From assembly GCF_026810225.1 (NCBI RefSeq), contig NZ_CP113865.1, forward strand, positions 1,384,001 through 1,448,000: a stretch of DNA of 64,000 bases, given 5' to 3'. The notes under the pieces are model-generated. The model saw only the letters and a program-made list of their open reading frames with translations, was not told the DNA's origin and searched no databases. Position 1 is the stretch's first letter, and every line of letters starts with the position of its first letter. Source of the DNA: Caldicellulosiruptor morganii (GTDB lineage Bacteria; Bacillota; Thermoanaerobacteria; Caldicellulosiruptorales; Caldicellulosiruptoraceae). The translations under genes and the position numbers were made by a program. Shown piece after piece: positions 1 to 64,000 of the stretch.

Positions 1-965
1 TCGAATGTATAAATAACTGGAATAGTTTTCCCTTCCTGAAGCAAGTATCCCTTTCCTTTTGAGAAGTCCACTTCCTGTCTTCCTTTATCATCATTTTTTA
101 TTGTGGCGTATTTGGCAACTAATATTATTAAATTTTTTGCAAAAAGCTGCAAGCCTTTTTCTTTGTCAGTATGAGGTTTGTCTTTTACAAATCTCATATA
201 TACTTTTTTAACAGGGTCATACTCATACCTGACATAATACCAGCCTGAAAATTGTATTTTAACTTCTGAATTTTCTGAGGTATATTTATTTGTTACCTCT
301 TCAGCCAAAGAATAGTACTTATAACTTTGCTGCTTTTTGTAACCTTTCTTTTCAAAATATTTAACAAGATTTTCCATAGTTGAGTACAGATTATGTGGAG
401 CTTTCCTGTCAGATGTCCTGTAAAAAATTCCTCCACCTGTATAAATAGCATCAATGTGTGGAATATAATTTTGTTTAAAAAGTCTATAAGCCTGAGGGCT
501 CCCCCCGCAGTGAACATAATATGCATTAAGTGACTTTGCTATCTGCATAAAATAAGGTCTGGCACTTCTGATTGGTCCCACTTTTTTTGGATATGTATGA
601 TGGTAGATTGCCATTATACGTGTTGCTCCACCTTCTATTAGCGCTTCATATAAATACTCAGCCTGGCTTAACGACGATTGAGGAATTGCACCAGGCTCAT
701 TGTTTATCATTACTGCAATAATCTGATGTTCATCTCCTTGATATACCGCCTCTCCAGTGAGTTTGCATGTGTGAGTATTAAGCTCGCTGACACTTGAAAT
801 CCCCTGTTCTTGTTTTTTAGGTTGTGTAGCCTGTGATATATCAGGGCTTGTAGAAATAGAAGCTTTTTTCTTGCCACAGCCTGTTAACAAAACTAAAAGC
901 AAAATTACCATGATTACAGTTGTAAAGACTTTATACAAAAAAACTTTTGAGCAACTACATTTCAT
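1..965 (-). CDS. DUF3048-family lipoprotein (YerB-like), 3' end cut by window edge
   Basis: The gene begins at the ATG at 965 (SD GAGGG about 6 nt upstream) and stays open to position 1, so about 321 residues are visible and the C-terminus is missing. The N-terminus is a lipoprotein signal: a charged start, a hydrophobic stretch at residues 13-27, then lipobox L27-T-G-C30, and after it a Ser/Thr/Gln-rich linker. The body carries motifs typical of DUF3048 proteins such as YerB, for example INNEPGAIPQSSLSQA and the GPIRSARPYF segment. The family is predicted to be anchored outside the membrane; its biochemical role is unknown. It is the last gene seen of the phoH-pgpH-ybeY-dgkA run, with a gap of only 18 nt, so it is probably co-transcribed. 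Family assignment is from memory of the conserved motifs. Confidence 0.8.
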   Translation of the reverse strand, partial: MKCSCSKVFLYKVFTTVIMVILLLVLLTGCGKKKASISTSPDISQATQPKKQEQGISSVSELNTHTCKLTGEAVYQGDEHQIIAVMINNEPGAIPQSSLSQAEYLYEALIEGGATRIMAIYHHTYPKKVGPIRSARPYFMQIAKSLNAYYVHCGGSPQAYRLFKQNYIPHIDAIYTGGGIFYRTSDRKAPHNLYSTMENLVKYFEKKGYKKQQSYKYYSLAEEVTNKYTSENSEVKIQFSGWYYVRYEYDPVKKVYMRFVKDKPHTDKEKGLQLFAKNLIILVAKYATIKNDDKGRQEVDFSKGKGYLLQEGKTIPVIYTF

Positions 966-983
966 GCTTTCCCTCTTTTCTTT

Positions 984-1682
984 TTATTTTATCTTAAATA
1001 TCAAAAGTGTAACCAGAATACCAATAATCGCTCCTACAACTGTCTCCCAAATGCTATGAATCTTTGCCTCAACCCTGCTTTCCAGAACTAAAAATGCTAT
1101 AAAAAGAGCCAGGGTCACTACAATTAAATTGTTTGTAAGCATAATTATGGCAGTCGCTGCCGCAAAAGCTAAGGCTGTATGTCCACTGGGCATGCCACCC
1201 TGCATAAATTGTGTTCTATTGTTAATAGCTTTTACAACAATTATTACCATTGCTACTATAATAAGTGATAAAAATACTATGTGAAAAGAAATTCCTCTTA
1301 TATGTTTTAATGTTATTTCCAAAGGCAACCTCATCTTGTCATAAAACAGAAAATACCCAACAGTCAAAGCCAAAAGGGCGGTTACCAGAACAGCTCCAGC
1401 TGCTACATCCTTTGCAATCTTTGCCTTTGGCTCAAAGTCTTTTGCTATAAGGTCAATGGTGGCTTCTATGGCAGTGTTTATAAGCTCTGCTGTAATAACA
1501 AGTCCAATACAAAATAGAACTATTATTGTCTCAATTTTGTTTAATTTGAATACAATAGTAAACAGCAGAATTAAAAAAGCTATAAGAAAATGTATTTTCA
1601 TATTTCTCTGTGTCTTGAATGCAATAATTATTCCATTTATTGCATTATCGAAACTCTCAAGAAGTGTTCTTTTTGTCCTCAT
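984..1682 (-). CDS. dgkA: Diacylglycerol/undecaprenol kinase (DgkA) fused to a PAP2-type phosphatase
   Basis: This 232-residue membrane protein joins two enzymes. Residues 1-115 are a prokaryotic DgkA domain: three membrane helices with the hallmark ELINTAIEATIDLI at 66-79, and the KDFEPKAKIAKDVAAGAV stretch that follows it. Residues 130-232 are a PAP2 domain with PSGHTA at 165-170 and SRVEAKIHS at 202-210, which supply the catalytic His residues. In Gram-positives DgkA phosphorylates undecaprenol, whereas PAP2 enzymes remove phosphate from undecaprenyl pyrophosphate or phosphatidic acid, so one chain may handle both sides of lipid-carrier phosphate metabolism. The first PAP2 motif is degenerate (K151...R156). 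The ATG overlaps the ybeY stop (ATGA), indicating translational coupling. Substrate is inferred, not shown. Confidence 0.85.
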   Translation of the reverse strand: MRTKRTLLESFDNAINGIIIAFKTQRNMKIHFLIAFLILLFTIVFKLNKIETIIVLFCIGLVITAELINTAIEATIDLIAKDFEPKAKIAKDVAAGAVLVTALLALTVGYFLFYDKMRLPLEITLKHIRGISFHIVFLSLIIVAMVIIVVKAINNRTQFMQGGMPSGHTALAFAAATAIIMLTNNLIVVTLALFIAFLVLESRVEAKIHSIWETVVGAIIGILVTLLIFKIK

Positions 1683-2155
1683 CTTGTCAATCCCATACCT
1701 TCTAAAACCATCTCTTCATATTTTCTCATAAGTTTTCTATCATTTTCTTCTAAATGATCAAAACCTAACAAGTGTAAAACCGAATGAACAGTCAAATATG
1801 CTATTTCTCTTTCCACCGAATGTCCAAATTCCTCTGCCTGCTCATAGGCTTTTTCAATCGAAATAACAATATCTCCAAGTGGAATTTCTTCCTCTACAAT
1901 TGTTATGTCTTCTTGTAGAATACCATTTTTAAACTCAAAAATAGGAAAAGACAGAACATCGGTTTCTCTGTCTATATTTCTGTAGTTTTTGTTTAACTCT
2001 TTTATGAATTGATTGTCCACAATCATTACGCTAATTTCATAATTGTCATCATCCATAAAAATTTTTAACGTGTTTAGGATTGAATCTTCTATTATCTTTG
2101 AAATACTTTCATCTATTAGATACTTATCCTGCTGATTTTGAATGTAAATTTTCAC
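1679..2155 (-). CDS. ybeY: Endoribonuclease YbeY (rRNA maturation factor)
   Basis: A 158-residue UPF0054 protein with the diagnostic zinc-binding motif HSVLHLLGFDH at 124-134, giving the three His ligands H124, H128 and H134. YbeY is a metal-dependent endoribonuclease acting in 16S rRNA 3' end maturation and ribosome quality control. Its length is normal. The start is GTG at 2155 with SD AGGTGAT about 8 nt upstream; it lies inside the end of the pgpH-like gene (32-nt overlap), and its stop overlaps the dgkA start. The order phoH-pgpH-ybeY-dgkA matches Bacillus and Clostridium operons. Confidence 0.95.
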   Translation of the reverse strand: MKIYIQNQQDKYLIDESISKIIEDSILNTLKIFMDDDNYEISVMIVDNQFIKELNKNYRNIDRETDVLSFPIFEFKNGILQEDITIVEEEIPLGDIVISIEKAYEQAEEFGHSVEREIAYLTVHSVLHLLGFDHLEENDRKLMRKYEEMVLEGMGLTR

Positions 2156-3635
2156 TTCTCTCTATCACCTCTTCTTTATTTATACCATCATCAATTAAAT
2201 TGTAATTCACTCTTTTATGGAAAACACCTGTAAGAACTTTAATAAAACTCTCACAAATAGTCTCCAACTCCTTAAAGGTCAAATTGCTATTGTTGAGTTG
2301 CCCATCCATAAGTTTTTCGTAAATTATGTTCCTTATTGTACTTTCTATAAGCTGTGGAGTTGGCGACGAAAGTGCCCTTACCGCAGCCTCGACAGAATCT
2401 GCAAGCATTACTATCGCTGCCTCTTTGCTTTGAGGAATTGGACCTTCATACCTGAACTTTTGTTCGTTTACCTGCTGATTTTGTGACAAAGCCTTGCCAT
2501 AAAAGAAAGCCACTTTTGTTGTACCATGATGCTGCTTTATAATGTCAAGCACTTGTTTAGGAAGCCTGTATTCTTTGCCTATCTCCACACCATCTTTGGT
2601 ATGCGAGGTTATAATCAGTGCAGAAAGTGTTGGAGTGATTTTATTGTGTGGGTCTTCTTCTATAATCTGATTTTCTTTAAAATAAAACGGTCTTTTCAAT
2701 TTACCAATATCGTGATAATAAGCCCCTACTCGCGCCAGCAGGTAATTTCCGCCAACAGCTTCACAGGCTACTTCAGCTAAATTGCCCACAATCAGACTGT
2801 GATGGTAGGTGCCAGGTGCCTCCATCAGCAGTCTTTTCAGGAGTGGATGGTTAGGGTTCGAAAGTTCCATTAATCTTATTGGTGTTGCATAATCAAAGAT
2901 ATACTCCCAGATTGGGAGTGTACCATATGCAAGTACAAACGAAAGTGCTGTTCCAGCAAAGGAGTTTACTGCACTGTACAAAACCATGTCACCCTGAGTC
3001 TGGTAAACAAGTTCTATTGATAGAACAAATAGGGATGAAATCATACTTGCTAAAAAGCCATGGCTTATAAATTGCATCCTGTGTTGAATTTTGTGTGAAA
3101 CAATTGAACTTAAACTTCCACCCATAAAAAGATATAAGACAAAATTAAGATTTTCCTCACCCACCAGTAACAATATAATAATTGACATAAAAATGTTAAA
3201 AATAATTGCAATTCTTACATCAATTAAAAGTGAAATCAATACAATTCCCATAAAAACAGGTAATGCAAACACAGGTATGGGAAGAAGAAATTTTATTAAA
3301 AGTAAATTCAAAATTAAAATCGAAGTTACAGTAGCCATACTCTGGCAGCTGTTTATGAATTCTCTTTCAACAAGATAGAAATATATGCTCATAAACAGAA
3401 GCAATATTAGCAGGAGCAACAGTATTCCTATAAAATCTCGAGAAGTTTGCATACTGGCATAATAATTTGCATTGATGTTTAAAAGTGCCAGAATCTTTCT
3501 AATAAAAAGATTGCGCTGTTTCCCGTTTGAGCTCAATATTAAACCAATTGAGATAACAAAAAAAGCAAAGAGTGACACTGTGCGACAAAAATACATCTTT
3601 TTCTTATCATGCCATTTTTGATAGTTTTGTAACAT
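2124..3635 (-). CDS. 7TM-HD domain phosphodiesterase (PgpH/YqfF-like) lacking the extracellular domain
   Basis: The C-terminal half is a clear HD phosphohydrolase: TYHHSL at about residues 276-281, then AYYHDIGKL with the HD pair at 308-309, and later conserved HHGTTKVAFF and ADSVEAAVR motifs. Ahead of it lie six or seven hydrophobic segments (about 65-245) matching the 7TM-7TMR_HD region. Family members such as Listeria PgpH, a c-di-AMP phosphodiesterase, have about 700 residues because a roughly 220-residue extracellular 7TMR-HDED domain sits between the first helix and the other six. Here that loop is only about 40-50 residues. The ATG at 3635 was chosen because it follows the phoH stop by one base; an in-frame ATG at 3686 within phoH has no better SD. 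Loss of c-di-AMP sensing or altered input is inference. Confidence 0.85.
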   Translation of the reverse strand: MLQNYQKWHDKKKMYFCRTVSLFAFFVISIGLILSSNGKQRNLFIRKILALLNINANYYASMQTSRDFIGILLLLLILLLFMSIYFYLVEREFINSCQSMATVTSILILNLLLIKFLLPIPVFALPVFMGIVLISLLIDVRIAIIFNIFMSIIILLLVGEENLNFVLYLFMGGSLSSIVSHKIQHRMQFISHGFLASMISSLFVLSIELVYQTQGDMVLYSAVNSFAGTALSFVLAYGTLPIWEYIFDYATPIRLMELSNPNHPLLKRLLMEAPGTYHHSLIVGNLAEVACEAVGGNYLLARVGAYYHDIGKLKRPFYFKENQIIEEDPHNKITPTLSALIITSHTKDGVEIGKEYRLPKQVLDIIKQHHGTTKVAFFYGKALSQNQQVNEQKFRYEGPIPQSKEAAIVMLADSVEAAVRALSSPTPQLIESTIRNIIYEKLMDGQLNNSNLTFKELETICESFIKVLTGVFHKRVNYNLIDDGINKEEVIERSENLHSKSAG

Positions 3636-3636
3636 T

Positions 3637-4617
3637 TTAGATTTTTTGTTTCTCCTTTCGTCTTTCTTCATATCTATTGTATGCATCTATAATTTTTTGG
3701 ACAAGTTGATGCCTTACAATATCTTGATATGTCAAAAACACAAACTCAATTCCTTCAATGTCTCTGAGTATCTTTGTCACCTGAACAAGTCCTGATTCAA
3801 CACCACTTGGAAGGTCAATCTGAGTTATATCCCCTGTTACTACTGCCTTTGAACCAAATCCCAGTCGAGTCAAAAACATTTTCATCTGCTCAGATGTTGT
3901 ATTTTGAGCCTCATCCAAGATAATAAAAGCATCATCCAGGGTTCTTCCACGCATATAAGCAAGCGGAGCAACTTCTATAATTCCTCTCTCCATATATCTC
4001 TGATAGGCTTCTGTGCCAATCAAATCATGCAATGCATCATAAATTGGTCTTAAATAGGGGTCCACCTTTGTCTGAAGGTCACCCGGTAAAAATCCTAATT
4101 TTTCCCCTGCTTCCACAGCTGGTCTTGTCAGTATAATCTTGCTTATCTCTTTCTTTTTGAGATAATAGATAGCCATTGCCATCGCTAAATATGTCTTTCC
4201 TGTGCCCGCCGGACCAATCCCGAACACAATTGTGTTGTTCATTATAGCTTCAATATACCTCTTCTGCCCAAGTGTCTTGGGTTTTACCTGTTTACCCCTG
4301 TGAGTTATAAATATAACTTCATCCTCTAACTTTCTCACCTCTTCGTCCTCCAGTGTCTCAATAACATACCTTATTGTGTGCTCATCAATGTCCAATTTTT
4401 TCTTCTCCATATCATGTAATATTTTTATTGTTTTTTCTGCCCTTCTGATGCTGTCTAAGCTACTTCCAATAATTTTAATTGCATTATCCCGGAAAACTAT
4501 ATTCACATTCAATAATTCTTCGAGCGTTTTTACCTTAGAATCAAATTCCCCAAAGATGTTCCAGAATTCTCTTGTATCTTCAATACTCACTGTTGATATT
4601 AATCTTTCTTCCAACAA
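3637..4617 (-). CDS. phoH: PhoH-family ATPase
   Basis: A 326-residue PhoH protein. Walker A GPAGTGKT is at 135-142 and Walker B ILDEAQ at 233-238, with the family-typical ILTRPAVEAGEKLGFLPGD and VVTGDITQIDLP segments. PhoH ATPases are thought to act on RNA; in Firmicutes they sit next to ybeY and pgpH, as here, which suggests a link to rRNA maturation, but the precise reaction is unsettled. The start is TTG at 4617 preceded by a strong SD (AGGAGGG, about 8 nt upstream). The stop is one base before the pgpH-like ATG. Upstream lies the decayed yqfD, so phoH is now the first intact gene of the old sporulation-linked operon. Confidence 0.93.
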   Translation of the reverse strand: MLEERLISTVSIEDTREFWNIFGEFDSKVKTLEELLNVNIVFRDNAIKIIGSSLDSIRRAEKTIKILHDMEKKKLDIDEHTIRYVIETLEDEEVRKLEDEVIFITHRGKQVKPKTLGQKRYIEAIMNNTIVFGIGPAGTGKTYLAMAMAIYYLKKKEISKIILTRPAVEAGEKLGFLPGDLQTKVDPYLRPIYDALHDLIGTEAYQRYMERGIIEVAPLAYMRGRTLDDAFIILDEAQNTTSEQMKMFLTRLGFGSKAVVTGDITQIDLPSGVESGLVQVTKILRDIEGIEFVFLTYQDIVRHQLVQKIIDAYNRYEERRKEKQKI

Positions 4618-4639
4618 ATATACCCTCCTGAGTTGTATT

Positions 4640-5430
4640 TTATTTTTTCAGGGTTATGTCTTCTAAACATTCATAATCTCTCATACATACTATACTTTTT
4701 ATTTCGCTTTTCACTTTTTTAATCCTAAAATGCGTCCTTACTTTCGAAATAGCAAGGATTTTCTTATCTTTTGTTTTTCTTTTAAAATCTTCATCACAAC
4801 TTCTTACTAATTCTTTCTTTACCTTTTCTAAATCAAGTATATATCTTTTAAATTCAGACTTTTTTATCTCACATATACCTATCCTGAATAAAAAAAGTTT
4901 ATATTCTTTTATTTTAATTTTATCACAATTCTCATCATTAGTAACCATAATTTTAGGTATAAACTCTCTTTGTCCAATTACAACAAACGGTACCTTTTTT
5001 TGGAGATGTAGACCTTCTGATATGCTGGCAAAGAAAAGCTTTTAGAAACTGAATAAAATGTATTCGCAATTACCTCTGCTATGGCATCTTCATAATACTC
5101 ATTTCCATCTTTTGTAACAACCCTGTTATCAACAAGCAGCTGTCCTTCAACAACAGTATCCCCTTCTTTTACAAGTGCATTTCCTGATTTTAGAGTAAGT
5201 TTTTGTATAACTCCACTGCTTTTTGCAAAAATTTTTTCCTGTTTGTTTTGCAGATTGTCTTTTTCTCTTTTTACATACTCTACTACTAAAAGCCCTCCTT
5301 CCTGCTTTACTTTCACCCACATCAAATCTTCCAACTCAGAAAGAAGCAGCTTTGATACTTTTTCCCGGTCAATATTACTCTTTAACGTAAATGGTTTTAT
5401 TTTGTAGTTTCTCAACTTCTCTTCTATCAT
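4640..5430 (-). pseudogene. yqfD: Remnant of sporulation protein YqfD, 5'-truncated and frameshifted
   Basis: Two consecutive open segments together resemble the middle and end of YqfD. The first (5430 to 4978, 150 residues) begins IEEKLRNYKIKPF and contains KSGNALVKEGDTVVEGQLL, typical of the region just after the membrane helix of YqfD. The second (ATG 4948 to 4640, 102 residues) ends KSIVCMRDYECLEDIT, like the family C-terminus. The frame changes at a run of seven A on the minus strand (plus-strand T 4995-5001); one extra A would join the two without a stop. The N-terminal roughly 130-150 residues, including the transmembrane helix, are missing. Intact YqfD is about 400 residues and is needed for spore development in Bacillus (SpoIVA-related defects). 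Recognition is by motif memory. Confidence 0.72.
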
Positions 5431-5609
5431 CCGTGGATACTTAATGTATTAATTTTAACTATATTTTCTTCATACATAATGAGTCCTTTATGATTCTCTA
5501 CTACTGCCTCATCTTCTTCAATCACTGTAATTTTTGGTTCATTTGTGATTGCTTCTACTGGAAGCTGTGAAACCTGTATCATCTCTTTTAAAACCTTGTG
5601 CTTTTTCAT
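5427..5609 (-). pseudogene. yqfC: C-terminally truncated YqfC-like sporulation protein (60 residues)
   Basis: Residues 14-45 (SQLPVEAITNEPKITVIEED, then VVENHKGLIMY) match the conserved core of YqfC/YabP proteins, where xxELPxDVxxxxPxIxxxGxxxxxIENHKG is typical. The protein stops at residue 60, roughly 30-35 residues short of the usual length. Its TGA overlaps the ATG of the YqfD remnant (ATGA at 5427-5430). The simplest reading is one deletion that removed the end of yqfC and the start of yqfD together. The ATG at 5609 has no convincing SD (only AT-rich sequence upstream), another sign of decay. It may still be transcribed, since no terminator lies between it and phoH. Confidence 0.65.
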
Positions 5610-5680
5610 TTATTAAGAATTCACACCATAAAACAAACACTTCCACCTTTATTCTATTTATACTTGCATAATTTTATAAC

Positions 5681-5711
5681 AAAAAAGTGGTCCCCCTTTT
5701 TGGAGAACCAC
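5681..5711 (-). terminator. Rho-independent terminator of rpsU-yqeY
   Basis: On the minus strand, GTGGTTCTCC (5711-5702) pairs with GGGGGACCAC (5696-5687) with two G-U pairs and an A-rich loop, followed by six T (5686-5681). It lies just past the yqeY stop. Confidence 0.75.
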
Positions 5712-5726
5712 ATGTGCATTCTTTAT

Positions 5727-6176
5727 TTACAATCTTGAAAGGTGCTTTTTCACAAATTCACTCACAACCTTACCTTCTGCCCTGCCACTTACCCTTTGCA
5801 TTACCTCCTGCATAACCTTGCCCATATCTTTCATACCAGAAGGCTTTATTTTTTCTATTACCTCAAGAACTATCTTCTCTATTTCTTCATCTGTCAGCAT
5901 AGGCGGAAGGTATGATTGCAATATCTCAATTTCTCTATTTAATTCTTCAATCAACTCCTGCCTTCCACTTTTTATATACTCTGGCAGGCTGTCTTTCCTC
6001 TTTTTTATTTCCTTTGCAATTACATTTAAAACTCCACTGTCATCAAGTACAGTCCTGTTGTCCTTTTCAAACTGCAATATTGCAGCCCTTACCATACCAA
6101 CAACATTTTTTCTCACAACATCCTTTTCTTTCATAGCAGATTTGTAATCTTCCAATAACTTTTCTTTAAGATTCAA
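5727..6176 (-). CDS. yqeY: GatB/YqeY-domain protein YqeY
   Basis: A 149-residue YqeY protein of normal length. It shows the family pattern of an N-terminal helical region (LLEDYKSAMKEKDVVRKNV) and a C-terminal part with SYLPPMLTDEEIEKIV and MGKVMQEVMQRVSGRAEGK, the latter like the tRNA-binding tail of GatB/GatE. The exact function is unknown; it may help tRNA-dependent amidation. The start is TTG at 6176 with a GGGG-containing SD about 10 nt upstream. It directly follows rpsU, a pairing conserved across Firmicutes, and is closed by the hairpin at 5681-5711. Confidence 0.93.
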   Translation of the reverse strand: MNLKEKLLEDYKSAMKEKDVVRKNVVGMVRAAILQFEKDNRTVLDDSGVLNVIAKEIKKRKDSLPEYIKSGRQELIEELNREIEILQSYLPPMLTDEEIEKIVLEVIEKIKPSGMKDMGKVMQEVMQRVSGRAEGKVVSEFVKKHLSRL

Positions 6177-6195
6177 ATTCTCACGCCCCTACAGC

Positions 6196-6372
6196 CTATC
6201 TTCTCTTTCTCCTGCGTGCTGCTTCAGATTTCTTTTTCCTTCTCACGCTTGGGCTTTCATAGTGCTCTCTTTTTCTAAGCTCTGCTAAAACTCCTGCCTC
6301 TGCCAATTTCTTTTTAAATCTCCTGAGGGCACTATCAAGTGACTCGTTCTCGCCCACTCTTACTTCCGACAT
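6196..6372 (-). CDS. rpsU: 30S ribosomal protein S21
   Basis: The 58-residue product begins [19 protein letters not shown] and ends in a Lys/Arg-rich tail, the standard S21 layout. S21 is a small-subunit protein involved in initiation. The ATG at 6372 was chosen over an in-frame ATG at 6390 because GGAGGG sits about 6 nt before it. A consensus promoter with hexamers at 6453-6458 and 6429-6434 lies upstream, leaving a 5' leader of about 50 nt that contains a small GC-rich hairpin. Confidence 0.97.
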
Positions 6373-6428
6373 CAAATTCCCTCCCCTCAAACCAGGCTCA
6401 AAAACACCCGCACGGAGTTTATGGTATT

Positions 6429-6458
6429 ATTATAACTCACCTATTTCAAAGATGTCAA
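6429..6458 (-). promoter_or_regulatory. SigmaA promoter for rpsU-yqeY
   Basis: Minus strand: -35 TTGACA (6458-6453), 18-nt spacer, -10 TATAAT (6434-6429). Both hexamers are exact consensus. The -35 lies inside the last codons of the thioesterase gene. Confidence 0.8.
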
Positions 6459-6890
6459 ACTATTTTGAGTATTACTAATATCTTCTTCAAATAGCTTCTG
6501 AAATAAAACAAAAAGCTCTTTGTTTTTTTTCTCTAAATTTACTGGCTTGAAGTTCTTATCAACAAATGCATGTTCGGTATATCCGGTTGCACACACAATA
6601 TCATTCTTTAAGACTTCATAATAAAATCTTATTCTACTTGGCTTCAAACTATGAATCTTTGTCCTAATTTTTAATCTATCTTCATAAAAACAGGGCTTTT
6701 TGAAATCACAACCACAGCTTATCAAAGGCAGGTACACACCCTCACTTTTTTCTATCTCAGAATACGAAATTCCCGTTTTTCTAATAAGTTCGGTCCTTCC
6801 AGCTTCAAACCATATAAAATAGTTTGAGTGGTGAACAATTCCCATTTTATCTGTCTCTGCATACCTTACAACAATTTCTGTTTCTACCAT
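6441..6890 (-). CDS. Hotdog-fold acyl-CoA thioesterase (YbgC/4HBT type)
   Basis: The 149-residue protein starts MVETEIVVRYAETDKMGIV, and VVRYAETDKMGIVHHSNYFIW-type sequence is the signature of the YbgC/FadM-like hotdog thioesterases, with the catalytic Asp in the ETDKMG turn and EAGRTELIRKTG following. Such enzymes hydrolyse acyl-CoA thioesters in the cytoplasm; the natural substrate cannot be read from sequence. A longer reading frame begins at 7046 inside pyk, but the ATG at 6890 is favoured: it has GGGG about 9 nt upstream and gives the family's normal length. It follows pyk by 25 nt and is probably the last gene of the glycolytic operon. Confidence 0.88.
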   Translation of the reverse strand: MVETEIVVRYAETDKMGIVHHSNYFIWFEAGRTELIRKTGISYSEIEKSEGVYLPLISCGCDFKKPCFYEDRLKIRTKIHSLKPSRIRFYYEVLKNDIVCATGYTEHAFVDKNFKPVNLEKKNKELFVLFQKLFEEDISNTQNSLTSLK

Positions 6891-6915
6891 TTTTTGATTA
6901 CCCCAATAAATATTC

Positions 6916-8667
6916 TTATCCTTTAAGCTTTCCACTGAAGACAAGTCCTTTTTGTGCATCCATTGTGACAACAATACCATTTTTGAGTATCTCCACAGCA
7001 TTTTTAGCATCGGTGATAACAGGAATATCCAATGCAGCACCGACAATTACTGCGTGTGAGTTTTGACCACCTTCTTCTGTTATAATACCCGATGCTCGTT
7101 TAATATATGGAATAAAATCATTGTTTGTCTGGACTGTTACAATAATATCTCCATCTTCAAAATTTTGCTTTATTTCATTTAGATTTTTCCCAACACATAC
7201 CCTGGCTGTAACCTTTCCAGTACCCCAGCCTCTTCCTTCAACCAGCACATGACCAACAACATGAACTTTTAGAATATTTGTTGTCCCGCTTATACCAACC
7301 GGCACACCAGCAGTGATCACCACTAAATCGCCATCTTTAACAATTTTTGACTTTACAGCAATCTCCACCGAGTGGTCAAATATATCATCAGTAGAATCTT
7401 TATACTCAGCCAAAAATGGATAAACACCCCATGAAAGATTGAGCTGCCTTCTTACTTTCTCACATGGTGTTGTTGCAATAATTGGGCAAGCAGGTCTAAA
7501 TTTTGACACCATTCTTGCTGTGTTTCCGGATTTTGTGACAGTGATAATTGCCTTTGCTCCAAGGTCATGCGCAGTGGTACATGTAGCGTGAGATATAGCA
7601 TTTGTAACATTAACCGGCATATCAAATACCTGAGATTGGAACCTTTTAATATAATCTATCTGGCTTTCTACCCTTTCAGCAATCTTTGCCATTGTGGCAA
7701 CACTTTCAACCGGATACTTTCCCATAGCTGTCTCGCCTGATAACATTATAGCAGATGTTCCGTCAAAAATGGCATTTGCTACATCGCTTACTTCCGCTCT
7801 TGTTGGTCGTGGATTTCTTATCATTGATTCTAACATCTGCGTTGCTGTAATTACTGGCTTACCAGCTTTATAACATTTCTCAATGAGCATCTTTTGCACA
7901 AGTGGTACTTCTTCAAATGGAAGCTCAACACCCAGGTCCCCCCTGGCAACCATAATTCCATCAGCAACTCTTATAATTTCATCACAGTTTGCAACGCCTT
8001 CTTGTGTTTCTATTTTTGCTATTATTAGAATATCTCTGCCACCGTGTTTATTTAAAAATTCTCTAATCTCCAGAACATCGCTTGCCTTTCTTATAAAAGA
8101 AGCTGCTATAAAGTCAACATCGTTTTCAATTCCAAAGAGAATATCTTCCTTGTCTTTCTGGGTCAATGCTGGAAGTTTTATTGGTATGCCTGGAACATTT
8201 ACCCCTTTTTGATTTGTCAAAACTCCTCCATTTTTTACCTTGCAAATTATATTCTTGTCGGTCTTTTCTTCGACAATTAGCTCAATCAGACCATCATCAA
8301 TTAATATCTTATCACCAGGTTTGACATCATTAACAAGTTCTTTATAGGTTATACTTACGATTTCTTCGTTTCCCAGTATCTCCTCTGTTGTGAGTATAAA
8401 TCTCTGTCCTTCTTTTAATTCGATCCTCCCATCCTTGAAAAAACCAATCCTTATTTCTGGTCCTTTTGTATCAAGCAAAATAGGAATGGGCCTGTCAAGC
8501 TCTTCACGAATATTCTTTATCATATCAATTTTTCTTTTATGCTCTTCATGTGTCCCATGGGAAAAATTAAGTCTTGCAACATCCATCCCATTTTCAATGA
8601 GTTTTTTTATAATCTCTTCGGAGTCAGTCGCTGGCCCCAGTGTACAGACTATCTTTGTTTTTCTCAA
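6916..8667 (-). CDS. pyk: Pyruvate kinase with C-terminal PEP-utilizer domain
   Basis: Pyruvate kinase converts PEP and ADP to pyruvate and ATP. The N-terminus MRKTKIVCTLGPATDSEEII, the substrate region ARLNFSHGTHEEH, the IIAKIETQEGV block and the VITATQMLESM signature are all present. After the standard fold of about 470 residues comes an extra domain of about 110 residues containing EEGGQNSHAVIVGAALDIPV, like the PEP-utilizer swivelling domain of PpdK; this extension is typical of Bacillus-type PK. The start is TTG at 8667, with GGAGG 8 nt upstream; a TTG at 8682 lies ahead of this SD and is less likely. It follows pfkA by 21 nt, so two committed glycolytic steps share a transcript. Confidence 0.96.
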   Translation of the reverse strand: MRKTKIVCTLGPATDSEEIIKKLIENGMDVARLNFSHGTHEEHKRKIDMIKNIREELDRPIPILLDTKGPEIRIGFFKDGRIELKEGQRFILTTEEILGNEEIVSITYKELVNDVKPGDKILIDDGLIELIVEEKTDKNIICKVKNGGVLTNQKGVNVPGIPIKLPALTQKDKEDILFGIENDVDFIAASFIRKASDVLEIREFLNKHGGRDILIIAKIETQEGVANCDEIIRVADGIMVARGDLGVELPFEEVPLVQKMLIEKCYKAGKPVITATQMLESMIRNPRPTRAEVSDVANAIFDGTSAIMLSGETAMGKYPVESVATMAKIAERVESQIDYIKRFQSQVFDMPVNVTNAISHATCTTAHDLGAKAIITVTKSGNTARMVSKFRPACPIIATTPCEKVRRQLNLSWGVYPFLAEYKDSTDDIFDHSVEIAVKSKIVKDGDLVVITAGVPVGISGTTNILKVHVVGHVLVEGRGWGTGKVTARVCVGKNLNEIKQNFEDGDIIVTVQTNNDFIPYIKRASGIITEEGGQNSHAVIVGAALDIPVITDAKNAVEILKNGIVVTMDAQKGLVFSGKLKG

Positions 8668-8688
8668 TTTTAAAACCTCCAAAACTTC

Positions 8689-9657
8689 TTATAAAGACAG
8701 GATTGTAGCCAGGTTATACATATACTCATCAATGCTCTTTTGCATAGACAAAGCCTCATCAATGTCATAGTCAACAATCTTACCATCTTTTAGAGCAATT
8801 ATTCTATTCTTCTTTCCTTCTCTGATTACTTCAACTGCTTTTGCCCCCATAAGACTTGCCATTACTCTATCATATGCGGTTGGTGATCCACCTCTCTGGA
8901 TATATCCCAGAATGGTTGCTCTGGTTTCAATACCTGTTGCCTCTTCTATCTCTTTAGCAAGCTCTGTTGCTCCACCGATTCCTTCTGCCAAGATGATTAA
9001 ATTGTGAAGTTTCCCCTTGTTTTTGCCATCTATAATTCTCCTTATTATCTCATCCTTATCAAGACCCTTTTCAGGTATTACAATTGACTCAGCCCCACCA
9101 GCTATACCACTGTAAAGGGCTATATAACCTGCATGTCTTCCCATTACCTCTAAAATGCTAACTCTTTCATGGGAGGTTGCTGTATCTCTAATTTTATTGA
9201 TTGCATCCTGGACAGTGTTTAAAGCAGTGTCAAATCCAATTGTATAATCTGTGCATGCAATGTCATTGTCAATTGTACCAGGAATACCTACTACATTTAT
9301 TCCAAATTTGCTCAAATCTCTGGCCCCTCTAAAAGACCCATCTCCTCCAATTACAACAATGGCATCAATTTTGAATATCTTACACATTGACGCTGCTTTT
9401 TTGAGTCCATTTTCTGTCATAAATTCAGGAGAACGGGCAGTAAGGAGAATTGTTCCTCCGCGCTGAATTATATCAGACACCGACCTTAAATTCATCTCAA
9501 ATATATCGCCTTCTATCAAGCCGTTATATCCTCGTCTTATACCCATTACTCTAAAACCATAATAAATTCCTGTTCTTACAACAGCTCTTATCGCTGCATT
9601 CATTCCCGGTGCATCTCCGCCGCTTGTGAGAACTCCTATAGTCTTCACTTCTGGCAT
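8689..9657 (-). CDS. pfkA: ATP-dependent 6-phosphofructokinase
   Basis: The 322-residue enzyme phosphorylates fructose 6-phosphate. Nucleotide-binding [15 protein letters not shown] is near the N-terminus, GGDGS is at about 104-108 and the catalytic TIDND at about 128-132; Gly after GGD (GGDG) indicates ATP rather than pyrophosphate as donor. The [12 protein letters not shown] and [10 protein letters not shown] motifs follow. The ATG at 9657 was chosen because AAAGGGG lies 8 nt upstream; a TTG two codons earlier fits less well. pyk follows directly. Confidence 0.96.
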
Positions 9658-9681
9658 ATACAATACCCCTTTCCGTAAATT

Positions 9682-9873
9682 TTAGAATCCTTTTTCAATA
9701 ATTATATTGTGTGCTTCATTGACATCAGTTTCTGGCACAATAATTTCAAAATAGCCTTCCTGTCCTTCTTGAGAAATTGCCTTTACTTTTGCGAGAATTC
9801 CTACTTTTTCTAACTCTTCTTTTATTTTGTTGGCTATCTCACTATTAGATGTAATATACACAACTTCCCACAT
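9682..9873 (-). CDS. Small DUF2007-like protein
   Basis: A 63-residue protein (MWEVVYITSNSEIANKIKE start) with an alternating beta-alpha-beta pattern: a VVYIT strand, an amphipathic helix, GILAKVKA and then EIIVPETDVNEAHNII. This resembles DUF2007 'putative signal transducing protein' domains, whose function is unknown. The ATG at 9873 has GAAGG 7 nt upstream and is preferred to the in-frame ATG at 9894, which overlaps the mtrB stop. It sits between mtrB and pfkA in one apparent transcript. The assignment is tentative because the protein is very short. Confidence 0.55.
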   Translation of the reverse strand: MWEVVYITSNSEIANKIKEELEKVGILAKVKAISQEGQEGYFEIIVPETDVNEAHNIIIEKGF

Positions 9874-9890
9874 AAAAACACCTTCTAAAT

Positions 9891-10136
9891 TCATTTATTT
9901 TGGGATTCCGAAATTATAACCCCAAACTTTGTATAAATCTCTGCCTTGCCTCTTACCTTTATTGCAGACGTCACCTCGGTAAACTGGGCAAGCAACACCT
10001 CACCGCTGTCTAATTTCTCGGTGTGATGAAGCTTTGTATCCTTACCTCTTGTAAGCCCTATTACATTTACTCCATTTTCCAAAGCCTTTACTACTACATA
10101 GTCACCATTTTTGTACTCGTATGCATTTTCACTCAT
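9891..10136 (-). CDS. mtrB: Trp RNA-binding attenuation protein (TRAP)
   Basis: An 81-residue homologue of Bacillus MtrB. The core [20 protein letters not shown] and the [19 protein letters not shown] / IKVRGKAEI segments align almost without gaps. The three RNA-contacting residues of TRAP (K37, K56, R58 in Bacillus subtilis) correspond to K41, K60 and R62 here. TRAP forms an 11-mer that binds tryptophan and then (G/U)AG repeats in trp leader RNAs. A strong SD (GAGGTGAGG) precedes the ATG at 10136. Unlike Bacillus, where mtrB follows mtrA (folE), this gene lies between dnaE and pfkA. No anti-TRAP gene or trp biosynthesis gene is in the window, so targets must lie elsewhere. Confidence 0.93.
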
Positions 10137-10161
10137 TATCTTTCCTCACCTCTTTTCAAAT

Positions 10162-10188
10162 ATTATAACAAAAATGCCTAAAAATCAA
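10162..10188 (-). promoter_or_regulatory. Possible promoter for mtrB-pfkA-pyk
   Basis: Minus strand: TATAAT (10167-10162) preceded by an extended -10 TG (TGTTATAAT) and, after a 15-nt spacer, TTGATT (10188-10183). The short spacer weakens the call, but the extended -10 would compensate. It would allow expression independent of dnaE. Confidence 0.4.
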
Positions 10189-13100
10189 GAATCTAAATCT
10201 TCAAGCCATACATTTTCCTCGCCAAACCACTCTTTTAATTGCTCAAGTACAGTGTCATTTATATTTATGCACATATTTGATTTAGAAACAAGCCTTTTTT
10301 GCCTGTAATAAAGAATAATTTTGGAATTACCTGTAAAGAATTTGATAAAAGATACAAACTTTTTGGATTTTAAAATAGAATGGTCATCTGTTTTTATTGC
10401 TATTGCTTTATTGGACTGTTTTGTAGAAGATAATCCAGCTTCTTTTTCACCAAGTCTATCTATTTTCTGTGCAATAATCTTTACTCCCTCATCTTCTCTG
10501 TATGTAGCTTTTGCCTCTATCAATAAAATTGAATCTTCTTTTATCAAGTGCGAATACCTTTCATAAACACTTGGAAAGAAAAGAACCTCCAAAGAATCAG
10601 TTAAATCCTCCAGTTTTGCAAATGCCATTGTTTGGTTGTTCTTGGTCAGTTTTATTTTTACCTCTTTAAGCACTCCACATACAATTATCTGCTGGTACTT
10701 GTACTCTTCCTCCTCTGTCATATTAGAAAGTTCAGCCAGATTCACAATGTTGTACTTAGAAATCAAATCTGCATATTTTTCCAGTGGATGACCACTTATA
10801 TAAATCCCTATTGCATCTTTTTCCATCTGCAAAAGTTCCTCGGGACTGGGCTGGGGAAGGTTTTTGTATGAAAAAAGCTCTATTTCATTGTTAGCTATTT
10901 CAAAAAACGTAACTTGATTTGCATTTTTCTTTTGTGATTGTTTGATTGTGAGAATATCTTCCACAGAAGCTAAAAGTGAATTCCTGTTTATTTTTGTAAA
11001 ATCAAAAGCTCCACTTTTTATCAAGTTCTCAATAATTCTTTTGTTCACTGTATTAGTATCCACTCTCATTATAAAGTCATACAAATCTTTAAACTCTCCA
11101 TTTTGTTCACGCTCTTTTAAAATATGAGAAATCACATTTTCACCCAGGCTCTTTATTGCTCTTAAACCAAACCTGATACTATTCCCCTCGATTGTGAAGT
11201 CATAGCTACTTCTGTTTATATCGGGTGGAAGAACCGAAATTCCAAATCTTCTACACTCTTCTATGTACATTCCAACTTTCTCATTCGAATTCATTACGCT
11301 TGTAATTAAGCTGGTCATAAACTCAATGGTAAAATACCTCTTCAAATAAGCTGTTTGATACGCCAAAATAGCATAGGCTGCTGCATGAGACTTGTTAAAC
11401 GCATAGCTTCCAAAGTCCTCAATTATTGCAAATATCTTTTCTGCTATGTGTCTGTCAACCCCACCTGCTACAGCTCCTTCAATGAATCTATCTCTCTCTT
11501 CCATCAAAATATCTGCCTTTTTCTTTGCCATTGCGCGCCTGACAAGGTCTGCTCTGCCAAGTGAATAACCTGCAAGCTCTCTAAAGATCTGCATAACCTG
11601 TTCCTGGTAAACTATACATCCATACGTAACATTCAAAATTGGTTCAAGCTTTGGATGCAGATACTCTATCCTTTCCTTATTATTTTTGTTCTGGATATAC
11701 ACCGGAATCTGATCCATTGGACCTGGTCTGAAAAGAGAAATTCCGGCTATCACATCCTCCAAATTCTCTGGTTTTAATTCTCTCATGAACTGTTTCATGC
11801 CACTGCTTTCAAGCTGGAATACTCCATTTGTGTTTCCTTCAGAAATAAATTGATAAACATTTTTATCATTGTAGTCAATTCTGTCAAGATCAATCTCTAT
11901 GTTCCGATGTTTTTTTATAAGCTCTAAAGTGTTTTGAATAACTGTAAGAGTCCTCAAACCCAGAAAATCCATTTTCAAAAGTCCCAGCTCTTCCAATGTA
12001 GTCATCGGAAACTGAGTAACTATAGCATCCTCTGTTCTTGCCAGAGGAACCAGTTCGGTAATTGGACAGTTTGATATAACAACTCCTGCTGCATGAACCG
12101 AAGTGTGCCGTGGCATTCCTTCAAGATTTCTTGCAGTGTCAATTATTTTTCTGACAGTATCATTTTGATCATATAATTTCTTAAGGTCATAATTTATCTC
12201 AAGTGCTTTGTCAATTGTCATACCAGGTGAAAATGGTATCATCTTTGCAATTTCATCAACCTGGGCATATGGTATGCCAAGAGCCCTTCCCACATCTCTT
12301 ATAGAGGCCCTTGCTGCCATTGTACCAAATGTTATTATTTGGCTAACCCTGTCTTTACCATATTTGTTGGTAACATAATCAATTACTTCCTGCCTTCGCT
12401 GATAGCAAAAATCAATGTCAATATCAGGCATGGAAATCCTTTCAGGATTTAAAAACCTTTCAAAAAGAAGATTATATTTAATTGGATCAACATTTGTAAT
12501 TCCAAGACAATACGCAACTATGCTTCCTGCCGCAGAACCTCTACCGGGTCCTACCATTATATTATTTTTCTTTGCAAAGTTTATAAAATCCTGAACAATC
12601 AAAAAGTATTCTGTAAAGCCCATATCCTTTATTACACCAAGTTCCATTAAAAGCCTGTCATATGCCATTTTGTTATCTTTTGAATATCTTTTTTCAAAAC
12701 CGGACAGTGCCAACTCTTTGAGATATTCAAACGCATCAGATTCTCCTTCTGGTAGTTGAAATTTGGGAAGGTTAATTTTCCCAAATTCAAATTCAACATT
12801 ACACCTTTCAGCAATCTCCAGAGTGTTTTTGAGTGCCTCCGGAACATAACCAAATATTCTTTCCATCTCCTCGGGAGATTTGAGATAAAACTCGTCTGTA
12901 GGAAACTCCATTTTATTGCTATCATGTATTGTTTTTCCTGTCTGAATACAAAGCAGAATGTCATGAAGTTCCCTATGTTCCTTTTTCAGATAATGCACAT
13001 CATTTGTTGCTACAAGAGGAATTTGGTATTTTTTAGAAAGTCTGATAAGTTCACTATTTACAAACCTTTGTTCATCAATTCCATGGTATTGAAGTTCAAA

Positions 13101-13610
13101 ATAAAAGTTGCTCCCGAAAGTATCTTTGTAAAAACTGATCGCATCAATCAATTTTTCTTTTTGGTCTCTCAAAATCAATTTGGGTATCTCTCCAGCAAGA
13201 CAGCTTGTCAGTGCAATTAAACCTTTTGAATATTTTGAAAGGATTTCCCTGTCCACCCTTGGTTTATAATAGAATCCTTCAATAAACCCCAGTGAAACAA
13301 TCTTTGAAAGGTTTTTATATCCCTCATTATCCATTGCAAGAAGTATTAAATGATGAATATCATTATCAATATTTGGTTCTTTATCAAAACGCGAACGAGG
13401 AGAAATATATACTTCACATCCGATTATTGGCTTTATCCCATGTTCTTTTGCTACCTTGTAAAATTCAACAACCCCATACATCGCTCCATGGTCAGTTATT
13501 GCAATACTTTGCATATTGAGCTGTTTTACCCTCTCAAATAAACTCTCTATCCGAACAGCTCCGTCAAGCAAGCTATACTCTGTGTGTACATGAAGATGTA
13601 CAAAACTCAT
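10185..13610 (-). CDS. dnaE: DNA polymerase III alpha subunit, DnaE type
   Basis: The 1141-residue protein has the N-terminal PHP domain (FVHLHVHTEYSLLDG, AITDHGAMYG), then the PolC/DnaE palm with GPGRGSAAGSIVAYCLG and the catalytic acidic motif PDIDIDF at about residues 395-400, tandem HhH region, and a C-terminal OB-fold (ITVCGVLKEVKIKLTKNN-like segment at about 985-1005). Length and domain order match E. coli-type DnaE (about 1160 residues) rather than PolC. Start ATG at 13610 has AAGGTG 10 nt upstream. It is followed by mtrB after a 48-nt gap containing a possible promoter. Confidence 0.97.
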   Translation of the reverse strand: MSFVHLHVHTEYSLLDGAVRIESLFERVKQLNMQSIAITDHGAMYGVVEFYKVAKEHGIKPIIGCEVYISPRSRFDKEPNIDNDIHHLILLAMDNEGYKNLSKIVSLGFIEGFYYKPRVDREILSKYSKGLIALTSCLAGEIPKLILRDQKEKLIDAISFYKDTFGSNFYFELQYHGIDEQRFVNSELIRLSKKYQIPLVATNDVHYLKKEHRELHDILLCIQTGKTIHDSNKMEFPTDEFYLKSPEEMERIFGYVPEALKNTLEIAERCNVEFEFGKINLPKFQLPEGESDAFEYLKELALSGFEKRYSKDNKMAYDRLLMELGVIKDMGFTEYFLIVQDFINFAKKNNIMVGPGRGSAAGSIVAYCLGITNVDPIKYNLLFERFLNPERISMPDIDIDFCYQRRQEVIDYVTNKYGKDRVSQIITFGTMAARASIRDVGRALGIPYAQVDEIAKMIPFSPGMTIDKALEINYDLKKLYDQNDTVRKIIDTARNLEGMPRHTSVHAAGVVISNCPITELVPLARTEDAIVTQFPMTTLEELGLLKMDFLGLRTLTVIQNTLELIKKHRNIEIDLDRIDYNDKNVYQFISEGNTNGVFQLESSGMKQFMRELKPENLEDVIAGISLFRPGPMDQIPVYIQNKNNKERIEYLHPKLEPILNVTYGCIVYQEQVMQIFRELAGYSLGRADLVRRAMAKKKADILMEERDRFIEGAVAGGVDRHIAEKIFAIIEDFGSYAFNKSHAAAYAILAYQTAYLKRYFTIEFMTSLITSVMNSNEKVGMYIEECRRFGISVLPPDINRSSYDFTIEGNSIRFGLRAIKSLGENVISHILKEREQNGEFKDLYDFIMRVDTNTVNKRIIENLIKSGAFDFTKINRNSLLASVEDILTIKQSQKKNANQVTFFEIANNEIELFSYKNLPQPSPEELLQMEKDAIGIYISGHPLEKYADLISKYNIVNLAELSNMTEEEEYKYQQIIVCGVLKEVKIKLTKNNQTMAFAKLEDLTDSLEVLFFPSVYERYSHLIKEDSILLIEAKATYREDEGVKIIAQKIDRLGEKEAGLSSTKQSNKAIAIKTDDHSILKSKKFVSFIKFFTGNSKIILYYRQKRLVSKSNMCININDTVLEQLKEWFGEENVWLEDLDS

Positions 13611-13635
13611 CTTTTTATAACACCTTTCTTGTTTT

Positions 13636-14709
13636 TCAGAGTTCTATGTCTTCCAAAACATCAACTATATAATAATGAAAATTCAATGCCAGATCTATAT
13701 CCCTTTTGTATGGAAGTTTCCTGCCTTCGCTATCATAAAGAATTCTTACAATAGGTCGAGATGGAAATCTCGGATTATTATGTACAACAATTCCCTTTTC
13801 TCTTGTATTCAACAGCACCGGTGTCCCTACCTGAAACAGCGAGATAAATGTAACAAATTTGGATACTATATAACTGTCAAAATGAGTGGAACACGAATTT
13901 AAAAGGTATTCTATTGCCATATGTGGTTTTAAACGCTTTCTAAATTCCCTGTCACTTACAAGCGCATCAAATACATCTGCCACTGCAACTATCTTAGCTG
14001 TCTGCGGTATTTCATCTCTCGTTTTACCAAATGGATATCCGCTCCCATCCAGCCTTTCATGATGATAAAGAGCAATTTCAGCAACCTGCTGTTCAAATCT
14101 GTATTCAGAGTTTAAAATATCATATCCAATAATTGTATGCATTTTTATCATTTCATATTCTTTTTCCTGCAACGGGCCCTTTTTGGTCAAAATAGTTTTA
14201 GGAACCTTTACCTTGCCTACATCATGAAGCAATGTACCCATTCCAAGATCCAGCAGTTTGTCATAGTCGTAATTTAGCTTTATTCCAACCAGAAGTGCAA
14301 AAATAGTAGTATTAAGTGAGTGAAATAGAGTATAGTTCCCAACCGTTCTAATATCGCAAAGGTTCAGAATAATCTCTTTTTGTTCAAGAAGCTGGGAGAT
14401 AGTTTTGCTAACAAGAGTTTTTATCTCGGGAGTAATCTCCTGTGAATTGATATAATCTACATTGAATGCAGTGTTTACAACTTTGAATGCTTCCTCCTTG
14501 AGTTCCCTGGTGATAACATCTTCTATTTCAACTATGTCTGTGTTATCGTCTATGATATAGATGTCATAGACACCAAAATCCTTTAGTCTTTTAATTATAT
14601 TCCCTGTGAGTTTTTGCCCAGAAGCGATTAAAATTTTACCATCTTCGCTATAAATGTCCTTGGCAAGAATCATATTTTCTTTAGCATTTTTAAGTAAAAT
14701 CCTTCTCAT
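13636..14709 (-). CDS. HD-GYP domain protein (probable cyclic-di-GMP phosphodiesterase)
   Basis: The 357-residue cytoplasmic protein has an N-terminal region of about 110 residues (MRRILLKNAKENMILAKDIY, a DUF3391-like beginning) followed by an HD-GYP domain: LLHDVGKVKVP with the HD pair, KMHTIIGYDIL, ALYHHERLDGSGYPFG and VAVADVFDAL. These are the metal ligands and GYP-type signature of c-di-GMP phosphodiesterases. No membrane segment or other sensor is seen. A short C-terminal tail resembles regions following HD-GYP in clostridial proteins. ATG at 14709 (SD GGGAG) overlaps the end of the upstream cyclo-ligase gene by 20 nt, so the two are translationally linked although functionally unrelated. 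Confidence 0.9.
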   Translation of the reverse strand: MRRILLKNAKENMILAKDIYSEDGKILIASGQKLTGNIIKRLKDFGVYDIYIIDDNTDIVEIEDVITRELKEEAFKVVNTAFNVDYINSQEITPEIKTLVSKTISQLLEQKEIILNLCDIRTVGNYTLFHSLNTTIFALLVGIKLNYDYDKLLDLGMGTLLHDVGKVKVPKTILTKKGPLQEKEYEMIKMHTIIGYDILNSEYRFEQQVAEIALYHHERLDGSGYPFGKTRDEIPQTAKIVAVADVFDALVSDREFRKRLKPHMAIEYLLNSCSTHFDSYIVSKFVTFISLFQVGTPVLLNTREKGIVVHNNPRFPSRPIVRILYDSEGRKLPYKRDIDLALNFHYYIVDVLEDIEL

Positions 14710-15289
14710 TGTATTCTCCCCTATACTTTTTTCTTCTATTTAAGATGATTTTATCAGTCACAATAATATCAAGCTCAACATCATGCATCTCGGCAAAAAT
14801 TTTTGGTACTCTCTGGAAGTAATATGCAATACCTGCTTTCAAACAAGAAGGACTTACCTCTTTTAAAAACCTGTCATAATATCCCTTGCCAAAACCTATT
14901 CTATTTAAACTTCTATCAAAAGCCAATAGTGGAACTATACAAATGTCTATATCAGATGGCTCTACCTCTAATGTTTCCTCAGGCTCGACTATCCCAAACC
15001 TGTTTCTTTTTAATTTACTGTCTTTTCTGTATTCTGCAGCAATCATTTTTTCTCTGTCAACAACCTTGGGAACACAAATCCTCTTACCCTTTGCTATGAG
15101 GTAGTTTATGATTCTACTTGTATCAACCTCATCCGGTAAACTCATATATATAAATACAGTAGAAAAATCTAATTCTGATAGTAAATTTTTCAATTTGTTA
15201 TACACCATTATATCAAGTTTCAATTTCCGCTTACTTTTTACAAGTTTTCGTTTTACACCAATTATTTTCCTTATCTTTTTCTTTTGCAA
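14690..15289 (-). CDS. 5-formyltetrahydrofolate cyclo-ligase family protein
   Basis: The C-terminal motif RIGFGKGYYDRFLK is the phosphate/folate-binding signature of the 5-FCL (MTHFS) family; the central CVPKV and FGIVEPEET segments also fit. The enzyme converts 5-formyl-THF to 5,10-methenyl-THF with ATP. The N-terminus is unusually basic and several starts are in frame; TTG at 15289 was chosen because AGGGTG lies 9 nt upstream and gives about 199 residues, the family's normal size (TTG at 15310 is the alternative). It precedes and overlaps the HD-GYP gene. Confidence 0.88.
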   Translation of the reverse strand: MQKKKIRKIIGVKRKLVKSKRKLKLDIMVYNKLKNLLSELDFSTVFIYMSLPDEVDTSRIINYLIAKGKRICVPKVVDREKMIAAEYRKDSKLKRNRFGIVEPEETLEVEPSDIDICIVPLLAFDRSLNRIGFGKGYYDRFLKEVSPSCLKAGIAYYFQRVPKIFAEMHDVELDIIVTDKIILNRRKKYRGEYNEKDFT

Positions 15290-15359
15290 CTGAAATTTCA
15301 CCCTTTTCAATTTAATTTATCACATTTTTGAGAAGAATTAAAATACTTTTAATAAGTAA

Positions 15360-15391
15360 AAATAGCCCTGAAATTTTTATCAGGGCTATTT
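15360..15391 (-). terminator. Terminator after rpmF
   Basis: A perfect 12-bp stem, AAATAGCCCTGA (15360-15371) with TCAGGGCTATTT (15380-15391) and an 8-nt loop, with T-runs on both sides. It lies 9 nt after the rpmF stop and separates it from the cyclo-ligase gene. Confidence 0.88.
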
Positions 15392-15399
15392 TTCTTATA

Positions 15400-15576
15400 T
15401 TAGTCTTCATTTACTACTTTTCTATTTTTATAGTATCCGCAGTTTGGACATACTCTGTGTAAAAGCTTCATCTCATGGCATTGAGGACATTCAACAAGGT
15501 TTGGAGCTTCAATTTTCCAATTTGCTCTGTGTTTATGAGTTCTCTGCTTTGACCATCTTCTTTTTGGTTGAGCCAA
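15400..15576 (-). CDS. rpmF: 50S ribosomal protein L32
   Basis: A 58-residue product, MAQPKRRWSKQRTHKHRANW at the start, then a zinc ribbon with CPQC at 30-33 and CPNC at 43-46. The four-Cys form implies zinc binding. The start codon is TTG at 15576, preceded by a near-perfect SD (AAAGGAGGTG, about 7 nt upstream) that overlaps the DUF177 stop at 15580. DUF177-rpmF is a conserved pair. The consensus promoter at 16132-16160 serves both and the hairpin at 15360-15391 ends the unit. Confidence 0.97.
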   Translation of the reverse strand: MAQPKRRWSKQRTHKHRANWKIEAPNLVECPQCHEMKLLHRVCPNCGYYKNRKVVNED

Positions 15577-15579
15577 CTT

Positions 15580-16101
15580 TCACACCTCCTTTTCTTCATC
15601 TGTACCAAGCATATTTTTTAGCGTTTTTAAAATACTGAGCCTTGGATCAATCTCATCTCTTTCACACGAACACGAACCAAAATTGAGATTAGTACCGCAA
15701 ATAGGACATAGACCTTTACAATCTTCTCTGCACAAATATTTCATCGGAAGATACAATACAATAGTTGCAATAACATTTTCATCAAACTCTATTATATCGT
15801 CCTCAAATTGAATTACTTCATCATCTTTAATCTCAGCATTGTTTGAATACTCTTCATAAAATGGAACATCAACATCAACAAAAGCATCCTCTGTACATCT
15901 GTAACAACTTGTCTTGAGCTTTGTTCTGATATTGCCACTTACTTCAATAACGTTGCCTTTCTTTGTAGCAACACCGTAAAAACTAACAGGTTCAACAAAA
16001 AATAAATTATCACCTCTAAATTCTATACTTTCCCAATTTTCACAAAACTCAAATTCTTCTGAATCGCCATTTGATTTTAGTTTGGATACATCTAATCTCA
16101 T
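15580..16101 (-). CDS. DUF177 / YceD-like protein with zinc-type cysteines
   Basis: The 173-residue protein belongs to the YceD (YlbN) family, encoded immediately upstream of rpmF in most bacteria and implicated in 23S rRNA accumulation or processing. It shows CYRCTEDAF in the middle and, near the C-terminus, CREDCKGLCPICGTNLN plus CSCERDEIDPRL. The CxxC pairs suggest a bound zinc. ATG at 16101 has SD GAGGTGAC a few bases upstream. A TTGACA-N17-TATAAT promoter lies just ahead. Confidence 0.9.
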   Translation of the reverse strand: MRLDVSKLKSNGDSEEFEFCENWESIEFRGDNLFFVEPVSFYGVATKKGNVIEVSGNIRTKLKTSCYRCTEDAFVDVDVPFYEEYSNNAEIKDDEVIQFEDDIIEFDENVIATIVLYLPMKYLCREDCKGLCPICGTNLNFGSCSCERDEIDPRLSILKTLKNMLGTDEEKEV

Positions 16102-16131
16102 CTTTTTGTCACCTCATATCATAACGGTTGT

Positions 16132-16160
16132 ATTATAAACCTTTATTTGAGTTTTGTCAA
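16132..16160 (-). promoter_or_regulatory. Consensus sigmaA promoter for DUF177-rpmF
   Basis: Minus strand: TTGACA (16160-16155), exactly 17 nt, TATAAT (16137-16132). Both hexamers and spacing are ideal, so strong constitutive expression is expected. Confidence 0.88.
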
Positions 16161-16164
16161 TTCA

Positions 16165-16806
16165 TTATTGAACTGTGATAGAATCCTTAATAGCTTCAAA
16201 TATCTTATCTCCTATACCATTTACATTTTTTATCTCTTCTATACTTTTAAAAGGGCCATGTTTTTGCCTGTACTCTATTATCCTTTCTGCAAGTTTGTCA
16301 CCTATTCTATCAAGAGTTTTTAGCTCTTCCTTGGATGCAGTATTAATATTTATCTTACCACTTTTGACAGATAGATTGCCAGAAATTTGTTCAGTCTGAG
16401 ATGCCAGCATTGTTTGATTTTGCATCTCACCAATTTTAGGAATATAAATTTTCTGACCATCCTGCAGCTTCTCGGCAAGATTTATAACATTCAGGTCGCT
16501 GTTTGGTAAAACACCTCCTGCTTTCTCTATTGCATCGTTTACCCGACTGTTGCTCGGAAGCTCATAAACTCCCGGATTTTTTACATTGCCACAAACGTAT
16601 ACCACGTAGTTTTGTGGCCCGGCAATTTGATCTTGTTGCGTATTTTCATTTTCCTGAAGTTGCACCTGTTCATTCTGCGTCTCAAGTATTAACTGGTGAC
16701 CATCATCTTTACTACCTGAGTTTTTAAAGTACTGCAAAATATTCAGGACAACAAGCAGGGCAATTATGACAATCATTATTTTTTCTCTTTTTGAAAACGA
16801 AAACAT
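16165..16806 (-). CDS. comEA: ComEA-like DNA-binding protein
   Basis: The 213-residue protein has one N-terminal membrane anchor (about residues 8-26), a polar Gln-rich linker, an SLBB domain (VVYVCGNVKNPGVYELPSNS, then INLAEKLQDGQKIYIP) and a C-terminal double helix-hairpin-helix: INTASKEELKTLDRIGDKLA and GPFKSIEEIKNVNGIGDKIF. This is the layout of ComEA, the surface DNA receptor of natural transformation. ATG at 16806 (SD AGGGTGA, 7 nt) is preferred over 16842. It is divergent from dacF. comEC is not adjacent, but an MBL lipoprotein similar to the ComEC tail lies at 38534-39415. Confidence 0.9.
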   Translation of the reverse strand: MFSFSKREKIMIVIIALLVVLNILQYFKNSGSKDDGHQLILETQNEQVQLQENENTQQDQIAGPQNYVVYVCGNVKNPGVYELPSNSRVNDAIEKAGGVLPNSDLNVINLAEKLQDGQKIYIPKIGEMQNQTMLASQTEQISGNLSVKSGKININTASKEELKTLDRIGDKLAERIIEYRQKHGPFKSIEEIKNVNGIGDKIFEAIKDSITVQ

Positions 16807-16857
16807 AATTTTTTCACCCTTTCTTTCTAAAAACTGAGACACCGGCAGGATTTATAA

Positions 16858-16887
16858 TTGACTTAATTTAACTGTATAATATATACT
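16858..16887 (+). promoter_or_regulatory. Promoter for dacF
   Basis: TTGACT (16858-16863), 18-nt spacer, TATACT (16882-16887). A TATAAT also occurs at 16875-16880 but at too short a spacing. A weaker promoter for comEA (TTGATG-N18-TATATT on the minus strand) overlaps the same AT-rich stretch. Confidence 0.5.
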
Positions 16888-16935
16888 TATTTTATCATAG
16901 ACATCAAAAGTTTTTGAAGGAGGCAAAATATTTTA

Positions 16936-18303
16936 ATGACAAAAAAGTTAAAACAACTCTTTTTCGGTTATTTAAAAATCATATTGCTGCTAACTTTTTT
17001 AATTCTAAACACTCCAGTACCAATTTATGCAACACAGGAAAATAATAATCTATTACCCGATATAAGTGCTAAGTCAGCAATTCTTATTGATGCATATACA
17101 GGACAAATCCTTTATCAGAAAAATCCGGATTTGAAATGTTTTCCTGCAAGTACAACAAAGCTCCTGACAGCTCTTGTTGCAATTTCTAAAGAAAAGGATC
17201 TTAACAAAATTTTTAAAGTCTCTAAAACTGCCATAATGATAGAACCTGGTGGCAGCAGTTACTACCTTAACGAAGGTGAAACAATATCTTTCCAGGATGC
17301 TCTTTATGCAATGCTTTTAATCTCAGCAAACGATGCCGCCAATGTAATCGCTGAAAATGTCTCTGGCAGTATACAAGAGTTTGTTAAAGAGATGAATTCA
17401 TTTGCTCAAAGCATAGGTGCAAAAGATTCTCATTTTGTAAATCCAAATGGTCTTCACAATCCCCAGCATTACACAACAGCTCATGACCTGGGTTTAGTTG
17501 CTCGGGAAGCTTATAAAAATGAAATACTGCGAAAGATTATGTCAACTACTGAATATAAAATTACAACAGCTTCAATGCATAAAAAACCTGATTGGCAAAT
17601 TATATACAATATTAACAAACTTTTGAGAAAAAATTCAAAGTATTATTACCCTTATGCAAATGGTATGAAGACAGGCTATACTGCTCAGGCAAAAAGATGC
17701 TTGATTGCTTCTGCTAAAAAGGATGATATAGACCTAATTGCAGTGATCTTGGCATCTGATGATGCTTTTGCCGATGCAATTAAACTTTTCAATTATGGTT
17801 TTAATAATTTTAAAAAAGAAGAATTGTTTAAACAAAATCAGATTGTCGGAAAGATGATGGTAGACAAAACTAACAATAAATGGATTGAAGGATACATTAA
17901 ATCTTCGTTTTTTATTCTAAAAAGTCAAAGCTCTAACTCGCAGAAACAGGATATTACTTATCAAGTGGACTTTCTCAAAGATATAAAACCACCAGTACAC
18001 AAAGATACTGTAATTGGAAATGTATACATTTATAGTAGTGGGAATTTGCTAACTTCCATTCCTGTGCTCTCATATGAAAGCTATATTCCTCAACCAGAGG
18101 TTTCAACACTTATAAATAGTGCAAAAAAAGGATTTGTCAAAGGATTCAAATTCTTGCTTTATTTTCTTATCATTGTTGTGATGATGACGGTTATTTTTAT
18201 AATAGCAACTATAATAAGGCTGAAGAGAAGAAAAGTAAAACTCAGACTGAGATCAACCAAGACAATAGACTTTTCATCATTTATAAGCAAAAAACTAAAG
18301 TAA
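16936..18303 (+). CDS. dacF: D-alanyl-D-alanine carboxypeptidase (penicillin-binding protein 5 family)
   Basis: A 455-residue serine DD-carboxypeptidase that trims peptidoglycan stem peptides outside the membrane. Residues 12-32 form a signal peptide. The three active-site motifs are present: STTK at 72-75 (nucleophile Ser72), SAN at 130-132 and KTG at 245-247. After the catalytic domain there is a PBP5-type C-terminal region and, unusually for a protein often anchored by an amphipathic helix, a true membrane helix at about 405-428 followed by a basic tail. SD GGAGG lies about 13 nt before the ATG, longer than usual. The dacF/dacB sub-name is uncertain. Confidence 0.9.
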   Translation: MTKKLKQLFFGYLKIILLLTFLILNTPVPIYATQENNNLLPDISAKSAILIDAYTGQILYQKNPDLKCFPASTTKLLTALVAISKEKDLNKIFKVSKTAIMIEPGGSSYYLNEGETISFQDALYAMLLISANDAANVIAENVSGSIQEFVKEMNSFAQSIGAKDSHFVNPNGLHNPQHYTTAHDLGLVAREAYKNEILRKIMSTTEYKITTASMHKKPDWQIIYNINKLLRKNSKYYYPYANGMKTGYTAQAKRCLIASAKKDDIDLIAVILASDDAFADAIKLFNYGFNNFKKEELFKQNQIVGKMMVDKTNNKWIEGYIKSSFFILKSQSSNSQKQDITYQVDFLKDIKPPVHKDTVIGNVYIYSSGNLLTSIPVLSYESYIPQPEVSTLINSAKKGFVKGFKFLLYFLIIVVMMTVIFIIATIIRLKRRKVKLRLRSTKTIDFSSFISKKLK

Positions 18304-18307
18304 AAAA

Positions 18308-18333
18308 AGAGGGTCGGTTGACCCTCTTTTTTT
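18308..18333. terminator. Bidirectional terminator between dacF and leuS
   Basis: AGAGGGTC (18308-18315) and GACCCTCT (18320-18327) form an 8-bp stem with loop GGTT; A-tract on the left and T-tract on the right allow termination from both sides. It lies between the convergent dacF and leuS stops. Confidence 0.9.
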
Positions 18334-18337
18334 ACAG

Positions 18338-20791
18338 TTACTTCACCACTATATTAACAAGTCTATTTTTAACATATATAAACTTCACAATCTCTTTTCC
18401 ACCTAAAAGATCTTTTATCTTGTCATCATTCAAAATCTTTTCTTTTAGCTCATCTTCAGAAATATCAGTAGGAATCTCAAATCTTGCTCTTATCTTGCCA
18501 TTTATCTGAACAGCTATTTCTACACTTTTTCTGACAAGTGCATTTTCGTCATACTCTGGCCATGAAACATCTTCAATATCTCCCTCAAACCCCATAATCT
18601 CCCATAACTCACATGCAATATGCGGAGTAAATGGGTATATCAAAATTAGAAGATTCCTGAGTGTTTTTAAAACCAATTCTTCATTTAAAACTCCTTTTTC
18701 TTTGTAATCGTACAAGAAATTTAAAAGCTCCATAATACTACTAATTGCGGTGTTGAAGCTAAACCTTTCTCCAATATCCTCTGTAACCTTTTTGATTGTG
18801 TAATTTAGCCTGTAATTCAGTTCATCATCAAGTTCGGACTGACCTGTTAAATCTTTATTAGAAAGTTTATCTTTCAGCTCAATATAAAGTCTCCAAAGCC
18901 TGTTTAAAAATCTAAAGCAGCCTTCTACACCTTGATCTGACCATTCTAAATCTCTTTCAGGCGGTGCCGCAAAAAGAATAAATAACCTTGCTGTATCAGC
19001 ACCATACTTTTCCACTATATCTTCAGGACTTACAATATTCCCCAGAGATTTTGACATTTTCGCTCCATCTTTTAACACCATACCCTGCGTCAGAAGATTC
19101 TTAAACGGCTCTTCAAATGGCACATATCCCAGGTCATAAAGTACCTTGGTAAAGAAGCGTGAATATAAAAGATGCAGTATTGCATGCTCCACTCCACCAA
19201 TATACTGGTCAACAGGAAGCCAGTAATCCACAAGTGACTTTTCAAAAGGTTTTTCAGTATTCTTAGGGTCTGCATACCTGAAATAGTACCACGATGAACA
19301 TATAAAGGTGTCCATTGTATCAGTTTCTCTTTTGGCTGGTTTTCCACATTTTGGACAGGTTGTATTTACAAACTCCTCACAGTAAGCAAGCGGTGATTGC
19401 CCAGTGGGTTTGAACTCAACATTGTATGGTAAAAGTACTGGTAATTGTTCCTCTGGCACAGGTACAATCCCACATTCATCACAGTACACAATAGGAATTG
19501 GCGCTCCCCAGTAACGCTGACGAGAGATTAACCAGTCTCTTAGTTTATAAGTAACACAAGCTCTGCCACAACCCTTTTCTTCAAGATATTCAGTAATCTT
19601 TTTCATAGCCTCTTTGTTGTTCAGCCCATCAAATTTACCCGAATTAATTAATACACCTTCTCCTTCATAAGCACTTTGAAGATTTTCTGTATCAACTTGA
19701 TCTCCTTTTATTACAACCTTTATGGGCAAGTTATATTTTTTGGCAAAGTCATAGTCTCTCTGGTCATGAGCTGGAACGCCCATTACTGCACCTGTTCCAT
19801 AGTCTACAAGTACATAGTTTGCAATCCAAATAGGCACCTTTTCTCCTGTCAGCGGATGGATAGCATAACCACCTGTGAATCTACCTTCTTTTTCTGTTTC
19901 CGTCGAAGTCCTTTCTATTTCGTTTAAATATTGCATCTTTTCAATAAACTCAAGACATTCCTTTTCCTGTGGTTTTCCTGCAATTATCTCTCTGGTAAGT
20001 GGATGTTCAGGAGCTAAAACCAAATATGTCACACCAAAAAGAGTATCAGGTCTTGTGGTGAACACTTTGACCTTTTTATTCAGTCCTTCTACTTCAAATT
20101 CTATTTCTGCACCTTCGCTTTTTCCAATCCAGTTTCTCTGCATAACCTTGACTTTTTCTGGCCACCCTTCAAGCTTTTCTATATCACGAAGGAGTCTTTC
20201 TGCATAATTGGTTATTCTGAAAAACCACTGCTCCAAATCTTTTTTGCCTACAAGAGATTTGCATCTTTCACATCTTCCATTTACAACCTGCTCATTTGCC
20301 AAAACTGTTTCACAGGATGGGCACCAATTGACATAAGATCTTTTTCTGTATGCAAGTCCGGCTTTGTAAAATTGCAAAAACATCCATTGTGTCCATTTAT
20401 AGTAGTCCGGGTGACATGTGGCAATTTCCCTGTCCCAATCGTAACTAATACCAAGTTCTTTTAGCTGTCTTTTCATATTTTCAATGTTTGACCATGTCCA
20501 ATCAGAAGGATGAATTCCGTGTTTGATAGCAGCATTTTCTGCGGGAAGTCCAAAGGCATCCCAGCCCATTGGATGAAGCACATTATATCCTTTGAGTCTC
20601 ATAAAACGTGCAAACACATCACCAATTGAATAGTTTCTCACATGTCCCATGTGAAGTTTTCCAGAAGGATATGGAAACATTTCCAGCACATAATACTTGG
20701 GTTTTGGACTATCTTCTGTAACCTTGTACTTATTTTGCGAAAACCATTTTTGCTGCCACTTCTTTTCGATTTCTCTAAAATTGTATTCCAT
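18338..20791 (-). CDS. leuS: Leucyl-tRNA synthetase
   Basis: The 817-residue class I synthetase contains the HIGH-type motif as HMGH ([12 protein letters not shown]), a CP1 editing domain ([34 protein letters not shown]), a zinc-like module ([17 protein letters not shown]) and the KMSKS motif in [15 protein letters not shown] at 20791 is chosen because GGGGG lies 8 nt upstream; an earlier ATG at 20809 lacks this. No T-box leader precedes it: rsfS ends only 45 nt upstream, so it depends on the upstream operon or an internal promoter. Confidence 0.97.
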
Positions 20792-20835
20792 AAACCATAC
20801 CCCCATCAAATTTATCTTTTGAGTACCCCAAAATA

Positions 20836-21162
20836 TTACATTGCTATCTCAACCTTTTGTGCATCTATCCATAACCTTTCTAAATTGTAAAATTCTCTTT
20901 CTTTTTCATGAAATATATGCACAATTATATCACCATAGTCAACAACAACCCATCTATAGCTCTCTTTCCCTTCAATTCTGAGTATCTGAGCAGGAGATTT
21001 CTCTTCAATTTCATCAACAAGTGCTTTTACATGCTGAATATTCGAAGCGCTGCATATTATAAAATAATCAGCTATTATCGTAAGTTTTGATATATCCAGT
21101 ACCACAATATCCTGCGCTTTTTTCTCACTGAGAAGTCTAACGATCTGAAGTATCTTTTCCAA
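20836..21162 (-). CDS. rsfS: Ribosomal silencing factor RsfS
   Basis: A 108-residue RsfS/YbeB/Iojap protein. It shows the conserved [18 protein letters not shown], then [19 protein letters not shown] and FYNLERLW. RsfS binds L14 on the large subunit and blocks subunit joining when nutrients run out. The start is TTG at 21162 with GGGGTGA about 10 nt upstream. The order nadD-yqeK-LCP-rsfS is the usual Clostridia gene order. Confidence 0.96.
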
Positions 21163-21182
21163 TTTAATTATGTCACCCCTTT

Positions 21183-22394
21183 TTACTTTACTTTAATATA
21201 AACATCAAACCTATCATTATAATCAGGTGAATACACAATCTCGTAAGTAGAAAGATCAAGGTCATTTTTTAGCAGCTGTAAATACTTTCTATTCACTCTC
21301 TTAAGTTCAACCTGATTATTTTCAATCTTATTTGTCCTCCCAAGCTCAACACTCACATACCCTTTATTCTTAAGGTCATTTTTAAACTGGATTATCCTTT
21401 CGTCAGTTGAAGTTGATAAGATTTTAATCTTCAGCTCATCTTTTGATACATCGGGTTCATTTAGATGGTCCACCAAAGCTTTACATTTTTCTTCATCCAG
21501 AATATAATAGGAAATTTTGTCTATATACTTGGGATAACCAGGTAGAATTGTCATCATGATACTTTGCATATTGAATTTACCTATGTTTTGGATAAACCAC
21601 ATAATTTCATTTTTTGTAAAATTATGATCTGTATATTTAGAAACTGTTTGTACTATTACCGGGAGTCTTACTATATTTTGTGGCTTTAATACTTTTTCAA
21701 TTAAAGCATACACAAACTTTCTTTGCATTTCAATACGACCTAAATCTCCACCTTTTCCATATTCTTTACCATTGGAATTATGCCTCCATCGCAAAAATTC
21801 AACAGCTTTCTCACCGTTCAGGTGCTGAAGACCTGCGGGAATGTCGATATAAAGCTCTTTTCCGGGCGTGGTGTCAACATAGTAAAGATGAAACGGTACT
21901 TCAACATCAACTCCACCCACCAAATCCACTATTCTCTTAACAGCTTCATAATTTACAGCAACGTATTTGTCTATCTTTATACCAAGAACATCTTCCACTG
22001 TTTTTACAGCAAGCTTTGATTTGCCATAGGCATACGCAGCATTTATTTTTGAGTACCCTTTTATGCCCTCAATTTTAACTCTTGTATCTCTTGGTATTGA
22101 AACTACTACTATCTGAAAGTCTTTTTGTATACGAACAAGCATTATGGTATCTGATCTTCCACCCTGTTTTTCATCACTTCCCAGCACAAGAATATTTATA
22201 GGAAGCTTGTTTTCCATATTGGCACTTTCAGTATTTGTAACCTTTTCAATAATTTCACCCAAAAAAGGTGGTATGGTTTTTGTTTGTTTTATATACAACC
22301 CAGTTGCCAAAATTCCAACAAGAATAACAGCTATTGTAACTAAAAAAGAAATCAAAAATACTTTTGCTTCTTTTCGAAGTTGGATTTTTTTCAA
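21183..22394 (-). CDS. LytR-CpsA-Psr (LCP) family glycopolymer transferase
   Basis: The 403-residue protein has an N-terminal membrane anchor (about 12-34) and an extracytoplasmic LCP domain: INILVLGSDEKQGGRSDTIML, VVSIPRDTRVKIEG, KINAAYAYG and the Arg-rich FLRWRHNSNGKEYGKGGDLGR. LCP enzymes move polyprenyl-linked polymers such as teichoic acid or capsule onto peptidoglycan. The last roughly 100 residues look like a LytR_C domain. TTG start at 22394 overlaps the yqeK stop. A second LCP gene lies at 28515-29828 next to polysaccharide genes. Confidence 0.9.
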   Translation of the reverse strand: MKKIQLRKEAKVFLISFLVTIAVILVGILATGLYIKQTKTIPPFLGEIIEKVTNTESANMENKLPINILVLGSDEKQGGRSDTIMLVRIQKDFQIVVVSIPRDTRVKIEGIKGYSKINAAYAYGKSKLAVKTVEDVLGIKIDKYVAVNYEAVKRIVDLVGGVDVEVPFHLYYVDTTPGKELYIDIPAGLQHLNGEKAVEFLRWRHNSNGKEYGKGGDLGRIEMQRKFVYALIEKVLKPQNIVRLPVIVQTVSKYTDHNFTKNEIMWFIQNIGKFNMQSIMMTILPGYPKYIDKISYYILDEEKCKALVDHLNEPDVSKDELKIKILSTSTDERIIQFKNDLKNKGYVSVELGRTNKIENNQVELKRVNRKYLQLLKNDLDLSTYEIVYSPDYNDRFDVYIKVK

Positions 22395-22969
22395 TTGCCC
22401 TCCCCGCTTTCTTTGAGAATTAATTGATTCCTTGCAAAAATAGTAGAAGGATGAATAAGACCACCTTTTTCAATTACATATTTTATTGTATTGTCCATTG
22501 CCATAACCACTGCCCTATCAAGATTTTCAAAAGACTTTTCGCGCAAAATTTCCACTGATTTGAATTTTCTTGATGGCTCAATTAAATCAGCAACATAAAT
22601 AATCTTTTCCAGCTTTGTCATGTTCTCTCTTCCAGTTGTGTGATAAGCTATGGCATTCAATATTTCAACATCGTAAATCTTGAAAAGCTGTTTAGCAAGA
22701 TAGCTTCCTGCCGGACCATGTAAAAGCTCTGGCTGATTTATCATTATGTTATCTATAACTATACCAGATTTGAAAGCACAATTCAACAACTCTTCTCTAT
22801 CAAGACACTTTGCACAGTCATGAACAAGCCCTGCAACCATAGCTTTTTGGATATCCTCTCCAAACCTTTGAGCAAGTAAAATTGCATATTCCATCGTTCC
22901 CAGTGAATGGAGAAACCTTTGCTCATCCAAAAGGTCTTTTAGTTTTGCTTTGATTGCATCAATATTCAC
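22391..22969 (-). CDS. yqeK: HD-domain nucleotide hydrolase YqeK
   Basis: The 192-residue HD protein carries RFLHSLGTMEYAILLAQRFG, LVHDCAKCL, HGPAGSYLAKQ, AIAYHTTGRENMTKLEKI and YVADLIEPSR, which fit the YqeK family of symmetrical diadenosine tetraphosphate (Ap4A) hydrolases. GTG start at 22969 overlaps the nadD stop, so translation is coupled. In Firmicutes yqeK nearly always follows nadD, and some genomes fuse the two. Confidence 0.93.
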   Translation of the reverse strand: MNIDAIKAKLKDLLDEQRFLHSLGTMEYAILLAQRFGEDIQKAMVAGLVHDCAKCLDREELLNCAFKSGIVIDNIMINQPELLHGPAGSYLAKQLFKIYDVEILNAIAYHTTGRENMTKLEKIIYVADLIEPSRKFKSVEILREKSFENLDRAVVMAMDNTIKYVIEKGGLIHPSTIFARNQLILKESGEGN

Positions 22970-23556
22970 TCTTTATAAAGCCCCTTTCTTATTATATATT
23001 CTTCCACCTTTGGATGCACCATATATCTTATACTCCTGTTCTCTTTTATCAATCTTCTGATCTCGGTTGAAGAAATATCGATAATTGGCATATCTATCAG
23101 AATTATTTCTGCATTGTATATACAAAAAAATTTTTCTATTTGTTTTCTTATCAAATCCCTTTCCCTTTCTCTTGGCAGAACAATGATGGGGAATTTTTTA
23201 AGTATCTGCTCTGCTTTGTACCACTTTTTTATCTCAAAAAGGTTATCACTTCCTATAATAAAGTATACCTTTTCATAAAGGATTGAAAAATATTCCAGTG
23301 TGTTTATAGTAAAACTCGGTCCTTCTTTTTTAATCTCAAAATCACTCACTTCAAAGTCCGGGTTATCTTCAATTGAAAGTCTTACCATTTCAAATCTGTG
23401 CTGTGGCAATGCAATCTCAGAGTTTTTATGGGGTGGTGTACCATTGGGTACAAATATAATCCTGTCAACATCCGTAAAATTTTTAACATACTGTGCCATA
23501 ATCAAATGTCCTATATGAATTGGATTAAATGTTCCACCAAATATAGCTACTTTCAT
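22966..23556 (-). CDS. nadD: Nicotinate-nucleotide adenylyltransferase
   Basis: The 196-residue enzyme adenylates nicotinate mononucleotide in NAD synthesis. The nucleotidyltransferase motif GTFNPIHIGHLIMAQ and the C-terminal ISSTEIRRLI are present, as is FIIGSDNLFEIKKWYKAEQI. ATG at 23556 (SD GGAG, 7 nt) is preferred to 23583. It heads the nadD-yqeK-LCP-rsfS-leuS run. The upstream pathway genes nadABC are at 57.9-63.0 kb of the same window, not in this operon. Confidence 0.95.
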   Translation of the reverse strand: MKVAIFGGTFNPIHIGHLIMAQYVKNFTDVDRIIFVPNGTPPHKNSEIALPQHRFEMVRLSIEDNPDFEVSDFEIKKEGPSFTINTLEYFSILYEKVYFIIGSDNLFEIKKWYKAEQILKKFPIIVLPRERERDLIRKQIEKFFCIYNAEIILIDMPIIDISSTEIRRLIKENRSIRYMVHPKVEEYIIRKGLYKE

Positions 23557-23643
23557 CAAACAACTCCTTGAATTTATCACCATATCTAAGATATTATAAT
23601 AAAATAAATCCTCTTAAATCTCAAGAAAATTTAAAGAATCACC

Positions 23644-23673
23644 ATTGCATATTTATTCATTTGGGTGTATAAT
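23644..23673 (+). promoter_or_regulatory. argGH promoter overlapped by an ARG-box-like operator
   Basis: -35 TTGCAT (23645-23650), 17-nt spacer, -10 TATAAT (23668-23673). Positions 23644-23661 read ATTGCATATTTATTCATT, matching the ArgR/AhrC ARG box WNTGAATWWWWATTCANW with one mismatch (C for A at 23648). The box covers the -35, so arginine-dependent repression is expected. Confidence 0.65.
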
Positions 23674-23707
23674 TTTATAAAAAACTATAAAGTGAGGGGA
23701 AATGCAA

Positions 23708-24925
23708 ATGCAATTTGATAAGGTAGTACTTGCGTATTCTGGGGGCTTAGATACCTCGGTAATAATACCCTGGCTAAAGGAAAATTTTGGATGTGAAGTG
23801 ATTGCAGTAGTAGTAGATGTTGGTCAGGAAGATGATTTTGAGGCTATAAAAGAAAGAGCCTACAAAACCGGTGCAGCAAAAGTTTATATAGAAGATGCTA
23901 AAGAAGAATTTGTAAAAGAGTATATATTCCCCACTTTGAAAGCAGGCGCAGTGTATGAAGGAAAGTATCTTCTTGGCACATCAATGGCAAGACCGCTTAT
24001 TGCAAAAAAGCTGGTTGAAATTGCTAAAAAAGAAAATGCTGATGCTATTGCTCACGGTGCAACGGGTAAAGGAAATGATCAGGTAAGATTTGAAGTAACA
24101 ATAAAAGCTCTTTTGCCAGATATAAAAATAATTGCACCGTGGCGAATTTGGAATTTAAAATCACGCGAGGACGAATTGAATTACCTTGCCCAAAAGGGTA
24201 TAGACATTCCTTTTAAAAAGGAAGAAAGCTATAGCATGGATGAGAACATATGGCATCTTTCACATGAAGGTCTTGACTTAGAAGATCCATGGAACATGCC
24301 AAACTTTGATAAGGTGTTAAAGATTACAAAGAATCCTATTTCATTGGATGACCAGCCAGAGATTATTGAAATAGAGTTTGAAAAAGGTATTCCGGTAAAG
24401 GTAAACGGCCAAAAAATGAACTGCGTTGAGCTTTTGAAGTATCTGAATAAAGCCGGTGCTGAACATGGTATAGGAATTGCTGATATAGTAGAGAACAGAC
24501 TTGTGGGAATGAAATCACGCGGTGTGTATGAAACACCTGGTGGCACAATTCTTTACTATGCTCATAGAGAATTAGAATACCTCTGCCTTGACAGAAACAC
24601 ATTACATTTCAAAGAATTTGTTGCAATAAGATTTGCCGAACTTGTGTATGATGGACTCTGGTTTTCACCTTTAAGAGAAGCACTTTCTGCATTTGTTGAC
24701 AAAACTCAAGAAGTTGTTAATGGTACCGTGAAACTTTTACTGTACAGGGGAAATATTTATTCTGCTGGTTCAAAGTCTCCAAATTCTCTCTATATTAAAG
24801 ACCTTGCAACATTTGAGGAAGATCAGATGTACAATCAAAAAGATGCAGAAGGGTTTATAAACTTATTCGGTCTTCCATTGAAGGTATTTGGAATGGTAAA
24901 CAAGAGAGAAGGTGATTTAGATTAA
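23708..24925 (+). CDS. argG: Argininosuccinate synthase
   Basis: The 405-residue ATP-dependent ligase joins citrulline and aspartate. The N-type ATP pyrophosphatase motif [15 protein letters not shown] starts at about residue 8, and [26 protein letters not shown] and [12 protein letters not shown] follow. ATG at 23708 is preferred because GAGGGG is 8 nt upstream; ATG at 23702 would be only 2 nt from it. The final codons overlap the start of argH by five bases. An ARG-box promoter precedes it. Confidence 0.96.
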
Positions 24926-26300
24926 GCTCTGGGAAGGCAGGTTTTCAAAAGATACAGCAAGGATATTTGATGAATTCAATGCCTCTATTAAGGTTGATAT
25001 CAATCTTTTTGAATATGATATTATGGGCTCTGTTGCACATGCGAAGATGCTTTCAAAATGTGGTATTATATCCGAAGAGGAAGGTAAACTAATTATAACT
25101 GCACTTAACGATATTCTGAATGATTACAGAGATGGTAAAATTGAGTTTGATGTTTCTGATGAAGATGTCCATATGCTAATCGAAAAAGAGCTTATAAAAA
25201 GAATTGGACAGGTAGGAAAAAAGGTCCATACGGCACGAAGTAGAAATGACCAGGTTGTACTTGACGAAAGACTTTTTTGCCGTGAGAAAAATATTTATTT
25301 GCAAGAGTTGATAAAAAATCTGATAAACACCATTATAAAATTGGCAGAGGAAAACACAGACGCAATTATGCCAGGGTTTACTCACCTTCAAAAAGCTCAA
25401 CCGGTTTTGTTTTCACATTATATATTAGCATATGCTCAAATGTTAAAAAGGGACCTTATCAGATTTAAGCAAAATTTTAATTCAATTAATATAAATCCTC
25501 TTGGCAGTGCTGCACTTGCTGGAACCTCCTTTGACATAGATAGATTCTTTGTTGCAAACCAACTTGGATTTGAAGGAGTTACAGAAAACAGCATTGATAC
25601 AGTTTCTGATAGAGATTTTATTCTGGAAATGCTATTTAATATTGCAATACTTCAAATACACCTTTCACGCCTTGCAGAAGATTTTATTATATTTAACACT
25701 GACGAGTTCAAATTTATTGAACTTGATGATGCATATTGTTCGGGTAGCAGTATAATGCCACAAAAGAAAAATCCTGATGCACTTGAGCTGATACGGGGCA
25801 AGACAGGGAGAACAATCGGCAACCTTGTTGGACTATTGACAGTTTTAAAAGCCCTTCCACTTTCTTATAATAAAGACTTACAGGAGGACAAAGAATTTTT
25901 GTTTGATTCTATTGACACTGCTGAAAAGAGCTTAATTATTATAAACGAAATATTAAAAACTTTGAGAGTGAACAAAGAAAATATGCTCATGTCCTGTAAA
26001 TCTGGATTTATCAATGCAACAGACCTTGCCGATTATTTAGTTTCAAAAGGAATTGCGTTTAGAGATGCACATTTTATTGTAGGGAATATTGTTAAGTTCT
26101 GTATAGAAAGCAAAAAAACATTGGAAGATGTTTCTTTGAAGGAGTACAGACAATTCTGTGATAAAATTGAAGAAGATGTTTATGATTTTATAGATATTAG
26201 AAACTGTGTACAAAGGCGCAAAAGCTATGGTGGTACTTCCCAAAAAGCTTTAATGGCTCAAATTGATAATTTAAAAGAATTTTTAAAAAGTTTTGAATAG
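24921..26300 (+). CDS. argH: Argininosuccinate lyase, apparent AUU start codon
   Basis: The full product needs an N-terminus [19 protein letters not shown] (family LWGGRF), which is encoded from 24924. In that frame the codons before it are TAG (24918-24920) and ATT (24921-24923), so ATT is the only possible initiator between the stop and the conserved region. AAGGTG sits 6 nt upstream, a good SD. This gives 459 residues, the normal length; the first in-frame ATG (25023) would remove 34 conserved residues. [20 protein letters not shown] and [12 protein letters not shown] (about 275-286) mark the active site. ATT overlaps the argG stop (ATTAA). Fumarate and arginine are the products. A sequencing error could also explain the missing ATG. 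Confidence 0.9.
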
Positions 26301-26321
26301 AAGATTGATATTCAAACAAAA

Positions 26322-26356
26322 GGGGGCTGCACAGTATTATGTGCAGCCCCCGACTT
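26322..26356. terminator. Bidirectional terminator between argH and rplY
   Basis: A perfect 12-bp stem, GGGGGCTGCACA (26322-26333) with TGTGCAGCCCCC (26340-26351), loop GTATTA, then a T-run at 26354-26358; an A-rich stretch on the left serves the minus strand. Confidence 0.92.
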
Positions 26357-26357
26357 T

Positions 26358-26960
26358 TTAGCCATTTGATGAAGAGCCTTCTTCTTTCTTCTCTTCTTCT
26401 GGCTCTTCTTCAATCTCACTTACATCAATTACAGCAACAACCTCATCCAGATCCTCTGTAATTTTAATACCAGCAGGAAGTTTTATATCCTTCAATTTAA
26501 TAGCTGCTGGTTTTTCGTATTCCATAAGATCAATTACCAAATGCTCAGGAATATCTTTCGGCAAGCCTTCTACCTCTACAGTATCCATTTGCCTTTGCAA
26601 TACAAGTCCTCTTGACTTTAATATCTCTGCATTTTCGAATATAATTGGCACCTCAACATATATAGGCTTGTTTTCAGAAAGTATCTGAAAATCCACATGA
26701 ATAATGTTCCCTTTTACATAATGAGTTTGTACCTCTTTTATAAGCGCAGTCCTCTCTTTCCCATCAATGAAGATTTTTATTTTTCCAGCTAATCCTTTTT
26801 GTTGATATAATTTTTCAAATTCTTTCTTAGAAACATAACCTGGAAGGCTCTTTATGTCATCACCATATGCAACAGCGGGAATATATCCTTCACTTCTGAG
26901 CCTATTTAAAGTGCTCTTTTTAAATGTATCCCGTCTGTTATAAACAAGTACCGGTTCCAT
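26358..26960 (-). CDS. rplY: 50S ribosomal protein L25/general stress protein Ctc
   Basis: A 200-residue member of the long L25/TL5/CTC family. The N-terminal 5S rRNA-binding domain contains RRDTFKKSTLNRLRSEGYIP and VAYG; the C-terminal Ctc/TL5 domain includes HVDFQIL, VEVEGLPKDIPEHLVIDL and DEVVAVI. It ends in a Glu/Ser-rich tail. It binds 5S rRNA in the large subunit. ATG at 26960 has SD GGGAGG 8 nt upstream. It is probably the last gene of a carD-DUF624-rplY transcript. Confidence 0.95.
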   Translation of the reverse strand: MEPVLVYNRRDTFKKSTLNRLRSEGYIPAVAYGDDIKSLPGYVSKKEFEKLYQQKGLAGKIKIFIDGKERTALIKEVQTHYVKGNIIHVDFQILSENKPIYVEVPIIFENAEILKSRGLVLQRQMDTVEVEGLPKDIPEHLVIDLMEYEKPAAIKLKDIKLPAGIKITEDLDEVVAVIDVSEIEEEPEEEKKEEGSSSNG

Positions 26961-27003
26961 AAAGATATACCTCCCTTCTTTGAATTATGCGTGACATATT
27001 TAA

Positions 27004-27912
27004 TTATAACTGATCATCCCCGGTTATGTCACCATCTTTACCTTCTGCTTGATCTTCTTGCTTCTGAGGATTCAAATATTGTGCAAATACATAATTTGTA
27101 TAAAAGTTCTGCATAAGCCCCAAAATGCTTACCCAGATAATAGGATAAAGCAACAACACAAGAAGAAAGCCGGTTGTAAGCAACAGTAAAAATGGAATTA
27201 ACCAAACACTGAGCATTAACAGGAACATTCCTATGGTGTGTGGAAGTTTTATAACTGTAAAAATAAAAGCATTTTTATATATATGTCTTACCTTTAAGTT
27301 ATAGGTTACCATCATGGGATAGATATAAATATGCATCATAACATATACAATAAAGGTAAATATCAAAAAATATTTTATAATACCCACACTCGGGTATTTA
27401 ATACTCTGGTATGAATAAAATCTTATAGCAATAGAAAAGACAAATATGATTAACAAGTCTGCAATAAATGCTATAAAGCCCTCTTTTATATTCTTCTTCA
27501 GATGTTCAAAAAAATCACTTGTCACCCACGCGTGCTCTTCTCTTGCAAAGTTTCTGACAACATAAGTGAAACCTGCAGTGGTCGGCCCTATCCCAAAAAC
27601 CATAAAACCACTTAAAAGAAGCAAACTTATTGCATTGATTAAAAATGATTGTACTGTCTGTATATCTTTTAAGTTTTGTACTCCCTTTGTTGCAGACTCC
27701 ATTACTGGAATCAAGTAACTCCCAATTAAAAGATACAACACAACCAGCACAGGCAATGATACAAGAAAATAGAGAATATTCAACCAGCAGAGTTTCCAAA
27801 ACTTTCTTGCCAGTACCTCAAAGAAAACTATAAATTTTGACTTTGGCGGGAGATCTTCAGGTACACCTGGTCCTGGTTTTGTATAGTCGAAAAATCCAAA
27901 AAAGCCAGCCAC
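27004..27912 (-). CDS. DUF624 / YesL-family membrane protein
   Basis: About 302 residues with six predicted membrane segments. The beginning MAGFFGFFDYTKPGPGVPED is characteristic of a DUF624 (YesL) branch, and FEVLARKFWKLCWLNILYF with GIGPTTAGFTYVVRNFAREEHA is typical of the domain. YesL-type proteins are often beside sugar transport systems, but none is adjacent here and function is unknown. The GTG start at 27912 has GGGGG 9 nt upstream; TTG at 27918 is too close to it. It follows carD by 14 nt. Confidence 0.8.
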   Translation of the reverse strand: MAGFFGFFDYTKPGPGVPEDLPPKSKFIVFFEVLARKFWKLCWLNILYFLVSLPVLVVLYLLIGSYLIPVMESATKGVQNLKDIQTVQSFLINAISLLLLSGFMVFGIGPTTAGFTYVVRNFAREEHAWVTSDFFEHLKKNIKEGFIAFIADLLIIFVFSIAIRFYSYQSIKYPSVGIIKYFLIFTFIVYVMMHIYIYPMMVTYNLKVRHIYKNAFIFTVIKLPHTIGMFLLMLSVWLIPFLLLLTTGFLLVLLLYPIIWVSILGLMQNFYTNYVFAQYLNPQKQEDQAEGKDGDITGDDQL

Positions 27913-27926
27913 AAACAATAGCCCCC

Positions 27927-28433
27927 TTATTCTGCTATTTCAAGTTCAAAAAGAATACTATCAACCATCTTTTCTACCTCTTCTATGTCAAGACCTTTTG
28001 CAAGTCCAAGTTCGCTTACCAAAATTTGTTTTGCATTGTTGAACATTATCTTCTCGTTGGTTGACAATCCCTTTATCTTCTCTCTTGCTGCAAGCATCTT
28101 TAAAACCTCAACAACGCAGTAAATATTGCCACTCTTCAGTTTTTGCTGATTTTCCCTGATTCGTTTATTGTAATTCCCACAGTTATTTATGTCAATTTTG
28201 AAATTATTATCTTTTAAAAGTTCAAACACTTTGTTTGCTTCTTCTTCAGAAATGACATTGCGAATGCCAATCTCCTCGGCACTATTAATGGGCACCAAGA
28301 CTTTCATACCGTTGTACAGAATTTTTACCACATAATATTTCTGAGTACAGTCAAATACCTTTTCCTCTACTATCTCAACTATCTCTCCTGCTCCATGCAA
28401 AGGGTGTATTATGGTATCTCCCACCTTATACAT
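27927..28433 (-). CDS. CarD-family transcription regulator
   Basis: The 168-residue protein has an N-terminal CarD/TRCF RNA-polymerase interaction domain (MYKVGDTIIHPLHGAGEIV, then KYYVVKILYNGMKVLVPI) and a helical C-terminal domain (SEEEANKVFELLKD, LSTNEKIMFNNAKQILVSEL). CarD stabilises open complexes at promoters by contacting the RNAP beta subunit. ATG at 28433 (GGGGTGG SD) is chosen; a longer frame from 28502 would start inside the promoter's -35 region. Its own consensus promoter precedes it. Confidence 0.92.
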   Translation of the reverse strand: MYKVGDTIIHPLHGAGEIVEIVEEKVFDCTQKYYVVKILYNGMKVLVPINSAEEIGIRNVISEEEANKVFELLKDNNFKIDINNCGNYNKRIRENQQKLKSGNIYCVVEVLKMLAAREKIKGLSTNEKIMFNNAKQILVSELGLAKGLDIEEVEKMVDSILFELEIAE

Positions 28434-28473
28434 CTTTGCCACCCCATGACATCTCAATAACTTTACATAATAA

Positions 28474-28502
28474 AGTATATCTAATTGAAAAGTTTTTGTC
28501 AA
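28474..28502 (-). promoter_or_regulatory. Consensus sigmaA promoter for carD
   Basis: Minus strand: TTGACA (28502-28497), 17-nt spacer, TATACT (28479-28474). It lies in the only sizable gap of this stretch and implies that carD-DUF624-rplY can be expressed apart from the polysaccharide genes upstream. Confidence 0.85.
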
Positions 28503-28514
28503 AAATATCTTTTT

Positions 28515-29828
28515 CTATTCTCCCTGTTTGTAAACATCTGAATTCACATCCGGTAAAGCAAATGGTATATTTTCTTGACTCTGTGCATTGGTATCCATTT
28601 GCTGTTGCTGTAAAGGATTTTGAAGAGTTTGACCAGAATTTGTGGGTGGCAATGTCCTATCATTAATACTTTCTGAATTCTGCTGATAACTTGTCTGAGT
28701 CTTATAATTTTCATTTAATGTGCCCGGTAAAGCTTGAGAGATTTCATTGCCATTATTTTGACTTTTATAAGTAATACTTTGATTTACCTCGGGGTTTGTA
28801 TTATTATTCTCTTTTTTGGCTCTTACAACAATTTTTCGTGCATATTTATACTTTTCCGGCAGTTTCAGGTCAATTTCTACATCATACCCGAGCAAATCCT
28901 TGATAAGCTTTTTTATCCCTTCATAATCAGGTTTCCAGTAACTTATACCCATGTAATTAAAATAATCACCTGGCAGGCTCTCAAATATCATATCTTCCTT
29001 TCTCATATGCTGAGCAAAATAAGCCAACGACGTTATCTGCTGAAGAGTGAGGTTTGTATAAAAATGTCTTCTTATCTTCCAATATATCTCCGGCAAAACA
29101 ATTATTTTGTTGCTTGCTTTTAACTGTTCAAAAACAGAAAGTATGAGCTCTTTATCCCTCTTAATGCGGTCAATGTCTCCACCCGGTGTTTTTCTCCAAA
29201 GAGCATAGTACAGCGTTTCAATGCCGTTTAATTTTTGATATCCTGGCTTTAAATCTATGTCAACCCATTTTGTTTTTACCCTGACAGGTGTCTCAACATT
29301 AACATATACTCCACCTAAAATATTCACAACCTTTCTTACTGCATCAAGGTCAAACCCCACATAGTACTCAATTGGTATTCCACCTAATAGTCTACTCACG
29401 GTTTCCATAGTATAAAAAAAACCCTCCTGTTGCTCTCCTCCACCATAGCCAAAAGCACTATTTATTTTGTCCAATTTTCCAATTTTATATATTTCAGTTA
29501 ATGTATCCCGGGGAATAGATATGCCCTTTACTTTCCTGTCCTTAAAATTAATATTTAAAAACAAAATAGTATCTGTCCTGTGAAGATCGTAAGAAGTACG
29601 ATTGCTTGCTTTATCAAGTCCAATAACCAGTATATTTACACTATTTTCATCAAATGGATATTTAACCTGTTCCAGCTTGCCATGTGATGATTTCTTTTTT
29701 TCAAAGACTTTCTCTATATACTTTGTGTCAATTAAAAATATTTTATACAAATACCCCAGAACACCTGCAAGGACTATAATTATAGTCAAGACAATAACTA
29801 AAACTTTGCTTTTGATTATCTTTCCCAT
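28515..29828 (-). CDS. LytR-CpsA-Psr (LCP) family glycopolymer transferase, Gln/Asn-rich tail
   Basis: The 437-residue protein has an N-terminal anchor (about 8-28), then an LCP domain: VNILVIGLDKA, RTDTILFLNINF, GISIPRDTLTEIYKIGKL and KINSAFGYGGGEQ, and a later ALWRKTPGGDIDRIKRDKEL. After about residue 335 comes a long low-complexity tail rich in Asn, Gln, Ser and Thr, likely unstructured outside the cell. It sits immediately downstream of the glycosyltransferase and polymerase genes, so it is the best candidate to attach that polymer to peptidoglycan. ATG at 29828 has GGAGATAG upstream. Confidence 0.88.
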   Translation of the reverse strand: MGKIIKSKVLVIVLTIIIVLAGVLGYLYKIFLIDTKYIEKVFEKKKSSHGKLEQVKYPFDENSVNILVIGLDKASNRTSYDLHRTDTILFLNINFKDRKVKGISIPRDTLTEIYKIGKLDKINSAFGYGGGEQQEGFFYTMETVSRLLGGIPIEYYVGFDLDAVRKVVNILGGVYVNVETPVRVKTKWVDIDLKPGYQKLNGIETLYYALWRKTPGGDIDRIKRDKELILSVFEQLKASNKIIVLPEIYWKIRRHFYTNLTLQQITSLAYFAQHMRKEDMIFESLPGDYFNYMGISYWKPDYEGIKKLIKDLLGYDVEIDLKLPEKYKYARKIVVRAKKENNNTNPEVNQSITYKSQNNGNEISQALPGTLNENYKTQTSYQQNSESINDRTLPPTNSGQTLQNPLQQQQMDTNAQSQENIPFALPDVNSDVYKQGE

Positions 29829-29870
29829 ATTTTTAGTCTATCTCCTTCCCCGCCATTTTAAGAAATTTTG

Positions 29871-30971
29871 CTACTGTCCCATAATATCTCTGTAGAAATC
29901 AAAAAGTTTTTTCTCCTCTTTTGACCAGTTATAGATTTCAGAAAATGCTTTATAACCATTTTGTCCTTTCTTTATAATTTCATCTCGATTCTCGTAAAAA
30001 TATAAAATTGCTTCTTTAATTTGCATAACATCAGTTGGGTCAATGGTAATTCCACAGTCACTACCTTCAATTATCTCTTTCCAGAGCTCAAAATTTGAAG
30101 CAATCACAGGCATCCCTGCTGCCATATATTCAAATAGTTTCAGAGGAAGTGATGTCTTATACCTTCTCAGTGGCAACAGAGTAACAAAACCCACATGCGC
30201 ATTTTTCAGAATCTCCGGTATGTAGCCTTTGGGAACTCTTCCCCATATCTTTATTTTTTCATTCTCAAACTTTTTTATCTCTTCAAAATACTCAGCACTT
30301 TCGGCAGGTCCTATAATATCCAACTTTATGTTAAGCTGTAGCAGCTGATTTACTGCCAAAATTAAATGTGTAATCCCCCTGTGATAAGACACATTTCCAA
30401 TATACACAAGATTTATTGTATCATCAACATTGTAAATCTCTCTTGCCTGCCACTGCTCAATGGTGGGAAAATTCCTTAATATTACCCTGTTTTTGCAGTT
30501 AAATTTTTTAAAAATATCTTCGGTTACAACAGTCACGCCATCCAACAGCTTACTTACGCCCTTTTCAAAAAAATTAAATGCAAAAGAAAAAGGAATTTTC
30601 ACAATTTTGGGCCAATACTCCCTGTCCCGGAATGCCAAAAAATAATCCTCATGCACATCATATATCACTTTTTTTCTGAGTATAAGCTTAAAATACAAAG
30701 CCAGAGGCAGTAGGTCAGGGTCATGAAAATGAATCAAATCAGGTTTTTCTTTCTTTACTATTTTTATAATCTTTATATAGTTCTTATACCTCTTTGTTCT
30801 TGATAATTTTTTTAGACCATAAATTTTAATATTATCTACAATCCGAAAATCATCATCTGCAACAGCACACAAAACTGTCTCATATCTTTTGCTAAGACTT
30901 TTTGTAATTTTGTTAAATACCCTTTCATCATCCCATGGATGCGCAGATGACAATACCAATACCTTTTTCAA
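29871..30971 (-). CDS. GT4-family glycosyltransferase
   Basis: About 366 residues with the GT-B fold signs of GT4 enzymes: N-terminal VLVLSSAHPWDDERVFNKIT, DLIHFHDPDLLPLAL, and C-terminal VYIGNVSYHRGITHLI, VPKGYIPEILKNAHVGFVTL and LPLKLFEYMAAGMPVIAS with the E-x7-E type donor motif nearby. It probably adds a sugar to the repeat unit or finishes it in the cytoplasm. TTG at 30971 (SD GGGAG, 8 nt) overlaps the stop of the upstream polymerase gene (TTGA), giving coupling. Donor and acceptor cannot be told. Confidence 0.85.
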   Translation of the reverse strand: MKKVLVLSSAHPWDDERVFNKITKSLSKRYETVLCAVADDDFRIVDNIKIYGLKKLSRTKRYKNYIKIIKIVKKEKPDLIHFHDPDLLPLALYFKLILRKKVIYDVHEDYFLAFRDREYWPKIVKIPFSFAFNFFEKGVSKLLDGVTVVTEDIFKKFNCKNRVILRNFPTIEQWQAREIYNVDDTINLVYIGNVSYHRGITHLILAVNQLLQLNIKLDIIGPAESAEYFEEIKKFENEKIKIWGRVPKGYIPEILKNAHVGFVTLLPLRRYKTSLPLKLFEYMAAGMPVIASNFELWKEIIEGSDCGITIDPTDVMQIKEAILYFYENRDEIIKKGQNGYKAFSEIYNWSKEEKKLFDFYRDIMGQ

Positions 30972-32251
30972 CTTTTTTGCTCTCCCTTGCTTTTTTGAAT
31001 ATTTGATATTATAAACACTGCAAGTGCGAACAGAAACCACATAATTCTCATTTCTATCATCTTTGATGAACTAATGCTCGAAAAACCAAATGCAGCAATT
31101 GAAGAAATTATTGAAATAGCGGGTAATCTAAACTTATTTTCTGTACACTTTATTTGTAATAGCTTGTATACTATATACAAAATCCAAACTATGTAAAAAA
31201 CAAAGACAATAATACCATAACAAACAAGCACATCCAAAAACCAATTATGAAGCTCTACATTTATAGTATATTGTTTTACCTTTTCCATCAAGGCTCTACT
31301 ATTGCCCGAACCAACCCCAAAGAAAAGGTAATCATATAAAAATGAAAGTCCATACACAATCAAAAGTTCTCTTCTTACATTTGATGAAAGAGTACTGTCT
31401 GAAAAATCAAAAAGTGACAATAGCTGCGTAGAAATTATTTGTCCTGCTTTGCTAAAAAGTCCAAAGTCCAATCTAAATCCTATGAGAATTATTAAGAATA
31501 AGAAAACAGCAAATGAATATTTTAAATATTCTCGTTTTTCAGATTTTTCAATCAATAAAAAGTATACTGTCAAAACTAACACAAAACCTATATAGTTTGC
31601 CCTGCTTGTAGTAAGTATTAAAAGAGGTACTGATAATATAATATCAATCAAAGCTGTAACCTTTTTTGCTAATATTCCCTTGTTTATAACAAAATTTAAG
31701 ATAAATGGTAAATATAACACCAAAAAAGTGGCAAAATCGTTCGGGTTTGAAAAGAAAGTTGATGGTGTCCTGTGCAAATTATATAGAGAAACTTTGGATG
31801 TCCAAAGATGCTTATCAGTTATAACCTCCCAGTAACCCACCAAGACGTTTATGGTATAAGAAAACAAAATAATGTTCTCCAGTATATTCCATTTGATATA
31901 GTTTGAATAGTACATAAAAATCAAAATAACCAGAATATTCCCGGTCAAAAACACCTGGTCGCGAAGAGCACTTTTTATATCCTGAGCCCATAAAAAACTG
32001 AGCAGCGAATATGCAATCCAGCCAGCTAAAAAATACGATGAAAAATTTAAAAATTTTTTAATTTCAACGCCATTTAAAATCATATCTATAAAAATTAGCA
32101 TAAACAACAAACCCAAAAATATCCTGTATAAAAAAAGATAACTCAAACGAGGATATGCAAGTGTACTGCCAAAAAAACCAGTTAAAAATGCAAGGTATAT
32201 GATAAATGGAAGATATCTTTCTTTTATTTTAAGATTAAATGGCTTTTCCAT
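30968..32251 (-). CDS. O-antigen ligase/polymerase-like membrane protein (first copy)
   Basis: The 427-residue protein has about 11-12 hydrophobic segments and a large outer loop, the general form of the Wzy_C/RfaL superfamily. The TTSRANYIGFVLVLTVYFLL helix and, near the C-terminal part, SFLYDYLFFGVGSGNSR and VELHNWFLDVLVCYGI (a His in a long loop before a helix) match family features such as GxGxGxx and HNxxLxxxxexG. These enzymes join lipid-linked repeat units or transfer polymers. ATG at 32251 with GGTGGAG is chosen over 32305. It overlaps the next polymerase-like gene upstream by 17 nt. Confidence 0.78.
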   Translation of the reverse strand: MEKPFNLKIKERYLPFIIYLAFLTGFFGSTLAYPRLSYLFLYRIFLGLLFMLIFIDMILNGVEIKKFLNFSSYFLAGWIAYSLLSFLWAQDIKSALRDQVFLTGNILVILIFMYYSNYIKWNILENIILFSYTINVLVGYWEVITDKHLWTSKVSLYNLHRTPSTFFSNPNDFATFLVLYLPFILNFVINKGILAKKVTALIDIILSVPLLILTTSRANYIGFVLVLTVYFLLIEKSEKREYLKYSFAVFLFLIILIGFRLDFGLFSKAGQIISTQLLSLFDFSDSTLSSNVRRELLIVYGLSFLYDYLFFGVGSGNSRALMEKVKQYTINVELHNWFLDVLVCYGIIVFVFYIVWILYIVYKLLQIKCTENKFRLPAISIISSIAAFGFSSISSSKMIEMRIMWFLFALAVFIISNIQKSKGEQKS

Positions 32252-33425
32252 TCTTTTGTCTCCACCTTTTAAATTTTCGTAAAACCAAAGCCATATAATA
32301 AACATAAATTAAATTTACAACCACCATTCTTACATTTGTTATCTCTGCCATATCGAACATTTGAAATACTGTGATACAAATCAATCCAACAAACACTGCC
32401 CAATCAGAATCCTTTTTTGAGATAAGCATATTAAACGTAGCAAAAAAGACAAGAAAATATACCAAAAACACAATCATCCCATATCCTATTATACCATACT
32501 CTATAAGAACATTTAAAAACAAATTATGTGCTGAGTGAAGAGCTACAATACCCGGAGCTTTTAAGCTTTTGAAAAAACTTTCAAACTGAGCAGGACCAAT
32601 GCCATCAAATAAGCTCCTGTGTTTAAAATAGTTTAAAACAAACTCTATAGCAAAGATTCTCTGCCCCACGGCATTTTTTACACTGTATATATCAGAAAAT
32701 TTCGGTATTCTATAGGCAATTTTGGGGAAAAATAGCGCAGATATAACACTCAAACCTATCAGAATCTTAACTATGTTCTGTCTAACAAACCTTATATTAA
32801 TCAGCAATGACTCAATGAGATATATCAAAAATCCTGTCCTTGAACCAGTTAGCAAAATCTCTAAAAATATTATAAGTGTGGCTGACATCTTTTGCCTTTC
32901 GTTTTTCAAAAGGTCCAACACGAAAGGATAAACCATTACTAAAAAAAATGCAAATGTATTTGGATTAAAAAATATTGATATTGTTCTTTCTTTGTATGAT
33001 CTGAACAGTAAATAGTATGAATACTCAACAGTACAAACCAAAAGCGCAATAACAAATACAAAAACCCATATTTTTTTCAACTTACAAAATAACCTGCTGT
33101 CATACAGGACAAATACAATATAGAACAAAGCCGGGATGAGAAAAGCATTCACCATCCCTAAAATAGCTTTATTTTTGTCTATGACATTTTTAAAAAAAAG
33201 CATACTTAAAGTAATCATTACAATGTAATAAAAAAGTGGTACTAAATCAACTGGTTCAAGCTTCAATTCTGGTTTGTAATAATAAAATATCAAAATCAAA
33301 GCACCAAACAAAAAAAGATAAAAAGGTACACTGGAAAACCTGACAAACTGAAATAAAACTACTCCAACTATACTTAAAACTATTTCAAATTTATTGATTT
33401 TCAAGAAGCTGTTCAACCGGTACAT
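32235..33425 (-). CDS. O-antigen ligase/polymerase-like membrane protein (second copy)
   Basis: A 396-residue polytopic protein related in form to its neighbour: a LTGSRTGFLIYLIESLLI helix, then FDGIGPAQFESFFKS and ALHSAHNLFLNVLIEYGIIG with the HN motif of the Wzy_C region. The two adjacent copies may divide labour, one as polymerase and one as ligase, or act on different polymers. The ATG at 33425 lies inside the acyltransferase gene but has AAAGGAG 7 nt upstream, which decides the start. Confidence 0.78.
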   Translation of the reverse strand: MYRLNSFLKINKFEIVLSIVGVVLFQFVRFSSVPFYLFLFGALILIFYYYKPELKLEPVDLVPLFYYIVMITLSMLFFKNVIDKNKAILGMVNAFLIPALFYIVFVLYDSRLFCKLKKIWVFVFVIALLVCTVEYSYYLLFRSYKERTISIFFNPNTFAFFLVMVYPFVLDLLKNERQKMSATLIIFLEILLTGSRTGFLIYLIESLLINIRFVRQNIVKILIGLSVISALFFPKIAYRIPKFSDIYSVKNAVGQRIFAIEFVLNYFKHRSLFDGIGPAQFESFFKSLKAPGIVALHSAHNLFLNVLIEYGIIGYGMIVFLVYFLVFFATFNMLISKKDSDWAVFVGLICITVFQMFDMAEITNVRMVVVNLIYVYYMALVLRKFKRWRQKNGKAI

Positions 33426-34131
33426 CTTTAAGCTCCTTTGCTGGATTCCCCACCACTATCTTGCGAGCCGCAACATCCTTTGTTACCACACTACCAGCTC
33501 CTACAAACCCTTCTTCACCAATTACTTTTCCAGGCAAAATGGTAGCATTTGCACCAATCCTGCCACCACGTTTTATGGTTACACCCTTAAAATACTTTGC
33601 CCTGTCCTTTCCCCTTCCCGCAAAGTTGTCATTTGAGGTAACAACACCCGGTGCAATAAAAGCCCAGTCTTCAATTTCTGAAATTGCCGTAATGTATGCG
33701 TTTGTCTCTATCTTGCAATTACTTCCAATATTGGTCTTATTCTCAATGCTGACTCCTCTTCCAATAATTGTGTTGCTTCCTATTTTAACATTTTCCCTAA
33801 CTGTTACCAGGTCAGCGATAAATACGTTCTTGCAAATATGCGCGCCTCTGTAAATAATAGAATTTGCACCAATTTTTACACCATCTTCTATCAAAGCAGG
33901 CGGCAAATTAGTCTCCTCTGTTGTCTTGCTCATAAAAGCTTTTTGAGGAAACTTACCTATAATTGTCCCATCTGATATCTCCACATTATTGCCTATCACA
34001 CTTCCTCTTTTTATAACAACATTATGTCCAATCCTGCAGTTATCTCCAATAATAACATCATCCTCTATCACCACAAAATAGCCAAATTCAACATTATTCC
34101 CTATCCTGGCACTTTCACTTATATACCTCAT
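33391..34131 (-). CDS. Left-handed beta-helix sugar N-acyltransferase (WbpD/WlbB-like)
   Basis: The 246-residue protein is made of hexapeptide repeats (IGNNVEFGYFVVIEDDVIIG and many following), the LbH acyltransferase fold. Its C-terminal part has ANATILPGKVIGEEGFVGAG and VVTKDVAARKIVVGNPAKEL, as in WbpD/WlbB, which acetylates the 3-amino group of UDP-GlcNAc3NA using acetyl-CoA. It is longer than WbpD (about 190 residues) because of extra N-terminal repeats. The wbpB-like gene overlaps its start (ATGA), and wbpA- and wbpE-like genes are just upstream, supporting this role. The exact amino sugar is inferred. Confidence 0.78.
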   Translation of the reverse strand: MRYISESARIGNNVEFGYFVVIEDDVIIGDNCRIGHNVVIKRGSVIGNNVEISDGTIIGKFPQKAFMSKTTEETNLPPALIEDGVKIGANSIIYRGAHICKNVFIADLVTVRENVKIGSNTIIGRGVSIENKTNIGSNCKIETNAYITAISEIEDWAFIAPGVVTSNDNFAGRGKDRAKYFKGVTIKRGGRIGANATILPGKVIGEEGFVGAGSVVTKDVAARKIVVGNPAKELKDVPVEQLLENQ

Positions 34132-35252
34132 TTTTCATCCATCTGCCTTTTATATTTTATTTTCATATCAAGTGTTGAAAAATTTTTAAGTGGAAGTTTA
34201 ACAGGCTTTTCTTCCACTGAAGATTTATATATTCCCAGGATTATCTCAAGTGATTTTCTTCCTTCTTCGCCCGTTACAAGCGGGTCACCATCATTTTTTA
34301 TTGCTTCAATTACATTCCTAAAAAGAGGTATATGCCCAAATCCATAAACATCATCAGGATTTTCCACAAATTTTTCTATTACCTCTTTTTCATCTTCTTC
34401 TGGCACACGCCAAACTACAATCTTATTAACTGACTTACCACCAAGCACAGCTGTACCTGTTTCACCAAAAATGCTGAGAGTCTCCTCCAAATTAGACGGC
34501 CAAACACATGTTGTGCCTTCTATAATGCCCCGTGCTCCATTTCTGAATCTCAACAATGCAAAGCCCGTGTCTTCTGCTTCAATTGGTCGTAAAAATGTTT
34601 CAATATCTCCATAAATCTCGTCAACATCTGAATTTATAACCCATTGCAAAAGATCTATATTATGTGAACACTGGTTCATAAGCGCACCGCCATCCTGTTC
34701 CCATGTTCCTCGCCATGCGTCCTGTCTGTAGTAATCGTCATTTCTGTTCCATCTTATGTTTGCAACACCATAAAGGATTTTCCCAAACTTACCGCTTTCT
34801 ATTGTTGCCTTTAATTTCTGGACACTTTTGTTGAACCTATTTTGCAAACAAACTGCCAAAACCTTTCTTTTTTCTCTCGCCTTTTGAATCATCCTGTCCG
34901 CATCCTCAATAGAGAGCGCCATGGGCTTTTCAACAATCACATGCCTGTCAAAATCCAGGGCTACAAGCACCTGTTCAGCATGAGATCCACTGAATGTAGC
35001 AATATCAACTATATCAGTGTTTTGCTCTTTTAGCATCTTGATATAGTCAGTGTATATTGGAATTTCTCTCTTTACCTCAATTCCTTTGGCCTTTAAAAGA
35101 TCATAGTATTTTTGCCGGGTCCTCAATGCTCTTTCTTCAATAAGGTCACAAAAACCCACAACCTCCAGGCTATCAAAGTTGTTTGCATAAGCCTCTGCAT
35201 GTTTGAACGATATTCGTCCACATCCAACCAAGCAAACCTTTAGCTTGTCCAT
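34128..35252 (-). CDS. Gfo/Idh/MocA oxidoreductase (WbpB/WlbA-like)
   Basis: About 374 residues: an N-terminal Rossmann fold (LKVCLVGCGRISFKHAEAYA), the catalytic EKP motif in HVIVEKPMALS, and a C-terminal alpha/beta domain with WRGTWEQDGGALMNQCSHNI. WbpB/WlbA oxidises the 3-position of UDP-GlcNAcA with NAD before transamination by WbpE. The neighbouring dehydrogenase, aminotransferase and acyltransferase make this role likely, though the family is broad. ATG at 35252 has GGAGGG upstream. Confidence 0.8.
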   Translation of the reverse strand: MDKLKVCLVGCGRISFKHAEAYANNFDSLEVVGFCDLIEERALRTRQKYYDLLKAKGIEVKREIPIYTDYIKMLKEQNTDIVDIATFSGSHAEQVLVALDFDRHVIVEKPMALSIEDADRMIQKAREKRKVLAVCLQNRFNKSVQKLKATIESGKFGKILYGVANIRWNRNDDYYRQDAWRGTWEQDGGALMNQCSHNIDLLQWVINSDVDEIYGDIETFLRPIEAEDTGFALLRFRNGARGIIEGTTCVWPSNLEETLSIFGETGTAVLGGKSVNKIVVWRVPEEDEKEVIEKFVENPDDVYGFGHIPLFRNVIEAIKNDGDPLVTGEEGRKSLEIILGIYKSSVEEKPVKLPLKNFSTLDMKIKYKRQMDEK

Positions 35253-35269
35253 ATTCTGCCCTCCAAAAA

Positions 35270-36583
35270 TCACAATTTATACACCTTTTCAGATTTTATT
35301 CCTTTTGTTGCATTCCTTGTATCAAATATGAGTTTTGCATGCTCCACTATAAACTGATAGTCATATTTGGAATGATCGGTTGTTATTACAACTATGTCGT
35401 ATTGTCTCAAACTCTCGGCTGAAAGGTCAACAGAAACATATTGTTTTCCCCTATAGATGAAACTTGGCACATACGGGTCATTGTATTCTACAATAGCATT
35501 CTCTTTCTCAAAATTTTCAATCACTTTTAAGGCAGGTGATTCTCTGATATCATCTATGTCTTTTTTATATGCAACGCCTAACAGCAGGACCTTTGAACCA
35601 TTTAGTGGTTTTTTGAATTTGTTCAGTATCTTCATAACCCTTTCAACAACATACTCTGGCATATAGTTATTTATCTCACCGGCAATCTCAATAAGCCTGG
35701 TATGATAGTCATATTCTCGTGCCTTCCAGGTAAGATAAAATGGATCAATGGGTATACAATGTCCACCAAGACCAGGTCCTGGATAAAACGCCATAAAGCC
35801 ATAAGGCTTTGTCTTTGCTGCCTCAATCACTTCCCAGATATCAATATTCATTCTTTCACACAAAATAGCCATCTCATTTACAAGCGCAATATTTATGTTC
35901 CTGAATGTATTCTCTAAAATCTTTTCCATCTCTGCAACCTTTGGCGAACTTACTTTAAAAACCTCACTCTCTAAAACATTTTCATACAATCTTGCAGCAA
36001 TCTGAGTACAAACTGGCGTAACTCCCCCCACAACCTTGGGTGTATTTTTTGTCTTGTACATCTTATTTCCCGGGTCAACACGCTCGGGTGAAAATGCAAG
36101 GAAAAAATCCTGCCCGCATATAAGCCCGCTTTGCTCAAGGATCGGTTTTACAACCTCTTCTGTTGTCCCTGGATATGTTGTACTTTCCAGAACCACAAGC
36201 ATACCTTTGTGAAGGTACTTTGCAATCTCCTTTGTTGAATTGACAACATATGAGATATCTGGCTGTTTATATTTGTCAAGGGGAGTTGGAACACAGATAG
36301 CCACAGCATCAACCTCTGCAATCTTGCTGTAATCGGTTGTGGCAAAGATTCTACCTTTTCTGACAAGTTGTTCAAGTTCCCCGTCAACAACATCTCCAAT
36401 GTAATTCTGCCCCTTATTTACCATATCAACTCTTTTTTGCTGTATATCAAAGCCAATTACCTTATAGCCCGCCTTGGCCTTCTCAACCGCCAGGGGCAGT
36501 CCAACATATCCAAGCCCAACTACACCAATTATTGCTGTCTTATCCTCAATCTTTTTTAATAACTCTTTCGCAACATCATTCAT
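35270..36583 (-). CDS. UDP-N-acetylglucosamine 6-dehydrogenase-type enzyme (WbpA-like)
   Basis: The 437-residue nucleotide-sugar dehydrogenase has GLGYVGLPLAVEKAKAGYKV (NAD), the ESTTYPGTTEEVV block, GPGLGGHCIPIDPFYLTW with the catalytic Cys, and a C-terminal UDP-binding domain (GVAYKKDIDDIRESPAL). Such enzymes oxidise C6 of UDP-GlcNAc or UDP-ManNAc twice to the uronic acid. In context it would be the first step toward a di-N-acetylated glucuronic acid. ATG at 36583 overlaps the aminotransferase stop and has SD GGGAGG. Confidence 0.88.
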   Translation of the reverse strand: MNDVAKELLKKIEDKTAIIGVVGLGYVGLPLAVEKAKAGYKVIGFDIQQKRVDMVNKGQNYIGDVVDGELEQLVRKGRIFATTDYSKIAEVDAVAICVPTPLDKYKQPDISYVVNSTKEIAKYLHKGMLVVLESTTYPGTTEEVVKPILEQSGLICGQDFFLAFSPERVDPGNKMYKTKNTPKVVGGVTPVCTQIAARLYENVLESEVFKVSSPKVAEMEKILENTFRNINIALVNEMAILCERMNIDIWEVIEAAKTKPYGFMAFYPGPGLGGHCIPIDPFYLTWKAREYDYHTRLIEIAGEINNYMPEYVVERVMKILNKFKKPLNGSKVLLLGVAYKKDIDDIRESPALKVIENFEKENAIVEYNDPYVPSFIYRGKQYVSVDLSAESLRQYDIVVITTDHSKYDYQFIVEHAKLIFDTRNATKGIKSEKVYKL

Positions 36584-37692
36584 TATAGCTTACCTCCCAG
36601 TTCATTTATCGACGATATTATATACTCAATCTCTTGATCTGTAAGCTCTGGAAACATAGGAATAGCAAAAGCCTTTTTAGAAACTTCTTCTGATACTTTA
36701 AAATCACCTTCTTTATATCCCAAAAACTGCAATGCTTTTGTCAAATGTAACGGCACCGGATAATATATACCTGTTGAAATTCCTTTTTGGGATAAATATG
36801 AAATTATCAAGTCACGTTTTTCATGCTGTAAAACGTATAAATGGTATATATGTCCTCTTTCATAATCATTTGCTTTGGCGGGCAGAGTTATTCCCTCAAG
36901 TTTCAAACCTTGATTATACTTTTGAGCAATCTCAGTTCTTTTTTTGTTCCAATGGTCTATGTATTTGAGTTTTACAAGCAACATTGCCGCCTGAATTTCA
37001 TCAAGCCTACTGTTAAAACCAATAATTTCATTGTAGTATTTTTTCTTTGAACCGTGCTGGCGAAGCATTCTTGCTCTTTCAGCAACCTCATCATTGTTTG
37101 TTACAATCAAACCCCCATCTCCAAAACCACTCAGGTTTTTTGTTGGAAAGAAGGAAAAACATCCCACATCACCAATTGTCCCTGCTTTTTTACCCTCGTA
37201 TTCTGCTCCAAATGCCTGACATGCATCTTCTATTATATATAAATTGTAATTTTTAGCTATCTCAACTATTCTACCCATGTCACATACCTGACCAAATATA
37301 TGCACAGGAATAATAGCTTTTGTTTTGGAAGTAATTTTCTTCTCTATCTCCTCAGCATTTATATTATAAGAAAGCGGATCTATATCAACAAAAACAGGTT
37401 TAGCACCAACTCTCACAATAGCTTCTGCTGTTGCAAAAAAGGTAAACGGCGTTGTTATTACTTCATCACCATTTCCTATTCCCAGACTCTCAAGTGCTAT
37501 CACAAGGGCATCCGTTCCGTTACCAACACCTATACAGTGCTTGACATTTAAGTATTCACTGCATTCTTTTTCAAACTCCAAAACTTTCGGACCAAGTATA
37601 TACTGCCCACTTTGTAACACCTCATCCAAAGCATGCATAATTTCATGTGAAAGCATTGTGTACTGGCGTTTTAAATCAATTAGAGGTATCAT
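36583..37692 (-). CDS. DegT/DnrJ/EryC1/StrS aminotransferase (WbpE-like)
   Basis: A 369-residue PLP enzyme. It shows the family features GVGNGTDALVIALESLGIGN, EVITTPFTFFATAEAI, IIEDACQAFGAEYEGKKAGT and FSFFPTKNLSGFGDGG, in which the Lys of PTKN forms the internal aldimine. WbpE aminates UDP-3-keto-GlcNAcA at C3 using glutamate. It directly precedes the dehydrogenase gene. ATG at 37692 with GGAGATG SD; the Wzz gene upstream ends 37 nt away. Confidence 0.88.
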   Translation of the reverse strand: MIPLIDLKRQYTMLSHEIMHALDEVLQSGQYILGPKVLEFEKECSEYLNVKHCIGVGNGTDALVIALESLGIGNGDEVITTPFTFFATAEAIVRVGAKPVFVDIDPLSYNINAEEIEKKITSKTKAIIPVHIFGQVCDMGRIVEIAKNYNLYIIEDACQAFGAEYEGKKAGTIGDVGCFSFFPTKNLSGFGDGGLIVTNNDEVAERARMLRQHGSKKKYYNEIIGFNSRLDEIQAAMLLVKLKYIDHWNKKRTEIAQKYNQGLKLEGITLPAKANDYERGHIYHLYVLQHEKRDLIISYLSQKGISTGIYYPVPLHLTKALQFLGYKEGDFKVSEEVSKKAFAIPMFPELTDQEIEYIISSINELGGKL

Positions 37693-37729
37693 CTTTTTTT
37701 CATCTCCATTCTTTTATTGTATTTTTTTA

Positions 37730-38515
37730 TCAAAGCTTGGAAAGTATATATCTTCTTTCTCTCAGGATTACATACAAAATTGCTACTATAACTCCTGCAA
37801 AGGTTCCGGCAACAACTCTTACAGCCTTTTCAAATTTGCTGCCTGCTGACTCGTATATCTTGATTTTGCCATATTCAGCTATAGCACTTTTTAGATCAAT
37901 TACCTTGTTATAATTTTCATTAAACCACTTGATAAGATTTATGGCTGAAAGAATCTGACTGTACTGTTCCTGTTCGGCTGCTGTCAATTTTTGCATATCA
38001 TACTTCTGCTTCTCCTTTAAAAGCTCATCAAGAAGCTTCTGAGCAGCTTCAGATCTATTTTTCAGATCCAGCAAAACCCTGCTATTTAAATCTTTCATAT
38101 ACTCGTCAAGCATCTTCTGTGCCTCATCAGAAGAGTTTGCAACAGCTTTTACAACCACATAGTTAACGCCACCTTTAGAAGCCCTGGACTCAATAAATGC
38201 ACCAAACCTCTCATCTTCTCCATACCTACTTGTGACATAGTCCAAAAAAGGAGGGTTCAGTGCAACCATTTCCAAATATTCTTTGTTCAGATCAATAGAG
38301 GACATATTTGAATAAAGCCCCTGGATAATATTTGAAACAGAATAAGAAGTCATATTAAAACTCAGAGGGTTTAAAAGATTGTTGTCAAGCCTCAGGTTTA
38401 TCTCCGCTGTCCAAAGAGTCTTTGTAAAAAACTGAACAACAGCAACTGATAGTATTACAAAGACAAATATGATTAACAGCATTTCTTTTATTCTTTTTTT
38501 CAAAATCTCAACCAT
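37730..38515 (-). CDS. Wzz/polysaccharide co-polymerase-like protein
   Basis: The 261-residue protein has one membrane helix at each end (about 12-32 and 232-250) and an extracytoplasmic, partly coiled-coil centre (ASRGGVNYVVVKAVANSSD-like region, then KNRSEAAQKLLDELLKEK). This is the form of Wzz/YveK chain-length regulators. No tyrosine kinase domain is attached. It begins the polysaccharide block and would set polymer length for the Wzy-like proteins. ATG at 38515 with GGAGAAAT upstream. Confidence 0.82.
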   Translation of the reverse strand: MVEILKKRIKEMLLIIFVFVILSVAVVQFFTKTLWTAEINLRLDNNLLNPLSFNMTSYSVSNIIQGLYSNMSSIDLNKEYLEMVALNPPFLDYVTSRYGEDERFGAFIESRASKGGVNYVVVKAVANSSDEAQKMLDEYMKDLNSRVLLDLKNRSEAAQKLLDELLKEKQKYDMQKLTAAEQEQYSQILSAINLIKWFNENYNKVIDLKSAIAEYGKIKIYESAGSKFEKAVRVVAGTFAGVIVAILYVILRERRYILSKL

Positions 38516-38533
38516 TTGGTCTATTTCTCCTTT

Positions 38534-39415
38534 CTACTTTTCTGTTAAGACTTTTACATTTCCATCAGGTGAGATTATAACTGCAATATTACCATTGTCC
38601 ATGGTTGTCAAAACCTTTATGTGATGGTCATACAACCTATTTAGTGTAGATTTATGTGGATGTCCGTATGGATTGTCTTTGCCAACACTTATTATGGCAA
38701 GCTGGGGATGCACTTTCTCAAGAAACTCATTACTTGTTGCAGCATAGCTCCCATGATGAGAAACTTTCAGTATATCAGCGCTAACATCCTCATTTGCACT
38801 TAGCATATCATATTCTACATTCTTCGAAATATCAGCTGTCAGAAGTACTTTTTTGTTTGCAAACTCTAATTTTAAAACCGCACTCGAATCATTCAAATTT
38901 TCATACTCTTTCAGTGGAGACAGAAAAGTAAACAATACATTATTTATTGAAATTCTGTCATAAGCTCTTACAATACTTATCTTTAAATTTTTTTTATCCA
39001 AAGCTTTGAGCATATTTTCAAATGCCTGAGTATTTGCTGTCTTTTCTACAGTATAAAACTTTTTAACATTAAATTCTGAGATAATTTTGTCCATGTTGCC
39101 AATATGGTCTTCATGAGGGTGTGTGGCAACTACAAGGTCAAAAGTTTTTATATCCAAGATATTAAATACTTTCAATATCGTACTTTCAGCAGTGTTTGGT
39201 CCTGAATCTACCAATACAAATCTATTTTCGGGAGTTTTTATTAATATGCAATCCCCCTGACCAACGTCTAAAAATAACAATGTACATACATCTCTTGCTA
39301 AAAACTCTTTTAAATGATCCTGCCAGAATTTATCTTGCGTATCCAAAAAAGAACAAGAAGTTAAAAACAACAAAACAAAAACTAACAATAAAGAAAGCAA
39401 TACTTTTTTCTTCAT
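38534..39415 (-). CDS. MBL-fold lipoprotein resembling the ComEC C-terminal domain
   Basis: The 293-residue protein has a lipoprotein signal ending LTSC (residues 18-21), then a metallo-beta-lactamase fold: VGQGDCILIKTPENRFVLVD, ATHPHEDHIGNMDKI with the HxHxDH metal motif, ADISKNVEYDML, LKVSHHGSYAATS and YGHPHKSTLNRL. This is the hydrolase type found at the end of ComEC/Rec2 and as stand-alone secreted proteins, where nuclease or phosphodiesterase activity is suspected. The substrate is unknown. It lies between the Etf genes and wzz, 22-23 nt from etfA. Confidence 0.85.
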   Translation of the reverse strand: MKKKVLLSLLLVFVLLFLTSCSFLDTQDKFWQDHLKEFLARDVCTLLFLDVGQGDCILIKTPENRFVLVDSGPNTAESTILKVFNILDIKTFDLVVATHPHEDHIGNMDKIISEFNVKKFYTVEKTANTQAFENMLKALDKKNLKISIVRAYDRISINNVLFTFLSPLKEYENLNDSSAVLKLEFANKKVLLTADISKNVEYDMLSANEDVSADILKVSHHGSYAATSNEFLEKVHPQLAIISVGKDNPYGHPHKSTLNRLYDHHIKVLTTMDNGNIAVIISPDGNVKVLTEK

Positions 39416-39437
39416 CGGCTGCCTCCACTATACAACC

Positions 39438-40433
39438 TTAACAGTTTTCTAACCTTTGTTTAAATATCCTTATAAAAGATTTTATGGTCTGAGTGGCATC
39501 TGCTACAATCCCATAGTTTGCAATTTTAAATATCTCCGCATCTTTATTCTTATTGACTGCAATCAAAAGCTTTGGCTTACCAATTCCACATACGTGATGA
39601 GCCGCACCTGATATACCAAATGCAAAATAAATATCTGGGGAAATAATCTTGCCACTCTGTCCAATCTGAAAATCTTTAGAAGCCCATCCCAAATCAACAA
39701 GAGGACGTGTAACACCCACAGCACCACCTAAAATGCTTGCCAGCTCATATGCATATTTGAGATTCTCTTTATCTTTTATTCCCCGTCCAACACCAATAAC
39801 TATTTTAGCACTTTCAAGTCTGTTATCAATATCTTCTTGTATAGTTTTTTCTATAAAATTCACATGACTGCTTTTTTCCTGAATTTTTATTGTCTTTTTC
39901 GAAATTTCAAACTCTTTTTTGATTTGATACAGACATTCAATACCAGCTTTCGGCTTGACTGTAACAAATGTAATTGGAGAGTCCTTTACAGAAATTTTTG
40001 CATTTATATTTGCACCGTATGCTGGTTTTATAAAAATAAGCTTTCCAGAGGACTCATCAAATTTTATATCAGTGCAATCAACAACAAAACCCGAAGAAAA
40101 TTTAGCCGCTACACTTGCCAAGATCGACTTTGTAAATTCATTTGAAAAAGCTAAAACTATCTGGGGTTGTATCTCTTCTACACTTTTTGTAACTGCTTCA
40201 ATATATGGTCCCTCATAAAAAGAAAAACTGTCATCTGTATAAACCACAACTTCACAGCCACCAAAAAGCTTTAACTTGCCAAAAAAACTTTCATCAGGAA
40301 ATTTCTTTGAGTATATCCCTATCACTACCTTCTTGGGTTCTGCAATTTGGCTTTCAATAAGGGCCAAAAGTGGGTTAATATTTTGATATTCATCTTCCAC
40401 AGGAATGACAGGTACAAATATTGTATATCCCAT
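39438..40433 (-). CDS. etfA: Electron transfer flavoprotein alpha subunit
   Basis: A 331-residue EtfA. The C-terminal FAD domain carries VGVGRGIKDKENLKYAYELA, LVDLGWASKDFQIGQSGK and FGISGAAHHVCG, all standard FAD-contact motifs. The N-terminal domain is more divergent than usual. With EtfB it passes electrons between acyl-CoA dehydrogenase and another carrier. Gene order acyl-CoA dehydrogenase, etfB, etfA indicates one functional module. Confidence 0.92.
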   Translation of the reverse strand: MGYTIFVPVIPVEDEYQNINPLLALIESQIAEPKKVVIGIYSKKFPDESFFGKLKLFGGCEVVVYTDDSFSFYEGPYIEAVTKSVEEIQPQIVLAFSNEFTKSILASVAAKFSSGFVVDCTDIKFDESSGKLIFIKPAYGANINAKISVKDSPITFVTVKPKAGIECLYQIKKEFEISKKTIKIQEKSSHVNFIEKTIQEDIDNRLESAKIVIGVGRGIKDKENLKYAYELASILGGAVGVTRPLVDLGWASKDFQIGQSGKIISPDIYFAFGISGAAHHVCGIGKPKLLIAVNKNKDAEIFKIANYGIVADATQTIKSFIRIFKQRLENC

Positions 40434-40477
40434 TTATTTCTTATAACCTCCCCTGATAAACTAAACTTTAGAATATA

Positions 40478-41266
40478 TTATATTAATTTCAAAATTATAT
40501 CTGCTAAACATTCAATCTCGCTTGCACTTGCCTGCTCATAAATCTTGCAGCTGGTGCTTTCCATCATTTCCTCTTCAAAGCCATCCACAGCCGTTTTTGA
40601 GCCTTCAAGCCCTACTTTTTTGACATCTATGTCTTTCAAGTCATCCAGAGTCAAAACCTTGGGCTCATACGAATGTGCCCTTATCATGAAACTCAGTTTT
40701 GGAAATCTCACTAAGTTACTATCTTTTTTAACCGATAGCAATACTGGTAGTTTGACTTCAAATTTTGCCATTACATTTTCAATCTTCTTTACAACCTCAA
40801 GAGTACCTTCATCCTTGGGATTTATATCAACCACCGAAGCGATGTGACAAATTCCCAAATACTGAGCAATCTGTGGGGGAACAATAGATGTCTCTCCATC
40901 AAGCGAATGCTCACCGCAAAGGATTAAATCAAACCTCCCCAGAGTTTTAATGGCAAAAGAAAGTGCATATGCTGTAGATGAGGCATCAGACCCTGCAAGT
41001 CTTTTATCGCTCAATAAAATTGCATCATCCACGCCCAGTTCAACAAGCTCTTTTATTTTTTCCCTGCACTCCAAAGAACCCATGCTAAGTGTATATATTT
41101 GGGAGTCAGGGTATATATCTTTTAACTTCAAGGCAAACTCAAGCGCATTCAAATCGGCAGGGTTGTTCATCAAATGCTGCAAACTTCTCTTTATTGTTTT
41201 TGTAGTTGAGTCATATTCAATTTTATCTGGATTTACTATCTGTTTTACACAAACCAGAATATTCAT
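40478..41266 (-). CDS. etfB: Electron transfer flavoprotein beta subunit
   Basis: The 262-residue EtfB begins MNILVCVKQIVNPDKIEYD and has NNPADLNALEFALKLKDIYP, ELGVDDAILLSD, ILCGEHSLDGETSIVPPQIA and FMIRAHS..EPKVLTLDDL, the usual EtfB blocks. ATG at 41266 is favoured because GAGGTGG lies 8 nt upstream; 41278 is an in-frame alternative. Whether this Etf is of the electron-bifurcating type, with a second FAD in the beta subunit, cannot be settled by eye. Confidence 0.93.
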   Translation of the reverse strand: MNILVCVKQIVNPDKIEYDSTTKTIKRSLQHLMNNPADLNALEFALKLKDIYPDSQIYTLSMGSLECREKIKELVELGVDDAILLSDKRLAGSDASSTAYALSFAIKTLGRFDLILCGEHSLDGETSIVPPQIAQYLGICHIASVVDINPKDEGTLEVVKKIENVMAKFEVKLPVLLSVKKDSNLVRFPKLSFMIRAHSYEPKVLTLDDLKDIDVKKVGLEGSKTAVDGFEEEMMESTSCKIYEQASASEIECLADIILKLI

Positions 41267-41285
41267 ACCACTTGCCACCTCTTTT

Positions 41286-42431
41286 TTACAAATCTTTTAC
41301 AATCTCAGATGCAATAATATTTCTCTGGATCTGATTGGCACCTTCAAAAATCTGGGTTACTTTTGCATCTCTCATCATCTTCTCAACCGGATAATCTTTT
41401 ACATATCCATTTCCACCCATAATCTGAACGGCATCAACAGTCACTTTCATAGCAACATCTGATGCAAATACCTTGCAAGCTGAAGACTCTTTTGTATAGT
41501 TTTTTGCACCATTGTCAATCATCCTGCATGTGGAATACAAAAGGGATCTTGCAGCCTCGATATTTATGTACATATCAGCAAGCATATGCTGAATAGCCTG
41601 AAAAGATGTAAGAGGCTGACCAAACTGTATTCTTTCTCTTGCATACTTAAGAGCGTGCTCATAAGCACCCTGAGCAATCCCAACCGCCATTGCTGCAACA
41701 CCCGGTCTTGTCCTGTCAAATGTCTTCATTGCAACAATAAATCCTGTGCCTTCTCTGCCCAGTAGATTCTCCTTTGGGACTTTGCAATTTTCAAATATGA
41801 GCTCTGTAGTGGAAGATGCTCTGATTCCCATCTTATCTTCTTTTTTACCAAAGTAAAAACCTTCATAGCCTTTTTCAACAATGAAAGCAGAAATACCTCG
41901 CGGACCCTTTGATTTATCTGTAACTGCAAATACAACATATATATCCGCTTCCGCACCATTTGTTATCCAGTGTTTGTTCCCATTTAAGATATAAAAATCT
42001 CCCTGCTTCTCGGCTACTGTCTTTATATTGCTTACATCACTTCCTGCATCAGCCTCTGTTAACGCAAATGCAGCAATTGCTTCACCTTTAGCAATTCTTG
42101 TTAGATACTTTTTTTTCTGATTTTCTGTTCCATACAGCATTATTGGATATGCACCCAGGGCAGTAGCTGCATATGACACAGCTATCCCCGCACAGTTCCT
42201 TGAAAGTTCTTCAACAACGAGACACATCTCCAACACACCGCCGCCAAAGCCGCCATATTCCTTGGGAATATAAACACCGGTAAGTTCAGTATATGCCAAT
42301 AAATCCAGTATATCTTTTGGAAAAATCCCTTCCCAGTCATATTTGCTGGCAACTTTTGATATGACCTCATCTGAAATCTTTTTTGCCAATCTTTTTATGA
42401 TTTTCTGGTTATCTGTCAAAAAGTAATCCAC
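41286..42431 (-). CDS. Acyl-CoA dehydrogenase
   Basis: A 381-residue flavoprotein of the short/medium-chain acyl-CoA dehydrogenase family: [50 protein letters not shown] and, at the C-terminus, [20 protein letters not shown] with [14 protein letters not shown], where the Glu of FEG is the expected catalytic base. Substrate chain length is unclear; butyryl-CoA is typical in clostridia, yet no crotonase, thiolase or hydroxyacyl-CoA dehydrogenase gene is nearby. GTG start at 42431. It heads the minus-strand run with its own promoter. Confidence 0.9.
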
Positions 42432-42473
42432 CTAAAATTTCGCCCCCTGTTTTTCAAAATAGCTTTTTTTGAT

Positions 42474-42503
42474 AGTTTATCAGATGAAAATCTTTATTGT
42501 CAA
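42474..42503 (-). promoter_or_regulatory. Promoter for acyl-CoA dehydrogenase-etfBA and downstream genes
   Basis: Minus strand: TTGACA (42503-42498), 18 nt, TAAACT (42479-42474). The -35 is consensus and the -10 has four of six matches. It is divergent from the tmcAL promoter. Confidence 0.55.
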
Positions 42504-42563
42504 ACCAGAGCCTTTTTATAAAACTAAAATGCATACATCAAAATTATACTCTTAAAAGCTTTC

Positions 42564-42592
42564 TTGTTTGAAAAAATTTTTTCTGGTATCAT
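42564..42592 (+). promoter_or_regulatory. Possible promoter for tmcAL
   Basis: TTGTTT (42564-42569), 17-nt spacer, TATCAT (42587-42592), followed by AAAAGGAG at 42622-42629. Hexamers are only partly consensus. Confidence 0.4.
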
Positions 42593-42643
42593 TTTCTTAA
42601 GAATTTCTTCTCAAAATAAAAAAAAGGAGTGCTGAAATTAAAA

Positions 42644-43837
42644 TTGAAGGTTGCCGGAATAATTGTTGAATACAACCCGTTTCACAATGGACACCTGTAT
42701 CATTTACAAAAAACAAAAGAAATAACAGGTGCAGACATTATTGTTGCTGTAATGAGTGGCAATTTCATCCAGAGAGGAGAGCCTGCAATTGTAAACAAAT
42801 GGGCACGGACCAAAATGGCACTCTTAAATGGCGTGGATGTTGTGTTTGAGCTTCCATTCGCATATGCATGCAACAGTGCTGAAATCTTTGCATATGGTAG
42901 CATTTGCATTCTGGACACACTGGGTGTGAATTGGCTGGTATTTGGTTCTGAAGCTGGAGATATAAATCTTTTGAAAAAGATAGCTATGCATCTGGCTTTT
43001 GAAGAAGAGAGTTTCAGGAAATATCTTAAAGAATATTTAAAGAAAGGAATTTCATTTCCAAAAGCGCGTGAGCTTGCATTAAAAAAGATGAACAATGATA
43101 ATGTGAAATTTTTGCCAAACAATATACTCGGGATAGAATATATAAAGTGGATTTTGAGGATGAATTCAAAAATACAACCAATCACAATAAAGAGGATAGG
43201 AAGTTCTTATAATGACCCAGCCTTAGAAAGTAATTTCTGTTCGGCAACCGCAATCAGAAAAAATATAAATAATATGGAAGCTATAAAAGAAAAAATGCCT
43301 GAAGCTTCTTTTAAAGTTCTGGTTGAAGAAATTGAAAGTGGAAGAGGACCTGTCACCATTGAAGATTTTTATAAAATATTTGTTTACAGGTGGGTGATAG
43401 ATAAAGATTTCCTGACCGATCAGCTTGATGTAAAAGAAGGAATTGAAAATAGGTTTTATAAATTCCTCCCTGCTTCAAAAGGTGCTCAGGACCTTCTTTC
43501 AAAAGTTAAAACAAAAAGATACACTCTAACACGACTTCAACGAATATTTATCCATTCTGTTGTGGACAGTAAAATAAATCAAAAAGAGCTTCTTTCTGAA
43601 AAACCATATATAAGAGTACTTGGTTTTAATAATAAAGGGAAAACTTTTCTCAACACCATCAAAGAAAAAATTGAGTATATTACAAAGCTTGACAGTTATG
43701 TTGTAAAAAATACTTTACACAGTCATTTGCTTGAATTAGAAATCAGAGCTTCGCAAATTCATGCACTAATGTACAAAGATTATTACAATTATTTACAGCT
43801 CGAGTATAAACAAAAGCCAATCTATATTTCCTCTTAA
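42644..43837 (+). CDS. tmcAL: tRNA(Met) cytidine acetate ligase TmcAL
   Basis: The nucleotidyltransferase motif IIVEYNPFHNGHLYHLQ opens the protein, followed by VMSGNFIQRGEPAIVNKWAR, FELPFAYACNSAEIFA and VFGSEAGD, all hallmarks of TmcAL (YlbM). TmcAL activates acetate with ATP to make N4-acetylcytidine at the wobble base of elongator tRNA-Met. TTG at 42644 gives the family-type start MKVAGIIVEYNPF, but the SD AAGGAG ends 14 nt before it; GTG at 42629 overlaps the SD and is unlikely, so the exact start is open. The stop codon overlaps that of the convergent patatin gene. Confidence 0.92.
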   Translation: MKVAGIIVEYNPFHNGHLYHLQKTKEITGADIIVAVMSGNFIQRGEPAIVNKWARTKMALLNGVDVVFELPFAYACNSAEIFAYGSICILDTLGVNWLVFGSEAGDINLLKKIAMHLAFEEESFRKYLKEYLKKGISFPKARELALKKMNNDNVKFLPNNILGIEYIKWILRMNSKIQPITIKRIGSSYNDPALESNFCSATAIRKNINNMEAIKEKMPEASFKVLVEEIESGRGPVTIEDFYKIFVYRWVIDKDFLTDQLDVKEGIENRFYKFLPASKGAQDLLSKVKTKRYTLTRLQRIFIHSVVDSKINQKELLSEKPYIRVLGFNNKGKTFLNTIKEKIEYITKLDSYVVKNTLHSHLLELEIRASQIHALMYKDYYNYLQLEYKQKPIYISS

Positions 43838-44592
43838 TTAATCAATCTCTTTATTCTGGGCACTTCCTCTTTTGCTTTCTCTTTTCCTCGTTGATATGCT
43901 ATTTCTATATCAGCAAGCGTATAAGGATTTATATCTTCAAGGTCAATCTTTATAAGATAATCAATATAGTTTTGTTTCAACCTGAAAATCTCCTCTCCCA
44001 TGATATCTATTGTAGTCAATATCATCTCTAATATATTTTTTGGCTCTTTGGTTGTACTTTTTCCAGAAACGTCAACACCTATTATAAACTCGTACCCGTT
44101 TTCCTTTAAAACCTTTGCAGGGACCTTATCAACAACCGCCCCATCCACCAAAATTGTATTATCCAATTTTACAGGCGGGAGAATACCTGGAATGGATATA
44201 CTTGCTCTGACTGCTTCATATAAATTTCCTTCACTGAAAAAAACTTGCTCGCCTTTTAAAAGGTCTGTTGCTACAACATAAAAAGGATACTTTAAATCAC
44301 TAAATTTTTTATCTCTCAAAAATAGCTTTAATATCTCCTCTATATTCTTGCCAGATATAAGAGCATTCTTTTTTATCTTGAAGTCTATTAATACGTCATT
44401 CCTCATTTCCCTGGCTATTTTATAAATCAACTTCAAGTCATATCCTAAGCAATAGAAAGCACCTATGACAGCCCCCATACTACAACCTGAAAAAGCCTCA
44501 AATTCAAATTCTTTCTCCAAAACTTCTAATACCCCTATATGTGCAAAGCCTCTCATTGCTCCAGAACCAAGAGCAACCGATACTTTTTTCAT
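43834..44592 (-). CDS. Patatin-like phospholipase (RssA-type)
   Basis: The 252-residue protein has the oxyanion-hole motif GSGAMRGFAHIG (residues 9-20), the nucleophile elbow GCSMG with Ser38, and the catalytic Asp in VDGAVVDKVP (D150). It is the small bacterial patatin type, predicted to be a serine esterase or phospholipase A acting at the inner membrane. No signal peptide is seen. ATG at 44592 is preceded by GGAGG. The TAA stop overlaps the TAA of tmcAL on the other strand through a TTAA at 43834-43837. Confidence 0.9.
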   Translation of the reverse strand: MKKVSVALGSGAMRGFAHIGVLEVLEKEFEFEAFSGCSMGAVIGAFYCLGYDLKLIYKIAREMRNDVLIDFKIKKNALISGKNIEEILKLFLRDKKFSDLKYPFYVVATDLLKGEQVFFSEGNLYEAVRASISIPGILPPVKLDNTILVDGAVVDKVPAKVLKENGYEFIIGVDVSGKSTTKEPKNILEMILTTIDIMGEEIFRLKQNYIDYLIKIDLEDINPYTLADIEIAYQRGKEKAKEEVPRIKRLIN

Positions 44593-44703
44593 AACTACCT
44601 CCGGAAACTAACAAAATTTTAAATAGCAGTATTTAGGTTTTAAAGAAATAATTTTTTAATAACGATATATAATTTTACCATAATAATTTTATGTCTACTT
44701 AAC

Positions 44704-44733
44704 TTTATATGTGTATTGTAATTTCTCGCTCAA
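44704..44733 (-). promoter_or_regulatory. Possible patatin-gene promoter in the 44593-44865 gap
   Basis: Minus strand: TTGAGC (44733-44728), 18 nt, TATAAA (44709-44704). The surrounding 273-nt gap is AT-rich and holds no gene, RNA or clear terminator that I can support, apart from a weak ACCA-TTT-TGGT hairpin near 44745. Confidence 0.35.
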
Positions 44734-44865
44734 TCATAAAAACAACCAAAATGGTAAATCATTGATGGGCATAAAAAGTTGATACATCGCTTTTAGTCGT
44801 TCTCTAAAATTATAAATTCATTTCATCTTAAAATTAGAAAATTTAAGTGCTGTCAGGCCTATAGG

Positions 44866-45324
44866 TTATGTATTCTTCTGCCTTATTTGATCAATATTAT
44901 CATTCAGCTCTTTTACTATATTCTCAATTGTCTTTTTAGTTTGCTCCAAAAGGTCTATTGTATATGTCTGTGCCATAATTCTGTACTCCTTTGCGTGCTC
45001 TTTTGCCTTCTGGATAATCTCCTCAGCTCTTTTCTCTGCCATTTTGACAATCTCTGTCTCATCAATCAATCCTTTAACCTTGCTCTCAGCATCACTTATA
45101 ATAGCCTCTGCCTCTTTTTGTGCTCTTTCCAGAATTTTCTTCCTCTCCTCTTTTGCCCATTTTACCTGAGAAAGCTCCTGTGGAAGAAGAAGCCTTATCT
45201 CTTTAATAATATCAAGAAGCTCATCTTTTTCAACCATAACCTTTGATGTAAATGGAATCGACTTGCTATTTTCTATTATTTCTTCCATCCTCTCCAAAAG
45301 TTCTAAAATGCTGAGCTCACCCAT
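44866..45324 (-). CDS. Coiled-coil protein of unknown function next to coaD
   Basis: The 152-residue soluble protein is predicted almost wholly helical. After an N-terminal segment (ELSILELLERMEEIIENSKS) there is a long heptad-rich stretch at about 50-130 (ERKKILERAQKEAEAIISD, KMAEKRAEEIIQKAKEHAKE). The pattern of Ala/Glu/Lys resembles ATP synthase b-subunits or DivIVA-like proteins, but there is no membrane helix. Genes of this type commonly follow coaD in Clostridia and are often labelled 'ATPase' without support; no nucleotide-binding motif is visible. Its ATG overlaps the coaD stop at 45324. Function unknown. Confidence 0.8.
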   Translation of the reverse strand: MGELSILELLERMEEIIENSKSIPFTSKVMVEKDELLDIIKEIRLLLPQELSQVKWAKEERKKILERAQKEAEAIISDAESKVKGLIDETEIVKMAEKRAEEIIQKAKEHAKEYRIMAQTYTIDLLEQTKKTIENIVKELNDNIDQIRQKNT

Positions 45325-45830
45325 TATTTATTTTCCTCCGTTTCAGCATATTTCATATTCAATTTCCTCATAACTTTCCTGGCAATTTTTTCAGGTACCA
45401 GATCTTCTATACATCCACCAAACCTTGCAACTTCCTTGACCATACTTGAGCTTAAATATGAGTATTTACTGTTGGTCATCATAAAGATTGTCTCAATTGA
45501 GGGCTCTAATTTTTTGTTCAAAAGAGCCATTTGAAACTCATATTCAAAATCAGAAACCGCTCTGAGCCCCTTGACTATTACCCTTGCATTCTCCTGTTTC
45601 ATAAAATCAATTAAAAGCCCTTTAAAAGCTTTGACTTCAACATTGGGCAAATGCTCGGTGGTCTCTTTTAAAAGCTCAACACGTTCATCTATGTCAAAAA
45701 CTGGTGTCTTGTTGGGATTAACAAGTACCGCAACAATCAATTTATCAAAAATTTTAGAAGCTCTTTCAATTATATCAAGATGACCGTTTGTGACCGGGTC
45801 AAAACTCCCCGGGTATACCCCTATCTTCAA
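45324..45830 (-). CDS. coaD: Phosphopantetheine adenylyltransferase
   Basis: The 168-residue enzyme makes dephospho-CoA from 4'-phosphopantetheine and [23 protein letters not shown] is the nucleotidyltransferase motif; [20 protein letters not shown] and [20 protein letters not shown] complete the active site. The start is TTG at 45830, GGGGG 8 nt upstream; a longer frame from 45875 adds residues that do not fit the family. It overlaps the end of rsmD by 32 nt, matching the conserved rsmD-coaD pair. Confidence 0.95.
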
Positions 45831-46380
45831 TCTGACTACCCCCAAAAGTGAAAATTGTAATCTTTGTGTCTCCATATTTTCTTTCTCTAAAAACAGAAAG
45901 CCTTACATCTTCAAAGTGAAAGTTTACATTTGACTCAACTATTATAAGTCCACTTTGCAATATTTTATTGTATTTCAATATCTGCTCTATACATTCTGTT
46001 GCATAACCAGATTTATAAGGTGGATCTAAAAAAATAATATCAAAAACGGGACAATATTTTGAACTTAAAAACCTCAAAACATCCATTTTGTATACCTTGG
46101 CTCTTTTCAGCAAATCTAAATTCTTCAAATTATCTTTTATAAGCTGTACACATCTTTCGTCCCTGTCAACAAATATAACCTCTTTAACCCCGCGGGACAA
46201 AAACTCAATTCCCACATTTCCGGTACCTGCAAAAAGGTCAGCAACCTTTGCTTCTTCATTCAAAAAAGGAGATATCATATTGAAAAGAGCCTCTTTTACC
46301 CTATCAGAAGTTGGCCTCAGACCTTGAATGTTTAAACTTTTTAACTTTCTACCTTTGCTCTGTCCACTGATAACTCTCAT
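45799..46380 (-). CDS. rsmD: 16S rRNA (guanine966-N2)-methyltransferase
   Basis: The 193-residue SAM-dependent enzyme starts [14 protein letters not shown] and has [19 protein letters not shown] (SAM binding) and [12 protein letters not shown], whose DPPY is the catalytic motif of N2-guanine methyltransferases. It methylates G966 (E. coli numbering) of 16S rRNA. ATG at 46380. A possible promoter lies at 46415-46443, overlapping the terminator of the SASP gene. Confidence 0.95.
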
Positions 46381-46414
46381 CTTTCAAATTCCACAATTTA
46401 TTTATATATTGATT

Positions 46415-46443
46415 ATTATATAAAAATCACTCTAAAAAAACAA
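46415..46443 (-). promoter_or_regulatory. Possible promoter for rsmD-coaD
   Basis: Minus strand: TTGTTT (46443-46438), 17 nt, TATAAT (46420-46415). The -35 coincides with the T-tract of the preceding terminator. Confidence 0.45.
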
Positions 46444-46478
46444 CAACGAAGAGACTCAAAAAGTCTCTTCGTTGTTGT
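46433..46478 (-). terminator. Strong terminator after the SASP gene
   Basis: A perfect 17-bp stem: ACAACAACGAAGAGACT (46440-46456) with AGTCTCTTCGTTGTTGT (46462-46478), 5-nt loop; on the minus strand it is followed by seven T (46439-46433). It isolates the SASP gene from rsmD. Confidence 0.93.
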
Positions 46479-46503
46479 ATATCTTTGTAAACGTATCTGG
46501 TCC

Positions 46504-46704
46504 TTATTGCTTTCCTGCAGCTCTGTTTTCATAATCCTGAATCATTCTCTTTACCATATACCCACCAATCGACCCAGCCTGTCTTGCTGTAAGGTCTCCA
46601 TTATAACCAGGTTTGAGCTGAACACCAATTGAGCTTGCAACCTCTGTTTTTAACTGATCCAACGCCTTTGTTGCCTCTGGAACTAATTTTCTGTTTCTTG
46701 CCAT
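46504..46704 (-). CDS. Alpha/beta-type small acid-soluble spore protein (SASP)
   Basis: The 66-residue protein contains both family blocks: the protease-site region LKTEVASSIGVQL (T20-E21, where GPR normally cuts after Glu in TE(I/F)AxE) and the DNA-binding C-terminal block GDLTARQAGSIGGYMVKRM. Alpha/beta SASPs coat spore DNA. The frame is intact, has its own ATG with an AGAGG SD, and a strong terminator, so it looks functional. This is odd if the organism is a Caldicellulosiruptor, a genus described as non-sporulating, and contrasts with the decayed yqfC/yqfD at 4.6-5.6 kb. A role as a general DNA-binding protein is possible. Confidence 0.93.
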   Translation of the reverse strand: MARNRKLVPEATKALDQLKTEVASSIGVQLKPGYNGDLTARQAGSIGGYMVKRMIQDYENRAAGKQ

Positions 46705-46804
46705 GGTCTTTAACCTCTTTTTTTTTCAACAGATTGATTTTCTCTTTGCACTATTTAATATGCACAGTTTTAAAACTAATATAACAAGAAATTTTTGTGA
46801 AGGG

Positions 46805-48844
46805 CTAAAGACCTATGTTTTCTATATTATTGTAAAAATGTTTGTTAATTTTTTCAAGCAAAGATTTATCAATAAGATTAAGTCTTATGGTTTCTTCAGC
46901 AGCTCTTCGCGCTTCTTTTAAAATTTCCATATCATTCACTATATCCGCAATTTTAAAATTCATAAGCCCATGTTGCCTTGTCCCGAACAAATCACCGGGT
47001 CCTCTCAGTTTTAAATCCATCTCTGCTATCTCGAAACCATTCTGGCTTCTGGTTATTGCAAGCATTCTTTTTTTTGCTATCTCAGAATCACTCTGACTAA
47101 ACAATATACAGTATGACTGATGCTCTCCTCTGCCAACTCTACCACGAAGCTGATGAAGCTGCGCAAGACCAAACCTTTCTGCATTTTCTATCACCATAAC
47201 AGTTGCGTTTGGAACATTTATCCCAACCTCAACCACTGTTGTTGACACCAATATATGGATCAAGCCCTCTTTAAATTCTTTAAGGACTCTATCTCTCTCT
47301 TTTGAAGAAAGTTTGCCATGCAGGCAGCCTATGTTATAATCTTTAAAAAATCCCTCTTTCAATAGTTTTGCAAATTCAACAGCAGATTTTGCATTCAAAG
47401 TTTCTGATTCCTCAATCAAAGGACAAATCCAGTAAACCTGTCTTCCTTCGTCAAGCTGCTTTTTGATAAATCTGTAAACACGCTCCCGAAAACTCTCATC
47501 AACCGCATATGTCAAAATCTTTTTTCTACCAGGTGGCATCTCATCTATTATTGATATATCAAGGTCGCCATACAGCACAAGACTCAATGTCCTCGGAATT
47601 GGAGTTGCCGTCATAACAAGTATGTTAGGAGAATCACCCTTTTTGGTAAGTTCCACCCTTTGTATTACCCCAAACCTGTGCTGCTCGTCAGTAATTGCCA
47701 GGCCTAAATTTTTGAATTTAACCTCTTCCTGAATCAGTGCATGAGTTCCAATCACCATGGGGCAAAGCCCATATTCCATTTCTTTTAAAATTATCTCTTT
47801 TTCCTTTTTTGGTGTAGAACCAATAAGAAGTCGCACATTTATTCTCTCTTTGAAATATTTTTTGCACTCATTATAGTGCTGAATGGCTAAAACTTCAGTC
47901 GGCGCCATGAGTGCAACCTGATACCCACCTTTAATTGTAGCATATGCAGCGGCTAAAGCCACAACCGTTTTTCCACAGCCCACATCCCCCTGTATGAGTC
48001 TATTCATTTGTTTTGAACTTTCCAAATCATCCGCTATATCATTCAAAACCCTTTTTTGGGCGTTTGTCAGGTCAAATGGCAAAAATCTTTTAAACTCCTC
48101 TATGTTTTCTTTTGCTTTTTCTATCTTCACACCCTCATTTTTTTCTATGTTTTTTTTAAGAAGTAAAAGTGAAAGCTGTAAAAGATAAAATTCTTCAAAC
48201 ACAAGTCTTCTTCTTGCAAGGCTAAGGCTTAACATGTTATCTGGAAAATGAATATTCTTCATTGCAAAGTTTATTTCGCTCAAATGATACTTTTGTCTTA
48301 TGTATGGCGGAATGGCATCTTCAAGCTGTCCTTCAACCTGACATAGCAGGTTATTTACAATATTTCTTATTACCTTTTGAGACAAACCTTCTGTGGAGTT
48401 ATAAACAGGAACAATCCTTCCTGTGTGAAGAAGATTTTGGTCATACTTTTCAAACTCGGGATTTTTAACTTCAATGTAAAAACCCTTTCTCTCTATTTTG
48501 CCCGAAAAACAAAATACCTCTCCTTCTTTTAAAACATTCTTTATATAGTCCTGATTGAACCAGATGGTTGTGACAACACCGGTTCCATCCTCAACAGGTA
48601 TTTTTATTATCTTGACACTCCTTGTTTCTACTTCTACTGGCTTTCCACAAACAGTTCCTACGAATGACTCTATTTCACCATCTGATAGGTCTTTTATCTT
48701 TTTTAGTTTACTGTAATCAAGATATTTTCTCGGAATATGCCAGAGCAAATCTTCAACCTTTTTGATACCAAGCTTTTTAAAAAGCTTTTCTCTATTTTCG
48801 CCAACCCCTTTTAGGTATCTTATCTCTTTTTCAAGCAGCTTCAT
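46805..48844 (-). CDS. recG: ATP-dependent DNA helicase RecG
   Basis: About 679 residues. The N-terminal wedge/OB domain (RYLKGVGENREKLFKKLGI, VEDLLWHIPRKYLDYSK) is followed by the superfamily 2 helicase core: RLIQGDVGCGKTVVALAAA (Walker A), LAITDEQHRFG (DEQH box), MTATPIPRTL (motif III), and RGRVGRGEHQSYCIL (motif VI). RecG reverses stalled replication forks and branches Holliday junctions. ATG at 48844 fits the family start; it overlaps the FakA-like stop region closely and has only a weak SD. Confidence 0.96.
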   Translation of the reverse strand: MKLLEKEIRYLKGVGENREKLFKKLGIKKVEDLLWHIPRKYLDYSKLKKIKDLSDGEIESFVGTVCGKPVEVETRSVKIIKIPVEDGTGVVTTIWFNQDYIKNVLKEGEVFCFSGKIERKGFYIEVKNPEFEKYDQNLLHTGRIVPVYNSTEGLSQKVIRNIVNNLLCQVEGQLEDAIPPYIRQKYHLSEINFAMKNIHFPDNMLSLSLARRRLVFEEFYLLQLSLLLLKKNIEKNEGVKIEKAKENIEEFKRFLPFDLTNAQKRVLNDIADDLESSKQMNRLIQGDVGCGKTVVALAAAYATIKGGYQVALMAPTEVLAIQHYNECKKYFKERINVRLLIGSTPKKEKEIILKEMEYGLCPMVIGTHALIQEEVKFKNLGLAITDEQHRFGVIQRVELTKKGDSPNILVMTATPIPRTLSLVLYGDLDISIIDEMPPGRKKILTYAVDESFRERVYRFIKKQLDEGRQVYWICPLIEESETLNAKSAVEFAKLLKEGFFKDYNIGCLHGKLSSKERDRVLKEFKEGLIHILVSTTVVEVGINVPNATVMVIENAERFGLAQLHQLRGRVGRGEHQSYCILFSQSDSEIAKKRMLAITRSQNGFEIAEMDLKLRGPGDLFGTRQHGLMNFKIADIVNDMEILKEARRAAEETIRLNLIDKSLLEKINKHFYNNIENIGL

Positions 48845-48851
48845 TTCTTCA

Positions 48852-50495
48852 TCACATCTCAGCAACAATTATAAAATGATAAAGTTCATTTCCACTCTCA
48901 TAGGTTTCTATATCAATTTCCGGGTATTCAGCTCTTAATTTATTTACAAGCTTCTGCAAAACCTCATCGGTTACATTTCTGCCATAGTAGATACTCAAAA
49001 TTTGAGTACTCTGGTCGACAATCTTTTTGGCACACAGGAAAGCCACTTCCATCAGGTCTTTGCCAGATTGTATTATCTCTTTTTTTGATATTCCTATAAA
49101 ATCACCTTCTTCTATCTCAAAACCATTTATCTTTGTGCTCCTTACAGCTTGAGTTATTTCAACAACTTTTATAGAATCTATTGCTTCCTGCATAAGCTGC
49201 AGATTTTTTTCAACATCCGAGTTTATATCAAAACGTATAAGTGCTGCAATACATTCTGGAATGTTATTAGTCTTTATCACTTTTACGTTTTTCTTTGTAT
49301 TTATTAGCTGAAGAGCAAGTTCAGCTGACATTATCACATTTTTATTATTGGGAAATACAAATATATTCTTTGCCGGAACACTTTTTATAGCACTTATAAA
49401 CTCTTCGCTGCTCGGGTTCATTGTCTGTCCGCCTTCTATAATAAAGTCAACTCCCAAACCTTTTAAAATTTCATTAAATCCCTCGCCCTGCGAGACAGCC
49501 ACAAACCCATATTCTTTTGTAATTATTTCATCCTCAATGTTATTATCTTTCATTTTGTTGACTTCAGCCTTCACAAACTCCTGGTGCTGGTATTTCATAT
49601 TGTCAATCTTAATATTTATTAGTTCACCATATTTCAAAGCCTTTTCTATTACCCTGCCGGGTGAATTTGTATGAACATGTGTTTTTAAAATTTCTCCATC
49701 CTGAATTACTATGATTGAATCACCAATTGACTGAAGGTATTCTTTGAACTCATCCTCTATATTCTTTTTCAAACCTGTTATAAAAAACTCTGTGCAATAA
49801 GTAAATTTTATCTCCTGAGCACTAATAGCAGAAGTTTTATCATAAACATCCTCTTGCTGCAAATCTTCAAAAGTCATTCCTTCCTTTAAAAACTTATACA
49901 TTCCTTCAAATATTACAACAAGTCCCATACCGCCACTGTCCACAACATTTGCTTCTTTAAGGATAGGTAGCATCTCCGGAGTTTTATTGAGCCACTTTTT
50001 ACCACTCAAAACACAAAGCTCAAGAAGATCTTCTATTTCGCTCACTATATTTTCTGAAACTTCCCTCTCAACATCTTCAGCTATCCCTCTGGCAACAGTC
50101 AGCATTGTACCCTCTGTCGGTTTCATTACAGCTCTGTAAGCACTGGCAGCTGCCGATTTAAGACAGGCAACAAATGTTGGAATGTCCAATACATCCTGCC
50201 CCTTTAGCTGCTTTGCAAAGCCCCTTAAAAGCTGCGAGAGTATAACCCCGGAGTTCCCTCTTGCACCTTTAAGGCTACCAAAAGCCACTGCGTTCATAAG
50301 TTCGTCAACACTCTTAAAAACCTTGCCATTAATCTCTTTAATAGAACTTGCAAGTGTGGCGGACATGTTTGTACCTGTATCTCCATCCGGTACAGGAAAA
50401 ACATTTAAAGCATTTATCTTCTTTATGTTCAGCTTCAAATAGTTATTGGCTGCTTTTAGCATATCTTTTAATACATCCGCTGTTAAAAATTTCAT
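48852..50495 (-). CDS. fakA: DAK2-domain kinase (FakA/YloV-like)
   Basis: The 547-residue protein has an N-terminal DhaL (DAK2) nucleotide domain, INALNVFPVPDGDTGTNMSA giving the Asp cluster for Mg-ADP and ARGNSGVILSQLLRGFAKQL, and a C-terminal part with GEGFNEILKGLGVDFIIEGG, FPNNKNVIMSAELA and YYGRNVTDEV typical of YloV/FakA. FakA phosphorylates fatty acids bound to FakB so that exogenous acids enter phospholipids. FakB (DegV family) is not in the window. It follows the Asp23 gene, as in most Firmicutes. Strong SD AAGGAGG. Confidence 0.92.
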   Translation of the reverse strand: MKFLTADVLKDMLKAANNYLKLNIKKINALNVFPVPDGDTGTNMSATLASSIKEINGKVFKSVDELMNAVAFGSLKGARGNSGVILSQLLRGFAKQLKGQDVLDIPTFVACLKSAAASAYRAVMKPTEGTMLTVARGIAEDVEREVSENIVSEIEDLLELCVLSGKKWLNKTPEMLPILKEANVVDSGGMGLVVIFEGMYKFLKEGMTFEDLQQEDVYDKTSAISAQEIKFTYCTEFFITGLKKNIEDEFKEYLQSIGDSIIVIQDGEILKTHVHTNSPGRVIEKALKYGELINIKIDNMKYQHQEFVKAEVNKMKDNNIEDEIITKEYGFVAVSQGEGFNEILKGLGVDFIIEGGQTMNPSSEEFISAIKSVPAKNIFVFPNNKNVIMSAELALQLINTKKNVKVIKTNNIPECIAALIRFDINSDVEKNLQLMQEAIDSIKVVEITQAVRSTKINGFEIEEGDFIGISKKEIIQSGKDLMEVAFLCAKKIVDQSTQILSIYYGRNVTDEVLQKLVNKLRAEYPEIDIETYESGNELYHFIIVAEM

Positions 50496-50516
50496 ACTGC
50501 ATCCTCCTTAAGCTTC

Positions 50517-50867
50517 CTACAAGCGAATACCATCTACAAAAATATTGATGTTGCCCGGTTTTAACCCGGTGTACTTTTCAATTGCATATGAAACCCTTTC
50601 CTTTATATTTTCAGCAACTACAGGTATTCGTGTTCCATACTCAACAACTATATGGATATCAGCATTTACAATGCCATTTTTTGCTGTAACCTTTATTCCC
50701 TTATGCAAATTTTCCCTGCCAAGCAGGTTTACAATTCCATCTGTTATATTTTTCGATGCCATTCCAACAACACCATAGCTCTCCATACTGCTAAGCCCTA
50801 TTATGGTAGCGATACAATCATTTGTTATCTCTATCTTGCCAAACTCATTTTCAAAATACACACCCAT
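50517..50867 (-). CDS. Asp23/Gls24-family envelope stress protein (YloU-like)
   Basis: A 116-residue Asp23 domain: GKIEITNDCIATIIGLSSME, GVVGMASKNITDGIVNLLGR, VTAKNGIVNADIHIVVEYGT and ENIKERVSYAIEKYTGLKPG are the conserved blocks. The protein is soluble and in related species is linked to cell-envelope homeostasis. Directly upstream of the FakA-like gene (21 nt), a conserved pairing that suggests joint work in membrane lipid metabolism; mechanism unknown. Confidence 0.92.
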   Translation of the reverse strand: MGVYFENEFGKIEITNDCIATIIGLSSMESYGVVGMASKNITDGIVNLLGRENLHKGIKVTAKNGIVNADIHIVVEYGTRIPVVAENIKERVSYAIEKYTGLKPGNINIFVDGIRL

Positions 50868-50880
50868 ATCTCTCCATCTC

Positions 50881-51465
50881 CTATCTTTTTACAATCTTTG
50901 AAAGCCTTTTATAAAGGGCAAATGTAACAATAGAAATTACTGCTCCCTTTACAAGATTAAATGGAATAATTGAAAATAATATCAAGGTAAATTTATCAGT
51001 AATAAGTCTGTTGAACTTTGCTGCAAGTTTTACTACTTCTGTTACAGGGAATTTCAGCACCTTTTCGTATAAAGGAAGAAAAACAAAATAGTTTAAAATA
51101 CCTGCCCATATAGAAAAAGCAATAGTAGAAACTATTAAAGATAAAATTGCTCCTTTTCTGGTTTTATTATAACTGTATATGTACCCTGCTATAAATACAA
51201 AACAACCGCCCACCATAAAGTTAGCAAATTCACCTATTCCAGCTGTTTTTGTAACAAAAAGGTGAAGCAGATTTTTTAAAAGTTCAACTGCAACCCCAGA
51301 TAAAGGTCCCAGAGCAAACGAGATAATTAGAGCTATTGAATCACTGAAATCAAGTTTCAAAAAGTCTGGAAATATCCCAAGCGGAAATTCAATCAGCATT
51401 ATAACAAAAGCAAGTGCACCAAATATAGAAATCTTAATAAGGTTTTTTGTTCCTGTTTGGCTCAT
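50881..51465 (-). CDS. ribU: ECF transporter S component, probably riboflavin-specific (RibU)
   Basis: The 194-residue membrane protein has six hydrophobic segments. LEFPLGIFPDFLKLDFSDSI-like sequence at about residues 25-42 and ALGPLSGVAVELLKNLLHLF at about 51-70 are typical of RibU, which captures riboflavin and uses a shared ECF energy-coupling module encoded elsewhere. No FMN riboswitch precedes it: the rsuA-like gene ends 35 nt upstream. Start ATG at 51465 with SD GGAGGAG. Substrate is inferred from motifs. Confidence 0.85.
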   Translation of the reverse strand: MSQTGTKNLIKISIFGALAFVIMLIEFPLGIFPDFLKLDFSDSIALIISFALGPLSGVAVELLKNLLHLFVTKTAGIGEFANFMVGGCFVFIAGYIYSYNKTRKGAILSLIVSTIAFSIWAGILNYFVFLPLYEKVLKFPVTEVVKLAAKFNRLITDKFTLILFSIIPFNLVKGAVISIVTFALYKRLSKIVKR

Positions 51466-51500
51466 TTCTTTTTAATCTCCTCCTTTTTAATGAATACCTG

Positions 51501-52199
51501 TCACTCAAACACTAAAAAAGCCTCAAGCTCATCTAACACTTTGTATTTGCCGGGCTTTAAATTTTCATCCAATCTTAGCTTACCTATTCTAATACGTTTT
51601 AAATACACAACTTTATTTCCAATTGACTCAAACATTCTTTTTATTTGATGATATTTCCCTTCATGAATAGTGAGACTAACTGTAAAATCATCTATTATAG
51701 TATATTTTGCCGGCAAGGTTTTATAACCATCATCCAGAACAATACCATCTTCAAACACCTTTATCTTTTCTTCGCAAAGCTCTCTTTCAAGCCTGACAAT
51801 GTATTCCTTTTCTATGTGCTTTCTCGGTGATATAACCCTGTGTGTATATTCACCATTGTTTGTAATTATCAAAAGCCCTTCAGCATCCTTATCAAGTCTA
51901 CCAACTGTGTGTAAATTTCTATATTTCAGAGTCTCAGGAATAAGTGAAAAAACAGTAGGTGAAAACGGGTCATTATTTGAACAAACATACCCTCGCGGCT
52001 TATTCATCATGATGTAAACCCATTTCTGAAGTCTTACTATTTCCTCGCCCACCTGTACAATATCCCTGCTCTCATCAATTTTCAGATTCGGACTTTTAGC
52101 TTCTTCCCCATTTACCTTTACAAAACCTTCTTTTATCAACCTTTTTACCTCGCTTCTTGTTCCAAAACCGCTGTGTGCCAAAAACCTGTCAAGCCTCAT
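51501..52199 (-). CDS. 16S/23S rRNA pseudouridine synthase, RsuA/RluB family
   Basis: The 232-residue protein has an N-terminal S4 domain (RLDRFLAHSGFGTRSEVKRL) and a catalytic domain with GRLDKDAEGLLIITNNGE, where Asp of GRLD is the catalytic residue, then HIEKEYIVRLER and GKYHQIKRMFESIGNKV. RsuA (16S U516) and RluB (23S U2605) types cannot be told apart with confidence; the length favours RsuA. It is one base from the end of the upstream methyltransferase gene. Confidence 0.92.
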   Translation of the reverse strand: MRLDRFLAHSGFGTRSEVKRLIKEGFVKVNGEEAKSPNLKIDESRDIVQVGEEIVRLQKWVYIMMNKPRGYVCSNNDPFSPTVFSLIPETLKYRNLHTVGRLDKDAEGLLIITNNGEYTHRVISPRKHIEKEYIVRLERELCEEKIKVFEDGIVLDDGYKTLPAKYTIIDDFTVSLTIHEGKYHQIKRMFESIGNKVVYLKRIRIGKLRLDENLKPGKYKVLDELEAFLVFE

Positions 52200-52200
52200 A

Positions 52201-53577
52201 TTACTCCAATCTCCATCCTCTTGGAAAGTAGTTTTTTATTATATTCCCTTCTGCTTTTCCCCAGCCAAGTGTAAAACCATCCACACACATAGCAACAAAT
52301 CCTTTTAAATTCTCTATATTTTCAATAGTTTCACCCTTCAGATACCTGATTAACCTCTCATCATCCACTGAAAAGTTGATTACTTTTTTTAAATTCACAA
52401 ACTCAAGACTTGAGACAAGGTGGGCTGATGGATAAAATCTTCCTTTGTAAATCTCTCCAAGCAAAAGCCCGTTTCTTATTGGCGTAATCCTGTCAAATGG
52501 TCCTTCATATCCCAAATAAAGTTTGTCAGCCTTTTTATAAAATACCCTGTTTTCAAATTTCTTTAAATCCATGTCAAAATGATTCTGGGAAAATCTCTCA
52601 AAAATCTCCAAATCACTTCTGTCAACCTGGCATTTTTGCGGTTTAAAAACCCACTTATTGCCACTTTCTTTAACTTTCCTTAGCTTACATACAAAATGTC
52701 CTTCACCTTTAACTTTGTGAGGATAAATTCTAACAGCTTTTTTAAGTTCCACATTACCATTTATTGTGATACCTTCAGAAAATCCCGGATATTTCTTTAT
52801 CTCAACTACTTCATAATTTTTATGCTTCCTCAAAAACCAGTCAATTATCCCTTCATTTTCTTCTATTTCAAATGTACAGGTAGAGTAGACTATCTCCCCT
52901 CCTACTTTTAAAAGCTCATCTACTTCTGTCATAATACTCCTTTGCAAGTTGACATATTTCTGCGGATGATTGGAGGTCCATTTCCTGGCAGAAGCAGGGT
53001 CTTTTCTAAACATCCCTTCACCAGAACAAGGCGCATCAACCAGGATTTTGTCAAAGTATGCACCATAGCTTTCAGCTATTTCTTTTGGCTTATTATTCAA
53101 AATCACAACATTTGTAAGTCCAAGATTCTCTACATTTTTAACAAGCGCCTTTATTCTTGCAGGTTTTATATCATTCGAAACAAGCATACCTTTTGGTCCA
53201 ATCTTTGCTGCAATCTGGATTGTCTTGCCGCCAGGCGCTGCGCATAAATCCAGAACCTTTTCGCCTTCCTTCACATCCAAAGCCTCAACAGGAAACATTG
53301 CCGACGGTTCCTGGATATAGATAAGTCCTGCAAAATAGTAAGGATGTTTGCTCAGTCTTATTTCATCCTTTATATAAAACCCATCCTCACACCATGGAAC
53401 TTTCTCAAATTCTATACCAATACGTTTTATGAATTCATCAACCGAAATCTTTGCAGTATTTACCCTGAACCCTTTGTAACTATCAGAATCATACACTTTT
53501 ATAAAATCCTCAAATTCATCTTTCAGAATCTCTTTCATTTTTGACAAAAATTCTTCTGGCAAGTTCAATTTATGCAT
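52201..53577 (-). CDS. NOL1/NOP2/Sun-family rRNA (cytosine-5) methyltransferase (RsmF-like)
   Basis: The 458-residue enzyme has LCAAPGGKTIQIAAKIG (SAM site), LVSNDIKPARIKALVKNVE, KILVDAPCSGEGMFRKD with the catalytic PC motif, and YSTCTFEIEENEGIIDW with the second Cys. The C-terminal roughly 150 residues form an RsmF-type PUA-like extension (IRNGLLLGEIYKGRFYPSA). It makes m5C in ribosomal RNA; the target base is uncertain. ATG at 53577 with GAGGAGG SD. Confidence 0.92.
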   Translation of the reverse strand: MHKLNLPEEFLSKMKEILKDEFEDFIKVYDSDSYKGFRVNTAKISVDEFIKRIGIEFEKVPWCEDGFYIKDEIRLSKHPYYFAGLIYIQEPSAMFPVEALDVKEGEKVLDLCAAPGGKTIQIAAKIGPKGMLVSNDIKPARIKALVKNVENLGLTNVVILNNKPKEIAESYGAYFDKILVDAPCSGEGMFRKDPASARKWTSNHPQKYVNLQRSIMTEVDELLKVGGEIVYSTCTFEIEENEGIIDWFLRKHKNYEVVEIKKYPGFSEGITINGNVELKKAVRIYPHKVKGEGHFVCKLRKVKESGNKWVFKPQKCQVDRSDLEIFERFSQNHFDMDLKKFENRVFYKKADKLYLGYEGPFDRITPIRNGLLLGEIYKGRFYPSAHLVSSLEFVNLKKVINFSVDDERLIRYLKGETIENIENLKGFVAMCVDGFTLGWGKAEGNIIKNYFPRGWRLE

Positions 53578-53595
53578 ACGCCTCCTCTTGATGCT

Positions 53596-54765
53596 CTATA
53601 AAACCTGGAATATAAAGCACTTTAGATATAACGATTCCTCATAATTTATGAGATACGGATGGTCCTTTGCCTGCGTTCTGTATTCAATCATTCTCAGAGT
53701 CTTTCTGGCATCCTTTGCTGCATCCTTTATAACCTCAAAGAACAAATCCGGCTTCATATAATGTGAGCATGAACATGTGATGAGAATTCCACCTTTTTTG
53801 AGTATCTTCATTGCTCTCAAGTTTATCTCCTTATATCCCCTCTTTGCATTTTCAATTGTATGAATACTCTTTGCAAAAGCCGGCGGGTCCAATATCACAA
53901 CATCATACTTTTCCTTTTTGTCATCAAGATCATTCAAATAGTCAAATACATTTGCAACCACAAACTCACATTTATCTTCAACACCGTTTAATTTTGCATT
54001 TTTCATTGCCTGTTCAATTGCTGTCTCTGAAATGTCAACTCCAATCACTTCTTTAGCCCCAAATTTGGCAGCATTCATTGTAAAACCGCCTGTATGACAA
54101 AAACAATCAAGAACAGTCTTGTCCTTTACAAAATTTCTGATTGCAACTCTGTTTTCTTTCTGGTCCAAAAAATACCCTGTTTTTTGCCCATTCTCTATAT
54201 CAACAATCATTCTTATACCATTTTCTTCTATTTCTACCTCTGTTGAAGACTTCCCATACAAGAAACCTTTCTTGAGCTCAAGTCCTTCAATTTCCCGTAC
54301 TTTTGCGTCATTTCTCTCATATATTGCTTTTGGATTTATCACATCAACCAATATATCTACCAGCTTATCCTTGTACCTGTCAACTCCTTTTGAAAGTGTT
54401 TGCATAACCAGAACATCGCCAAATTTGTCCACAATAAGTCCAGGCAAAAAATCAGCCTCTGCAAATATGAGTCTGCAATTATTAATATACCCTATATTTT
54501 TTCTATATTCCCACGCATCCTGGACTTTTTTTCTAAAAAAATCTATATTAATTTCCTCATTTTTTCTTGTGAGAATTCTGACCAGAATCTGTGACTTAGA
54601 GTTTATAAAACCTTTCCCAATAAACTTATTTTTGAAATTATATACATCCACAATATCACCATCTTCAAACTCTCCGTCTATTCTTTCCACTTCATGCCTG
54701 AATACCCATGGATGTCCATTTTCAACTCTCAAACCCTTTCCTTTTGCTAAGAATACCTTTGCCAT
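53596..54765 (-). CDS. rlmI: PUA-domain rRNA methyltransferase, RlmI family
   Basis: The 389-residue protein has an N-terminal PUA domain (LRVENGHPWVFRHEVERIDG, GDIVDVYNFKNKFIGKGF) and a class I methyltransferase fold: TGYFLDQKENRVAIRNFV, VLDCFCHTGGFTMNAAKFGA and VILDPPAFAKSIHTIE. RlmI makes m5C1962 in 23S rRNA. Three RNA-modifying genes lie side by side here (rlmI-, rsmF- and rsuA-like). ATG at 54765. Confidence 0.92.
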   Translation of the reverse strand: MAKVFLAKGKGLRVENGHPWVFRHEVERIDGEFEDGDIVDVYNFKNKFIGKGFINSKSQILVRILTRKNEEINIDFFRKKVQDAWEYRKNIGYINNCRLIFAEADFLPGLIVDKFGDVLVMQTLSKGVDRYKDKLVDILVDVINPKAIYERNDAKVREIEGLELKKGFLYGKSSTEVEIEENGIRMIVDIENGQKTGYFLDQKENRVAIRNFVKDKTVLDCFCHTGGFTMNAAKFGAKEVIGVDISETAIEQAMKNAKLNGVEDKCEFVVANVFDYLNDLDDKKEKYDVVILDPPAFAKSIHTIENAKRGYKEINLRAMKILKKGGILITCSCSHYMKPDLFFEVIKDAAKDARKTLRMIEYRTQAKDHPYLINYEESLYLKCFIFQVL

Positions 54766-54783
54766 CTTGATAAAAACACCTCT

Positions 54784-55380
54784 TTATTTTATTCTCTTTT
54801 GTGTCAGGTATTCGTATACAAGATAAGTAGAAGGGTACCGTAAATTCCCCCAATCCTTCCAAAAACCGCTCTGCTGCTTGATAATATCACAATAGTATTT
54901 TATTTCTGGTATCTCAACAGCCAGAACTTCAGAAATCTCTCCATCAGTGTCCACACAGTCATTTTTTCTATAATCATCTATCAAAAAGACAAAAGAAAAA
55001 AATTTATATGATTTTAGCTTATAAGATAAATTGTACTCAATGATACCTATCATAGAAAATTTCTCAACATCAATTGCAAGTTCCTCTTTTACTTCTCTTT
55101 TTAAAGCATTAACAACCCTTTCACCAATTCCAATTCCACCCGATGGTATTCTATATAAACCGTGCGGGTACTCACTCTGTCTTACAAGCAATACTGAATC
55201 ACCTGTTTTAACAGCAAATACAACTTCACCAATTCTGTCAATATTTATCTTGGAACTTACATATTCAAAAAATTCCTGAGTTTCAATCTCTATATCAACC
55301 TTTTTTTCTATCAAATTTTCGGATACATCTATCCCATTTAAATCAAATATGTCTGGTAATGATGTTTTTAAATATTTCAT
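54784..55380 (-). CDS. Nudix hydrolase
   Basis: The 198-residue protein has a Nudix box GGIGIGERVVNALKREVKEE (about 80-100) continuing LAIDV, matching GX5EX7REUXEEXGU with Ala in place of the last Gly. An N-terminal region of about 55 residues precedes the domain and has no clear match. Substrate unknown. The ATG at 55380 has GGAGGAG 4 nt away and lies 38 nt inside the end of mobA, so translation is coupled with it; a link to molybdenum cofactor chemistry is possible but unproven. Confidence 0.85.
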   Translation of the reverse strand: MKYLKTSLPDIFDLNGIDVSENLIEKKVDIEIETQEFFEYVSSKINIDRIGEVVFAVKTGDSVLLVRQSEYPHGLYRIPSGGIGIGERVVNALKREVKEELAIDVEKFSMIGIIEYNLSYKLKSYKFFSFVFLIDDYRKNDCVDTDGEISEVLAVEIPEIKYYCDIIKQQSGFWKDWGNLRYPSTYLVYEYLTQKRIK

Positions 55381-55942
55381 TGGTCTCCTCCAGATCTTGC
55401 ACAGTATTTATATTTTTAAAACTTATCAACATGTTGTCAAATTGCAATATTTCATCTAAAGATATCTTTTTTATGTTTGAGTTTTTCAAAGCAAAGCTAA
55501 GAGATAATATTCCTCTGTTAAGACACTCAATCGCATTTTTTAAAAATGTTTTGCTGTATACACAGCACAAAGGTTCAAAATAGCCATTGTAAAAGGGCAC
55601 AACAGCATCATACCCTTCAAACGAGAGCATATATTCTACCAGATCTCTACTTATAAACGGCATGTCACACGCACAAATAAAATTTTTACTACTTTGTGAA
55701 TGCATTAAACCTGTGATAACACCTGCTAAAGGCGCATCAACTGAAATTACATCTTTTATTACCTCATAATCCTTTAACTTCAAGTCTTTCTCTTCTTTCA
55801 CTACAATAAATTTTTGATCAAACAAATCCCCTATGTTGTTGTCTAATATTCTTAAAATGTTCTTCCCGCAAATGGTTATGTTGAGCTTATCAAAACCCAG
55901 CCTGCTTGACTTTCCACCTGCAAGTATAAACAAATTTTTCAT
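55343..55942 (-). CDS. mobA: Molybdenum cofactor guanylyltransferase (MobA-like)
   Basis: The 199-residue nucleotidyltransferase begins MKNLFILAGGKSSRLGFDKL, close to the MobA signature LAGGxSxRMGxDK, and has DAPLAGVITGLMHS and FICACDMPFISRDLVEYML (Mg-binding Asp). MobA joins GMP to molybdopterin to form the dinucleotide used by DMSO-reductase-type enzymes. It follows a gene for exactly such an enzyme, with ATGA-type overlap at 55939-55942, so it probably matures that protein's cofactor. Confidence 0.9.
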   Translation of the reverse strand: MKNLFILAGGKSSRLGFDKLNITICGKNILRILDNNIGDLFDQKFIVVKEEKDLKLKDYEVIKDVISVDAPLAGVITGLMHSQSSKNFICACDMPFISRDLVEYMLSFEGYDAVVPFYNGYFEPLCCVYSKTFLKNAIECLNRGILSLSFALKNSNIKKISLDEILQFDNMLISFKNINTVQDLEETNEIFKNIITRHI

Positions 55943-57873
55943 GTTGCCACCTTTCTGACAAATACAAAATTCGAATTAAAAGCAGCCTGTGAGCCTTTTT
56001 CAGCTGTAAAAGCAAAAAGACAAGAATTTATTGTTTCAATATTTTCATTTTGAAATCCCTCTTCAACAACTATAAATCCTCTACCCACATTATCACTTAT
56101 ACAAGCCTCTAAAATAAACCCTCCACATCCATTGTATATCAAAATCTTATCCCTGTTTGAGATATTCAATCTCTTTGCATCAAGAGGATTAATATAAGCA
56201 AGCTTTTCCCTTTTGAAAAACTCCTGAGAGTGCAGGGTCTTGTCAGAATGAATTGTAACAACTCTCAGCTGATCTTTCAAAGGCTTTTGATCATGGTCCA
56301 AAGCCGGTACAGCTACTCCCAATTCCTCACTTTTAAACTCAAATTTCCTGCTCTTTGTTGAAAACACCCTGTCTTCCCATGGTACATCAATCGCACAGCC
56401 CCTTGCAAAATGCCCATCAAGCCTTATATTCAGGTTTTTTTCAAGGTGCTGTTTTACAATATCTATCCACTCGCTCTCAGATTTTACAGGAAAATCAAGA
56501 CCTAACCTTTTGGCAAGTTCATTTATTATCTCAACCTCTGACTTAGCTTCACCTATCTTTTCAATAGCCTTTTCTGAAATACCTATATAATCATGCCACA
56601 TATTCGGGATGAATACATCTTCCTTCTCCAAAAAACTCGCTGCTGGTAAAATTAAGGTAGAAGCATAAGATATTGCTGTTAAAAACATATCCACATTGAC
56701 TACAAACCTTTTCTGCAGTTCTCTAAATATCAGGTCAGAATCAGGACATTGTGAAACAGGATTTCCTGCCGAGATATAAACAAATTCAATTGGCGGTTCT
56801 GATAAACTCTTGAGATGCTCTCCAAGTTTTGCTCTGTTATAAAAACGTTTATTCACAGCTCTGCTATCATCTTTAAACAAAGGTTCAAGATTTTGTGTAA
56901 ACCTGTGAGCAAAATTTGCACCGCCACCTTTTATTCCTACATTCCCAGAGATTGCAACCAAATAGTCAATTGCCCTGATTGTATTAACACCATTTGTATA
57001 TCTCTGCGGTCCATAGCCAATAAATGTTGAGACAGGTCTTTGCAAAAAAATTTCTGCAACCTGTTCAATTACCTCTTTCGATACTCCGCAGTTTTCTGCA
57101 ATCTCATCATAAGAAAGACCTCTGGCAATTTTCTCTACCTCTTCAAAGCCAACAGAATAATTATCAATAAAACTCCTATCCTCTTTACCGCTTTCTATTA
57201 TATACTTAATCGCTCCATAAGCAAGATAAGAATCAGAAGATGGTCTTATTAAAATTCCTGCATCAGCTATCCTGAAAGTGGGCGATTTATAAACATCAAT
57301 TACCATTACTTTTTTGCCCTTATTTTTAGCCTTCAAAACAAGATAATAAAGGTGCAGGTTTGTCCAGAGTGCATTTCGCCCCCATAGCACTATCCAGTTG
57401 GAATTGAATAAATCAAAAGGTGAATGGCAGAGCGAATTTCCAAAATCTGCTTTCTGAGCAAGAAGACCTGCACCCCAGCACAGGCTACCTTCAGAGTATG
57501 TGGCCCCGCCCAGATAGTCAAAAAATAGCCTTTCTATATTCTTTAAATATCCTTCATAGCCATCGCCACTGTAATACAAAATAGCACTTGAGCTGTATCT
57601 TTTCAAAACCTCATCAAGTTTTTCTGCTATCAGATCAAGTGCAGTATTCCAGTCTATCTCATGAAAATGGTTTTTAACTCTCAAAAGAGGTTTTTTTATT
57701 CTATTTTCAGAATAGACCTTATCAAGCAGCCTATATCCTTTTTTGCACAAAAAGCCCTGAGTAACAGGATGGTCTCTGCTACCAGAAAGTTTTAAAACTT
57801 TACCATCGCGTACTTCTGCCAAAATTGCGCAGCTGTCAAAACAGTCAAGCGGGCAAAAAACTTTTTTAATCAT
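55939..57873 (-). CDS. Molybdopterin (Mo/W-bisPGD) oxidoreductase, small single-subunit type
   Basis: The 644-residue protein has an N-terminal iron-sulfur site CPLDCFDSC (C7, C11, C15) and C43 in GFLCKKGY, fitting one [4Fe-4S] cluster, then the molybdopterin domain: YYSGDGYEGYLKNIERLFFD, GSLCWGAG with Cys132 as a candidate metal ligand, IVLWGRNALWTNLHL and FIGYGPQRYTNG. The C-terminal MopB domain has NPLDAKRLNISNRDKILIY. There is no Tat signal, so it is probably cytoplasmic. Partners such as a ferredoxin or formate-type subunits are not adjacent. Substrate unknown; it is shorter than formate dehydrogenases. It is co-transcribed with mobA. Confidence 0.88.
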   Translation of the reverse strand: MIKKVFCPLDCFDSCAILAEVRDGKVLKLSGSRDHPVTQGFLCKKGYRLLDKVYSENRIKKPLLRVKNHFHEIDWNTALDLIAEKLDEVLKRYSSSAILYYSGDGYEGYLKNIERLFFDYLGGATYSEGSLCWGAGLLAQKADFGNSLCHSPFDLFNSNWIVLWGRNALWTNLHLYYLVLKAKNKGKKVMVIDVYKSPTFRIADAGILIRPSSDSYLAYGAIKYIIESGKEDRSFIDNYSVGFEEVEKIARGLSYDEIAENCGVSKEVIEQVAEIFLQRPVSTFIGYGPQRYTNGVNTIRAIDYLVAISGNVGIKGGGANFAHRFTQNLEPLFKDDSRAVNKRFYNRAKLGEHLKSLSEPPIEFVYISAGNPVSQCPDSDLIFRELQKRFVVNVDMFLTAISYASTLILPAASFLEKEDVFIPNMWHDYIGISEKAIEKIGEAKSEVEIINELAKRLGLDFPVKSESEWIDIVKQHLEKNLNIRLDGHFARGCAIDVPWEDRVFSTKSRKFEFKSEELGVAVPALDHDQKPLKDQLRVVTIHSDKTLHSQEFFKREKLAYINPLDAKRLNISNRDKILIYNGCGGFILEACISDNVGRGFIVVEEGFQNENIETINSCLFAFTAEKGSQAAFNSNFVFVRKVAT

Positions 57874-57894
57874 TGTATAGCCCCCAAATATTTT

Positions 57895-58734
57895 TCACAT
57901 TTGTGTAAAATCAAGACTAATATCAAGACTTTTTACAGAATGTGTAATGCTACCAACCGAGATAATGTCAACCCCTGTTTTTGCGATCTCCACAATATTT
58001 TCAGGTGTTATATTCCCAGAAGCCTCAAGCAAAACCTTACCTGAAGCTCTTTCTACAGCCTTTTTCATATCATCTATTCCAAAATGGTCAAGCATGATAA
58101 TATCAGCACCTGCTTCAAGTGCTTCTTCAAATTCACTCATTGTTCTCACTTCAACCTCTATCTTCATTGTATGAGGTATGCTTTCTCTTGCCCTTTTTAT
58201 CGCTTCTCTTATACTCCCCACAGCTTTTATATGATTGTCCTTTATCAAAACTGCATCAGATAAAGAATACCTGTGATTTTTACCACCACCAACAAAAACC
58301 GCATACTTATCAAGCATTCGCAAAAGAGGGACTGTCTTTCTTGTGTCTGTTACAACTGCCCTGTAACCTTTCACAAGCTGTGAAAGTCTGTTTGTTGCAG
58401 TTGCAATTCCACTCATTCGCTGAAGGAGGTTCAATGCCAATCTTTCACCTTTTAAAATAGCACGTGTATTCCCTTTAATCTCTGCTAAAATATCGCCTTT
58501 CTTTATAATCTGTCCATCCGATTTTGTCTTTCTAAATTCTGTCCTCTCATCCAGTATCTCAAAAACCCTTCTGGCAACATCAATACCGCATAAGATTCCA
58601 TCTTCCTTTGCAAGAATAATCGCTGATGATACACTGTCTTGAGGTATCAACAGATCTGTTGTTATATCTCCATATGGCATGTCTTCTATCAATGCTTCCT
58701 TAATAAGCTTATCAAGCGCCAAGAAATTGAGCAT
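57895..58734 (-). CDS. nadC: Quinolinate phosphoribosyltransferase (nicotinate-nucleotide pyrophosphorylase)
   Basis: The 279-residue enzyme turns quinolinate and PRPP into nicotinate mononucleotide. It shows LIKEALIEDMPYGDITTDLL, ERLALNLLQRMSGIAT, VTDTRKTVPLLRMLDKYAV, GGGKNHRYSLSDAVLIKDNH and IEVEVRTMSEFEEALEAGAD. ATG at 58734. In a plain operon it would directly follow nadB; here a TnpB element of about 1.7 kb lies between them. The SD (GGAG in TAATGGAGTAA) is just outside the proposed element end. Confidence 0.96.
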   Translation of the reverse strand: MLNFLALDKLIKEALIEDMPYGDITTDLLIPQDSVSSAIILAKEDGILCGIDVARRVFEILDERTEFRKTKSDGQIIKKGDILAEIKGNTRAILKGERLALNLLQRMSGIATATNRLSQLVKGYRAVVTDTRKTVPLLRMLDKYAVFVGGGKNHRYSLSDAVLIKDNHIKAVGSIREAIKRARESIPHTMKIEVEVRTMSEFEEALEAGADIIMLDHFGIDDMKKAVERASGKVLLEASGNITPENIVEIAKTGVDIISVGSITHSVKSLDISLDFTQM

Positions 58735-58754
58735 TTACTCCATTACCTGGTCAA

Positions 58755-58782
58755 CCAAACTGTGCAAAATTGCACAGTTTGG
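58755..58782. repeat. Perfect 13-bp hairpin at the nadC side of the TnpB element
   Basis: CCAAACTGTGCAA (58755-58767) and TTGCACAGTTTGG (58770-58782) pair perfectly around AA. It lies 21 nt before the nadC ATG, at the expected site of an IS605 right-end hairpin. It might also slow or end transcription into nadC, although no T-tract follows. Confidence 0.75.
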
Positions 58783-59086
58783 CGGCTGGGGTATTTGTAA
58801 TCCGCCATCTCAAGACTTTCCCAGCCCCAGCAGGCGGTATTTGGGAAAGCCATAGCCCCTACCCCAAGAAGTAGGAACTTGCGCCGATTTCCGGTCTCCC
58901 CACTTGCCCTGAAACCAATACCGATTTCAGGACAGACATGTCTCGCAACACCCTGTCAGGGGAGAGTGGCGTCACCACCGCTACCCTGAGAACTCGCCAG
59001 AGATTGTAGCCTGCGCTACAGCTAATCGCACTTGTTCCATCCAGAGGTGCAAATAGCCTCCCTGACTCACTCCCAGAGCTTTGTAT
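58755..59086 (-). ncRNA. Candidate omega/reRNA overlapping the tnpB 3' end
   Basis: From about 59086 to 58755 the DNA is clearly richer in G+C than its AT-rich neighbours and full of short inverted repeats: CCTGAAA/TTTCAGG (58909-58930 region), AGACATGTCT (58934-58943), CTTTCCC/GGGAAAG (58815-58849), GGCGG/CCGCC (58781-58806), GGCTGGG/CCCAGCC (58784-58826) and the terminal 13-bp hairpin. TnpB guide RNAs come from this position: overlapping the 3' end of the gene and running to the element end, with the guide read from the flank. Here the flank would be the nadC start. This is inference from position, composition and structure; no covariance search was possible. Confidence 0.5.
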
Positions 59087-60337
59087 CTTACGCATTACAT
59101 ATTCAATTTCTTTTATCTGTTTCCTTCTCAAGTGTATATTCTTAACTTCTTTGCTTACATACTCTTTTAGCTCTTCTAAACTACTTACATCAAGACTATT
59201 TAAAAGCTTCATGTAGTTTGCAGGTATCCTCTCTTTTTTCCCAAGTCCTCTTCTTGCTATCACATATGCGCTTGCAACATCTTTGCTTACCATAAACTGC
59301 GGTGCGAACTTCAGCATCCCTATCACTGATGTATATGCAGGATTTACTTCTATAACCTCTATCCCTTCTCGTTTTGCTAAAATCTTGATTTTGTCAAGAA
59401 GCGACCTGTAGCTGAAAAAGTGCCTTATCCGTCTTGATTTTCTGAAAGAAAAATCTCCTCTTTGCCCTTTGTCTTTTATATCAAGCCTCTCTATCACAAT
59501 AGCTTTTCTTTTCTCTTTTGCAATCTTCACAATCTCATGCGCATACTGCCATCTGTAATACTCTCTTTTGTCAGAGTTTCCACTGTCAAGCTCCGGCATT
59601 GGAATCTTGCCATGGCTTATAAACTGTCCGCTTCTGTCCACCTCTACCCATGCCATGTGATTTGGATATGCGTTTGTATCTATCCCTATAGCACCGTTTT
59701 CTCTGGTGATTTCTGTCGCCGGAAAGAGTTTTTCTGCTGAAAAGTAAGCATACACATTCCCATTTTTGAGTTTTAGCTCTACAGAATAAGGCACTCCAAG
59801 AATAGCAATCTCCTGTAAAATTTCTTCTTTGTTTTTGTCTTTTTTAAAACCGGCTGACAATCTGGCAAATACATACTTTCTATCTCCTATATTTATCCTC
59901 AAAAATGTGCCTCTTTCATTTGTCACAATCCTTGTGTTTAAGTTCCCTTTCTTGCTCCTGTCTCCTCTTGAATATAAATTCCCTCTCCTCTTTTCCTGCC
60001 ACTCAATCTTGAGCTTTTTATAAGGCTTTCCATTCATATGCCGCTTTTTGAGCTTTTCAAAAAGCTGCCTGCCACCAAAGATAGCTTTCCTTGGGTCTTC
60101 CCCTCTTTGCTTGCAGGACTCTAAAACACCCTTTGCTTTCATTATTGCATCATCTACATATCTTGAGTTCAAATTGAAAATCCCCTGCAAATCTTTTTTG
60201 AGATTATTTCTATCAAAGCCTTCTAAAAGCCTTTTATATGCAAATCTCATGCACGAAGACCATCTTCTCATAAGCTCCAGTACCTTTTGCCTGTCTTCAT
60301 AACTTTCAAAAATAAGCTTGGCCTGAACTGTTACCAC
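58859..60337 (-). CDS. tnpB: TnpB/OrfB-family RNA-guided nuclease lacking the zinc finger
   Basis: The 492-residue protein has a helical N-terminus (LMRRWSSCMRFAYKRLLEGF), a beta-rich wedge region, and a split RuvC fold: GAIGIDTNAYPNH (D220), KAIVIERLDIKDKG (E283) and MVSKDVASAYVIARRGLG (D353). All three acidic residues are present, so it should be active. Typical TnpB has a four-Cys zinc finger between RuvC-II and RuvC-III; residues 283-353 contain no Cys at all. The last roughly 75 residues (from S420) are encoded by GC-rich DNA unlike the rest and look like read-through of a structural RNA. GTG start at 60337 with AGAGGTG SD. TnpB uses an RNA made from its 3' end to cut DNA near the target motif. 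Confidence 0.9.
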   Translation of the reverse strand: MVTVQAKLIFESYEDRQKVLELMRRWSSCMRFAYKRLLEGFDRNNLKKDLQGIFNLNSRYVDDAIMKAKGVLESCKQRGEDPRKAIFGGRQLFEKLKKRHMNGKPYKKLKIEWQEKRRGNLYSRGDRSKKGNLNTRIVTNERGTFLRINIGDRKYVFARLSAGFKKDKNKEEILQEIAILGVPYSVELKLKNGNVYAYFSAEKLFPATEITRENGAIGIDTNAYPNHMAWVEVDRSGQFISHGKIPMPELDSGNSDKREYYRWQYAHEIVKIAKEKRKAIVIERLDIKDKGQRGDFSFRKSRRIRHFFSYRSLLDKIKILAKREGIEVIEVNPAYTSVIGMLKFAPQFMVSKDVASAYVIARRGLGKKERIPANYMKLLNSLDVSSLEELKEYVSKEVKNIHLRRKQIKEIEYVMRKIQSSGSESGRLFAPLDGTSAISCSAGYNLWRVLRVAVVTPLSPDRVLRDMSVLKSVLVSGQVGRPEIGASSYFLG

Positions 60338-60369
60338 GTTTTTTTACACCTCTTATTAAGGCTCTTCTG

Positions 60370-60427
60370 CTGGTAGCATACATATTACCAACCTTTTGCA
60401 CACAGAATAACTTTCAATGCTACCCAG
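60370..60427. repeat. Imperfect inverted repeat upstream of tnpB, possible left-end hairpin
   Basis: CTGGTAGCAT (60370-60379) pairs with ATGCTACCCAG (60417-60427) as ten base pairs with one bulged C, separated by 37 nt. It sits between the nadB stop and the tnpB SD and may form the left-end recognition structure. Confidence 0.5.
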
Positions 60428-60457
60428 TCAAAATTATACATTTTTGCATTGTAATTC

Positions 60458-62074
60458 TCAACTGTTGCACTCCTCCCATCCATTCAAAGAAAACACAAGA
60501 TGCTTTTTCCAATTAACATCGTCCTGATAGGGAAAATCTTCTCTGTAATGAGAGCCTCTGCTTTCTTTTCTCATCAGTGCACCAGATGCAATTACGTATC
60601 CAATCATAAGCATGTTGTAGTATTCTATTTGCTTTGCTGTTTGAAGTTTTACTTCATTCAGAACAGATAATTTATTTAAAATATATTTAATTAAGCTTTC
60701 AAGTCCTTCTTCATTCCTAACAATTCCAGCAAACTCGCTCATCTTTGACCTTAAAATTTCCACCTCAGAAATTACATCTTCTTTAAACTCTTTAAAATTT
60801 TTGCCGAAGTAACTGAAATCATTTTCTTTTAACTCTCCAATATTGCTGTTATTGATATAGTTTGCTATCCTCCTTCCAAAAACCAGGCCTTCTAAAAGTG
60901 AGTTTGAAGCAAGCCTGTTTGCACCATGTACGCGCGTTCCTGCAGCTTCACCACATACAAACAAGTTCTCAATTGTAGTCCTTCCAAATTCATCTGATAA
61001 AACCCCACCCATACTGTAATGCTGAGCAGGTGCAACAGGAATCCTCTCTTTTGTTATATCCAAACCAAGACTCAGGCATGTTTTATATATGTTTGGAAAT
61101 CTCTCTTTAATAAACTGACTGTCAAGATGGGTTATGTCCAGAAAAACATTCTGCGAGTTTGTTTTTTTCATCTCAAAATATATGGACCTTGAAACAATAT
61201 CGCGCGGTGCAAGCTCTGCCTGTGGATGATATCTGGGCATAAATCTTTCGTTATTGATATTATAAAGAATCCCGCCCTCGCCTCTCACAGCCTCTGAAAT
61301 CAAAAAACTTTTGTTCTTTTCATGGTATAACACTGTTGGATGAAATTGCACAAATTCCATATCAATCAGCTTTGCACCGCACCTCAAAGCTGCTGCACAA
61401 CCATCCCCAGTTGTCACTTCAGGGTTGGTAGTGTATTTATATAAATATCCATAACCGCCAGATGCAAGCACAATGTATTTCGCAAGTATTATGAGATTTT
61501 TCCCATTCTTCTTAAGCAAAACTCCAAGTGCTTTTCGTTCGCCAGTTGTCAGAATGTCAACAAGAAAGGCATTTTCAAAAACGGTTACATTATCATATGA
61601 CCTCAGTTTTAATCCAAGGTGTTCAGAAATTATTCTCCCGGTTGCATCACCGCTTGCATGGACAATTCTTCTTCTGCTGTGTGCACCCTCCTGACCCAGC
61701 ACAATTTCTCCTTCATCATCTAAATCAAATGGTATGTTCATGTTGAGTAAAATATTTATGTTTTCAATCGCCTCATCAACCAGGATTCTTACCATGTAAC
61801 CATCGCAAAGCCCTGCTCCTGCCTTTATAGTGTCCATATAATGAATGTCAGGGCTGTCATCCTGACTGAGTGGCGCTGCAATTCCGCCCTGAGCCAGGGT
61901 TGTGTTACTTATCTGAATACTTTCCTTTGTCACAAGAGCTATATTTAAAGACCTGTCAAGGTTAATAGCCGTATAAAGTCCTGCAACCCCCGTCCCTACA
62001 ATAACAACATCAAATTTTAGAACTTCATCACTTTTTGTATCAAAATCAACACAATATCTTTTAAATTCAATCAA
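60458..62074 (-). CDS. nadB: L-aspartate oxidase
   Basis: About 538 residues; it oxidises aspartate to iminoaspartate for quinolinate synthesis. The FAD-binding VVIVGTGVAGLYTAINL, the NTTLAQGGIAAPL block, the HSRRRIVHASGDATGRII region, MEFVQFHPTVLYHE and GEAAGTRVHGANRLASNSLL are all present. TTG at 62074 is chosen because GGGG lies about 9 nt upstream; ATG at 62083 adds three residues and is nearly as likely. It follows nadA by about 25 nt. The TnpB element begins about 30 nt after its stop. Confidence 0.95.
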   Translation of the reverse strand: MIEFKRYCVDFDTKSDEVLKFDVVIVGTGVAGLYTAINLDRSLNIALVTKESIQISNTTLAQGGIAAPLSQDDSPDIHYMDTIKAGAGLCDGYMVRILVDEAIENINILLNMNIPFDLDDEGEIVLGQEGAHSRRRIVHASGDATGRIISEHLGLKLRSYDNVTVFENAFLVDILTTGERKALGVLLKKNGKNLIILAKYIVLASGGYGYLYKYTTNPEVTTGDGCAAALRCGAKLIDMEFVQFHPTVLYHEKNKSFLISEAVRGEGGILYNINNERFMPRYHPQAELAPRDIVSRSIYFEMKKTNSQNVFLDITHLDSQFIKERFPNIYKTCLSLGLDITKERIPVAPAQHYSMGGVLSDEFGRTTIENLFVCGEAAGTRVHGANRLASNSLLEGLVFGRRIANYINNSNIGELKENDFSYFGKNFKEFKEDVISEVEILRSKMSEFAGIVRNEEGLESLIKYILNKLSVLNEVKLQTAKQIEYYNMLMIGYVIASGALMRKESRGSHYREDFPYQDDVNWKKHLVFSLNGWEECNS

Positions 62075-62098
62075 ACCAACCATCCCCAATTTTTTGAC

Positions 62099-63010
62099 TT
62101 AGCTGAGCTCAAGCATTTTCAAAAGCGCTTTTCTTGCTCCTTCCATAATATCTTTCTCCACATCAATCACATATTTCTCTTCTAAAAGTGCATTCCTTAC
62201 AGATTCCAGAGTATTCTTCTTCATATTAGGACATATCATCCCTGGATGAAGAATATAGAACTTCTTATCAGGATTTTTCTTTTTTAAAGTGTATAATACT
62301 CCCATTTCAGTTCCGATTATAAATTCTTTTTTCTCTGAAGATGTTGCAAAATCAATAATCTGCTTGGTACTCCCGACAAAATCAGCAAGTTCAACAACTT
62401 CAGGTCTGCACTCAGGATGAACCAAAAGCAATGCCTCTGGATGAGCATTTTTTGCCTTTAATACATCTTCTTTTTTTATCCTGTAATGTGTAATACAAAA
62501 GCCTTCCCAGAGGACTATATCTTTTTCAGGTACCTGTTTTTTCACAAAGCTGCCCAAATTTTTGTCCGGCAAAAATATAATTTTATCATTCGGAAAGTTT
62601 TTTACAATCTTCACCGCATTTGACGAAGTACAGACCACATCAGACTTTGCCTTGACAGCTGCCGGAGAATTTATATAGCACACAATTGAATAGTCAGGGT
62701 ACTTTTCTCTCAGGCTATCAACGTCCTCTTCGGTTATCATATCAGCAAGGGGGCATCCAGCATCTATTTCCGGCAAAAGAACATTTTTTTGTGGTGATAG
62801 AATTTTTGCACTCTCTGCCATAAAATGCACTCCACAAAATACTATCACATCCTCCGGTCGATCTGCGCACACCTTGCTCAGATAAAATGAATCGCCTACA
62901 AAATCGGCAATTTCCTGAATTTCGTCAATCTGATAGTTATGAGCAACAATTACTGCGTTTTTTTGCTTTTTCAAATCTTCTATCTCTTTTTTAATTTTCT
63001 CAATATCCAA
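62099..63010 (-). CDS. nadA: Quinolinate synthase A
   Basis: The 303-residue [4Fe-4S] enzyme condenses iminoaspartate with dihydroxyacetone phosphate. [36 protein letters not shown] and [17 protein letters not shown] are conserved blocks; the three expected cluster ligands are Cys86 (AGCPLADM), Cys172 (GFCITH) and Cys260 (GMICPNM). TTG at 63010 gives the family-type start [10 protein letters not shown] and has GAGTGA about 7 nt upstream; GTG at 63031 is less likely. First gene of the nad operon, with a probable promoter at 63046-63074. Confidence 0.95.
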
Positions 63011-63045
63011 GAAAATCACTCGCTTTTCCACTTAGATTTATTACT

Positions 63046-63074
63046 AATATAGCATTTAAAACTTAGAAAATCAA
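63046..63074 (-). promoter_or_regulatory. Probable promoter of the nadA-nadB(-tnpB-)nadC operon
   Basis: Minus strand: TTGATT (63074-63069), 17 nt, TATATT (63051-63046), in the gap between ruvX and nadA. No NiaR-type palindrome was recognised around it. Confidence 0.5.
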
Positions 63075-63089
63075 CTTCTCAAGGGTATT

Positions 63090-63506
63090 CTAGGAATTCA
63101 TAAAGTCAAGATATCCTTGCAAGATGTACACAGCAGAGAGTTTGTCAATCACATTCTTTTTCTTTTTCCATGATCTATTTTCTTCTGCTAATACTCTTTC
63201 AACAGCTTTTGTGGAAAACCTCTCATCCCATTTAATAACTTCTACCTTATATCTTTTTTCAAGCTCATTACATATTCCATCAATCTTTTTGAGATTCTCG
63301 GTTTTCTCATCCGGGTGAAATTTACTCAGAGGATACCCCACAACTATTTTAGCTATTTGATATTTTTCAAACAGCTTATCCAGGGCTGAATATAAATCTT
63401 CACTTTTAAGGTCAACAGTACAAAGAGGCTGAGCGGTTATCATAAGAGGATCAGAAATAGCAATCCCAACCCTTCTTGTTCCTACGTCAAGACACAAAAT
63501 CCTCAA
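63090..63506 (-). CDS. ruvX: Holliday junction resolvase-like protein YqgF/RuvX
   Basis: The 138-residue RNase H-fold protein begins MRILCLDVGTRRVGIAISDP (catalytic Asp in LDVG) and has KIVVGYPLSKFHPDEKTEN and KWDERFSTKAVERVLAEE, the usual YqgF motifs. In E. coli YqgF acts in 16S rRNA 5' end processing; resolvase activity is also reported for homologues. TTG at 63506 with AGGTGA 7 nt upstream is preferred over the TTG at 63512. Confidence 0.94.
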   Translation of the reverse strand: MRILCLDVGTRRVGIAISDPLMITAQPLCTVDLKSEDLYSALDKLFEKYQIAKIVVGYPLSKFHPDEKTENLKKIDGICNELEKRYKVEVIKWDERFSTKAVERVLAEENRSWKKKKNVIDKLSAVYILQGYLDFMNS

Positions 63507-63530
63507 ACTCAAATCACCTGCACAATTTTT

Positions 63531-64000
63531 CTAAATTATCTTGAGCGCAAACACGTTGCAGTACCTGCTACAGTATCCACAGCATAAGCATTTTGTATAA
63601 TCAACAGTAACTTTGCCATCCTTCAGTTTCAGTGCTTTTTGATGGCAATACTTTACACATCTGCCGCACCCTTCACACCAGCTTTCTACATGAAGCCTTT
63701 TTGTTTTTATATTTTCAAGCAGCTTTTCATCTAAATACACTTTCCTTTCTTCAAAACATTTTATGTTGTAATCAATTTCAAATCTGCTTTGCATCCCAAC
63801 AGCAACAGAGTGAAGATATGGAAAGTCAAATACAAACTCAAGAGCATTTTTGAAATCCGAAAGAAGATTTCCACCACCAAATATTTTCATTGCAAAAATT
63901 CCTTTACCTAACCTATATGCTTCTTTTACAGCCTCAATCATCTGGTAAATTGTGCCATCCACAATCCCAATTCCTTTGAAATTGAATATTGGATGTATTA
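63531..64000 (-). CDS. Aldo/keto reductase with C-terminal 2x[4Fe-4S] ferredoxin domain, 5' end beyond window
   Basis: The reading frame is open to position 64000, so only the last roughly 155 residues are seen. IHPIFNFKGIGIVDGT and IEAVKEAYRLGKGIFAMKIF followed by GGGNLLSDFKNALEFVFDF fit the end of the aldo/keto reductase barrel; the tail has two ferredoxin-type motifs, CEGCGRCVKYC and CLCCGYCSRYC. Proteins of this AKR-ferredoxin type are common in anaerobes and may be NAD(P)- or ferredoxin-linked reductases; the substrate is unknown. A GTG at 63962 is internal to the conserved domain and not a credible start. Confidence 0.8.
   Translation of the reverse strand, partial: IHPIFNFKGIGIVDGTIYQMIEAVKEAYRLGKGIFAMKIFGGGNLLSDFKNALEFVFDFPYLHSVAVGMQSRFEIDYNIKCFEERKVYLDEKLLENIKTKRLHVESWCEGCGRCVKYCHQKALKLKDGKVTVDYTKCLCCGYCSRYCNVFALKII

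Follow-up and report, generated by a model that had tools for sequence, protein, structure and literature searches.

Remnant of the spore gene pair yqfC-yqfD in Caldicellulosiruptor morganii and the state of sporulation genes in its relatives

We analysed a stretch of 64,000 nucleotides from the chromosome of Caldicellulosiruptor morganii (the window; positions are those of the window unless a contig position, C1, is given). The gene order yqfC-yqfD-phoH is typical of spore formers such as Bacillus subtilis. In the window, the same order of the same families is found on the minus strand, where three remnant open reading frames lie between two genes that we take, by sequence, to be yqeY (upstream of yqfC) and phoH (Table 1). 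Unlike in B. subtilis, yqfC lacks its C-terminus, and yqfD lacks its N-terminus and is frameshifted.

Table 1. Features of the window discussed in the text
Feature	Position	Strand	Description and basis
phoH, intact downstream gene	3637-4617	-	91-95% identical in 11 other genomes of the genus
C-terminal part of YqfD, in a different frame and with 6 bases lost in frame	4640-4948	-	102 aa; tblastn and alignment
YqfD middle without N-terminal membrane part	4978-5430	-	150 aa; PF06898 match, alignment, hydropathy
A7 run with 1 base missing at or beside it compared with relatives, yqfD frameshift	4995-5001	-	alignment and sequence
yqfC remnant	5427-5609	-	60 aa; 56 of about 97 codons kept from the start, then a short tail at the junction; TIGR02856 match and alignment to relatives
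Deletion junction	5431-5447	-	about 460 bp gone; four-genome alignment
Element upstream of yqfC	5645-5683	-	conserved in 12/12 genomes (alignment); candidate promoter
Intrinsic terminator of upstream gene yqeY	5687-5711	-	strong; similar hairpin sequence in relatives
ylbJ remnant, spore cortex gene, mostly deleted	44650-44865, approximate	+	G008 orthologue TIGR02871 spore_ylbJ; alignment
Small acid-soluble spore protein gene, intact	46525-46695	-	PF00269 98.8 bits, highest of 12 genomes

The 60-residue frame matches the NCBIfam YqfC model TIGR02856 (E 3.6e-12, profile positions 4-50 of 85), and it stands upstream of yqfD and phoH, in keeping with the gene order within the genus. Its 46 bits lie below the curated cut-off of 77.8 bits and the profile is covered in part, as for a truncated relative. 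The 150-residue frame matches the Pfam YqfD family PF06898 (E 3.1e-33, profile positions 119-268 of 379; 115.6 bits, cut-off 25.2) and TIGR02876 (E 7.3e-30). Against the NCBIfam equivalog it scores 104.2 bits, under a cut-off (256.7) that the intact YqfD of genome G005 also fails to reach (185.3). The 102-residue frame gave no family match at E 0.1 or better and no tblastn match in the single sister-genus genome searched (G012). By tblastn it is 46-69% identical to the region encoding the YqfD C-terminus in all 11 other genomes of the genus. The family matches to TIGR02856 and PF06898, together with the tblastn matches to relatives, ruled out that these frames are unrelated to YqfC and YqfD.

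Aligning the locus with those of genomes G011, G005 and G008, we find a single gap of about 460 columns, which opens at codon 56 of yqfC and closes near codon 112 of yqfD. Through this deletion yqfC lost its final 41 codons and yqfD its initial ~112, and the two remnant frames now overlap in ATGA (5427-5430). Because the flanks have diverged, the exact ends are uncertain by some 10-15 bp. No clear repeat was seen at the junction. The sole strongly hydrophobic stretch of YqfD sits in the deleted part (mean hydropathy over 19 residues of 3.13, from residue 89 in the G005 frame), and the best 19-residue value in the retained pieces is 0.85. In place of an N-terminal membrane helix followed by one uninterrupted frame, the C. 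morganii yqfD shows the loss of these codons and a frameshift at the A7 run, with the 6-base in-frame loss further on. A preliminary description of this DNA, made from its letters, had read the locus as a yqfC cut at about 60 residues and a yqfD without its N-terminal membrane part, meeting in the ATGA overlap, with the YqfD C-terminus in another frame and one deletion of several hundred bases behind the junction. The reading frames, profiles, hydropathy and the single alignment gap bear out each of these points, and the deletion ends given above come from the alignment to three close relatives.

Genome-wide searches ruled out an intact yqfC or yqfD elsewhere in C. morganii: the whole genome gives one YqfD match, with no intact second yqfD, and no second YqfC is found besides the paralogue YabP. 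We compared 12 genomes of the genus, one per species and C. morganii included, and took the one genome of the sister genus, G012, as a further reference. Full-length frames of both genes are present in 10 of the 12 (yqfC 101-119 codons and yqfD 382-387 codons, stop to stop) and are also open in G012 (92 and 405 codons). The ~460-bp deletion is confined to C. morganii within this sample. Profile searches and alignment ruled out the same deletion in the other 11 genomes, and the search for a shared junction that the preliminary description had suggested thus came out negative. The remaining genome, that of the sister species G011, also has a broken pair. Unlike in C. morganii, its yqfC carries a TGA nonsense codon and its yqfD a single 1-base frameshift, with no deletion.

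The YqfC and YqfD proteins of the genus are divergent. YqfC exceeds the NCBIfam cut-off of 77.8 bits in eight of the ten intact genomes and falls under it in G008 (74.0) and G005 (71.2). The ten intact YqfD proteins score 179-212 bits against PF06898, compared with 281-417 for most full-length matches in the other genomes searched. Lower-scoring matches outside the genus are those of G012 (204.8) and G043 (134), and the G049 match is in two pieces. A separate scan of genome contigs with the YqfD alignment yielded nine loci from distant Bacillota, none of them from the genus.

Besides the yqfC-yqfD pair, the window contains two more spore genes, ylbJ and a gene for a small acid-soluble spore protein (SASP). 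Three of these four are decayed (the SASP gene is whole) versus none of the 59 other counted ORFs, a split with a chance of ~1e-4 (about 1 in 10,000) by hand arithmetic. The count was based on G008 ORFs of at least 65 codons, taken stop to stop and overlap-filtered, over the G008 stretch that matches the window, and an ORF was called unbroken when one tblastn segment covered at least 80% of it. G008 ORFs of up to 100 codons without any match are absent from the list, so losses of very short genes could escape. The 59 + 4 count leaves out o0-o6 and o73, which lie on or outside the edge of the window; o24 (84% covered) and o55 (63%), which have no Pfam match and are probably wrong frames; and o53, a recombinase-like ORF missing from both species. 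The ylbJ remnant was found solely through the comparison with the G008 stretch, and about 15% of the gene is covered in the window. The G008 orthologue matches TIGR02871 with E 8e-74 and 248.8 bits, under the curated 304.65. In the sister species ylbJ is frameshifted, and all four spore genes of the window are damaged. At about 58735-60472, the window also has an extra ~1.7 kb separating two genes that stand side by side in G008 and in the sister species.

Sporulation genes elsewhere in the genome tell a similar story. SigE, SigF, SigG and SigK gave no match in C. morganii in one SigG-profile search; the absence of SigF and SigK is read from that single search, in which no genome reaches the curated cut-off of 457 bits. 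All four have open frames in the ten genomes other than C. morganii and its sister. SigG and SigF are open in 11 of 12 genomes, the sister's SigF with a 1-base loss near its 3' end, and whole SigE and SigK are found in 10 of 12, the sister's SigE being altered near the C-terminus and its SigK having two TAG codons. The sigma labels were verified with NCBIfam on examples (SigE and SigG of the sister, SigF and SigK of G008). The sigma factors kept in C. morganii are a SigA-like one, a SigB-like one (common to all 12 genomes) and two others. SpoIIIAE is intact in 10 of 12 genomes, split in the sister species and without a match in C. morganii. SpoIVA is likewise intact in 10 of 12, frameshifted in the sister and without a match in C. 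morganii.

Several of these losses left scars. SpoVAD is whole in 9 of 12 genomes; the sister's gene has two 1-base losses, and that of C. morganii has lost some 400 bp from its interior. In relatives AAAAATC, read by eye, flanks this deletion at both ends, as in repeat-mediated deletion, which may be how it arose. The spoVAD gene of G001 (C1:2782666-2783659) lies in two frames, which is either a sequencing error or the beginning of decay in a third species. In the spoIIIA operon, 4.3 kb of sister-species sequence correspond to ~390 bp in C. morganii; a spoIIIAH stub is left, both flanks align at 86-87%, and the scar encodes a DDE transposase fragment (PF01609, E 3.8e-10; C1:1022641-1023005). 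At spoIIGA-sigE-sigG, 2.56 kb are reduced to 52 bp, and on one side the alignment extends about 70 bp into the end of sigG, so that the sigG residue is a short stub at most. The preliminary description had proposed looking for other decayed sporulation genes, and ylbJ, spoVAD, spoIIIA and spoIIGA-sigE-sigG are decayed or excised in C. morganii. Its view that this lineage lost sporulation is supported by the missing matches to the four sigma factors, SpoIIIAE and SpoIVA and by the broken spoVAD and ylbJ. The loss of sporulation in C. morganii is thus well supported.

Two neighbouring observations concern the sister species. A murA-like gene (one piece matches the EPSP synthase family) in the division gene cluster is broken there and gives no match at that place in C. 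morganii; its function in both species is presumably served by a second copy. The sister's spoVAD (C1:45125-46115) shares 97.8% identity with the G005 gene, and its sigF 96%, and the values are 78% for spoIVA, 82% for spoIIIAE and 87% for sigG. Judging from these identities, its spoVAD and sigF, both with 1-base losses, were possibly gained by recombination and then broken.

Some spore genes are still whole in C. morganii. All 12 genomes have an intact Spo0A. The yabP and yabQ genes are intact in C. morganii (C1 about 2005180-2005790) though other cortex genes are lost; their neighbours are presumably hup-like and divIC-like genes. YabP is split over two frames in the sister species. C. morganii has two SASP genes, the second intact one at C1:1085363-1085530, and each of the other 11 genomes has three; one is truncated in the sister species and one in G001. 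Intact SASP genes in a genome without SigG, SigF, SpoIVA and SpoIIIAE matches may serve DNA protection outside spores or may not yet have decayed. Non-spore DNA protection by SASPs was suggested by Galperin 2012 (PMC3533761).

Assembly errors are a very improbable source of the deletion or the frameshifts. The closed C. morganii genome is described in PMC10019236 as a nanopore assembly, a kind prone to 1-base homopolymer errors, and the yqfD frameshift falls in an A7 run. However, the same paper reports polishing with Illumina reads, a 460-bp deletion and multi-kb excisions are unlike homopolymer errors, and all 59 of the other counted window ORFs are unbroken.

We conclude that the locus is very probably dead, a remnant of the spore-cortex genes yqfC and yqfD, and that the species lost endospore formation recently. 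As in a pseudogene formed by recent loss, the frame is disrupted, close relatives have intact orthologues, and other genes of the pathway are lost too. The two genes were fused by one ~460-bp deletion, and the rest of the yqfD frame is disrupted by a 1-base loss. Since the membrane anchor is gone, the YqfD piece can hardly do its former job, and since the genome has no SigE match, SigE cannot express the pair. With the compartment sigma factors lost, the cortex, engulfment and coat genes would have become useless, and deletions in them may have been tolerated or favoured. Spore genes are not all decaying, as the intact Spo0A, YabP, YabQ and two SASP genes show, and this counts against the dead-remnant reading.

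The B. subtilis genes yqfC and yqfD belong to the SigE regulon and have a role in sporulation (PMC4703394); the efficiency column of the mutant table there gives 0 for yqfD and 72.9 for yqfC. Both genes are also called truly SigW-regulated, through read-through from an operon upstream of them (PMC3498285), so a role outside sporulation is conceivable. A spore role in the genus is favoured because the two genomes in which the pair decays are also those in which purely sporulation genes do. Asporogenous Bacillota with decayed spore genes (Galperin 2012, PMC3533761; PMC12890906) are alike in that, as far as these accounts go, spore-specific genes are deleted or frameshifted and their neighbours intact. 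Unlike in asporogenous Bacillota in general, the loss in C. morganii is judged recent and affects two sister species within a genus classed as asporogenous throughout.

To date the loss, we fitted a codon model with a separate omega for each of the tips C. morganii and G011. On the C. morganii branch the yqfCD remnant showed an omega of 0.117 versus 0.135 for the background, so no relaxed selection was seen on this branch by the codon model. Forcing omega to 0.20, 0.25 or 1.0 cost 3.3, 6.4 and 34.6 units of 2dlnL, respectively, and values of 0.25 and above are rejected. By piece, the values were 0.163 for yqfC, 0.119 for the YqfD middle and 0.089 for the YqfD C-terminal part, the latter two significantly below 1 (2dlnL 16.6 and 14.4). 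When G011 was omitted, joining stem and tip, the yqfCD remnant had an omega of 0.129 and the spoVAD remnant 0.137 (versus 0.077), each with an upper limit between 0.2 and 0.3. Relaxation was detected in a positive control, the spoIVA of the sister species (0.297 versus 0.063, 2dlnL 18.3). The sister's sigG (0.102 versus 0.027, 2dlnL 4.9) was nominally significant, and its spoIIIAE (2dlnL 2.9) and sigF (2.1) were above background, not significantly. Its yqfCD had an omega of 0.25, and 1.0 was rejected marginally only (2dlnL 4.2). An omega from the SASP alignment was set aside, as the tree length was 10.6 and the loci were in mixed orientations, with wrong frames probably taken.

Low omega would be equally expected if the remnant peptides still functioned, and this too speaks against reading the remnant as dead. 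The YqfD middle domain, perhaps with the coupled YqfC stub, would then be a useful peptide selected for a non-spore role. The significantly low values of both the middle and the C-terminal piece, the ATGA overlap, as in translational coupling, and the SigW control reported for B. subtilis (PMC3498285), which hints at a non-spore role, fit such an idea. However, the spoVAD remnant of the same genome is plainly dead and also has a low omega, so the low value is due to recency. The out-of-frame C-terminal piece is no less conserved than the middle one, YqfD has lost its membrane anchor, and the sister species breaks the pair differently. We therefore regard continued peptide function as improbable and retain the dead remnant.

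As no relaxed selection is seen in the remnant, the loss looks recent. If dead sequence evolves at an omega of 1, we infer that at most about one tenth to one quarter of the branch has elapsed since the loss. The substitution patterns suggest that the locus was under ordinary purifying selection for most of the species' own branch, and the loss would then be late and independent of that in the sister. The preliminary description's lost lineage therefore stands as to the loss of sporulation genes and fails as to the old timing it implied, as the deletion is found in C. morganii only, 10 of 12 genomes are intact and the loss is recent.

C. morganii and G011 are sisters, with an ultrafast bootstrap of 100 on phoH, yqeY and yqfF, and of 99 on two genes with G012 as outgroup. 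This raised the question of whether sporulation was lost a single time in their common ancestor, with different decay afterwards. The sister relationship itself, and the fact that yqfC, yqfD, ylbJ, spoIIIAE, spoIVA, spoVAD, SigE and SigK are broken or absent in both, would agree with a single loss. However, no lesion common to the two was seen in yqfC, yqfD, spoVAD or ylbJ, and an old loss would show as a raised omega along the full C. morganii branch, which is not observed. Two separate, recent losses fit best, and a single ancestral one is unlikely.

We also looked at how phoH may be transcribed. No further terminator-like site was found between the yqeY terminator and phoH within 4500-5800. 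Since this terminator precedes yqfC and the element beyond it is kept in 12 of 12 genomes, the sequence suggests that phoH transcription probably begins beyond the yqeY terminator. The element resembles an ATA...ATAnnnTA arrangement, presumably that of SigE/SigK-type promoters; if SigE-dependent, it would be dead in C. morganii, and phoH would therefore need another start. As the preliminary description had inferred, the remnant may persist as a transcribed leader between a promoter upstream of yqfC and phoH, a tentative proposal that is compatible with the dead-remnant explanation and that the strong terminator, the run to phoH free of others and the conserved element make possible. However, the promoter scan was no better than chance (4 promoter-like matches on both strands versus 5.3 expected), a promoter inside yqfD just before phoH is another possibility, and the pieces are conserved in step with their codon structure, as expected for a recently lost gene.

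The remnant itself is an ordinary pseudogene; it is the genus-level pattern that deserves an experiment. Single omegas were estimated for the other clade, using eight genomes (seven in the case of spoVAD). The values were 0.032 for sigG, 0.068 for spoIVA, 0.069 for sigF, 0.085 for spoVAD, 0.143 for spoIIIAE, 0.188 for yqfD and 0.269 for yqfC, and those of the housekeeping neighbours 0.026 (phoH), 0.080 (yqeY) and 0.076 (yqfF). The values of sigG, sigF, spoIVA and spoVAD (0.03-0.09) thus fall within the range of the three neighbours (0.03-0.08). The yqfC, yqfD and spoIIIAE genes are looser than these neighbours, yet far below 1. As all omegas are far below 1, the spore genes are being kept in these genomes. 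The tested spore genes in the ten other genomes are whole (spoVAD in G001 excepted) and under purifying selection. Intact spore genes under selection are not what one expects of a genus with an ancient loss of sporulation, and the low omegas rule out an old genus-wide loss.

The order of Caldicellulosiruptor has been termed asporogenous (PMC10434631). Against this label, we propose that most 'asporogenous' Caldicellulosiruptor/Anaerocellum species still carry out an endospore or spore-like programme, under selection and unseen in culture, which C. morganii and its sister G011 lost separately and recently; we consider the chances of this close to even, though short of it. If it is true, the two species are a natural control. 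The C. morganii remnant serves as a clock and a control, showing what lost spore genes look like, and the ten other genomes differ from it. As ten genomes hold selected, whole spore genes, the asporogenous statement, with its consequences for dispersal in hot springs, becomes directly testable. The main evidence against sporulation in the genus is that no spore has been reported: the literature searched, with limited coverage of subscription journals, yielded the asporogenous label and no spore observation.

Galperin 2012 (PMC3533761) had already noted the spore gene set of the genus and offered recent loss or untried conditions as explanations; new here are the selection measurements, two species in which the set is really lost, and the finding of spoIIIAF and yabQ. 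In the part of that survey on which we draw, the genus is given as missing ftsA, spoIIM (some), spoIIIAB (some), spoIIIAF, spoVK, spoVR, yabQ and yyaC. Any of spoIIM, spoVK, spoVR, yyaC and ftsA could be a missing essential part. By tblastn, we find SpoIIIAB and SpoIIIAF in all ten intact genomes. The G008 proteins score over the Pfam cut-offs (62.8 versus 32.5 for SpoIIIAB, 54.7 versus 28.3 for SpoIIIAF), and its SpoIIIAF is under the NCBIfam cut-off (37.8 versus 61.3). YabQ is present in five of five genomes examined and exceeds both the Pfam and the NCBIfam cut-offs in G008 and in C. morganii.
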